Shown here in pieces: positions 1-39,469 of a stretch of DNA of 39,469 nucleotides (position 1 is the stretch's first letter; each line of letters begins with the position of its first letter). Source of the stretch: Acholeplasmatales bacterium (GTDB taxonomy: Bacteria > Bacillota_I > Bacilli_A > Acholeplasmatales > Acholeplasmataceae); the NCBI GenBank assembly GCA_003249785.1, contig QKIB01000012.1, positions 1 to 39,469 on the forward strand. The letters are read 5' to 3'. Below the pieces are notes generated by a model. It searched no databases. It was given only the letters and a program-made list of their open reading frames with translations, and was not told where the DNA came from. The translations under genes and the position numbers were made by a program.

Positions 1-1384
<1,384 letters not shown>

Positions 1385-1400
1385 ACATTTCTCCTTTGCT

Positions 1401-1414
1401 TAAAAGCGTTTTCA
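1401..1414 (-). promoter_or_regulatory. Candidate cre site (CcpA operator) in the thiolase leader
   Basis: TAAAAGCGTTTTCA matches the Bacillus cre consensus TGWAANCGNTNWCA at all defined positions but one. It lies between the promoters and the thiolase start, a typical roadblock position. HPr with its regulatory serine is encoded in the same window. CcpA itself is not in view, so function is inference. Confidence 0.5.
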
Positions 1415-1427
1415 TTTTCTGTGTAAT

Positions 1428-1433
1428 ATTATA
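1428..1433 (-). promoter_or_regulatory. Possible second, proximal -10 element for the thiolase operon
   Basis: A perfect TATAAT on the minus strand about 45 nt upstream of the thiolase start. No convincing -35 hexamer lies 16-18 nt upstream, so it may be a weak or fortuitous promoter. If used, the cre site at 1401-1414 would lie a few bases past its transcription start. Confidence 0.3.
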
Positions 1434-1485
1434 AAACATACAACAAAGTCTGAATAGAATGGCTTTACTGTAATGTTTAATGGTT

Positions 1486-1499
1486 TGTAAGCGTTTAAT
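1486..1499. promoter_or_regulatory. Second cre-like site
   Basis: TGTAAGCGTTTAAT agrees with the cre consensus except for the last two bases. It lies downstream of the distal thiolase promoter and shares the AAGCGTTT core with the site at 1401-1414. Confidence 0.35.
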
Positions 1500-1506
1500 A
1501 TTAAGT

Positions 1507-1520
1507 TGAATAATTATTCA
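1507..1520. promoter_or_regulatory. Perfect palindrome, candidate TetR-family operator
   Basis: TGAATAATTATTCA is a perfect 14-bp palindrome placed just downstream of the predicted start of the thiolase promoter (-10 at 1533-1538). Its TGAAT/ATTCA ends resemble the operator of the TetR-family fatty-acid regulator FadR of Bacillus. The divergent TetR gene is the natural candidate regulator. Confidence 0.5.
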
Positions 1521-1532
1521 TGTTACGCTTTC

Positions 1533-1561
1533 ATCTTATCATAGTGATTATATTTTGTCAA
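1533..1561 (-). promoter_or_regulatory. Promoter of the thiolase-SDR operon
   Basis: On the minus strand TTGACA (1556-1561), a 17-bp spacer and TAAGAT (1533-1538). The consensus -35 and spacing are good and the -10 is moderate. The palindrome at 1507-1520 begins a few bases after the expected transcription start. Confidence 0.55.
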
Positions 1562-1634
1562 TCTATTTCAATGCTTTTGCTATACAAAAAGAGATGAAGT
1601 GAAATCAATCATTTATTTTTTCGTAGAATTCAAG

Positions 1635-1680
1635 GTTTTGATGCAGAAGCATCAGACCTATCAAAACATGGTCAAAACAT
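1635..1680. repeat. Hairpin and tandem 9-mer in the thiolase/TetR intergenic region
   Basis: The stretch holds a small hairpin (TGATGC, AGAA loop, GCATCA at 1639-1654), a flanking inverted pair GTTTTGA/TCAAAAC, and a direct repeat TCAAAACAT at 1661-1669 and 1672-1680 with an 11-bp period. It lies upstream of both divergent promoters. No function is assigned. Confidence 0.35.
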
Positions 1681-1712
1681 AAAAGTACAATAAAAACATA
1701 CGCATATTATCA

Positions 1713-1739
1713 TTGTCTTTTTGATTTGAATGGTATACA
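1713..1739 (+). promoter_or_regulatory. Extended -10 promoter of the TetR gene
   Basis: TTGTCT (1713-1718), a short 15-bp spacer and TATACA (1734-1739) preceded by TG to give the extended -10 form TGGTATACA. Transcription would start near 1746, which makes the ATG at 1746 leaderless and favours the ATG at 1758. Confidence 0.45.
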
Positions 1740-1757
1740 CTAGTAATGGGTGATGAT

Positions 1758-2366
1758 ATGGAAGCAATGAATTACCGTCTACCAAAAAGAAAAGATGGAC
1801 AGAAAACATTCGAACAAATTATTGAAACCGCCAAGAAACTATTCTCGAAAAATGGATATCAAGCAACATCTATTAATGAGATTATTGAAAAGGCAGGGAT
1901 TGCTACAGGCACATTTTATTTATATTTTGATGACAAGTATGCACTCTATTCCTATTTATTGGCAAAATATAGAAAGTCCATTCGAAAGGCAATCAGTGAA
2001 GGCATTGCATCAGCAACCACCCGATATGAAAAAGAACGACTCGGGTTAAGAGCGTTCTTGAAATTTGCTTGGATGGATCCACTTGCCTATCGCATCATCT
2101 GGGAATCCATGTTTGCTGATAAAGAACTTTTTCAGGAATACTATCAAACATTTTCTCATGATTATGTCAGACAGCTTAAACATGCGGTTGATTCCAATGA
2201 AGTCAGAGATGATGTCGACTTAGAAACTTTATCCTATATTTTAATGGGGATTTCCAATTTCGTCGGTTTGCAGGTTCTTTTCAAGGACACACTGACTGAC
2301 ATGGAATTGGATCGAATCACAGATCAAGTGATGAAAATTCTTCAATCCGGTATGTTCAAATCATAA
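1758..2366 (+). CDS. TetR/AcrR family transcriptional regulator
   Basis: A 202-aa regulator. The N-terminal TetR_N helix-turn-helix reads FEQIIETAKKLFSKNGYQAT, then INEIIEKAGIATGTFYLYF, the classic recognition helix. The C-terminal two thirds form the ligand-binding helical domain, which is not diagnostic. The ORF track starts at 1746, but the promoter places the RNA start there and GGTGAT precedes the ATG at 1758, so the shorter start is preferred. The gene is divergent from the thiolase-SDR operon, and this arrangement usually means it represses that operon and itself. The likely inducer class is an acyl-CoA or fatty acid, by analogy with FadR-type regulators; this is inference. A strong terminator follows directly. 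Confidence 0.9.
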   Translation: MEAMNYRLPKRKDGQKTFEQIIETAKKLFSKNGYQATSINEIIEKAGIATGTFYLYFDDKYALYSYLLAKYRKSIRKAISEGIASATTRYEKERLGLRAFLKFAWMDPLAYRIIWESMFADKELFQEYYQTFSHDYVRQLKHAVDSNEVRDDVDLETLSYILMGISNFVGLQVLFKDTLTDMELDRITDQVMKILQSGMFKS

Positions 2367-2399
2367 AAAAGGTCCCTAAGGGACCGTTTTTTATTTTTT
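2365..2399. terminator. Bidirectional terminator between tetR and the DUF2892 gene
   Basis: GGTCCC TAA GGGACC stem with an A-run before and a T-run after, so it can act in both directions for two convergent genes. It overlaps the stop codon of the minus-strand gene. Confidence 0.85.
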
Positions 2400-2591
2400 G
2401 TCTTCGGATTTGTTCGTCTTTAAACCGACAATCATGTAAAGTGGGCATACCTTAATGGATGCTGTAACAAACGCAATGACTGCACCGATGATAAACCATG
2501 GACTCACTGTGAATGATAACACGATAAAGACCAAGGCTAGGACATAACGAACGATTTGATCGATTTTTCCAACATTTTCAAACTGCTTCAT
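2391..2591 (-). CDS. DUF2892 small membrane protein
   Basis: A 66-aa protein with two predicted membrane segments (about residues 14-32 and 33-50) and the ending CPLYMIVGLKT seen in DUF2892 (YgaP-type transmembrane) proteins, which have no defined enzymatic role. The ORF track begins three codons earlier at a GTG that overlaps the Shine-Dalgarno AGGAG. The ATG at 2591 sits at normal spacing from AGGAG and is preferred. The gene has its own promoter at 2614-2641, and tsf read-through could also reach it. Confidence 0.75.
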   Translation of the reverse strand: MKQFENVGKIDQIVRYVLALVFIVLSFTVSPWFIIGAVIAFVTASIKVCPLYMIVGLKTNKSEDKK

Positions 2592-2613
2592 ATGAATCAC
2601 TCCTTATACTTTA

Positions 2614-2641
2614 ATTATAGTCGTTTTTGAATGATTTACAA
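2614..2641 (-). promoter_or_regulatory. Promoter of the DUF2892 gene
   Basis: Minus strand TTGTAA (2636-2641), 16-bp spacer, TATAAT (2614-2619). Confidence 0.6.
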
Positions 2642-2651
2642 ATGATATGAT

Positions 2652-3503
2652 TTATAGAATCGGTGTGACAGTTATCTTTGAACCATCACAGGGAATGTCT
2701 AGTTTGCAGTTCAGTTTGTTCTCGATACCCTGACCGAGTTCAAAACGGAAGAAATCTATAACTTGGACCTGATTTTCTTTAAGCAGTGATTCAACAGTCT
2801 TTTCTGGATCTTTAACGTAAGGTTGTGTGTATAAGCTCACTTCCTTGAGATAAGCATCAAATGCTTGTTGATTAAAATGTCCATGATTTTTTTCATACAT
2901 GAACTGTTCATAATTGAGTGTATCCTGATCGATTTGATCCACAGAAAGATATAAAGGTGCGTTTGCTGCCACTTGGAGTGCGAGACCATCTGCCAAAGTC
3001 TGATTTTGATGATCCAAAATAACGAGAGTTACAACTTTACCTCCCATGTGCACATAGGTTCCAAAGGTTTGTTCAGCCGTCTTGACGACACGGTAAAAAC
3101 GTCTTAAGATGATATTTTCCTTGATCAAAACACTGGTGTGCAACAGCACATCAGAAACTGTTTGGTCGTCCATTGTGATCTTCAATGCGTCTTTTGGATT
3201 GGTCACTGTCGTTTCGATCAACTTTTCACCCAAACGTTTCACAAGTGAAACGAAATGTTCGTTTTTCGCTACAAAATCTGTTTCAGCGTTAAGTTCATAT
3301 AAAATTGCCTCATTGTCTAATGTTTCAATTCCACATAATCCTTTTGATGCGACTCGAAGATTTCCAGCACTCTTTTCTGTATGTTTACTCAAGGTAGCTA
3401 GAGCATCTTCATAACTTCCATTGGCTTGTTCCAATGCCTTTTTACATTCGAGCATTCCAGCACCTGTTTGTTCTCTTAGTTTTTTAACTTGATTGATATC
3501 CAT
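2652..3503 (-). CDS. tsf: Elongation factor Ts, divergent and separate from rpsB
   Basis: A 283-aa EF-Ts, the guanine-nucleotide exchange factor for EF-Tu. The N-terminal UBA-like domain has LREQTGAGMLECKKALEQANG, and the EF-Tu contact motif TDFVAKN is at about residues 75-81. The region between them lacks the usual basic AKK-type stretch, and the C-terminal half is only loosely like typical EF-Ts. The usual upstream partner rpsB is absent: the preceding gene is unrelated and ends in its own terminator. The gene has an extended -10 promoter and an in-phase ATG with GGAGG. It may be the only EF-Ts, moved from rpsB, or a second copy. Confidence 0.85.
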   Translation of the reverse strand: MDINQVKKLREQTGAGMLECKKALEQANGSYEDALATLSKHTEKSAGNLRVASKGLCGIETLDNEAILYELNAETDFVAKNEHFVSLVKRLGEKLIETTVTNPKDALKITMDDQTVSDVLLHTSVLIKENIILRRFYRVVKTAEQTFGTYVHMGGKVVTLVILDHQNQTLADGLALQVAANAPLYLSVDQIDQDTLNYEQFMYEKNHGHFNQQAFDAYLKEVSLYTQPYVKDPEKTVESLLKENQVQVIDFFRFELGQGIENKLNCKLDIPCDGSKITVTPIL

Positions 3504-3527
3504 TTTATGCCTCCGATTTCCTCATTT

Positions 3528-3536
3528 ATTATACCA
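3528..3536 (-). promoter_or_regulatory. Extended -10 promoter of tsf
   Basis: TGGTATAAT on the minus strand 25 nt before the tsf start codon. No clear -35 hexamer, as is common for extended -10 promoters. Confidence 0.5.
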
Positions 3537-3574
3537 AATATTTGCATAATACTTCCAAAATTGCTTAATTTGAA

Positions 3575-3596
3575 TAAAAAAAGGGCAATTGCCCTT
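3575..3596 (-). terminator. Terminator of the parE-parC operon
   Basis: AAGGGCAATTGCCCTT stem followed on the minus strand by a run of Ts, overlapping the stop codon of the last gene. Confidence 0.8.
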
Positions 3597-4647
3597 AATC
3601 ATTGAAAAGTGAGAGCTGTTCCATCCCGTATTTTTTATTTCCGGAGATGATACGTTGCCATTTTGAACTTCTGCCTTTACCGAGTGGGCGGATCTTATCC
3701 TCGATCTTGAGTCGCTTCAGTGTTCGATCTATGGTTGCATCACTGACATTGGGATGACGTTTTCGTAAATCTTCTTTTGTGAAGATTTCATCGAGTTTCA
3801 TGATGCTGTTTTCGATGTTGTTGGATTTGTTCAAATCTTTCTCAAAAACATATTCATGTGCTTTATCATCAATTTCATCATAAGCGTTTAAAAGCAAGTT
3901 GATGAGCATTCTACTGATCATATCGGTTTGGGCAAACCCTGAAGACCAATAATAATTTGCTGTAATGACACCACTCTGCCATCCCTCTTTGTCTTTAAGA
4001 AAATATTTGAAGAAACTGACATATTTGAAAACAGTAAAGTTTTTTGCCAATAAGGCATAAAGCAGTATCAAAGCAACCAGATCATTATGTTTGGTTAGTA
4101 TTTGCATGTTCAAAAAATCAACATAGAAATTAGCAATCAACTGCGTTAATTCAAACTTTTTGCTTTTGAGGTTACGCTCAAAGAGCTTAATCAGTTCTTC
4201 CAAATCATCCTTCTTGGAATGTTTTTTGAGTTTGAGGACACCTTCCTCTTGTTTCTCATAGGTTGCAAATTGAATGGGATCGGTATTTTTAGATAATTGT
4301 TTGATTAAGTTACCGACTTCATTGACTAGAAGTTCAAATGACTCTGGTCGTTTGTGTAGTTGATACAAAGCCGCTTTAAGGCTGGCTAATAGATATTCAT
4401 CTTTTGTTCGAGCAGACATTGGTTTTTTTGCAAAAAGTCTGATTCGAGCATCTGTCATTTTCAAATCAAGGTAACGAGCCAGTGCGATGAGGTTATGCTC
4501 CATCGTCTTTTTTTCAAACATAGCTTGATCACGAGAAAACAGATCGTCATAATAAAACGATTTCCCTTTGTATTCATAAAGCGATAACAAAAGTAACATC
4601 ACTTCATTTGAGATTTGGATACGTTCCATATTGGCTAAAGCCTTCAT
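3595..4647 (-). CDS. Unknown 350-aa helical protein with C-terminal winged-helix-like region
   Basis: I do not recognise a named family. The protein is predicted soluble and mostly helical. Residues near 290-335 (EIFTKEDLRKRHPNVSDATI, then TLKRLKIEDKIRPLGKGRSS) look like a winged helix-turn-helix of the kind that ends Fic-type and ATPase-associated proteins, which suggests nucleic acid or effector binding. There is no Fic HPFxxGNGR motif and no nucleotide-binding loop. The start is the ATG at 4647 with AAGGAAGTG upstream; the track start is a TTG one codon earlier. It is the last gene of the parE-parC-kinase operon, 15 nt after the kinase. Confidence 0.75.
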   Translation of the reverse strand: MKALANMERIQISNEVMLLLLSLYEYKGKSFYYDDLFSRDQAMFEKKTMEHNLIALARYLDLKMTDARIRLFAKKPMSARTKDEYLLASLKAALYQLHKRPESFELLVNEVGNLIKQLSKNTDPIQFATYEKQEEGVLKLKKHSKKDDLEELIKLFERNLKSKKFELTQLIANFYVDFLNMQILTKHNDLVALILLYALLAKNFTVFKYVSFFKYFLKDKEGWQSGVITANYYWSSGFAQTDMISRMLINLLLNAYDEIDDKAHEYVFEKDLNKSNNIENSIMKLDEIFTKEDLRKRHPNVSDATIDRTLKRLKIEDKIRPLGKGRSSKWQRIISGNKKYGMEQLSLFND

Positions 4648-4662
4648 CAAATCACTTCCTTA

Positions 4663-6303
4663 TTAGAGTCTGAAACTGCTGCCTCCGATAAATTCGCGCA
4701 ACAAGGAATTGCAAGGGACGATGTCATCTTCGATGTCATCGAAATACTTCAAGAATTTTAATAATCTGTTTGCTGTAATGAAATGTTCATTATCGCTAGG
4801 TATAGCCTGAAGCTGCTCAACTGCATGTTTTTTCAAAACAGCCAGTTCATAACTGAGTTCGGAATTAAATACATAGTTCGCTTCTTTCTGAGTTGGATAA
4901 ATCCATTTGAATTCTCCACGTCTCACTGATGGCCACATATCCATGGTTTCAATGGCTGATGAGTTTCTGAATTTTTGATCTCTGACGATACGTCTTAAAA
5001 GTCTCAATTCAGTGATACTGATTGGATTGTGATTATCAATGTGTAGTTGTGTTTGTGGTGAAATATAGATGTTGAACTTTTGGTGCTTCTGGATGCTCTT
5101 GGTCAGTCGTTCATTCAAGGCATGAATACCTTCAATGATGATTGGTGTATCAGAATCGAGTTTAACCGTACGACCTTTCTCTCTGACGCCTTTAACAAAA
5201 TTAAATTTTGGTAAGGTAATTTCTTCACCTTGGATTAAACCGAGCATATCATGATTGAATTGTTCGACATCGAGTGCATCGACATGTTCCAAGTCAGGTG
5301 ATCCATCTTCATTCTTTGGTGCTTTATCCTTACTGTTGTAGTAATCATCAATGGAAATCATAACAGGGGTGATACCTCTGCTCATGAGTTCGATACGCAA
5401 TCTGGTGCAGAAGGTTGTCTTTCCCGATGATGAAGGACCAGCAATAGCAATCAAGCGAATACTTTCAATATTACTTTGAATCATATCACCGAGTTCATTG
5501 AGCATATGGTGGTGTTTGGTTTCACAAATATTGACAAATTCAACTGATGTTACATAATCCTTAGCATAGGCATTGATCAATGGAATGGTATTACCATGGA
5601 TGACTTTACCCCATTTTGCTGCTTCCTTTAAGGCCATACCAAATCGTGGTTCATCTGAAAACGGTGGGATTTCACCATTGTATTCAGCTCTTGGGTATTG
5701 AATGATAAATCCTGGATTGTATAAAAACATATTGAAGTCATTCAAATAACCAGTGGAAGGTAACATGTATCCAAACATGTAGTTGATGTATCCGTTGCAT
5801 TCGTATAAGTTGACATAGTCTTCTTCTCTATAGGCTAGAATTGCCACTTTATCAGGCATGCCAAGTTCAGTATAAATTTTCGTTGCTTCACCAATGGAGA
5901 CACGTTTCCGCTTGATTTCAAAATCTTGAGAAATAATGGTCTTGACTTCGTCTCTGATCCGTTCAATAACTTCATGATTGACAATGCCATCAAAAGATTC
6001 AAAAACGCCCAAAATAGATCTTGAAATGCTATAGTTGAATCTGACCTTAGCACTAGGATAAAGTTTCTTGATTGCCATAGCAATCACATATCTCAAGGTG
6101 GATTCATAAATTCTGATTGCATCCGGATGATCATATCTCAAAAATGAGACATTAGCATCCTTGGTGATGATATAACTGAGTTCTCTTAGACGATCATTGA
6201 CTTTAGCTGCCAAAGCATCTTTAATCTTCATGGATTTAGCAATCTCTTTAAGTACCATAGGTTTATCATATGTGATTTGTGTTGTTTCAATATTCAGTTT
6301 CAT
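4663..6303 (-). CDS. Nucleoside (uridine/cytidine) kinase with ThrRS-like N-terminal region
   Basis: A 546-aa two-part protein. Residues 1 to about 260 resemble the TGS and second editing-type domains of threonyl-tRNA synthetase (YDHPDAIRIYESTLRYVIAM is like the DHP..HS.AH region of ThrRS). Residues about 280-500 are a P-loop kinase of the uridine kinase/phosphoribulokinase family: Walker A GPSSSGKTT at 289-297, then SIDDYY and VEGIH-like IIEGIHAL. Such fusions are known from Thermotoga, clostridia and Bacteroidetes, where a member phosphorylates uridine and cytidine. Substrate here is inferred. The gene is 14 nt after parC, in one operon. Confidence 0.85.
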   Translation of the reverse strand: MKLNIETTQITYDKPMVLKEIAKSMKIKDALAAKVNDRLRELSYIITKDANVSFLRYDHPDAIRIYESTLRYVIAMAIKKLYPSAKVRFNYSISRSILGVFESFDGIVNHEVIERIRDEVKTIISQDFEIKRKRVSIGEATKIYTELGMPDKVAILAYREEDYVNLYECNGYINYMFGYMLPSTGYLNDFNMFLYNPGFIIQYPRAEYNGEIPPFSDEPRFGMALKEAAKWGKVIHGNTIPLINAYAKDYVTSVEFVNICETKHHHMLNELGDMIQSNIESIRLIAIAGPSSSGKTTFCTRLRIELMSRGITPVMISIDDYYNSKDKAPKNEDGSPDLEHVDALDVEQFNHDMLGLIQGEEITLPKFNFVKGVREKGRTVKLDSDTPIIIEGIHALNERLTKSIQKHQKFNIYISPQTQLHIDNHNPISITELRLLRRIVRDQKFRNSSAIETMDMWPSVRRGEFKWIYPTQKEANYVFNSELSYELAVLKKHAVEQLQAIPSDNEHFITANRLLKFLKYFDDIEDDIVPCNSLLREFIGGSSFRL

Positions 6304-6317
6304 TGGGTATTTTCTCC

Positions 6318-8915
6318 TTATTCGTCTTCGTCATCAAAGAGATCTAATCTACTAAGATGGATGGTTTTTTGATCTTGTTGAACCACTTCTTCTTTAAGGA
6401 TATCAATCGGATCAAGGACTGGTTTGATCTTCTTTTTCAAAAGTCTTTCTGTCACTTTCTCTTCGACAACTTCCTCTTCAAGTCCTTCAATTTCGATACT
6501 GTATCCTCTGCCAAGGTCAGCATCATCATACATTTTTTTTCCAAACTTATTTCCGCTGTATTTCAGTTCAGAGACAGTCGTTTTAAGTGAACTTCTTTCT
6601 GTTACGATTAAGACAGGAACATCCTGTTTTTGTTGTTGCTTTGTGAGTCTTGATGCTGAGACTGCAAAATGAGGATTTGATTTCTGATGATCAATGACCA
6701 GAATACCACGTCTGTTTCGGTTATAGATAGGCAGTTCTTCAACGATGTCCTTGATGATATGCCCTCTCGTGGTAAGCATAACAAATTCATCCGATGGATG
6801 AACGAACATTGCGGATACCAGCTGATCGTCATGAGCAACACTCATACTTCTGACGCCACCAGCTTGCAATCCATACATAGGCAGTTCAACCGAACGGAAT
6901 CTTAAAGCATATCCATTTTTCGAAATGGACAAAATATTGGTCTTTTCATTGATATCCACACAAACCAGTGCATCACCATCTGATAAACGCATTGCCTTCA
7001 TTGGTTTATTGTATCTAGAGACTTCAAAATCACTGAGTTTCGTTTGCTTCATCATACCCTGTGCGGTTGCTAAAAGTAACACCTGATTGGTGGAAAAAGT
7101 ATCGACTGAAAGGGTTTTGATGATGATTTCATCCCGTTCAATTGGAACAATATTGTTGATATAGATTCCTAGGTCTTTCCATTTCTGTTCATCAATCTTA
7201 TAGACTGGAAGGAAGATGAAGTTTCCCAAATTGGTAAACATCAAAAGTGTATCTAAAGTATTGACTTCTTTTTCGAAAACCAAAGCATCATCAGCCTTAA
7301 GACCAACACTTTGAGATGCTTGATAGCTTCTTGTACTTGCCCGTTTGATGTAGCCTTCTTTGGTAACACCAATCATGACTTTCTCGTCACTCACTAAATC
7401 CTTATGATCAATCTTAATGGTTTCAATTTCGGCTTCAATTTCTGATCTGCGATCTTCTCCAAGTAAATTGGAAACTTCTACCAATTCTTTCTTAATGACC
7501 TTTCTTAAAGCATGTTCACTGGAAAGGATATGTTCAAGTTCTTTGATTCTATCATTTAAGGCATCATTTTCGTTTTGTAAAGCTAAGATGTCGGTATTAG
7601 ACAAACGGTATAATTGGAGTGTAACAATAGCTTCTGCTTGTAAATCTGAAAACTCAAAAGCATTCATGATGTTTTCTTTGGCATTTTGCTTATTTTGCGA
7701 GTTTCTGATGATTCGGATGATATCTTCAACAACAGAAACCATTTTAATTAAACCTAAAACGATATGCTGTCTCTTGTTCGCCTTGGCTAGTTCGTAATTA
7801 GACCGATTAGTGATGACATCTTTTTGATGGTTGACGTAAGCTTTTAAAATAGGAATGACACCGACCAAAACTGGACGATGATTGAGTATTGCAACCATAT
7901 TATAGTTGTAAGAAACTTGTAAATCAGTAGATTTTAATAAGAAGTTCAGAATGAATTGCGCATCCGCACCTTTTTTGAGGTCAATTGCAATACGTAACCC
8001 GTCTTTATCGGATTCATCTCTGATTTCTAAAATATCATCAATCTTTTTATCGATACGAAGGAGATCCATTGATTTGACAAGATCAGCTTTGTTCACTTCA
8101 TAAGGAATTTCAGTAATGATGATTCTATCTTGGCTCTTTGAGACTTCTTCAATCATCGATTTGGCACGGATGACAACTTTACCAGAACCAGTTTCTAAAG
8201 CACTTCTAATACCTGCGTGACCCTGGACAATACCTCCGGTTGGGAAATCTGGCCCTTTGATGATTTCTGCGATGGCATCCATCGAGATATTTTCATTATC
8301 TAGATAGGCGATGGTTGCTGAAACAACCTCACTTAAATTGTGTGGTGGGATTTTAGTTGCGTATCCGGCACTGATCCCGGTTGCACCATTGACAAGAAGA
8401 TTCGGGAATTTTGCCGGTAGAACCACAGGTTCTAACTCCTCATCGTCAAAGTTTGGCACGAAAGGAACTGTCCGTTTTTCTATATCAGAAAGGAGTGCTT
8501 CTGCAGCGATAGAAAGTCTTGCTTCAGTGTAACGCATAGCTGCTGCACTGTCTCCATCAATAGAACCGTTATTTCCATGCATATCGATTAATGGGACTCT
8601 CATTTTGAAGTCTTGACTCAGTCTAACCATCGCTTCATAAATCGATGAATCACCATGAGGATGATATTTCCCCATCACTTCACCAGCGATTCTTGCTGAT
8701 TTCTTATAAGGCTTGTTATGCAACATACCCATTTGCTGCATGGCATATAAAATACGTCTTTGTACAGGCTTTAACCCGTCTCTTGCATCCGGTAGTGCAC
8801 GATCTTGAATGATGTATTTTGAGTATCTGGCAAAACGTTCAGAAACAATTTCATCTAACGAGGATTCAATGACCTTTTCAACAAACTCATCGAGTTTTTT
8901 ACTGATATTTGCCAT
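6318..8915 (-). CDS. parC: DNA topoisomerase IV subunit A
   Basis: An 865-aa type IIA topoisomerase breakage-reunion subunit. The active tyrosine is Tyr129 in [12 protein letters not shown]. The [19 protein letters not shown] context and [19 protein letters not shown] are ParC-like rather than GyrA-like. The C-terminal beta-pinwheel spans about 500-800, with degenerate repeats and no canonical GyrA box seen. Ser90 and Glu94 in [12 protein letters not shown] are the wild-type residues at the quinolone-determining positions. The start codon overlaps the parE stop as TAATG, with AGGGGGTGG just upstream, so translation is coupled. Decatenates daughter chromosomes with ParE. Confidence 0.95.
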
Positions 8916-10876
8916 TATTCCACCCCCTGTTCAAGATCGAAATCATCACTGATTTCAAAGTCGACATTGTCTTCAATCCATGCTCTTCTTGGCGTGACAT
9001 CATCACCCATCAACACCGAAATGCGCTTATCAGAAGCACTGAGATCATCGATTTTCACTTGTATAAGTGCACGTGTTTCAGGATTCATGGTCGTATCCCA
9101 GAGTTGGATAGCATTCATTTCACCTAATCCTTTATAGCGTTGTAACGTATAAGGGTTGTCATCAATTAGATTTTTAAGCTCTTCATCAGACCATGCATAA
9201 AAGATCTCTTCTTTCTTTCCACGCTTTTTTGTGAGTTTATATAAAGGAGGTTGAGCGATGTAAAGTCTGCCATCTTCTATTAAAGGACGCATGTATCTGA
9301 AGAAGAAAGTGAGTAATAGAATTTGAATATGTGCTCCATCTGTATCCGCATCAGTCATGATGATGATTTTATTGTAATTACATTTCTTAAGATCAAAATC
9401 AGCACCAAAATCAGCACCAATTGTATAGATGACGGTTGAAATTTCTTCATTTTTTAGAATGGTTTCGACAGAAGTTCTTTCAGTATTGATGACTTTACCA
9501 CGAAGTGGTAAAATTGCTTGGAATCTTCGGTTTCTACCTTGTTTTGCTGATCCGCCAGCAGAATCACCTTCAACTAGAAATAATTCGTTGATGGACTTAT
9601 CCTTGCCTTGGGCTGGAGTCAGCTTACCAGAAAGTGAAATCTCTTTTTTCTGTTTGGATTTTCCGTTTCTTGCTTCATCTCTTGCCTTTCTAGCAGCATC
9701 TCTAGCTTTTTGTGCTTGAATGGATCGATTGATGATTTGGCTAGCAATTTGTCTATTTTCTTCTAAATAGGTTGTGATGTTTTCATAGACGATGGAATCT
9801 GTCGCATTTCTCGCTTCTGGCGTACCAAGTTTGCCTTTGGTTTGTCCTTCAAATTCCAGAACTTCTTCTGGTATGCGAAGAGAAATGACTGCAGTTAGAC
9901 CTTCACGAATGTCCGATCCATCCAAATTGCTATCTTTATCTTTTAAGATGGCATATTTTCTAGCGTAATCATTTAATGCACGTGTCAGTGCAGACTTGAA
10001 TCCGATTTCATGGGTACCACCATCTTTGGTTCGAACATTATTGACAAAAGACAGGATGGTCTCCTGATAACTGGTAGTGAATTGGAAAGCAATATCGATT
10101 TCAATTTTCTTCTTTTTCTTTTCAACCAGTTGGTACTCGGAATTGATCAGATAAGTGTCATGAAGTCCTTCTTTATCCGTATTTAAAAAGTCGATGTATG
10201 CTTTGATGCCGTCATCGTACTTAAAAGACTCTTTTTGAGGTTTTCTTTGGTCAATCAAATTGATTTTCAATCCCTTAATCAAAAATGCGGCTTCTCTTAG
10301 TCTTTCCTTGATCATATCATATTGAAACAAGGTGGTAGAGAAGATTTTTGGATCAGGCTTGAACCATACAGTTGTTCCTGTTTTTTTCGTTTCACCGATC
10401 TTTTCCAAAGGACTGATTCTTGATCCGCCATCTGAAAATCTTTGATGCCAGATTGTCTGGTCTCGGTAGATGGTGACTTCCAAGAATTGACTGAGGGCAT
10501 TAACAACGGAGGACCCGACACCATGAAGACCACCGGATACTTTGTATCCGTCGGTATCAGAAAATTTACCCCCAGCATGTAAAACAGTAAAAATGATTTC
10601 TGTTGTAGGGCGTCCTGATGCATGCATCTTATAAGGCATACCACGTCCATTATCAGAAACCTCAATGCTGTTGTCAGCTTTGATGATCAGGGTGATTTCA
10701 TTACCATATCCAGATAGGGATTCATCAATGGCATTGTCCACGATTTCCCAAACCAGATGGTGAAGACCCTTTGCATCGGTTGATCCAATATACATCCCAG
10801 GTCTTTTTCTGACTGCTTCAAGACCTTCTAGGATTTGAATCGATTTTTCATCATAAATTTTGTTTGTTTTATTCAC
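8915..10876 (-). CDS. parE: DNA topoisomerase IV subunit B
   Basis: A 653-aa ATPase subunit of topoisomerase IV. The GHKL ATPase shows [11 protein letters not shown] (catalytic Glu44, Asn48), DNGRGMP and GGLHGVGSS. The Toprim part has [20 protein letters not shown], then DADTDGAHI metal ligands. [15 protein letters not shown] and [10 protein letters not shown] favour ParE over GyrB. The start is GTG (cac at 10874-10876) with GGTGAT upstream. First gene of the operon parE-parC-nucleoside kinase-unknown, driven by the promoter at 10905-10933 and divergent from plsY. Confidence 0.95.
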
Positions 10877-10904
10877 ATGATCACCAACTTATTTGTATGA
10901 CTCT

Positions 10905-10933
10905 ATTATACCAAAAAATATAGTCAACTACAA
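10905..10933 (-). promoter_or_regulatory. Promoter of parE operon
   Basis: Minus strand TTGTAG (10928-10933), 17-bp spacer, TATAAT (10905-10910) preceded by TGG (extended -10). Confidence 0.65.
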
Positions 10934-10960
10934 TCTTTGAATATGTTTTATTTTTATCAT

Positions 10961-10988
10961 TTGCATTTCAAAATGCACGTGATATAAT
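10961..10988 (+). promoter_or_regulatory. Promoter of plsY with perfect inverted repeat in the spacer
   Basis: TTGCAT (10961-10966), 16-bp spacer and TATAAT (10983-10988). The inverted repeat TGCATTT CA AAATGCA (10962-10977) overlaps the -35 and fills most of the spacer, a position where a bound repressor would block polymerase. The regulator is unknown. Confidence 0.6.
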
Positions 10989-11010
10989 GATTAAGTAATG
11001 AGGTGATCAG

Positions 11011-11667
11011 ATGACTTATCTTTGGATTGCATGCTTTATGATTCTTTCGTATTTTCTCGGTTCAATCCCTAGTGGATTGATTATAGGGAAAGTATTCAAA
11101 AATATCGATATCAGAGAACATGGATCAAAAAACACAGGTGCAACAAATGCTACCCGTGTTCTTGGATTTAAATATGGATTTTTCGCTTTTTTGTTTGATG
11201 GACTTAAAGGTGCGTTGGTGATCTTCATCGTATATCTCATCGGGCAGATTACTGGCAATCAAAGTTTCTATCTGGTGAGCCAGTATAACATCAATATCTC
11301 AAGTGTTTACGGTATGGCAGCTGTGCTTGGTCATGTCTTTCCAATCTACATCAATTTCAAAGGTGGAAAGGCAGTGGCTACTTCAGCAGGTATGATCTTT
11401 GCGATTGAGCCATTCATAGCGCTTGGAGTGATTATCATCTTCTTGATTGTCTTTCTCAAGACAAGATATGTCTCTCTTGCATCAACAACTGCAGCAGTCT
11501 TAGCGCTCATCGCATTTGGGGTTCGCATCTTTATTCAGGACAGCTTATATAATATGCCGACCCGCATCATGGATTTTGTGATCGTGACTTGTTTGGGTAT
11601 CCTCATCTTTATCAGACATAAACTCAATTATAAACGTCTCAGAGAAGGCACAGAACTTAAAATGTAA
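11011..11667 (+). CDS. plsY: Glycerol-3-phosphate acyltransferase PlsY
   Basis: A 218-aa integral membrane acyltransferase that moves the acyl group from acyl-phosphate to glycerol-3-phosphate, giving lysophosphatidic acid, the first step of phospholipid synthesis. It shows the three PlsY motifs: GSIPSGLIIGK near the N-terminus, HGSKNTGATNATRVLG, and HVFPIYINFKGGKAVATSAG. About five membrane segments are predicted. The start has a strong GAGGTGAT ribosome site, and the promoter upstream contains a palindrome. PlsX, which makes the acyl-phosphate, is not in the window. Ends at a shared terminator with the convergent gene. Confidence 0.95.
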   Translation: MTYLWIACFMILSYFLGSIPSGLIIGKVFKNIDIREHGSKNTGATNATRVLGFKYGFFAFLFDGLKGALVIFIVYLIGQITGNQSFYLVSQYNINISSVYGMAAVLGHVFPIYINFKGGKAVATSAGMIFAIEPFIALGVIIIFLIVFLKTRYVSLASTTAAVLALIAFGVRIFIQDSLYNMPTRIMDFVIVTCLGILIFIRHKLNYKRLREGTELKM

Positions 11668-11669
11668 AA

Positions 11670-11698
11670 AAAAGATAGTTCCTAGGAACTATTTTTTT
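11670..11698. terminator. Bidirectional terminator after plsY
   Basis: ATAGTTCC TA GGAACTAT stem flanked by an A-run and a T-run, so it serves both plsY and the convergent minus-strand gene, whose stop codon it overlaps. Confidence 0.8.
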
Positions 11699-12606
11699 AT
11701 ATATCCGAATTTAAGCATGAGATATAAATAGCCACATCCAATGATACCAACCCACATTTTAGCTGCTTCAAGAAACGCTTCTGGATACATGCCCCAATTC
11801 CATGTAACAGGCCAGATACCGGCTTCATTTCTGGATAGCATCGCTAAATTGAATTCTTTAAACATCAAAGGCTGATAGAGATTAGAACCCAATGAAGGAT
11901 GATCTTTAATCAAGGATGATGGTTTAGCAACATACGACGTAAACCATTTCTTTTCATCTTTCTCGATGGTTAGATCCACTAAGGTGAGTAATTTGTTTTT
12001 GAGGGTGTTCGTTAAAAGTTCACCACGATGTGCAAGTGGTAAATCATTAGCCATATCCATGATGCATGCAAGTTCATGCACTTCCGATTCTTCATGGTTG
12101 CTTCCGATATAGGCTAGAACTCTTAACGCAACTTGTTCTGCATATTGATAGACCTTGGTTCCTTTTTTTGCATATCTTAAGACGAACCCGGCAATAGATG
12201 CTGAAGGATTAAAATCTGGTTTATCTTCTTCTCTGTAAGTCCACCATGGAGCATGAGGGTACAAATCATTGGTTTTGATCAAGCGTGGCCAAGACTGCGT
12301 TTTTTCATCAAACGAACCTTCAAGATATTTTAATAGATTGACAACAATACTGTGATTGGACTTCAGTTCAATCATTTTGATGATGCTCATTGCTGCCCAT
12401 GATTGAATGGGTGATGAGTCTGGATTCCAGCAATCAGGCTCCAACCCGTGACCAAATCCACCATCTTCGTTTTGATATTGGGCAAGCTCATCAATGACTT
12501 TCTGTTTCGGTGCATCGAAAAAGAGATAGTCTATTTGTGCTTTTTCTAAAGGTCTTGCATATGTTTTCAATTGTTTGATCAATTGTGTAATTTCAGGTGT
12601 AATCAT
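11689..12606 (-). CDS. Orphan protein with prenyltransferase/terpene-cyclase alpha-toroid fold
   Basis: A 305-aa soluble protein with motifs of the alpha/alpha-toroid superfamily: YQNEDGGFGHGLEPDCWNPD (the QxxDGGF.G signature near residue 44), and a repeat-like GIWPVTWNW near the C-terminus. No DxDD motif of squalene-hopene cyclases and no clear zinc ligands of protein prenyltransferases are apparent, so catalysis is doubtful. Similar hypothetical proteins occur in Firmicutes with no assigned role. A strong AAGGAGGTCC-like site precedes the ATG. It follows the UPF0154 gene and that gene's terminator on the same strand. Confidence 0.75.
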   Translation of the reverse strand: MITPEITQLIKQLKTYARPLEKAQIDYLFFDAPKQKVIDELAQYQNEDGGFGHGLEPDCWNPDSSPIQSWAAMSIIKMIELKSNHSIVVNLLKYLEGSFDEKTQSWPRLIKTNDLYPHAPWWTYREEDKPDFNPSASIAGFVLRYAKKGTKVYQYAEQVALRVLAYIGSNHEESEVHELACIMDMANDLPLAHRGELLTNTLKNKLLTLVDLTIEKDEKKWFTSYVAKPSSLIKDHPSLGSNLYQPLMFKEFNLAMLSRNEAGIWPVTWNWGMYPEAFLEAAKMWVGIIGCGYLYLMLKFGYIKK

Positions 12607-12618
12607 GAGGTCCTCCTT

Positions 12619-12645
12619 GAAAAAAAAGACATATATGAATATGTC
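12619..12645 (-). terminator. Terminator of the UPF0154 gene
   Basis: GACATAT/ATATGTC stem with a 4-nt loop followed on the minus strand by eight Ts, between the UPF0154 stop and the next gene's ribosome site. Confidence 0.75.
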
Positions 12646-12654
12646 ATTGAAAAA

Positions 12655-12879
12655 CTATTTGTATTGATTCATTGAAGCTAAAATCTGACGTACTTGTTTT
12701 TCTGATGGGGTTCTGCCCATTTGTTTCATCATTTCACGAATCATCATTTCATTGACTGGTGGGTTCTTTTCCAAGTATCTCTTGAACCATCCGCGTGCTG
12801 CAAAAAAGCCGATAATCCCGCCAACCAACAATGCGACAATCAATAAGACGACAAATAACCAAATTTGAATTGGAAACAT
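12655..12879 (-). CDS. UPF0154 (YneF-family) membrane protein
   Basis: A 74-aa protein with one N-terminal membrane helix (about residues 7-28, VVLLIVALLVGGIIGFFAAR) and a conserved cytoplasmic tail, NPPVNEMMIREMMKQMGRTP, then SEKQVRQILASM. This pattern and length match the UPF0154/YneF family, found throughout Firmicutes and mollicutes and without a known function. AGGAGTGAT lies before the ATG, and a good promoter lies upstream at 12909-12937. Confidence 0.9.
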   Translation of the reverse strand: MFPIQIWLFVVLLIVALLVGGIIGFFAARGWFKRYLEKNPPVNEMMIREMMKQMGRTPSEKQVRQILASMNQYK

Positions 12880-12908
12880 CTACTAATCACTCCTATCTTG
12901 CTACATCT

Positions 12909-12937
12909 ATTTTACTTGATTACTATTTAAAATACAA
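12909..12937 (-). promoter_or_regulatory. Promoter of the UPF0154 gene
   Basis: Minus strand TTGTAT (12932-12937), 17-bp spacer, TAAAAT (12909-12914). Divergent from the plus-strand promoter at 12955. Confidence 0.5.
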
Positions 12938-12954
12938 GCGAAAATGAGTGTCGT

Positions 12955-12983
12955 TTGACAGATTATGCGGATTTGATTATAAT
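12955..12983 (+). promoter_or_regulatory. Consensus promoter of the 280-aa membrane protein gene
   Basis: TTGACA, 17-bp spacer, TATAAT: a perfect sigma-A consensus. It lies inside the upstream extension of the ORF-track entry at 12948, which shows that the track start is too early. Confidence 0.85.
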
Positions 12984-13016
12984 GAGGTCAAATCAACGAA
13001 TTTCGAGGAGGCAATT

Positions 13017-13859
13017 ATGGACTATTTCATACAATTTATTCTCAGCTTTGGCAGTTATTTAATTATTGCCTACTTCTTGTATAGTATTTTAGGAGGCAAG
13101 CGAACGGTTTCGATTGTTGCCTTGACAGTTATTTTGCTATCCACTGTATTTGAATTTATCAAAACGATTGCTAGTGGGCTAGATACAAAAGTTATCCTGT
13201 TCTACTTTATGGCCAGAGTACTCCCTGTCATTTTCGCATTTTATGTGTTCATGGTCATCACAGGCGGTTTTACATTTTTCAAGTTTAATCTGAAAAAACG
13301 AAAACTTAAAGGAATATCTAATACCATCCAAACACGTAAATTTTCGAATCAGATTGCACTTTATTCAATTTTAGGATCTTTGGTGTTTGGAGTTCTCATC
13401 ACATTCTATGTGGATGGCTATATGAAATACGTCATTTTAACAGTTCTCGTCATTGCTCTTTTGGGAAGTCTTTATATTGTGTTTGAGAATGGCCAGATTG
13501 AAAGTGAACAAGTCATCTTAATCATCGGGAAAAATAAAGAGTTTCTCTATAGGTATAGAATACCTAAAACAAAACAAAAAGTCTATGTTCATGATTTCTT
13601 CACACAATCACAGTATATCGTTGATCCAATTGGCATTGCTATATTGAAAAATCCGAAGAAAAAAATATCCAAGGATTATCTCTTCTGGATTGCAACAGGA
13701 GACAAGATTGATATGACTGAATCACACCTGGAGCATCTATCATCTATCAGTTATCAAGCTTACTTGGAACAGTATGAAAAATATCATTATCGTGCACTCA
13801 CCTTTCATATCTCTTCAGATGAAAAGGTGGCACTCATCAAAAATAAGCGCATCAAATAA
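13017..13859 (+). CDS. Membrane protein of unknown function
   Basis: 280 aa when begun at the ATG at 13017, which has GAGGAGG at proper spacing and lies downstream of the consensus promoter; the longer track ORF from 12948 would be translated from the promoter itself. Residues 1 to about 90 hold three predicted membrane helices (FILSFGSYLIIAYFLYSIL, then two more). A second pair follows at about residues 115-160, then a cytoplasmic C-terminal domain (about 165-280) with alternating beta-strand pattern (VILIIGKNKEFLYRYRIPKT). I do not recognise the family. The N-terminal helices loosely recall diadenylate cyclase CdaA, but no DGA or RHR motif is present, so that is not assigned. Confidence 0.7.
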   Translation: MDYFIQFILSFGSYLIIAYFLYSILGGKRTVSIVALTVILLSTVFEFIKTIASGLDTKVILFYFMARVLPVIFAFYVFMVITGGFTFFKFNLKKRKLKGISNTIQTRKFSNQIALYSILGSLVFGVLITFYVDGYMKYVILTVLVIALLGSLYIVFENGQIESEQVILIIGKNKEFLYRYRIPKTKQKVYVHDFFTQSQYIVDPIGIAILKNPKKKISKDYLFWIATGDKIDMTESHLEHLSSISYQAYLEQYEKYHYRALTFHISSDEKVALIKNKRIK

Positions 13860-13860
13860 C

Positions 13861-13890
13861 AAAAAAAGCATGTTCGACAACATGCTTTTT
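13861..13890. terminator. Bidirectional terminator between convergent genes
   Basis: AAAAAGCATGTT, loop CGAC, AACATGCTTTTT: a 12-bp stem flanked by A and T runs, located between the plus-strand membrane protein and lemA. Confidence 0.85.
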
Positions 13891-13908
13891 ATTATGTAAG
13901 GTTATGGA

Positions 13909-14574
13909 TTAGAAAAACTTTGCTCTTGCCTGTTCCTTAACTTCTGCACTTGCAGTGAATGGGATTCTTGAAGTATAGCCAGCACGTGAAGCAACAATCA
14001 TCTTCGTTGGCCATGCAAAGATATCCTGATTCCATTTAAGTACTGTATCGTTATAAACTTCTCTAGCTGCTGTGATTTCTCTTTGCAGATAGCTGTTCTG
14101 CTGCATTGCATCAGCAAGTGACTGATGTGCTTTTAAATCTGGATAAGCTTCAAATGCAACATTAATGCTTCGCATTGCTTGATCAAGTTGACCAGCAACC
14201 TGGCTTCTGTTTTCTTCATTGGGGTTAGCACCGCCTCTGAATGCTGCAACAGTCTTCATGACATCTTTGTCTAAGTCAATGGATTTTTCAACAATGCCAA
14301 CTACGTTTTGCAATATCTGAACTCTTTGTTCTAGATAATTGTCAATTTGTGATGCATTGGCTTGAATCTTTTGTTGAAGCTGACGGAAATAATTGCGAGC
14401 ACTGATCTTCATGAATAAGAAGACTAAGCCAGGGATAATACCCAAAACCCACAGCACAATTTCAAAAACGAGCGAACCTGCTCCAACTTTCGCTGGAATC
14501 TGTTTCTCAATAACACTTACATCGCGTCCTTCTTTGTTAACTGGACCAGTCATTTCATCTAATTCATTTGCCAT
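13909..14574 (-). CDS. LemA family protein
   Basis: A 221-aa protein with one membrane helix (about residues 33-55), then the LemA coiled-helical domain (NYFRQLQQKIQANASQIDNY, then LEQRVQILQNVV; NVAFEAYPDLKAHQSLADAM). The end, FFxxx-type KEQARAKFF, is near the usual LemA ending. LemA proteins are widespread in bacteria with no settled biochemical role. The start is the ATG at 14574, spaced 8 nt from GGAGG; the ATG at 14589 used by the track overlaps that site. It lies 45 nt after the 600-aa partner gene, as one operon, and the pair should act together at the membrane. Confidence 0.9.
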   Translation of the reverse strand: MANELDEMTGPVNKEGRDVSVIEKQIPAKVGAGSLVFEIVLWVLGIIPGLVFLFMKISARNYFRQLQQKIQANASQIDNYLEQRVQILQNVVGIVEKSIDLDKDVMKTVAAFRGGANPNEENRSQVAGQLDQAMRSINVAFEAYPDLKAHQSLADAMQQNSYLQREITAAREVYNDTVLKWNQDIFAWPTKMIVASRAGYTSRIPFTASAEVKEQARAKFF

Positions 14575-14619
14575 TGTATTAACCTCCATTTTTATTATAG
14601 CATTGATTAGGAAAATGTC

Positions 14620-16422
14620 CTATTTTTTTATCGTGAATGCAATAAACGAGCTTACCATGTAAAGATTTTCTTTTGATACTTTACCATCCTTCAAGTTTTC
14701 TAGCATCGACTTGAAACGATCGGCATAACTTTCTTCTTTGGTTTCTTGAACCACATTGATCGCGACATCTGTAGCATTTTCAACTGGAAGGTATTCGACC
14801 CAATGAACAGGGACTTGATGCGATCGTCCATCGCCTCCAAAGACAGTGATATAATCTATTCTGTCCTGGGTTTCATAGCCATAGGCAGTTACTTTAATTG
14901 TGTCACGGAAGTCTCCACTTTTTACGACAGAAGTCTTAAGAATATTACGTGTCTTTGACAAAGGATGTTTGAATTCTGATTCATTCATCATATTGACAAC
15001 GCGTTCATGTTCATAAAAACTGACATAACTCTTATAGAGATCTTTATAGATATATTCATGAGGTTTCATTTGTTGATATAAAGGTATCGCTAAAATTGGT
15101 GCGAAAGCAAAATAAACATTCTTTAGGTATTCATCATTATACTGAACGAAATTCTCTTTAATTACATCGACATCATACCCATGGAAATACTCAGGTGAAA
15201 TATCAAACTTAAATGTGGAAAGATGTTCGGGAAAGACGTAGTTGATCATCTTCTGTTTTGTGAAATCAAAATCATCTCCATAAGCAATTTCCTTATCTTT
15301 CATCAACTCAAGCAATTGCTTTTGAGCAAGTGGTGTGAAAAGTAATCTGAATTGAACTTCGTTATTACGGTTTTTAGCACCCCATAGCACTTCAAACTCA
15401 GAGTTTGCCATCACGGTGTAATTCTCACCACGCTTGGTGCTCTTTTCAGAAAGTTTTTCTAACTTCTTGATATCTTTGTTGACCATGCGATCCAGTTTCT
15501 TTTCTGAAAGAATTTCAGCGTCTGAATCCTCTCTAGAAAATGAGAGGTCTGGTGCAGCTTCATTACCATAAACTAAATAAGGCTGTTCGTTGTAATAGGG
15601 ACAAGGTTTATCGACATGTGCAGTCAATACCTGACTGTGAAATTGGGTGACGCGCTTACCGTTGACTGTTGAGGTTGTCGTCCATGTAATGGTGATGGAT
15701 CCTGTATAACGTTTTGTTCCCAAACGATGAATGAGATCGTTTCCGATAAAGAACGGATTTCCATGAAGTTCTCCGGATTGCACATAGAGCGTAGAGCGAT
15801 TTTTATCATTTTTAGCATTCAATCCAAATTTGTTCACCAGATAGTCCAAGCGTTTACTGTCAAACATCTTATCTAAATTGATTTGAGGAATTGTTTTTTC
15901 GAAGAGTTCGGTATTCATGCCATAGGTAAACAATAAATTCAGTGGTTCCATCTGACGCCAAGCAACTTGGATGAGGTCACTGATTTCTTTATCAAGTTTT
16001 GCTTTTAGCATCTTCAGTTCTTTAACTTTTGGGTTCAGTTTTTTGGCAATGACCATAATGGAGGTTATCAATAAGATAACTCCAAGAACGATGAATAGAT
16101 AATAGTAGAATGCCTGCATACCTTGAGTGAGTTGATAGATGCTATATCCAGCACCACCGATAGAAACAAAAATCAATAAGATGAATAACGTTATCAAGTT
16201 GTTGACTTTTCTGATCTGTTTGGCTTCTTCAGCACTTTCTGCCTGAAGTTTCTTGATTTTCTTGATGGTTTCTCTGTTTTCTTCGATATTTACATTAGAT
16301 TTTTTGATCAACTGATCAATATAGTCTGATGCATTCTGATGATGTGTATCCTTGTAGACATTTTTATACTGAATCAGCGGATCATAGATAAAAGCAGATT
16401 CCTTTTCATACGAATCGGACAT
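14620..16422 (-). CDS. LemA-associated two-TM protein of unknown function
   Basis: A 600-aa protein with an N-terminal cytoplasmic coiled-coil (about 35-72), two membrane helices (about 75-97 and 104-127) and a large remaining domain that alternates strands and helices. In the middle are basic and acidic stretches (KLDRMVNKDIKKLEKLSEKS). Large two-TM proteins of this size next to lemA occur in mollicutes; the function is unknown. The start is the second ATG (16422), 7 nt from AGGAGG; the first ATG at 16428 is too close to it. Driven by the promoter at 16516-16544 across an approximately 85-nt leader. Confidence 0.75.
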   Translation of the reverse strand: MSDSYEKESAFIYDPLIQYKNVYKDTHHQNASDYIDQLIKKSNVNIEENRETIKKIKKLQAESAEEAKQIRKVNNLITLFILLIFVSIGGAGYSIYQLTQGMQAFYYYLFIVLGVILLITSIMVIAKKLNPKVKELKMLKAKLDKEISDLIQVAWRQMEPLNLLFTYGMNTELFEKTIPQINLDKMFDSKRLDYLVNKFGLNAKNDKNRSTLYVQSGELHGNPFFIGNDLIHRLGTKRYTGSITITWTTTSTVNGKRVTQFHSQVLTAHVDKPCPYYNEQPYLVYGNEAAPDLSFSREDSDAEILSEKKLDRMVNKDIKKLEKLSEKSTKRGENYTVMANSEFEVLWGAKNRNNEVQFRLLFTPLAQKQLLELMKDKEIAYGDDFDFTKQKMINYVFPEHLSTFKFDISPEYFHGYDVDVIKENFVQYNDEYLKNVYFAFAPILAIPLYQQMKPHEYIYKDLYKSYVSFYEHERVVNMMNESEFKHPLSKTRNILKTSVVKSGDFRDTIKVTAYGYETQDRIDYITVFGGDGRSHQVPVHWVEYLPVENATDVAINVVQETKEESYADRFKSMLENLKDGKVSKENLYMVSSFIAFTIKK

Positions 16423-16515
16423 AAGCATCCCTCCTTAGAATGGCTTTTAACAACGTGTTAACAAAGGTATATAAAGAAAGAGCATGGATGAACAGAACGT
16501 TGATATCCATCTCTT

Positions 16516-16544
16516 ATTATACGCTTGAACCAGGTGGTTTACAA
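16516..16544 (-). promoter_or_regulatory. Promoter of the LemA-partner operon
   Basis: Minus strand TTGTAA (16539-16544), 17-bp spacer, TATAAT (16516-16521). The leader between it and the start at 16422 contains a short overlapping ORF and a TTAACA/TGTTAA inverted pair. Confidence 0.65.
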
Positions 16545-16561
16545 TGTTTTTTAGAAGATTT

Positions 16562-17116
16562 CTAATGCTTGGAAATATCCGTTTTTTGGTATAAAGTAAT
16601 CCTCTTTATACCATAAGTTCTTGTTTTAATCTGATGTAAATCACCGATTTCTGTTGGCAATTCAACTTGTTTTTTTGTTTCGAAAATCATAATGCCGTCA
16701 GGATTAAGATGATCTTTTAGTGAAGCGATGACTGTTTCATGAACCATCATTTCATAAGGTGGATCAATGAAAATATAATCATAGAGATCATGTGCATCTA
16801 ATGCGTGCAAGAATCTTAAATAATCTTGATGAATCACGGTAATATGCGCTTTTTCACCAAGCATTTCAGCATTTGCCAAGATAGTTCTGATGGCATCTTT
16901 GTCATGATCAACTGCAAAAAGATGTTTTGCTCCTCTTGATATAGCTTCTAGGCCATAAGCTCCTGATCCCGCAAATAAATCAAGGATGATACCTTCAGTT
17001 GTGCCACCCAGCATGTTAAAGACGGACTCTTTGACCATGTCCGCTGTTTCTCTTGTTGATTTTTTTCCGACTTGAATCAGTTTTCTACCACGATACATTC
17101 CCCCAACAATTCTCAT
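16562..17116 (-). CDS. rsmD: 16S rRNA (guanine(966)-N2)-methyltransferase RsmD
   Basis: A 184-aa Rossmann-fold methyltransferase. It has MRIVGGMYRGRKL at the start, the SAM-binding motif DLFAGSGAYGLEAISRGA (about residues 46-63) and the catalytic DPPY motif near residue 118 (IFIDPPYEMM). It methylates the N2 of guanine 966 of 16S rRNA in the small subunit. Its ATG overlaps the copZ stop as ATGA, making it the third gene of the copper operon, an unusual neighbour for a housekeeping rRNA enzyme. The motif usually written RPT near residue 20 is replaced by TRET, a modest change. Confidence 0.92.
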   Translation of the reverse strand: MRIVGGMYRGRKLIQVGKKSTRETADMVKESVFNMLGGTTEGIILDLFAGSGAYGLEAISRGAKHLFAVDHDKDAIRTILANAEMLGEKAHITVIHQDYLRFLHALDAHDLYDYIFIDPPYEMMVHETVIASLKDHLNPDGIMIFETKKQVELPTEIGDLHQIKTRTYGIKRITLYQKTDISKH

Positions 17117-17298
17117 ACCTCTGGTGTATACCCCGTTTCTTTAATCGTTTGAACAACCTTTTCCAAATCCTTTTCATTTTTGAATGTCACGGATTTGTCA
17201 CTCAGTTCAACTTTGGCGTTGAGCCCTTTCATAATCAAAGCTTTTTGAATCTTCATCACGCAATGATTGCATGTGATATCTGATACTGTAATTTTCAT
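17113..17298 (-). CDS. copZ: Copper chaperone CopZ-like heavy-metal-associated protein
   Basis: A 61-aa single HMA domain. The metal-binding motif is TCNHC (Cys10 and Cys13), with Ile instead of the usual Met before TC. The ferredoxin-like pattern is complete to the end (KKVVQTIKETGYTPEV type). It carries Cu(I) in the cytosol and hands it to CopA. Starts inside the copA stop (ATGA overlap) and ends inside the rsmD start the same way, so the three are translationally coupled. Confidence 0.9.
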   Translation of the reverse strand: MKITVSDITCNHCVMKIQKALIMKGLNAKVELSDKSVTFKNEKDLEKVVQTIKETGYTPEV

Positions 17299-19469
17299 GC
17301 CTGTTCTCCTTTTTGTATGGGTTTGAATTTGAATAGATTTAGACTTAATGCATTCAGCACAACCATAATACTTGAAAATCCCATGCCAATGCCAGCTAAC
17401 GATGGATTAAGCAATCCAGAAGCCGCAAGTGGAATCATGACTATATTATAGGCGAATGCCCAGAAAAAGTTAATATAAATATTTTTCAAGGTTGCCATTG
17501 ATAAGTCGATGGCTTTAATGACAAGACCTAGATCATTGGTCATCAGTGTGACATCAGAAGTGTCAATAGCGATATCACTGCCACTACCGACAGCGAATCC
17601 AACATCTGCCATCTTGAGTGCTGGAGCATCATTGATGCCATCACCAACGAAAGCGACAATATGACCTTGTTTTTGAATCTCATGAATCTTTTCTGCCTTT
17701 TCATGTGGCAGGACTTCACTAAAGATGTGTTCAATGCCAAGCTTTTTAGCAATGTATTGTGCTGTGATATCCTGATCACCTGTAATCATATAAGGTGTAA
17801 TTGATCTTCTTTTGAGTTCAGCAATTACATCTTGGGCTGTATCTTTAATAGGATCTTCGATGGCTATCATATGAATGATCTTTTGATCCATGGCTGTAAA
17901 GAATACAGATTTACCTTGTGAAAGAAAGGTTTGATATGATAGGTCTTTGACTTCAATTTTGAGTTCTTGCATCAATTTGAGTGAACCGACATACACCCAT
18001 TTGCCGTCAATTTTGCCTTTCAAACCTTTACCAATCATGACTTCAAAAGAGGTCACTTCTTTTAAAGGTTCATCGCATGCATCGACAAATGCTTTAGCAA
18101 TTGGATGATTCGAATGTTTTTCTAGGGATGCCGCATAAACAAGTGTGTTTTCATCGCCGATGATATCACTGATTTCTGGCTCACCTGTAGTTAGTGTTCC
18201 AGTTTTATCAAAAGCTATAGCAGTAATCTTATTGGCTACTTCAAAGAACTCTCCCCCCTTATAAAGTATCCCTTCCTTAAAGGCAATGCCACTGCCTACC
18301 GAGATGGATGTTGGTGTTGCAAGTCCCAATGCACAGGGACAAGAAATAACCAAAACAGCAATGCCTGGTGCAAATGCAACCGATAATGCATTGCCGCCAT
18401 GAATGATAAAGACCCATAAGAAGAAAACAACAATGCTGATCATGACAACCACAGGAACAAATAAGGAGGCAACTTTATCAGCAATACGTTGTGCTTTTGG
18501 CTTGATTAGCGCTGTATCCTCAACGGTTTGGATAATGTGCGCGAGCACAGTATCTGATCCGGTTGCGGTGACTTCAATCTCTAGGGTTTCCATCATATTG
18601 AAGGATGATCCAATGACTTGACTACCTTCTTCCTTCAAGGCTGGCATGGGCTCACCTGTAATCATTGCTTCATCGACATAGCTTTTTCCTGACTTGATGA
18701 TGCCATCCAAAGGAATTTTCTCATTGGCAAGTGCTATGATGATGTCCCCTTTCTTGACTTCATCGACAGGAACCATCACTTCTTGTCCATTTTTTCTGAT
18801 GCGTGCTTCTTTAGCACCTAAGCTGATTAAAGCCTGCAAGGCATCAGATGTTCTTTCCTTAACGCGATTTTCGAAATAATTTCCGATCATCACCATCAGG
18901 ATGATGACTGCTGTCGTTTCAAAATAGAGATCAGGCATGCCTGATGCACCCGAAAGTGTATGAGAAATGGTTTGATAAATACTAAAGAGATATGCAGCAC
19001 TCGTTCCCATGACAACCAGTGTATCCATCCCCAGATTCTTACCTTTAATCTGATGATAGCTTGCTTGGAAGAACCTGCGACCTACATAAAATAAGACAGG
19101 TGTAGCGATTGCCCATTGGACATACCCGTTCATTAAAATGGATGGCACATACATATGAATGCCCAAATGGACAAACATGGTCCATAACAATGGGAATGCG
19201 AAAATACCAGCCAAGATCAGATCAATGATATCTCTTTTCTTAGCTTTAAGTAATGCTTCGTTATTGAGAATTGGATAGTATCCAATGGTACGTAAATGAT
19301 TGGCAATAGCATCTGTATCATAGGTGGATTCATCATAGTTGAAAATGACTTTTTTTGAAGTCACGAGGACTTTGGCATCTATTTGATCCATTGGTTCGAA
19401 ATAGGATTCAATTGATTTGGCACATTGTGCACAGGTGATATTGCTGACTTTGATTGTTTTTCTGATCAT
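17295..19469 (-). CDS. copA: Copper-translocating P1B-type ATPase
   Basis: A 724-aa P-type ATPase. There is one N-terminal HMA domain (TCAQC, Cys13 and Cys16), then eight predicted membrane segments. It shows the actuator TGEPMP, the membrane metal-site CPC in VISCPCALGLATP, the phosphorylation motif DKTGTLT and the hinge GDGINDAPAL. CPC with TCxxC argues for Cu(I) or Ag(I) export. A -10 candidate TATAAT is at 19504-19509, with no good -35. No CopY-type box (TACAnnTGTA) or regulator gene is seen nearby, so how copper induces it is unknown. Confidence 0.95.
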   Translation of the reverse strand: MIRKTIKVSNITCAQCAKSIESYFEPMDQIDAKVLVTSKKVIFNYDESTYDTDAIANHLRTIGYYPILNNEALLKAKKRDIIDLILAGIFAFPLLWTMFVHLGIHMYVPSILMNGYVQWAIATPVLFYVGRRFFQASYHQIKGKNLGMDTLVVMGTSAAYLFSIYQTISHTLSGASGMPDLYFETTAVIILMVMIGNYFENRVKERTSDALQALISLGAKEARIRKNGQEVMVPVDEVKKGDIIIALANEKIPLDGIIKSGKSYVDEAMITGEPMPALKEEGSQVIGSSFNMMETLEIEVTATGSDTVLAHIIQTVEDTALIKPKAQRIADKVASLFVPVVVMISIVVFFLWVFIIHGGNALSVAFAPGIAVLVISCPCALGLATPTSISVGSGIAFKEGILYKGGEFFEVANKITAIAFDKTGTLTTGEPEISDIIGDENTLVYAASLEKHSNHPIAKAFVDACDEPLKEVTSFEVMIGKGLKGKIDGKWVYVGSLKLMQELKIEVKDLSYQTFLSQGKSVFFTAMDQKIIHMIAIEDPIKDTAQDVIAELKRRSITPYMITGDQDITAQYIAKKLGIEHIFSEVLPHEKAEKIHEIQKQGHIVAFVGDGINDAPALKMADVGFAVGSGSDIAIDTSDVTLMTNDLGLVIKAIDLSMATLKNIYINFFWAFAYNIVMIPLAASGLLNPSLAGIGMGFSSIMVVLNALSLNLFKFKPIQKGEQA

Positions 19470-19529
19470 GTTGCTTCCCTTCTTGTAGATTCATTTCACC
19501 TTTATTATAATCTTAATTGAAGTCGAAAT

Positions 19530-19553
19530 AAAGAAAAGCACTCATAGAGTGCT
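19530..19553 (-). terminator. Terminator of the first M42 peptidase gene
   Basis: AGCACTC ATA GAGTGCT stem followed on the minus strand by TTTTCTTTA, overlapping the stop codon. Confidence 0.7.
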
Positions 19554-20610
19554 ATGCGTTGATGATTTCGTCAACTGTTTTTTGATTCAATTTTTTGAGT
19601 ACGGCTAAGATGAGTTTCACCGTGTTTTCATAATCTTCATAATGAATGATCGATGTGTGGGTGTGTAGATAACGTGTTGGAATGCAAATTGAGATTCCAG
19701 CAGCGCCTTCATGGGCAAGATGCATATGGCCAGCATCTGTTCTTCCCACATTGATGTACGCTTCCTGATAAGGTATGTTTTCAGACTTTGCTGTTTCGAT
19801 GAATAGATTTCTCAAACCTTGATTGGGTACAAGCCCTAAATCATAGAGTAAGATTTGTGGACCTTTGCCTAAAGATTGTTCAACAGGATCTCCCCCGGGA
19901 ACATCCATGGCTAATCCGGAATCGATAGCAATGGCAATGTCAGGATGTACTGTGTATGCACTTGTTTTTGCACCACGTAATCCCATTTCTTCTTGAACTG
20001 TGAAAGTCCCATAAAGTTGATTTGGTAAATCTTTTGCCTGTTTGAGCACTTCCATGACCACAGCACTACCGATGCGATTATCCCATGCTTTGTTTAAAAG
20101 ATAATTGGGATTGCCTAAAACCATGAACTCTGAATGAGGTGTGATCATCTGACCAGGTTCAACACCTAATTCCATGGCTTCTTTCTTTGAAGTTACACCT
20201 AAGTCAATATACATGGTTTCAATCCCAATGGCTTCCTTGCGCTTATCAGCAGGAATCACATGAGGAGGTTTGACGCCTGTCACACCATGAACGACACCTT
20301 TTTTGGTATGGATATCCCAAACTTGTGCTAGCATGACTTGTGAGAACCATCCGCCAATGGTTTGAAATTTAACAAAACCTTCATTGGTAATCTGGGTAAT
20401 CATGAGACCGACCTCATCCATATGTCCGGCAATCATGACCTTTGGTCCGTTTTGCTTTTTGATACCGATCAATGATCCAAGATTGTCATAAACGATTTCA
20501 TCAACATTTGGTTTGATGGCATTTGCGATAAATCGACTGACCTGTTTTTCATTACCTGGAATGCCAGGAAGTGATGATAGGTCTTTTAAGAGTTTCAAAG
20601 TTTCTTTCAT
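19552..20610 (-). CDS. M42 family metallopeptidase (glutamyl/deblocking aminopeptidase type)
   Basis: A 352-aa cocatalytic metallo-aminopeptidase that forms large tetrahedral or dodecameric shells in the cytosol and trims peptides. Metal and catalytic residues are visible: AGHMDEVG (His63, Asp65), NKAWDNRIG, TVQEEMGLRGA (catalytic Glu pair), AIDSG and RYLHTHTS (last His ligand). The start has GGGG upstream and an extended -10 promoter at 20638-20646. A second M42 gene of identical length (32183-33241) is in the window; the two differ clearly in sequence, so they are old paralogs. Confidence 0.95.
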   Translation of the reverse strand: MKETLKLLKDLSSLPGIPGNEKQVSRFIANAIKPNVDEIVYDNLGSLIGIKKQNGPKVMIAGHMDEVGLMITQITNEGFVKFQTIGGWFSQVMLAQVWDIHTKKGVVHGVTGVKPPHVIPADKRKEAIGIETMYIDLGVTSKKEAMELGVEPGQMITPHSEFMVLGNPNYLLNKAWDNRIGSAVVMEVLKQAKDLPNQLYGTFTVQEEMGLRGAKTSAYTVHPDIAIAIDSGLAMDVPGGDPVEQSLGKGPQILLYDLGLVPNQGLRNLFIETAKSENIPYQEAYINVGRTDAGHMHLAHEGAAGISICIPTRYLHTHTSIIHYEDYENTVKLILAVLKKLNQKTVDEIINA

Positions 20611-20637
20611 AGGTTTGTCCCCAATTCACTAGAGAAG

Positions 20638-20646
20638 ATTATAACA
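20638..20646 (-). promoter_or_regulatory. Extended -10 promoter of the M42 peptidase gene
   Basis: TGTTATAAT on the minus strand about 28 nt before the start codon. It lies after the 3' end of the RNA candidate, so the peptidase does not need that RNA's promoter. Confidence 0.5.
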
Positions 20647-20659
20647 TAAATTTTGGCAT

Positions 20660-20810
20660 AATAAAAGCCTAGAAAGCTGTGAGAACGAAATAGTTCAGGG
20701 GGGTGTTAACTTTTCGATGTATCGGGATTCCAATTGCTTGGCTTTCACACCCACATCGTTTTAACTCCCAAAATAAGATTTTGGGTTCCACGGCTGCTCC
20801 CTAGGTTCAC
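20660..20810 (-). ncRNA. Structured small RNA candidate, family not recognised
   Basis: About 150 nt, with no ORF, between two minus-strand genes. It has its own promoter (TTGACA-17-TAAATT at 20815-20843). Its closing helix P1 pairs CCUAGGGAGC (20796-20805) with GCUUUCUAGG (20668-20677), 10 bp with two G-U pairs that would be A-C mismatches on the other strand, so the minus strand is the RNA. P1 is followed by a U-rich tail (CUUUUAUUAU). Inside are the hairpin CCCAAAAU-cuu-AUUUUGGG, a long arm (GUUAA/UUAAC and CGAUGU/ACAUCG) capped by CCAA-GCAA-UUGG with a GNRA-type loop, and a small GAAC-uauuuc-GUUC hairpin. GGGUGU could pair with ACACCC as a pseudoknot. No SRP, tmRNA, RNase P or riboswitch signature was found; 6S RNA is the first class to test. 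Confidence 0.65.
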
Positions 20811-20814
20811 CTTC

Positions 20815-20843
20815 AATTTATCACTAAATGGCATCTTTGTCAA
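20815..20843 (-). promoter_or_regulatory. Promoter of the small RNA candidate
   Basis: Minus strand TTGACA (20838-20843), 17-bp spacer, TAAATT (20815-20820). It sits immediately after the terminator of the upstream gene, and transcription would begin near 20808-20810. Confidence 0.65.
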
Positions 20844-20844
20844 G

Positions 20845-20875
20845 AAATAAAAGCGCTTACTTTGAAATAAGCGCC
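20845..20875 (-). terminator. Terminator of the 485-aa membrane protein gene
   Basis: GCGCTTA/TAAGCGC stem with an 8-nt loop followed on the minus strand by TTTTATTTC. A second inverted repeat, TATCTTAT/ATAAGATA (20892-20910), lies between it and the stop codon. Confidence 0.75.
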
Positions 20876-20920
20876 AAATTTCACATAATTGTATCTTATT
20901 ATATAAGATATGTTAGAAAA

Positions 20921-22378
20921 TTAATAATAAACAGTAATTCTTACGAATTTGCCATGATGCACCAAGAGTGCCAGCAAAACTTCTCGTATTTTAGATTCAA
21001 TCATATAATCGACATTGACTGAAGGAATATCAATTCTAACCGTCAGATAATCAACATCACTCAAGTCATCGAGTTCAGTGACCGGGAATTCTTCGCTGAA
21101 TGCTTCAAGTTCTTCTTCCAGTTCAAAGTAGACAATTATGCTGATAATAATCTTGGTTTTGATTTCGAGTTCTTTCAGCAATCCTGCTAAACTCTGAGCT
21201 CTAGCGATGATATAGTTTGGACGGTGGAAAAATGTGGTTTCATAAATTTCTTTGTTTGGATCATCCTCAAGATTCATCATGATGCGTGTCTTGAATTTCG
21301 CTTCAAGGAACGCATGGAATTTATGTGCTCTTTTCTCCTGCTTTTCATGAAAATCCGCATAGAGGAAAATGGTATCGTCCTTATAGGCATATGCAGTGAT
21401 AATGAAATGAAAATAATTGGCATATATCAGGATATCATTAAAGTTGTTTTGAAATTGTTTCAGACTGGTCTTGATTTGATATTTAGAACATTTGATAAAT
21501 GTTTCATTATAGACAAGTGGTTCAAATAACGCATTGGCAAAGACTTCCATCTGAGAATCAACATCATAATAATGGTAAGCATCGTATGCCACACGTTGAT
21601 AATATTTAACGATTTCTACAACGGAGACTACAATGAATAGCACGACAAGTGATCCTGCAAAACTGTATTTGATTGCATTCGGGAACGTCGAAATCAAAAA
21701 CAGATAAATAACTGGAGGAAATAATGAAACCACCAATAATCTAAAGGTTGAAGTAAATCCCTTCTTGAACATGAAAAAGGCCATGACGAAAATAATGGTG
21801 ATGATGTAAAAGATGAAGAAATGAATCCAGTTGAACTGGTCTAGGGTATTCGCTATTTGATTGACACTCAAAATGAATAAGAATATCCCTAAAGAAAACA
21901 ATAGAACGGTTGAGAGCTGTCTTAACTGTAAATACCATTTTTTTGTATAAAGTTTTCTTGCCTGAGGTAAGTGATAGAAATTTTTCATTTCTTTCTGATA
22001 ATTGAAAAATGGCCAATAAGATCCTCGAACAGAAAAGCGGATAGGCAGAACATCCTCATCCTTCAGATGAGACTCAAGATAATTCTCAAAGGAAGACAAA
22101 GGATTCAAAACCACCAAGAGTGTTCCGATGATGACAATTGGTAAATGATAAGGGTCTTCGAGTAAAAATAGGAAAATCGTCGTCAAAATCCCATATATCA
22201 TATAGACAATCAGCTTTGGTACGCCACCAAAGACATAGACCCCAACATAGACCAAAGCAACGATTGCTGACAACATAAAAATACCTTGACCTCGTAGATT
22301 GAGTAATATCAAAGCAATCGGTAGTAAAATCAAGATTAATATGGTTAATGATCCAGCGATAACGATCCGTCTTTTCAT
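20921..22378 (-). CDS. Large membrane protein of unknown function
   Basis: A 485-aa protein with an N-terminal block of helices (about residues 8-85, three or four segments), a loop of about 70 residues, a second block of four segments (about 155-285), and a soluble C-terminal domain of about 200 residues rich in aromatic and acidic residues (FELEEELEAFSEEFPVTELD). No family is recognised. The ORF-track start at 22399 is set back to the ATG at 22378: a TATAAT at 22398-22403 covers the upstream ATG, and GGGGG lies 8 nt before the chosen one. It is transcribed alone after the rplT terminator and ends in its own terminator before the small RNA. Confidence 0.75.
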   Translation of the reverse strand: MKRRIVIAGSLTILILILLPIALILLNLRGQGIFMLSAIVALVYVGVYVFGGVPKLIVYMIYGILTTIFLFLLEDPYHLPIVIIGTLLVVLNPLSSFENYLESHLKDEDVLPIRFSVRGSYWPFFNYQKEMKNFYHLPQARKLYTKKWYLQLRQLSTVLLFSLGIFLFILSVNQIANTLDQFNWIHFFIFYIITIIFVMAFFMFKKGFTSTFRLLVVSLFPPVIYLFLISTFPNAIKYSFAGSLVVLFIVVSVVEIVKYYQRVAYDAYHYYDVDSQMEVFANALFEPLVYNETFIKCSKYQIKTSLKQFQNNFNDILIYANYFHFIITAYAYKDDTIFLYADFHEKQEKRAHKFHAFLEAKFKTRIMMNLEDDPNKEIYETTFFHRPNYIIARAQSLAGLLKELEIKTKIIISIIVYFELEEELEAFSEEFPVTELDDLSDVDYLTVRIDIPSVNVDYMIESKIREVLLALLVHHGKFVRITVYY

Positions 22379-22402
22379 AGGATAACCCCCATCTCTCATT
22401 AT

Positions 22403-22430
22403 ACAAAAAAAGAGTGGAATATTCCACCCT
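22403..22430 (-). terminator. Terminator of the infC-rpmI-rplT operon
   Basis: AGGGTGGAAT/ATTCCACTCT perfect 10-bp stem (one G-U) followed on the minus strand by seven Ts, about 10 nt after the rplT stop. Confidence 0.85.
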
Positions 22431-22437
22431 TATGATA

Positions 22438-23070
22438 TTACTTTAATTCAGATAATGCTTTAACAAGATCAGCTTTCAACATGGTTGAATAGCCTTCAAT
22501 GTTTTTTTCAGCAGCCAAAGCTTTAAGATCTTTGACAAGCATTTTTGAATAATCAACAACTTCGACATTGACTTCAACTTTTGCTGGTGTTTCTTTTTTG
22601 ACTTCAACATCAACTTTAGCAATTGTTTCTTTCTTGACTTCAGTCTTGCTTGATTTCGCAGAAACAACTTTCTTTTCAGTCTTTGGAGTTGCTGCTGTGA
22701 CCTTTGGCAAATTGCCGTTCAGCGCATTTTGAGCAAGTGTGCAATATGCGGTGAAATCTTCGGGTTGGAAAACAGCAATGTCAGCAAGCATCTTTCTGTT
22801 CACTTCAACATGAGCAAGCGATAAACCATGGATCAATGTTGAATACTTCATACCGTTTAATTTTGCAGCTGCATTGATACGTGTAATCCAAAGTTTTCTG
22901 AATTGTCTTTTCTTCTGCTTGCGATCACGATACGCATACGCGAGTGAACGCATCACTTGTTCATGTGCAGTACGATATAATGTTCTCTTGGAACCGAAAT
23001 AGCCTTTGGCTAACTTTAAAATCTTTTTACGGCGTTGTCTAGTTGTATATCCGCCTTTTACTCTTGGCAT
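22438..23070 (-). CDS. rplT: 50S ribosomal protein L20 with C-terminal Rho-N/SAP-like extension
   Basis: 210 aa, against about 118 for a normal L20. Residues 1-118 are a standard L20 ([20 protein letters not shown] at the start, then KYSTLIHGL), which binds 23S rRNA early in assembly. Residues about 120-170 are a low-complexity linker of Lys, Thr, Glu and Val. Residues 173-210 ([20 protein letters not shown], then [16 protein letters not shown]) match the helix-extended-helix pattern of Rho N-terminal/SAP motifs, which bind nucleic acid. The gene follows rpmI by 17 nt with GGAGG. L20 is the usual autoregulator of this operon through the infC leader. Confidence 0.95.
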
Positions 23071-23087
23071 TGTTTAATTTCCTCCTA

Positions 23088-23288
23088 TTATAACATGTTA
23101 GAAATAAGAGATTTAATGCGTTTAGCGTCAGATGGATGAACTTGTGCTTCGCCTCTTAATTGTCTATTTTGTTTTGTTGTTTTTGATGCAGCTAAGTGAT
23201 TCTTGTAAGCATGACCGCGCATGAGCTTACCAGTACCTGTGACTTTGATTCTTTTCTTCAAGCCACTGTGTGTCTTTTGTTTTGGCAT
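23088..23288 (-). CDS. rpmI: 50S ribosomal protein L35
   Basis: A 66-aa L35: MPKQKTHSGLKKRIKVTGTG, then KLMRGHAYKNHLAASKTTKQ, all highly conserved in the family. The ORF-track entry begins 16 codons earlier; the ATG at 23288 begins with the invariant MPKQKTHS and has AAGGAAGG at good spacing. Central gene of infC-rpmI-rplT. Structural component of the large subunit near the L15/L20 region. Confidence 0.97.
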   Translation of the reverse strand: MPKQKTHSGLKKRIKVTGTGKLMRGHAYKNHLAASKTTKQNRQLRGEAQVHPSDAKRIKSLISNML

Positions 23289-23307
23289 GATTGTAACCTT
23301 CCTTTTT

Positions 23308-23835
23308 TTATGTTGTGATTGGTGCAATAATTGCAATGAGACTTCTGCCGTCCATTTTGGGTCTTAGTTCAACCGTACCCTTTGATCCAACAGCCTCAAT
23401 AAAGTTGAGCATAACTTGTCGTCCGACATCACTATGCGTGATCATTCTACCGTAGAAACGTATAGATAGTTTGACCTTGTCGCCTTTTTCTAAAAATTTA
23501 ATCGCATGCTTCAGCTTTGTTTCGAGATCATGTTTGTCGATTGTTGGACTCAAACGAATTTCCTTGATTTCAACGATATGTTGATTCTTCTTGATTTCTC
23601 TTAACTTCTTTTGTTGTTCATAGCGATACTTAGAGTAATCCATAAGCTTGGCAACCATAGGTTTTGAATCAGGTGATACAACAACGAGATCCAATTCTTT
23701 CTGTGTTGCAATTGCCATCGCTTCGCGACGAGAGATAACACCGATCTTCCCACCATTTTCATCAATGACAAGCAGTTCGCCATTGGGAATGGTTTCATTG
23801 ACTAGATCAGTATTCCTTTTCTGATTTTGTTTAAT
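23308..23835 (-). CDS. infC: Translation initiation factor IF-3, with AUU start codon
   Basis: A 175-aa IF-3 that binds the 30S subunit and checks initiator tRNA and start codon. The N-domain has NTDLVNETIPNGELLVIDEN and the C-domain KEIRLSPTIDKHDLETKL, ending GRSLIAIIAP. No ATG lies at a proper place: GGAGGTGG is 8 nt from ATT at 23833-23835, in frame with KQNQKRNTDL. The ATG at 23850 lies before that ribosome site, and the track start at 23973 lies inside the leader. AUU is the well-known autoregulatory start of infC in many bacteria. Confidence 0.93.
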   Translation of the reverse strand: MKQNQKRNTDLVNETIPNGELLVIDENGGKIGVISRREAMAIATQKELDLVVVSPDSKPMVAKLMDYSKYRYEQQKKLREIKKNQHIVEIKEIRLSPTIDKHDLETKLKHAIKFLEKGDKVKLSIRFYGRMITHSDVGRQVMLNFIEAVGSKGTVELRPKMDGRSLIAIIAPITT

Positions 23836-23986
23836 GCAGTCCACCTCCATTTCCTGTATTTTTGAAAAGAAAAAGTGCGTACATATTGTACCCACTTGTA
23901 ACGTCAATTGATTGAACGTGACTGTTTGCCTATGAACTGTTCCATCAGGCGAGAGGGTACCTCTTCTTTTCACTCATATTTCATAC
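23836..23986 (-). promoter_or_regulatory. infC leader with attenuator, L20-leader-like
   Basis: An untranslated leader of about 150 nt. A Rho-independent terminator (see 23862-23897) sits close to the gene. Upstream, AGAGG-TAC-CCTCT forms a hairpin whose GTACCC (23955-23960) is exactly complementary to GGGTAC (23888-23893) in the 5' arm of the terminator, giving a plausible antiterminator. The arrangement is like the L20-controlled infC leader of low-GC Gram-positives (established family behaviour). The specific pairing is my reading. Confidence 0.65.
23862..23897 (-). terminator. Attenuator terminator in the infC leader
   Basis: Minus strand AAGTG-G-GTAC-aatat-GTAC-G-CACTT, a stem with one G-G mismatch, followed by TTTTTCTTTTC, located 27 nt upstream of the infC start. 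Confidence 0.7.
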
Positions 23987-23992
23987 ATGTAG

Positions 23993-24020
23993 ATTATACC
24001 ATTTCTTTCTTGATTGTCAA
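23993..24020 (-). promoter_or_regulatory. Strong promoter of infC-rpmI-rplT
   Basis: Minus strand TTGACA (24015-24020), 16-bp spacer, TATAAT (23993-23998) with TGG in front (extended -10). Confidence 0.8.
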
Positions 24021-24032
24021 GCAAATAAACAA

Positions 24033-24713
24033 TTAAATTGCTTCATCAAGCATTTTAAGAACGATAAGTATGAATCCTAGACAAATATAACATACTTTAT
24101 AGAGATATGCAAGAGAAAATGCGGAAAAATAGGAAACGTTTACTGGCCAGATAACCAACCATATGAGTGATGGGTGATCTTCAGCGGCCATTGTGTATAC
24201 CATATAAAAAATTGCAAAAAGAATGGATAACGTCTTATGCTTATCCCGCACGAACAATAGGACAAAAATCATCACCATGATGCCATCTAAGTATAGATTT
24301 CCAAAATAATACAGTTGCTGAAAATCATAGGTGTAATAGGCAGTCATGACCCAAGGCACGATTTCATAAAGCATAAAGAATACAGCATACAACCAAAAAA
24401 GCACCATGCTATAAAATACAATTTTATAACCTGTGATTTTGAGACGACCAAAATAACTAAGTAGTGGCTTTAAATGGCTTTGATCATGATCCATAACGAA
24501 TAACACCACGAAAAATGGAGAGATCATGCTAAACATCTTCCCCATCATTTCATGATAATATCGAGTGTTTTCATTTCTGTAAAGAAGTTGTTGATAAACA
24601 GGTTCTTCTGTTTGTGTGAGTCCAATCATCAGTCCAATCAAAACAATGATTGCAATGATCATGATGAAACGTTTTTTCGAATAAAACAAATGAATATAAA
24701 GATACTTGATCAT
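24033..24713 (-). CDS. ABC-type membrane protein (probable permease partner)
   Basis: A 226-aa hydrophobic protein with about six predicted membrane segments (for example FIMIIAIIVLIGLMIGL near residue 20, and FFVVLFVMDHDQS, YSMVLFWLYAVFFMLYEIV further on). Sequence does not assign a substrate family. Its start codon overlaps the stop of the frameshift-corrected ABC ATPase gene as ATGA, so the ATPase is its expected partner. It is the last gene of the four-gene cluster; no clear terminator is seen between it and the infC promoter. Confidence 0.7.
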   Translation of the reverse strand: MIKYLYIHLFYSKKRFIMIIAIIVLIGLMIGLTQTEEPVYQQLLYRNENTRYYHEMMGKMFSMISPFFVVLFVMDHDQSHLKPLLSYFGRLKITGYKIVFYSMVLFWLYAVFFMLYEIVPWVMTAYYTYDFQQLYYFGNLYLDGIMVMIFVLLFVRDKHKTLSILFAIFYMVYTMAAEDHPSLIWLVIWPVNVSYFSAFSLAYLYKVCYICLGFILIVLKMLDEAI

Positions 24714-25259
24714 AATTTGAGATGTCTATCCGCGAGATTAACAAACAAATTGGGCTGATGCGTCGAAACGACAAAACTCATCCCTTCTCGTATCTTCAAT
24801 GTGCCGTTTCAATGTTTCTGTGCTTTCATCATCTAATCCTGACAAAGGTTCATCAAGAATAATCAAATCTGGTTTTCCCAAAAACGTGGAGACGATTGCC
24901 AATTTCTGTTGATTACCTTTAGAGAGCTCATGAATGCTTTTTTCAATCGGCAAATGGAAGGCATTCACCAAATCATGATTGATTTCCGTCTTTTTGATTC
25001 GGGCTAAGGTTTTTAAATAGACTGAAACATTCACAAAAAGAGGCAACATTGCTTTTTCTGGTAGATAACCGATTTTCATTTTGGTTCTTTGAACACGTCC
25101 CAGATCTGGTTTTGTGAATCCCAAAAGTAAATGGATTAATGTCGTCTTCCCGTTACCGTTCTCACCACTCACCAAAACAAAATCACTTTTTTCAATCAAT
25201 AAATTAAATCGATGGTTTAAATATCGCTTTCCTGCCTGATCCAGTTTAATGAGTGGCAT
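24710..25259 (-). pseudogene. ABC transporter ATP-binding protein, frameshifted near 24785-24797
   Basis: The ATPase has Walker A SGENGNGKTTL, signature LSKGNQQK, Walker B LIILDEPLSGLDDES and then loses its frame. In the track's frame it ends at 24738 after 173 aa with no H-loop. Skipping one base near 24794 gives REGMSFVVSTHQPNLF and NLADRHLKL, restoring the H-loop His (STHQ) and a stop at 24710-24712 that overlaps the next start (ATGA). The reconstituted protein is about 182 aa. So a 1-nt indel is present, by sequencing error, recent decay or recoding. No slippery heptamer is visible. Confidence 0.8.
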
Positions 25260-26025
25260 AGCTATGAATCACCAATCCGTTCTCGCTTAACATATCGTAT
25301 TCAATCATGTACCTAAAATTGAAAATATCTTGTCTGCTGCCATCTTCAAAATAAATCAGAATGGGAACATCAAACAACAAAGCATCTTTTTCGGGTATGG
25401 TCAGAACTATCTTTGTCTGATTGACTTGAAAAGAAACGGATGCATCTTTTCCGATTTCAACTTTAGCTATGTTGTCTTGTAAATGTTCATATGTAATCTC
25501 GATCTGATGGAGTCTTGAAATCAGTGCATCATCCCCTTTTGTTCCTTCTAGGGATGACCATTCCAAGTTTCCTATATTGGATTGAGGATCCATCACTGAA
25601 AGAGATCCCAAACTGATTTGATAAGCATCATCATTAATCAGGTGAATCTCAAGCCATAAGTCATCGATCCAGAAATCCTCACCTAAATCAGGAAAAGGAA
25701 TTTTCAAAATAAATTCATAAAACATTTCATTGAGATATGGCTGAATTGATCCTAGGCTGATATTACTCAGTTCAACATCTAGTTTCTTCATGCCTTCTCC
25801 ATCCATCAAGGCGATGGATTCGTAACTGTTTGTATTTAGTAAAGGAGAGTCAGATTCGTTAACATAAAGGGGAATCTCAATCGAGGTATCCTTATCGTAA
25901 AGAAAACTATAATATTGTGTAACACTTAACAGCCTGCCTGAAGGATTTTCTTTTATTTGGGTTATGATGATACCCATGGTCACTAAAACAACAGTCAAGC
26001 TGAAAAAAAGAACACTGTGTTTCAT
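25246..26025 (-). CDS. Membrane-anchored extracytoplasmic protein of unknown function
   Basis: A 259-aa protein with an N-terminal signal/anchor helix (MKHSVLFFSLTVVLVTMGII) and an outside domain rich in acidic and beta-type sequence (EIPLYVNESDSPLLNTNSYE). No known family was recognised. Its last 14 nt overlap the ABC ATPase start and its start overlaps the upstream gene's stop (ATGA), so it is translationally coupled in the cluster. A role as a substrate-capture, immunity or accessory subunit of the transporter is inference from the context. Confidence 0.65.
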   Translation of the reverse strand: MKHSVLFFSLTVVLVTMGIIITQIKENPSGRLLSVTQYYSFLYDKDTSIEIPLYVNESDSPLLNTNSYESIALMDGEGMKKLDVELSNISLGSIQPYLNEMFYEFILKIPFPDLGEDFWIDDLWLEIHLINDDAYQISLGSLSVMDPQSNIGNLEWSSLEGTKGDDALISRLHQIEITYEHLQDNIAKVEIGKDASVSFQVNQTKIVLTIPEKDALLFDVPILIYFEDGSRQDIFNFRYMIEYDMLSENGLVIHSYATH

Positions 26026-26648
26026 ATTCGTTTCTTCTCCAAACGTTGATATTGCGTGGTTACCGTAAAAATCTCATAACCCCCACGATCTGCTCTTATC
26101 CAGAAAATATAGCGTGCAGCAACCCCATTCGTGATTTTTCCTTCACCATAGACATAAAGATCAACTTGTGTGCCAGGATCAACCTTCAGACTGATTTCAT
26201 AAGATTCTTTATCTTCTGAAGAAGACTGATATTCTGTAGACACCTTGATGGTACTTTCTAAGTTATTCTTGAATCCCATGCTGTTACCACTAACTTTAAC
26301 GCTGATAGTCCCAGTTGCTGACAAACTGACTTTTGAACTCATTTGACGATTGAGTTTATAGAGATAATCAATGGCAGTATACCCATCGTTGTAATATGAA
26401 AACAGTGTTTCTGAGACATAAGTGACTTTTGTCTTGGAATTCACCTGATAGACTTTCCAGCCCATAAACTTTCTTTTATCAACAATCTTGTAGTAAGACT
26501 TGTAGTCGTCATCGCTGAAATCCGAAAGCATCTTTCCTTTTGTCATGGTGATGGATTCATAATTCTGATAATCTGATGTCGCTTTAACGGTTTGAGGCAA
26601 CATCCAAACAGTGACGATAAGTAAAAAGAGCAATACACATTTTTTCAT
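26022..26648 (-). CDS. Secreted protein of unknown function
   Basis: A 208-aa protein with a typical signal peptide (MKKCVLLFLLIVTVWMLPQT, then VKA before the likely cleavage at about residue 23). The mature part is rich in Ser, Tyr, Lys and beta-type sequence (SLSATGTISVKVSGNSMGFK), and ends in KKRI. No Cys lipobox is present. It is the first gene of the four-gene ABC cluster, with GGAGG before the ATG. It could be the exported substrate or a partner of the transporter; I cannot decide. No promoter of good quality is seen in the short gap after the pepP terminator. Confidence 0.65.
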   Translation of the reverse strand: MKKCVLLFLLIVTVWMLPQTVKATSDYQNYESITMTKGKMLSDFSDDDYKSYYKIVDKRKFMGWKVYQVNSKTKVTYVSETLFSYYNDGYTAIDYLYKLNRQMSSKVSLSATGTISVKVSGNSMGFKNNLESTIKVSTEYQSSSEDKESYEISLKVDPGTQVDLYVYGEGKITNGVAARYIFWIRADRGGYEIFTVTTQYQRLEKKRI

Positions 26649-26696
26649 GATTCTATCCTCCTGCCCTATGTTAGGAAGTAGATGGATGATTTACTT

Positions 26697-26726
26697 TAAA
26701 AAAAATCCCAGTTCGGCGAACTGGAA
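26697..26726 (-). terminator. Terminator of the pgm-pepP operon
   Basis: CCAGTTCG C CGAACTGG stem followed on the minus strand by eight Ts, just after the pepP stop. Confidence 0.85.
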
Positions 26727-26731
26727 TTCTT

Positions 26732-27982
26732 TTATTTTTTCATATAAGCTTCAATTTCATCAATTTCCTTGATGATATCTTGTGATAAATTGATGCATCC
26801 GTCTTTGGTGACGACCACATCATCTTCGATGCGAATGCCAATCCCTTCTTCTGCAATGTAGAGTCCAGGTTCAACAGTAATTAAAGCACCTTCAGGAATT
26901 GGTAAACTGTAATTTCCAACATCATGCACATCCAGTCCTAGATAATGACCTAAACTATGATAGTAATACTTATCAATTTCTGCATCTTCCTTGATCAATC
27001 CGAGTTTTTTAGCTCCTTCAATTAGGATTTTTCTACCATATTCATTAAACTCAAGAAGTGAAACACCAGGCTTTAGCCATTCAATCGTTTTTTTGTTCGC
27101 TTCCAGAACAACTTCATAAACGGCTCTTTGACGTTCTGAAAAAACACCATTGGATGGATAGACTCTTGTGATATCTGAGCAATAATTCTGATAAGCAACC
27201 CCTAAATCAAATAAGACGAGATCACGATCTAGGATGACACTTTCATTATCCACATAGTGCAAGGTGGTTGCATTTTTCCCACCAGCAGCAATCGTTCCAA
27301 ATGAAGGTGTTGTGCGATGTTTGTTGAGTACATAATTGAATTCTGCTTCCACTTCATATTCCATAAGAGTAGGTTTCAAGTTGTCCATGATTCGATTGAG
27401 ACCCTTTTTCGTGATTTCAATAGCTTCTTTGACTCTTTCTATTTCATACGAATCTTTGACCATTCTAAGTTCAGCCATTAAAAGTTGGCTTGATTTGATC
27501 TGAAGAAATGGATAAAGATCCTTGACGCGGTGCGCATACTTTATAGCAACCGTATCTTGAGCATGTTCATTTTGTCTTTCAAGATCAAGATAAAGTGTAT
27601 CGATGTTTCCAAAGATTGCACGTCTTGAAGTTGATAAGAAACTCCAGATAAATGCATCGAAAGTCTTGATGTTTCTGACTCTTGGTAAAGTGATTTCTGA
27701 TAGGTTGGCTGCTTCTTCGAATGTCAATCCAGCACCATCCCAAAGGACTTTGACAGGATCATTTTCTTCTAGAAAGAGGAAAGTTGCAGTTTCATTTTCA
27801 CCTTTGGCAAACACCAAAGTGACATTTTCTTGTTCGATTCCTGTTAGGTAATAGAAATTTCTGTTGATCGAAAATGGAAAATTCTGGTCATTCGATTTCT
27901 GTGCTGCATGTCCCGAAAAAAAGACGGCAAGGGAATGCTTTGGCAACTGATTGAATAATTTTTCTCTTCGTTCTGTATACAT
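26732..27982 (-). CDS. Xaa-Pro aminopeptidase (M24B family)
   Basis: A 416-aa metallopeptidase that removes N-terminal residues before proline. The N-terminal aminopeptidase-P domain (SINRNFYYLTGIEQENV) precedes the pita-bread domain. Metal ligands are visible: LFDLGVAYQNYCSDITR (Asp pair), HSLGHYLGLDVHDVG (His), VEPGLYI (Glu) and IRIEDDVVV (Glu). The track ORF begins 74 codons earlier, inside the preceding pgm gene; the ATG at 27982 has AAGGAGAA and gives the expected N-terminus. It is 10 nt after pgm in the same operon. Confidence 0.95.
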   Translation of the reverse strand: MYTERREKLFNQLPKHSLAVFFSGHAAQKSNDQNFPFSINRNFYYLTGIEQENVTLVFAKGENETATFLFLEENDPVKVLWDGAGLTFEEAANLSEITLPRVRNIKTFDAFIWSFLSTSRRAIFGNIDTLYLDLERQNEHAQDTVAIKYAHRVKDLYPFLQIKSSQLLMAELRMVKDSYEIERVKEAIEITKKGLNRIMDNLKPTLMEYEVEAEFNYVLNKHRTTPSFGTIAAGGKNATTLHYVDNESVILDRDLVLFDLGVAYQNYCSDITRVYPSNGVFSERQRAVYEVVLEANKKTIEWLKPGVSLLEFNEYGRKILIEGAKKLGLIKEDAEIDKYYYHSLGHYLGLDVHDVGNYSLPIPEGALITVEPGLYIAEEGIGIRIEDDVVVTKDGCINLSQDIIKEIDEIEAYMKK

Positions 27983-27992
27983 AAGTTCTCCT

Positions 27993-29657
27993 TTATAATG
28001 ACTCAATGACAGAAAGGATATGTTCACTGATTTCATTGACATATACTTTCGCTTTGTCCATTGACTCTTGTTTTGTTCCATAATACAATTTGATTTTTGG
28101 TTCTGTTCCGCTCGGTCTAAAAACAATCCATGTGTCATCTTCAAATTGATACTTAAGGACATTAGATTCTGGATAATCCAGTTTTGTCGTCTGCTTTCCT
28201 TCAATACGAATGCCTTTTTCGAAGTCTTCGAAAACCAGTAACTTCTTACCTTTGAGCTGTGGTGGATTGTCCCGGAAGTGATCCATGATGTGTTGCATCT
28301 TTTCTAAACCGCTGATGCCATTAAACATGATGCTCTTGGTATATTCGTAATAGTAACCATATGATTGATAGATTTGATCGAGATAATCAATCATCGTCAA
28401 ACCCTTTAATTTAAGGAAATTAGCGATTTCAGCAAGGATATAGACTGCTTGAACTGCATCTTTGTCTCTGACAAAGTCCTTGACAAGACTACCATAAGAT
28501 TCTTCACAGCCAAACATATAGATACCTTTGTCTTTATGGATCTCAGCTTGTTCACCGATAAACTTAAATCCAGTTAATGTCGTCACGACTTTCATACCAA
28601 ATGAAGTTGCGATTCTATGAATCATATCGGTTGTAACCACAGTCGTATAGACATATCCGACGTCAGGCAAAGCATGATCTTTTTGTTTCTCTGAAAGAAT
28701 ATAATAAAGCTCGATGGTCGCAGTCTGATTCCCGGTTAACAAATGCCAATTTCCATCCTTTTGAACAGCAATCCCTAATCGATCGGAGTCAGGATCAGTG
28801 ACCATCACGATATCTGCATTGAGTTCTTTCGCATATTCTACTGTTTTTTCATATGCAATTTCATCTTCTGGATTGGATGACTTGGTATTAGAAAACATGG
28901 GATCGATAATCATTTGTGGTTCATAAGGATGAATGTCATAGCCTTGTGCTTTCATAAATTTAGGAATCACTGTTCCGCCACAACCATGCAGTGGTGAATA
29001 GACGATCTTAATTTTCTTTTCTAGGTCATGAAGGTGAATGGTTTCAACTTCATCTAAATAAATCATATCGAATGTTTCATCGATTCGATGAATGTAATCA
29101 TTTTCCACTGACGAAATATCAAAAGGATCTGTGATTTTCTCGATCTCAGCAATCACCAGATTAGCATCATGCGGATTGAGCTGAGCACCTGTATGATCAT
29201 ATGCTTTATAGCCGTTATATGCTTTTGGATTGTGTGATGCAGTAATCATGATGCCACCGGCAGCATGGAAATAGCGCACAGCAAATGAGAGCATCGGTGT
29301 CGGTCTTAAATTGTCAAATAGAAAAGATTCAATACCTTGAGCAGCGAGCACTTTTGCAGATTCTCTGGCAAAACGTTTGGAATCTTTGCGGTTGTCATAA
29401 CTGATGGCAACACCACCTTTGACATTTTGCTTTTTCAAGTAGCGTGCAAATCCTAATGTTGCACGTCTGATGGTATATAGATTGATACGATTGGTACCAA
29501 CACCCATCAATCCTCTCATCCCACCGGTTCCAAAACCTAGGTCTGTATAAAATGCTTCTTTTATCTCTTCTTCATTCAATTCTAGTAATTCTTTTTTAAG
29601 TGCTGGATCCAAATCTTTTTCTTGAAGCCAAGCGATGTAGTTTTCTTTATAATCCAT
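27993..29657 (-). CDS. Phospho-sugar mutase (phosphoglucomutase/phosphomannomutase)
   Basis: A 554-aa alpha-D-phosphohexomutase that interconverts glucose-1-phosphate and glucose-6-phosphate, with possible action on mannose phosphates. The phosphoserine motif is TASHNPKAYNGYK (Ser141), the metal-binding loop DPDSDRLG, the sugar-binding GCEESYG and the C-terminal phosphate site FRPSGTEPK. Length fits the PgcA subgroup. The start is the ATG at 29657 with AGGTGAT; the track start (a GTG) is inside that ribosome site. A -10 TATAAT lies at 29675-29680, immediately after the coaX terminator. Followed by pepP. Confidence 0.95.
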   Translation of the reverse strand: MDYKENYIAWLQEKDLDPALKKELLELNEEEIKEAFYTDLGFGTGGMRGLMGVGTNRINLYTIRRATLGFARYLKKQNVKGGVAISYDNRKDSKRFARESAKVLAAQGIESFLFDNLRPTPMLSFAVRYFHAAGGIMITASHNPKAYNGYKAYDHTGAQLNPHDANLVIAEIEKITDPFDISSVENDYIHRIDETFDMIYLDEVETIHLHDLEKKIKIVYSPLHGCGGTVIPKFMKAQGYDIHPYEPQMIIDPMFSNTKSSNPEDEIAYEKTVEYAKELNADIVMVTDPDSDRLGIAVQKDGNWHLLTGNQTATIELYYILSEKQKDHALPDVGYVYTTVVTTDMIHRIATSFGMKVVTTLTGFKFIGEQAEIHKDKGIYMFGCEESYGSLVKDFVRDKDAVQAVYILAEIANFLKLKGLTMIDYLDQIYQSYGYYYEYTKSIMFNGISGLEKMQHIMDHFRDNPPQLKGKKLLVFEDFEKGIRIEGKQTTKLDYPESNVLKYQFEDDTWIVFRPSGTEPKIKLYYGTKQESMDKAKVYVNEISEHILSVIESL

Positions 29658-29690
29658 ATTTATCACCTGTCATTATTATAAACTATTTTT

Positions 29691-29722
29691 ATAAAAAAAT
29701 AACCAGAAATAACTGGCTATTT
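29691..29722 (-). terminator. Terminator of coaX
   Basis: AAATAGCCAG/CTGGTTATTT 10-bp stem (one G-U), loop TTATTT, followed on the minus strand by Ts; overlaps the coaX stop. Confidence 0.8.
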
Positions 29723-30472
29723 CGATATTGGTTGATTTCTATGATAGATTTTAAGCAAGCCCTTGAGAACAAGATCTGGATCTCTTGTGAGCGGATGATT
29801 GCATAATGGAGCGATCGTCTGTGATAATCCTCCAGTCAAAATGACCTGAAAGGAATCCTTGGTTTCAGCCTTGATTCTATCAATCAAGCCATCAACTTGA
29901 GCAGCAACCCCATATGTTACACCGGATTGCATGCAGGTGATGGTATTGGTTCCAAGCACTTTCTTTGGAACTTCGATATCAATATCTGGTAATAATGCTG
30001 TGTTACCTACAAGCGCTTTGATTGATATGCTGACTCCTGGCGTGATGATGACACCTAATATGGTCTTGTTCTTCACATAAATATACTTAATCGCCGTTCC
30101 AAGATCAATAACTAAAGAGGATGTGATTTCATCTTCAACTGCAACCGCACCACAAATCAGATCCGCACCAACTTCCTTGGGATTATCTGTTTTGACATTG
30201 ATCCCAGTTTTAACACCTGGTCCGACAATTAAAGGTTCCAATTTGAGCAAACGTAGTGAAATGTCTTTCAGTTTTTCAGTAATTCGAGGAACAACAGAGG
30301 AAATGGCAACCGCATGAATTTGTGACATGTCAATCAATGATTTCATTGCAATGTAATATTCATCTGCAGTTTTGGTTACTTCTGTATTTAAACGAAAACT
30401 ATCAACAATCCTATTTCCTTCGGAGATGCCAATACTGATATTCGTATTGCCAACATCAAATAATAAAATCAT
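29717..30472 (-). CDS. coaX: Type III pantothenate kinase
   Basis: A 251-aa ASKHA-fold kinase for the first step of coenzyme A synthesis. Visible motifs: FDVGNTNISIGI (phosphate 1 loop, Asp6), KEVGADLICGA (catalytic region), LVIDLGTAIKYI, and GVIITPGVSIS with an adenosine motif near LTGGLSQ. Type III enzymes are not inhibited by CoA, need a monovalent cation, and do not share sequence with CoaA or type II. The ECF-type S component 15 nt upstream very likely imports the substrate, pantothenate. Confidence 0.95.
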   Translation of the reverse strand: MILLFDVGNTNISIGISEGNRIVDSFRLNTEVTKTADEYYIAMKSLIDMSQIHAVAISSVVPRITEKLKDISLRLLKLEPLIVGPGVKTGINVKTDNPKEVGADLICGAVAVEDEITSSLVIDLGTAIKYIYVKNKTILGVIITPGVSISIKALVGNTALLPDIDIEVPKKVLGTNTITCMQSGVTYGVAAQVDGLIDRIKAETKDSFQVILTGGLSQTIAPLCNHPLTRDPDLVLKGLLKIYHRNQPISK

Positions 30473-30487
30473 AAACTCACTCTTTTC

Positions 30488-31249
30488 TTATCTGTTTTTT
30501 ACCATACTTAATGCGATGACAATCGGTGTTCCGATGATTGCAGCAGCAAGCGCTTCAACGAGTCCATTGGTAACTGCAATTGTATAGATGATTCCAAGTA
30601 GATCGTTGGTTCCAAAAAGATCAATCATTGTTTGAGGAACAAAAATCACTAAGGCACTTAACACGAGAATCGTATGAATGACCGTACTGATGATCATAAT
30701 CGATGGAATCAGAATCCGTTTCTTATCTTGCGAACGCACAAAGGCAAAATACAAAGTGACAAATAATCCGATTACAATCAGTGCAATCACTGAAAGTGTT
30801 GCTTGATTCCAGCTTGTAAAATCAGCGATCGCCTTGAATCCAAAGAAGATACCAAACAAAGTAATGAAAACGACACTTCCGAAAATATAAACATCACTAT
30901 GTTTGAATTTGCCATCTAGAGCTTTTAAACCTTGAAATACGTAAATTGCCGCAATCACAAATAAAAATCTTGGCAAAACCGAAATCAGAGGGTTCTGAAA
31001 GGCAACATCGAGCGGACCAACCGGTGTGAATGACCGGATCCATGATCCAATTCCGAAAAACAATCCCAGCAGGATGCTATACCGTTTAGGTAACAAAAAA
31101 ACGCCGATCAGTACAGGAATATGGATGATGGTGACACTCACAAATGGGGTGAGTGGAATGAACCCAAGATTGGGTATGAAAATCATCATCAAGATAATCG
31201 CTGCAAAAACAGACGTCAAAGTTAAATCTTGAACATTATTCTTTTTCAT
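30488..31249 (-). CDS. ECF transporter substrate-specificity (S) component, probable pantothenate (PanT-like)
   Basis: A 253-aa protein with about seven predicted membrane segments. The N-terminal part has the S-component pattern IPNLGFIPLTPFVSVTIIHI, then PVLIGVFLLPKRYSILLGLF and NPLISVLPRFL. Such proteins bind a vitamin and join the shared EcfA-EcfT module, which is not in this window. Being next to coaX, pantothenate is the most likely substrate. It is longer than the usual S component (about 180-210 aa). Driven by its own promoter (31293-31321), with GGAGAA ahead of the ATG. Confidence 0.88.
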   Translation of the reverse strand: MKKNNVQDLTLTSVFAAIILMMIFIPNLGFIPLTPFVSVTIIHIPVLIGVFLLPKRYSILLGLFFGIGSWIRSFTPVGPLDVAFQNPLISVLPRFLFVIAAIYVFQGLKALDGKFKHSDVYIFGSVVFITLFGIFFGFKAIADFTSWNQATLSVIALIVIGLFVTLYFAFVRSQDKKRILIPSIMIISTVIHTILVLSALVIFVPQTMIDLFGTNDLLGIIYTIAVTNGLVEALAAAIIGTPIVIALSMVKNR

Positions 31250-31292
31250 GTTTTCTCCTTTTTAGGCCTCTAAGGGTCCCATAAGTACTTTC

Positions 31293-31321
31293 ATTATAAC
31301 GCAAAAACGTGAAAAAGACAA
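31293..31321 (-). promoter_or_regulatory. Promoter of the S component-coaX operon
   Basis: Minus strand TTGTCT (31316-31321), 17-bp spacer, TATAAT (31293-31298). The leader carries GGGACCC and AGGCCT short palindromes; no riboswitch class is apparent. Confidence 0.7.
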
Positions 31322-31346
31322 TGGAAAGAATTCGAGAAATCCTTCC
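31316..31346 (-). terminator. Weak terminator after the aldo/keto reductase gene
   Basis: GGAAGGA/TCTTTCC 7-bp stem (one G-U), followed by TTGTCTTTTTC, which overlaps the -35 of the next promoter. Confidence 0.4.
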
Positions 31347-32186
31347 CTATTTTTGGTAGGTGCTCCAACTGTTGTTATCAGGATCGGTATAGACACGCTT
31401 GCCGCGGTTGAGTGCATTGATTTCTGAAACTTCATGTGATGACAATTCTAGAAATTGTCCTTGGTAATTTTCAAGAATTCTGGAAGGCGTCACAGATTTA
31501 GGAATCATGATAATTCCGCGGTGAAGTCCCCAAGCGATGACAACCTGAGTGATGGTTGCTTGATGGTGGTCTGCAATTTCTTGTAGTTTTTCACAGTAAG
31601 GCTCTTCAAAGATACCACCTTTCATGAAAGGTCCATAAGATTCAATCGCAATCTGTTCACTTTCAAGATAGGTTTGAAGTGGTATTTGATTGAGTCCAGG
31701 ATGAAGTTCAACCTGATTGACCATTGGTTTGATTTTTGCTGTTTCTAGCAGATCTATGATGTGATGTCTTTGGAAATTGGATACACCGATGGCTCTGACG
31801 AGCTTTCTTTCATATAAGGATTCAAAGAATGCCCATGTTGCTTGATTGATTGCTTTGTTGTGATTTGGCCAGTGAATCAAAATCAGATCAATATAATCAG
31901 TCTTGAGTTTTCTTAAAGATTCATCAAAAGCTTTTTGCATGTTTTCAACACTTGAATGGATGAGTTGTTTTGTCGTGATGAAGATTTCATTTCTTGGAAT
32001 TTTTGAGTCAATGATCGCTTCACCAACACTTGCTTCATTTTGATACATTTGAGCTGTATCAATGTGACGATAACCTACAGATAAAGCATATTTGACCGTT
32101 TCATAAGCACTTTCACCTGGAGCAACCCGAAAGGTTCCAAGTCCAAACATTGGCATCATGACGCCATTAGATAGGTGTTTAATCAT
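31347..32186 (-). CDS. Aldo/keto reductase
   Basis: A 279-aa NADPH-dependent (beta/alpha)8 reductase with the catalytic tetrad Asp43, Tyr48, Lys73 and His105 (HIDTAQMYQNE, FITTKQL, LILIHWP). The cofactor-binding end IPKSVTPSRILEN is standard for the AKR5-like subgroup (2,5-diketo-gluconate or methylglyoxal reductases). The physiological substrate cannot be told; aldehyde detoxification is the usual suggestion. Its ATG overlaps the stop of the upstream M42 gene (ATGA). Confidence 0.92.
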   Translation of the reverse strand: MIKHLSNGVMMPMFGLGTFRVAPGESAYETVKYALSVGYRHIDTAQMYQNEASVGEAIIDSKIPRNEIFITTKQLIHSSVENMQKAFDESLRKLKTDYIDLILIHWPNHNKAINQATWAFFESLYERKLVRAIGVSNFQRHHIIDLLETAKIKPMVNQVELHPGLNQIPLQTYLESEQIAIESYGPFMKGGIFEEPYCEKLQEIADHHQATITQVVIAWGLHRGIIMIPKSVTPSRILENYQGQFLELSSHEVSEINALNRGKRVYTDPDNNSWSTYQK

Positions 32187-33241
32187 GAGTTACTCTCCTT
32201 AAGTTCTTGTATTTTTTCTGGTGTTAATGTTCGAAGAACAGTAAAGACCATTTTCCGTGCTGCATCGAGATCTCTTAAGTCCATCATTGCAGCAGTGGAG
32301 TGAATATAACGGGCTGGCAAGCCAATCGTTGTTGCAAGCACACCAACATTCAAATCAAGTGCTTTAGCTGCATCGGTTCCACCAAGCGATGTGAAATATT
32401 GATAAGGTATATGATGCTTCTTCGATAGCTTTGTAAAGAAATCGAGTAAGCCCTGATGCATTACATTGCGGGGATCATACATTCTTAATAAATAACCTTG
32501 TCCCAAACCGCCAAGCGCATTTGCATCCAAAGCATCATTGACTGGTGATGCATCGAGTGCTAAAAAGACATCGGGTTGATATTTTTGGACAGCGGTTTCT
32601 GCACCACGTAAGCCAACTTCTTCCTGAACGGTTGCACCAACGACTAAAGTGAAAGGTAAATCAATTGGTGCGAATTTAGCCATGGTTTCCAATGCCAAAC
32701 CACATCCATAGCGATTATCAATGGATTTAGAGATGACTCGATTGGAATTCTTAGTATAAGCAAACGGATTATCATAGAGGACCATATTACCCAATTCAAC
32801 ACCAAAAGCGATTGCTTCTTCTTTGGAAGATGCACCAATATCTAGGATCAAGTCCCCGATTTTTGTGTTTTGTTCTTTTTTGAGATGCGGAGGAATCGCT
32901 CCAATAATCCCTTTAATGACACCATTTTTGGTATATACATTCAGGACTTGTGAAACAAACACTTCACCATTTAAAGATCCAAGGTTTTGAAGTTTCAACA
33001 TACCTTTGGCATTGATACCGACTACCATCATGCCGACTTCATCCATATGACCAGCGACCATGACAACAGGTGCATGTTCCGCTTTTGCCTTCTTGACTGC
33101 AAAAATTGAACCCAATCGATCCGTTTCAATCGAATATACTGGGTATTTTGACATTTCTTTTTTCATGTAAGTTCTGATTTGATGCTCATAACCACTGGTT
33201 CCAGGCAAATCAAATAAGTCTTTATAAAGTTTCTTTAGCAT
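32183..33241 (-). CDS. M42 family metallopeptidase, second copy
   Basis: A 352-aa M42 aminopeptidase with the metal set VAGHMDEVG (His65, Asp67), SIDNRYG, TVQEEVGLRG (catalytic and ligand Glu), ALDASP and the last His in RYIHST. It differs from the first copy at 19552 in many places, for example ALDASP versus AIDSGL, which likely reflects a different side-chain preference. The start overlaps the trmB end by 20 nt and the end overlaps the aldo/keto reductase start, as a tight operon trmB-M42-AKR. Confidence 0.94.
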   Translation of the reverse strand: MLKKLYKDLFDLPGTSGYEHQIRTYMKKEMSKYPVYSIETDRLGSIFAVKKAKAEHAPVVMVAGHMDEVGMMVVGINAKGMLKLQNLGSLNGEVFVSQVLNVYTKNGVIKGIIGAIPPHLKKEQNTKIGDLILDIGASSKEEAIAFGVELGNMVLYDNPFAYTKNSNRVISKSIDNRYGCGLALETMAKFAPIDLPFTLVVGATVQEEVGLRGAETAVQKYQPDVFLALDASPVNDALDANALGGLGQGYLLRMYDPRNVMHQGLLDFFTKLSKKHHIPYQYFTSLGGTDAAKALDLNVGVLATTIGLPARYIHSTAAMMDLRDLDAARKMVFTVLRTLTPEKIQELKESNS

Positions 33242-33839
33242 GGTGTGTTATCCTTCCTATCAATTGATAAATTGGACCAAGTTTTCTCTTTTTGATTTCA
33301 TACTCGGTCATATAACTTGATTCTGGCAAATCATATTCAATGGATTCGATTAGCATATAAGGATGCATATATTCAATGCTGTTGTCAAATAGATCAATAT
33401 GATCAGTTCTAAACTGTATAAAGGCCTGATTTTTAAGAATCACTTGATATTTTTCTAGAAATCTAGGAAAAGTCAATCTTCTCTTATGATGTTTCTTTTT
33501 TGGCCATGGATCAGAAAAATTGAGATAAAGACCGTCGATAGATTGTGGACTGAAGTAATTTAAAAGTCCTTCTGCATCTCCTAAGACGATTGTCAGATTC
33601 GTAAGATTGATTTCATTCTTCTTTTCTAGGATACGATAGCATACATTGATGTTGACTTCCATTGCTATATAATGATTTTCAGGATGGTCTTTGGCTATCG
33701 ATGTAATAAAAAGACCTTTGCCGCTGCCGATTTCCAGAAACGTTGGTCTATGATCAATTGGAATCTGTTCTACGTCAACAACAACATCTTGCTCTTTGAG
33801 CAACACTTGATTCACATATTTTAAATGTTTTTGTCGCAT
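33222..33839 (-). CDS. trmB: tRNA (guanine(46)-N7)-methyltransferase TrmB
   Basis: A 205-aa SAM-dependent methyltransferase that makes m7G46 in the variable loop of tRNAs. The SAM loop is FLEIGSGKGLF (about residues 34-44), and the family signature is NFSDPWPKKKHHKRRL (about 106-121), followed by FRTDH. Starts with ATG and GGGAGG. It overlaps the M42 gene by 20 nt. The ptsH terminator lies immediately upstream, and no clear separate promoter was found, so read-through from ptsH is possible. Confidence 0.95.
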   Translation of the reverse strand: MRQKHLKYVNQVLLKEQDVVVDVEQIPIDHRPTFLEIGSGKGLFITSIAKDHPENHYIAMEVNINVCYRILEKKNEINLTNLTIVLGDAEGLLNYFSPQSIDGLYLNFSDPWPKKKHHKRRLTFPRFLEKYQVILKNQAFIQFRTDHIDLFDNSIEYMHPYMLIESIEYDLPESSYMTEYEIKKRKLGPIYQLIGRITHHAKETL

Positions 33840-33856
33840 TTGACCTCCCTATAAAA

Positions 33857-33885
33857 CTCAAAAAAGTGGTAGGATCTACCACTTT
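33857..33885 (-). terminator. Terminator of the EIIB-like/ptsH operon
   Basis: AAAGTGGTAG/CTACCACTTT 10-bp stem, loop GAT, with T-run on the minus strand, 6 nt after the ptsH stop. Confidence 0.85.
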
Positions 33886-33891
33886 GATTTA

Positions 33892-34161
33892 TTAAACGAT
33901 TTTGCCTAAATTTTCAGAAATGATGAAATCTGCAATCGCTTCGATTGCTTTTTCAGAATCACTTCCTGAAACGATAATCTTGATGAGTTCGTCTTTGTAG
34001 ATTCCAAGTGACATCAAACCCATGATTGATTTTAAGTTGACGGTTTTATTCAAGGCAGTCAGTTCAATATCAGAATGAAATGACATCGCGAGATTGACCA
34101 GACGAGTCGCTGGTCTGGCATGAATGCCAAATTCAGATGTGATTAAGAATGCTTGTTCCAT
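33892..34161 (-). CDS. ptsH: HPr, phosphocarrier protein of the PTS
   Basis: An 89-aa HPr with the phospho-accepting histidine in GIHARPATRLV (His14 here, His15 in the standard numbering) and the HPr-kinase site Ser45 (Ser46 standard) in NLKSIMGLMSLGI. It transfers phosphate from EI to EIIA domains; when Ser-phosphorylated, it acts as corepressor for CcpA. No ptsI gene is next to it. The start overlaps the stop of the EIIB-like gene (TAATG), so the two are translated together. Confidence 0.96.
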   Translation of the reverse strand: MEQAFLITSEFGIHARPATRLVNLAMSFHSDIELTALNKTVNLKSIMGLMSLGIYKDELIKIIVSGSDSEKAIEAIADFIISENLGKIV

Positions 34162-34529
34162 TAATTTTCCTCTTTTCTATTTTCATTTAGAAATGATATA
34201 ACTTCTGCCGTATGATGTTTAACAAACAGAGTCAACTGATTACCTTTAACAAATGCAGGTACATTGATTTTAGTCAATAAATCCGCTTTGACATTCTTGA
34301 TGGACTTAACAGCCAATTGGATACGTTGATGTTCACTTTGAACATCTAAGATATTCTTTTTGCCACCTAAAGCTTCCAATAATTCATCCAAATAAATAGG
34401 TTCAAGTTCAGTGGGTTTCTTTTCTGGCTTTTTGCGTAATAAAATCAATGTTACTACAGCCGTAATAATCAGAATGATTGCACCTGAAATCAGAATGAAA
34501 TTGGTGTTGAATGTCAGCCCTATGTTCAT
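34161..34529 (-). CDS. Membrane-anchored degenerate PTS EIIB-like protein
   Basis: 122 aa when started at the ATG at 34529 (GGAG at 8-nt spacing); the track start at 34580 lies over the promoter. One membrane helix (about 9-31), a Lys/Pro-rich spacer, then residues about 46-115 align to the glucose-type EIIB domain: LDELLEALGGKKNI, later the conserved Arg in QRIQLAVKSI and GNQLTLFVK. The phosphorylatable Cys of DACITRLR is Glu66 here, so it cannot carry phosphate on a Cys. It is coupled to ptsH, so a role sensing or interacting with HPr is a reasonable inference. Alignment is by eye. Confidence 0.6.
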   Translation of the reverse strand: MNIGLTFNTNFILISGAIILIITAVVTLILLRKKPEKKPTELEPIYLDELLEALGGKKNILDVQSEHQRIQLAVKSIKNVKADLLTKINVPAFVKGNQLTLFVKHHTAEVISFLNENRKEEN

Positions 34530-34546
34530 AATCATTTCTCCATACA

Positions 34547-34563
34547 AATAGATTATATCTATT
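34547..34563. promoter_or_regulatory. Inverted repeat over the -10 of the EIIB-like/ptsH promoter
   Basis: AATAGAT TAT ATCTATT, a perfect 7-bp inverted repeat centred on the -10. Possibly an operator; no regulator is known. Confidence 0.35.
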
Positions 34564-34580
34564 TTTGATTGATAATTCAA
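34552..34580 (-). promoter_or_regulatory. Promoter of the EIIB-like/ptsH operon
   Basis: Minus strand TTGAAT (34575-34580), 17-bp spacer, TATAAT (34552-34557), beginning right after the queA stop. Confidence 0.65.
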
Positions 34581-35597
34581 TTATTTTATTAACATTGCAT
34601 CTCCAAAAGAGAAAAATCGATAATCATGCGTAATCGCATATTGATATGCTTTTTGAATCATTTCGGTACCTGCCAATGCACTCACGAGCATGATCAGCGT
34701 TGATTTTGGAAGATGAAAGTTCGTGATTAACTGATCAACAGCTTTAAATGCATAGCCAGGATAAATGAAAATCCCTGTTTGATATGTTCCACTATGAAAG
34801 CCATCATCATAATTGCTTTCAATGGTTCGTAAGGATGTTGTACCAACACAAACAATCTTTTTCCCAGTCAGAATTGCCTGATTTAACCTAGTTGCGCTTT
34901 CTTCAGAAAGCGTGTAGGTTTCTTCATGCATAAGATGCTCTTCAACAAGATCTACAGAAACCGGTCTAAATGTACCTAGACCTACAGATAATGTCACCGG
35001 AATAATTTCAATACCTTTCTGTTTGATTTTTTCAATCAAAGGTTTTGTAAAGTGAAGTCCTGCTGTTGGAGCTGCAGCACTTCCGGGGTCTTTTGCATAA
35101 ACTGTTTGATAACGATCCTGGTCCGTGAGTTGTTCTGTAATATATGGGGGAAGGGGCATGGTTCCCAGTTTTTCTAATTTCTCAATCAAAATGCCTTCGT
35201 AATGTAGAGTGAATACACGTAAGCCTTCATCTTTAATTTCAATACATTCTGCAACCAATAAATCACCAAAATGGATCTTTGTTCCTAGCTTAACACGTTT
35301 TGCCGGTTTGGTTATCGCTTCCCATTGATTCGTAAGAGTTTCCTTTAGCAACAAAACTTCAATCACTGCATTGGTTTCTTCTTTGATACCCATTAAGCGA
35401 GCTGGAATGACTTTCGTATCATTAATCACTAAGACACTATTTGAATCCAAAAGATCGACAATATCATAAAAGTGGCGGTCATCTAATGTTTTTGATTCTC
35501 TATTGACCACCAAAAGTTTTGAGTGATCTCTTTTTTCACTAGGATGTTGAGCTATTTTTTCTTTAGGCAGCTCAAAATCAAAATCTTTAACTTTCAT
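34581..35597 (-). CDS. queA: S-adenosylmethionine:tRNA ribosyltransferase-isomerase
   Basis: A 338-aa QueA, which moves the ribosyl part of SAM onto preQ1-tRNA to give epoxyqueuosine at the wobble position. The start [20 protein letters not shown] is the family opening; [13 protein letters not shown] and NFHLPKSTL are the conserved catalytic-core motifs. The ATG at 35597 is used (the track begins at a TTG two codons before) and overlaps the ruvB end by 11 nt. Order ruvA-ruvB-queA is common in Firmicutes. Confidence 0.96.
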
Positions 35598-36603
35598 CGT
35601 CAAACAATCCTTTGTAATACTTGATGCCTAAAGACTGGTAAGTCTTTTCTGTTGCAACACGACCACGGGCCGTACGTTTGATATACCCTTCTTGAAGTAG
35701 ATAGGGTTCATAAACATCTTCGATGGTTGTTACTTCTTCGCTGATGGTTGCAGATAATGTTTCAATACCCACGGGTCCACCACCGAACTTTTCAACGATA
35801 TTTCGCAAATATCGATAGTCCGTATGATCAAGTCCATTATGATCAATACCCAATTTGGCTAAGGCATGATTGGTAATATTTTCAGTTATTTTTCCATCAC
35901 CGATGATTTCTGCAAAATCTCTGACTCTACGAAACAATCGATTTGCAATTCTTGGTGTTCCACGACTTCGTTTCGCAAGAGAAATCACCGCATCTGGATC
36001 AATGTCATTTTGATAAACTTTGGATGTGCGTTCAACAATCTTTTTCAAATCGTCATTCGTATAATAAGAAAGACGTAGAACGACTCCAAATCGATCCCTT
36101 AATGGAGCCGATAAATCACCGAATCTAGTGGTTGCACCAATCAAAGTAAACGGAGGTAAATCAATCCGAATCGATCTTGATTCATGATCTTTCCCGATGA
36201 CGATATCTAAGACATAATCTTCCATTGCTGCATAAAGCACTTCTTCGACAAATCGAGGAAGTCGATGAATTTCATCTATAAAGAGCACGTCACCCGGATT
36301 GAGTGAACTCAAAACAGCAGCCAAATCACCACTGCGTTCGATTGCAGGACCACTGGTAACTTTGATATTTACACCAAGTTCATTGGCAATAATTTGTGCT
36401 AATGTGGTTTTTCCAAGACCTGGAGGTCCATATAAAAGAATATGATCAAGGGCTTCTTTTCGCTTTAGAGCAGCTTGTATGTAAACCGATAACATCTCCT
36501 TGATGTCATCTTGGCCAATATACTGGTCCAAGGTTTGAGGACGTAGCGATTGATCTTCATCTTCTTTGATTGACATGGCGGTTACAATACGTTCTTTATC
36601 CAT
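35587..36603 (-). CDS. ruvB: Holliday junction branch migration helicase RuvB
   Basis: A 338-aa AAA+ ATPase that drives Holliday junction branch migration with RuvA. Walker [11 protein letters not shown], Walker [10 protein letters not shown], sensor 1 LIGATTRFG and arginine finger region APLRDRFGV are all present; the C-terminal winged helix ends in [13 protein letters not shown]. It starts 7 nt after ruvA. No RuvC is expected in most Firmicutes; RecU or another resolvase would act elsewhere. Confidence 0.97.
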
Positions 36604-36610
36604 GGGTCAC

Positions 36611-37165
36611 CTACTTGATTAGCATTTGCAAAGCTTGTTTGATCATGATTTCAACAGGTTGATCATGATCGAGCTTCTTCATGACTTTCTTGATTTCAGC
36701 CTTTGAATAGCCCAAAGCACTGAGTGCATCTTCCACATCGTTTTTATGCGTTGGAATCAGTTCGTCTTCATCTTCCACGAGGTTGCCTTTGAGATCTAAA
36801 ATGATTTGTTGAGCACTTTTCAGTCCAATACCTGGAAATTTCATCAGATATTTCACATTACCTTCTTCAATAGCCAGAATAGTATCGTGAATTTGGTCTG
36901 TAGCAAGAATACTTAATGCACTCTTTGGACCGATGCCTGAGACGCCTATCAAACGAATAAACAGTTCTTTACTTTCTAAAGAACGGAATCCATAGAGATT
37001 ATTGATGTCCTCTCGGACATAATGATGCGTAAAAATGGTTGTTGTTTCACCTTTAAGGTAACTGTATGGATTTGGTGCGATGATTAAGTACCCGATGCCT
37101 TGATTTTCCACAACGATGTAACTGGGCTTGACTTCTGTAATTGTTCCTTCAATATATGCGTACAT
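36611..37165 (-). CDS. ruvA: Holliday junction DNA helicase RuvA
   Basis: A 184-aa RuvA with the three domains in order: OB fold (YAYIEGTITEVKPSYIVVEN), helix-hairpin-helix pair (LIGVSGIGPKSALSIL and FPGIGLKSAQQIILDL) that binds the four-way junction, and C-terminal RuvB-binding domain (DVEDALSALGYSKAEIKKVM). The ATG at 37165 with GGTGAT is chosen over the track start four codons earlier. It has an extended -10 promoter. Confidence 0.96.
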   Translation of the reverse strand: MYAYIEGTITEVKPSYIVVENQGIGYLIIAPNPYSYLKGETTTIFTHHYVREDINNLYGFRSLESKELFIRLIGVSGIGPKSALSILATDQIHDTILAIEEGNVKYLMKFPGIGLKSAQQIILDLKGNLVEDEDELIPTHKNDVEDALSALGYSKAEIKKVMKKLDHDQPVEIMIKQALQMLIK

Positions 37166-37199
37166 CAAAATCACCATACCTTACTTATCATTTCCTATA

Positions 37200-37208
37200 A
37201 TTATACCA
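37200..37208 (-). promoter_or_regulatory. Extended -10 promoter of ruvA-ruvB-queA
   Basis: TGGTATAAT on the minus strand, 35 nt before the ruvA start; no good -35. It is back to back with the promoter of the coiled-coil gene. Confidence 0.55.
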
Positions 37209-37244
37209 TTTTTACCCTGTTTTTTCTATCATATACTTTGATTA

Positions 37245-37253
37245 TGTTATAAT
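37245..37253 (+). promoter_or_regulatory. Extended -10 promoter of the coiled-coil gene
   Basis: TGTTATAAT, with no convincing -35. It places the RNA start near 37260, only a few bases before the presumed GTG start. Confidence 0.5.
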
Positions 37254-37264
37254 TATTTTAGGAC

Positions 37265-39469
37265 GTGATAGTTATCCAAAAGTTCGAATATTTGAAAACC
37301 TTTGAGAATGATTTGAAACAACAATTGAGTTCTGATAAAATCTATCTGCCAATTTCTAGAAAATTGGCGGCTCTTTTGCGTGATATCAATCCATTCCTCG
37401 AATCAATCGAACAAAATCAGCAAAGATTAAAGGCTGATTTTTTGCAAAAGAACTTGACGATCAACAAATCATATGCAGCTTCAATTGAGACTTTTCATCA
37501 GCATCTTAAGGCAGTTGAAGACAAAAATCATGCTGAAGTAGAGAAATTCCAAAAAGTTAAATTACAAAAATCGCATGATATCAATCTAAACCTCAAAGCT
37601 GAATTTGAACAAATTGACCAAAAAATCAATCAAGCCAACCAGAATACTGAGGAAAGCAAACAAAAGGCACAGACCACATATAAGCGTGAGTACGGTGCGA
37701 TTCAGAAGGTAATGAATGCAGCAAGAAAGACATACCAACAAAACACACTAGCAGTTGAAAATGAAAAGGAAGATGCTGTTTTAGCTATCGCTGAAGCGTA
37801 TGATGTTAAAATAAAGAATTTTGATGAAGAACTCATTAAAATGAACCAGACACATGAAAATGAAGTTCGAAATATCAATGAGGACAGCAAACAAGTTTCC
37901 ATTGAAAATGATGAGACATACCTAGTTATCAAAAATACATATACTCAGCTATCCATCCAACTCAATAAGAAGATCAATGTCATCAAGAAAAAAGAACAGC
38001 AAACCATTGATCAAATTGACAAGACTTATCAGACAAACTTAAAACCCATTACAAAAGCTATTGATAGCCTCAAGCAGGAGTATCAGGAAGCACAAAACAA
38101 ATCTTTGGCGAAATATACCGAAAAACTCACAAGTCTGAATGTGATATTTGATGTGCAAAAACAGTCTTATGAAGCGAAAAAATCGAGAATAATCCATGAC
38201 TCTAATGAAGCCATCACTTTGCTGAACAGCAAACTCTCTGCATACCGTGAAACCATTCAGAAAGAAAAATTATTGACATCAAGAAAAATGCGTGATGAAA
38301 TCAAATCCATGGAGACACCCGCTGAAAAAGATAAACATAATCGAAATCTGACTAAAGCACTCAATGCATTTGATAACGAACTTAACAAACAAATCATCAG
38401 AACCAATAAAGATATTTTAGACAAACAACGTGAACAACAACGTTTGCTATATATCCATGATCAAAAACACTTAAAGGAAATCAATGAGTGGCGTTTGAAA
38501 AAAGTCATTTATGAATATGAGAAAAAACAAGAATTCGCTAAGATTGACCTCAACTTTCATTTCAATCTCTCGACATCTGAACAACAACTTAAACTGTTAG
38601 AAGCTAACTATAATTATCAAAAAGAAGTTGAGATACTTAATTTAAACAAAGATCTTCTTCCACTAGAATTCCAGCTTGCTATTGCTGCAGCTGTTCAGGA
38701 GCGTGAACTGAATTTACTAGCAAATGATGCACACCTTTCTATTGCCGATTCCAAATACAAGGAAAGCATTCTTGAACTTGAGTTGAAGAAAAACAAAGCA
38801 CTGATCGAACTTGAAAAAGAGAAAGCGGTCGCGCTTTATCAAGCTGATACTCAAGTACTGAACATCAGCATTCAACTGGAATTGGAAAAAGAAAAAATCA
38901 AACGTGACTTTGTCTTGAACGAACAGGAGCTAAGAATTGAGTTAAATCAAGCAATGCTCAACCGTGCTATTGCTTCTGCTGATTATGAACGTTCAAATGA
39001 ACTACTTCAAATCGAAAGTGATAAGGAACTGATTTTAATCGAAAGCAAATTCCAACTGGATGTCATAAAGACAGATGCACTTCGTGAAGAACGCAAACGA
39101 GAATATGTCATTAATGAAGCAAGATATAAAAACCAGCAAAAGATGAGCAATGAAAAAGCAGCACGATTCCTGAAAATCTATCGCACAGAGCTCGAATTCA
39201 ATCAAGAACAATCCGAAGACTTCATCAAAATCATGATGATGTATTATCGCTTGATGCTTGAATTAAAGAACCAATTGATTCAACTCTATCATCTACCTGC
39301 TCATCCAGAAGTCTTCAAAGGTACGTTGCATATTTTATCAAAATTAATCAAGGAACTCAAAGATTCCATGATTTATATTCTTGAACAATTCCAAGAAATT
39401 GATCAGGAATATTACATCAAAAAGATCGAAGATCTTACTGGATACAAATATATGCTTAAGCATGAAGAT
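37265..39469 (+). CDS. Very long coiled-coil protein, 3' end outside the window
   Basis: Missing from the ORF track because no stop occurs before the window end. The frame is open for 735 codons (2205 nt, ending on a codon boundary) from GTG at 37265. No ATG is found near the 5' end; AGGA lies just before the GTG, with short spacing and a possibly near-leaderless RNA, so the start is uncertain. The translation is almost wholly heptad-like, rich in Glu, Lys, Gln, Asn, Leu and Ile (YQQNTLAVENEKEDAVLAIA; LELELKKNKALIELEKEKAV), with few Gly, Pro or Trp and no signal peptide or P-loop. Such proteins may serve as cytoskeletal, SMC-like or scaffold factors. No family is recognised. Confidence 0.85.
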   Translation, partial: MIVIQKFEYLKTFENDLKQQLSSDKIYLPISRKLAALLRDINPFLESIEQNQQRLKADFLQKNLTINKSYAASIETFHQHLKAVEDKNHAEVEKFQKVKLQKSHDINLNLKAEFEQIDQKINQANQNTEESKQKAQTTYKREYGAIQKVMNAARKTYQQNTLAVENEKEDAVLAIAEAYDVKIKNFDEELIKMNQTHENEVRNINEDSKQVSIENDETYLVIKNTYTQLSIQLNKKINVIKKKEQQTIDQIDKTYQTNLKPITKAIDSLKQEYQEAQNKSLAKYTEKLTSLNVIFDVQKQSYEAKKSRIIHDSNEAITLLNSKLSAYRETIQKEKLLTSRKMRDEIKSMETPAEKDKHNRNLTKALNAFDNELNKQIIRTNKDILDKQREQQRLLYIHDQKHLKEINEWRLKKVIYEYEKKQEFAKIDLNFHFNLSTSEQQLKLLEANYNYQKEVEILNLNKDLLPLEFQLAIAAAVQERELNLLANDAHLSIADSKYKESILELELKKNKALIELEKEKAVALYQADTQVLNISIQLELEKEKIKRDFVLNEQELRIELNQAMLNRAIASADYERSNELLQIESDKELILIESKFQLDVIKTDALREERKREYVINEARYKNQQKMSNEKAARFLKIYRTELEFNQEQSEDFIKIMMMYYRLMLELKNQLIQLYHLPAHPEVFKGTLHILSKLIKELKDSMIYILEQFQEIDQEYYIKKIEDLTGYKYMLKHED

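Follow-up and report, generated by a model that had tools for sequence, protein, structure and literature searches.

Known 6S RNAs act as open-promoter mimics that bind the primary-sigma holoenzyme; a pRNA is templated from the 5′ strand of their central bubble together with the 5′ strand of helix P2, and the RNA refolds on release (PMC8876501). We analysed a stretch of 39,469 nt (the window) from an Acholeplasmatales bacterium (GCA_003249785.1, contig QKIB01000012.1), in which positions 20660-20843 of the minus strand hold an RNA locus. With very little doubt, this locus is best explained as a 6S (SsrS) RNA gene of Acholeplasmataceae, which has its own sigmaA-type promoter and specifies a rod of ~150 nt. 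An earlier note on this DNA had described a free-standing structured RNA of ~150 nt from an unrecognised family. The first half of that description holds, since the RNA has its own conserved promoter and its pairing covaries in relatives, and the free-standing small RNA gene on the minus strand is real; the second half does not, since reciprocal covariance-model search identifies the RNA as 6S. A near-universal bacterial transcription regulator is thereby extended to a wall-less, genome-reduced lineage. Literature searches yielded no paper that, judged by its title and the opening lines of its abstract, reports a 6S RNA in Acholeplasmataceae; an earlier survey, e.g., Wehner et al. 2014, may list one.

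No Rfam model matched the window at its gathering score. The earlier note had proposed such a search with 6S named first, and at relaxed thresholds RF00013 (6S) does match positions 20683-20788 of the minus strand (21.7 bits, E 0.015). Its gathering cut-off of 46.4 bits only sets when one model reports a match and does not define the family biologically. The alignment is in register across P2 (GAACC/GUUC, Rfam 6S positions 38-42/145-149), the central bubble, the apical GGUGUGAAAGCC...GGAAUCC and the CACCC-CCUG element, and the apical GGGUGUGAAAGCC...UUGGAAUCCC aligns with the Rfam 6S consensus GGuGuGcAaGCC...GGAAgCC. The other names returned at relaxed thresholds (SpF01, tsr26, rliA and snoR118) lay on the upstream terminator region or were at chance level and were set aside. 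Over 61 whole genomes of relatives, RF00013 gave no match at gathering score (0/61) and weak matches in six, four of which (G026, G030, G037 and G041) fall on the orthologous RNA; the window's own copy was lost in this search to stricter filters. Many homologues had no 6S match in their 3-kb loci, even at relaxed thresholds. As no member attains the gathering score and so many homologues escape the relaxed search, we judge the sequence to be a divergent 6S member that lies under the Rfam reporting threshold, while the kind of RNA itself is already known. The threshold thus gives a false look of 6S absence in Acholeplasmataceae.

For a reciprocal search, we used R1, a covariance model from 48 homologues: Acholeplasmataceae contribute 46 of them, and L009 and L010 are members of a sister family. 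R1 matches the window at 20664-20809 with 152.6 bits, which is not evidence because the window sequence is in its training set. Over 296 genomes of the class, R1 found matches in 73 genomes outside the order. RF00013 matches 35 of these 73, with place and strand in agreement in 35/35, and 24 of the 35 coincident RF00013 matches exceed the gathering score. When 20 of the 38 places found by R1 alone were rescanned at relaxed thresholds, 16 proved to be RF00013 matches, of which six exceed the gathering score; the other four gave no RF00013 confirmation at those thresholds. Each target is ~150 bp in a genome of ~1-3.6 Mb, so the coincidence of the two models is not due to chance, and because they coincide, the RNA is homologous to accepted 6S RNAs. 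A structured RNA of an undescribed family that resembles 6S by accident is therefore highly unlikely, even though the window lacks a gathering-score match, the 61 relatives yielded no 6S at that score and the 6S score is only 21.7 bits: 35 of 35 reciprocal coincidences, 24 of them over cut-off, and 16 of 20 further R1 matches stand against it. R1 also showed that one weak RF00013 match (G024:C73) is not the RNA, since in the same genome R1 locates the gene at C78:3808-3959. The fast filters of a many-genome search lose true 6S RNAs, and R1 also recovers 6S RNAs that fast searches miss in neighbouring families of the class. RF00013, in turn, finds 6S RNAs in families of the class beyond the reach of R1, as expected of a family-specific model. 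On direct scan, several genomes of the class, e.g., L136, L139, L143, L144, L146 and L147, carry 6S over the cut-off that the many-genome RF00013 search had missed.

The comparative evidence for the structure is decisive. Thermodynamic folding alone was not above chance against shuffles (z = -1.1 on the minus and -1.6 on the plus strand), and stability was dropped as evidence. P2 and P3 were absent from the automatic RNAalifold consensus, so a 6S-like structure was made by hand on alignment A3 with the same sequences in view, so that the share of paired cells, 91.3% in the 48 homologues vs 30-49% with partners slid by 1-3 columns, leans towards the structure. The number of two-sided changes is hard to explain by such a bias: 155 cells carry them vs 22-48 when the partners are slid, and none of 500 shuffles attains any of the five measures. 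The earlier note had suggested looking for covariation in related intergenic regions, and two-sided compensatory changes occur in 25/36 pairs, five of them in P1, while one P4 pair shows five standard pair types. A rod with a closing stem, a central bubble and an apical stem is thus supported by covariation (Table 1). The elements of the earlier description are present on the minus strand, namely the closing helix of 10 bp, whose two G-U pairs are specific to that strand, the internal arms, one of them capped by GCAA (CCAA-GCAA-UUGG), the CGAUGU/ACAUCG pairing and the U-rich tail. The GGGUGU/ACACCC pseudoknot is possible in the window sequence but is not conserved: it is complete in only 6 of the 48 rows, and its 3′ half is part of the covarying P3. 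A hairpin in the 5′ bubble, present in the single-sequence minimum-energy fold, was left out of the comparative structure.

Table 1. Features of the 6S RNA locus, in positions of the window; the ends of the RNA follow from the promoter and the tail, and percentages refer to the 48 homologues.
Feature	Positions	Strand	Remarks
Promoter: TTGACA (-35, from 20843), 17-nt spacer, TAAATT (-10, ends 20815), extended TG	20815-20843	minus	
6S RNA gene	20660-20808	minus	Start predicted at ~20808/20807, 3′ end within the U-rich stretch
P1 closing stem, 5′ strand CCUAGGGAGC	20796-20805	minus	Helix 1, paired in 97.4% of cells
P1 closing stem, 3′ strand GCUUUCUAGG	20668-20677	minus	Pairs with CCUAGGGAGC, 10 bp
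P2, 5′ strand GUGGAAC	20785-20791	minus	Helix 2, 95.1% of cells paired
P2, 3′ strand GUUCUCAC, one bulged U	20679-20686	minus	GUUC common to the alternative 3′-bubble hairpin
Predicted pRNA template GUGGAACCCAAAAU (P2 5′ strand and proximal 5′ central bubble)	20778-20791	minus	Role by homology
Central bubble, 5′ strand	20770-20784	minus	Without partner in the conserved structure; identity only 54% in the variable distal part
P3, 5′ strand GGGAGUUA	20762-20769	minus	Helix 3, two-sided change in 7/8 pairs
P3, 3′ strand UAACACCC	20701-20708	minus	Helix 3
P4, 5′ strand GAUGU	20753-20757	minus	Helix 4, two-sided change in 5/5 pairs, 96.6% of cells paired
P4, 3′ strand ACAUC	20716-20720	minus	Helix 4
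Apical part GGGUGUGAAAGCC...UUGGAAUCCC, GCAA-capped CCAA/UUGG hairpin	20724-20752	minus	Helices 5 and 6
Central bubble, 3′ strand	20687-20700	minus	GAAC can pair with P2 GUUC
U-rich tail CUUUUAUU	20660-20667	minus	Sequence
Terminator-like hairpin of the upstream gene	20875-20852		Separate from the 6S RNA

No stretch of the RNA is more conserved than the predicted template, GUGGAACCCAAA (98% mean identity over 12 columns), and a pyrimidine, as needed for a purine start, stands 0-3 nt past CCCAAA in all 48 rows. By homology with known 6S RNAs, the bubble and its flanking helices would resemble an open promoter and bind the sigmaA-RNA polymerase holoenzyme, and the polymerase would take the 5′ bubble strand as the template for a short pRNA, predicted to be 5′-AUUUUGGGUUCCAC; such pRNAs would start near 20778-20782 and have the sequence UUUGGGUUCCAC. 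Synthesis of the pRNA may unwind P2 and free its GUUC, which could then pair with the GAAC of the 3′ bubble strand to close a hairpin that favours release. When the template is blocked in folding, a 3′-bubble hairpin that uses the P2 GUUC forms in 36/48 homologues. Free folds of the homologues give the hairpin state in 21 and the P2 state in 21, so that the energies of the two are close; P2 and the hairpin are mutually exclusive because both use the same GUUC. In genus g11 (L044-L049 and L051), AUUC replaces GUUC at P2, the 3′-bubble hairpin is not predicted, and P2 also lacks the C-G pair beside the bubble to which GUUC would contribute its first G. The proposed switch is therefore not universal, and another mode of release is possible in g11. 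Polymerase binding, the making of a pRNA and release are all inferred from homology. Ms1 illustrates that a 6S-like rod is able to swap its partner (PMC9130861). A 6S-related RNA with a changed, Ms1-like partner, i.e., the RNAP core without sigma, is nevertheless very improbable here, since conservation peaks in the 5′-bubble template and the apical 6S motif has been retained, both of which fit a canonical 6S RNA.

The promoter proposed in the earlier note is present on the minus strand and conserved, with TTGAC[A/T] exactly 17 nt ahead of the -10 element in 42/48 homologues and the end of the -10 element always 4 nt ahead of the first base of the aligned row in all 48. The T-run of the tail is present in nearly all Acholeplasmataceae homologues, and the preceding gene does appear to have its own terminator, as had been claimed. 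Within the family, the gene ahead of the 6S gene encodes a 492-aa protein with no Pfam match, and an M42 peptidase gene usually follows downstream (in one case, the first neighbour to be recognised is rsmD); sister families have rplT, rsmD or relatives of the 492-aa protein near the 6S gene. That the RNA instead acts in cis, as a regulatory leader for the M42 peptidase gene, directly upstream of which it lies in most relatives, has a negligible chance given its U-rich tail ahead of the peptidase gene, its strong conserved promoter, the finding of rsmD as the nearest recognised downstream gene in some relatives and its homology to a trans-acting RNA family. In the window, the 492-aa protein (20921-22399, minus strand) has a hydrophobic N-terminal part, and it stays beside the 6S gene through the family into sister families at 35-77% identity. 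Beyond it, ribosomal protein L20 (210 aa, 22438-23070, minus strand) carries a C-terminal extension similar to Rho_N, at 24.7 vs the Pfam cut-off of 24.9 bits. A housekeeping sigma factor gene is present.

Within Acholeplasmataceae, DNA search found the element in 47/88 genomes and the R1 search raised the count to 54/88, with one high-score R1 locus per genome; the 6S element was also found in sister families. Contigs with the element that bear a name belong to Acholeplasmataceae, Acholeplasma, Peloplasma aerotolerans or otherwise unplaced Tenericutes, Mycoplasmatota or Bacillota records. None of the 29 genomes of genus g7, which measure 0.3-0.9 Mb and, judged by this size, are probably phytoplasmas, has an R1 match, and five further genomes without one are 69-90% complete. 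Loss of 6S RNA in the reduced g7 genomes is probable, and the family would then offer, in its smallest genomes, an example from nature of a bacterium that has lost 6S. We tentatively put these observations together, with slightly less than even confidence, in a picture of a compact 6S RNA in which one GUUC might belong to P2 while the RNA is bound and to a 3′-bubble hairpin of E. coli type once it is released; one genus would have lost this arrangement, and the RNA itself would be gone from the smallest genomes, probably those of phytoplasmas.

Among described systems, Ms1 RNA of Actinobacteria likewise has a 6S-like fold and binds RNAP (PMC9130861); set apart by description, it belongs to another phylum, and its partner is the RNAP core free of the primary sigma factor (PMC9130861). 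Compared with RF00013, the Acholeplasmataceae RNA falls below the cut-off, is shorter (~150 nt vs 160-200), has a short closing stem and carries the nearly invariant, family-specific GUGGAACCCAAA, whereas it shares the rod with closing stem, central bubble and apical arm, the elements GGGAG ... GGUGUG-A-GCC ... GGAA-CC ... CACCC-CCUG in register, a promoter of its own, and the places at which R1 and RF00013 find their matches. Set beside published descriptions, it differs from the B. subtilis type in that no convincing central bubble collapse helix is visible by eye (PMC8876501). With both B. subtilis 6S-1 and E. coli 6S, it has in common the bubble between P2 and the apical arm and a possible 3′-bubble hairpin (PMC8876501), and in E. 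coli 6S, compared here by published description and not by aligned sequence, the release hairpin likewise excludes P2 (PMC8876501).
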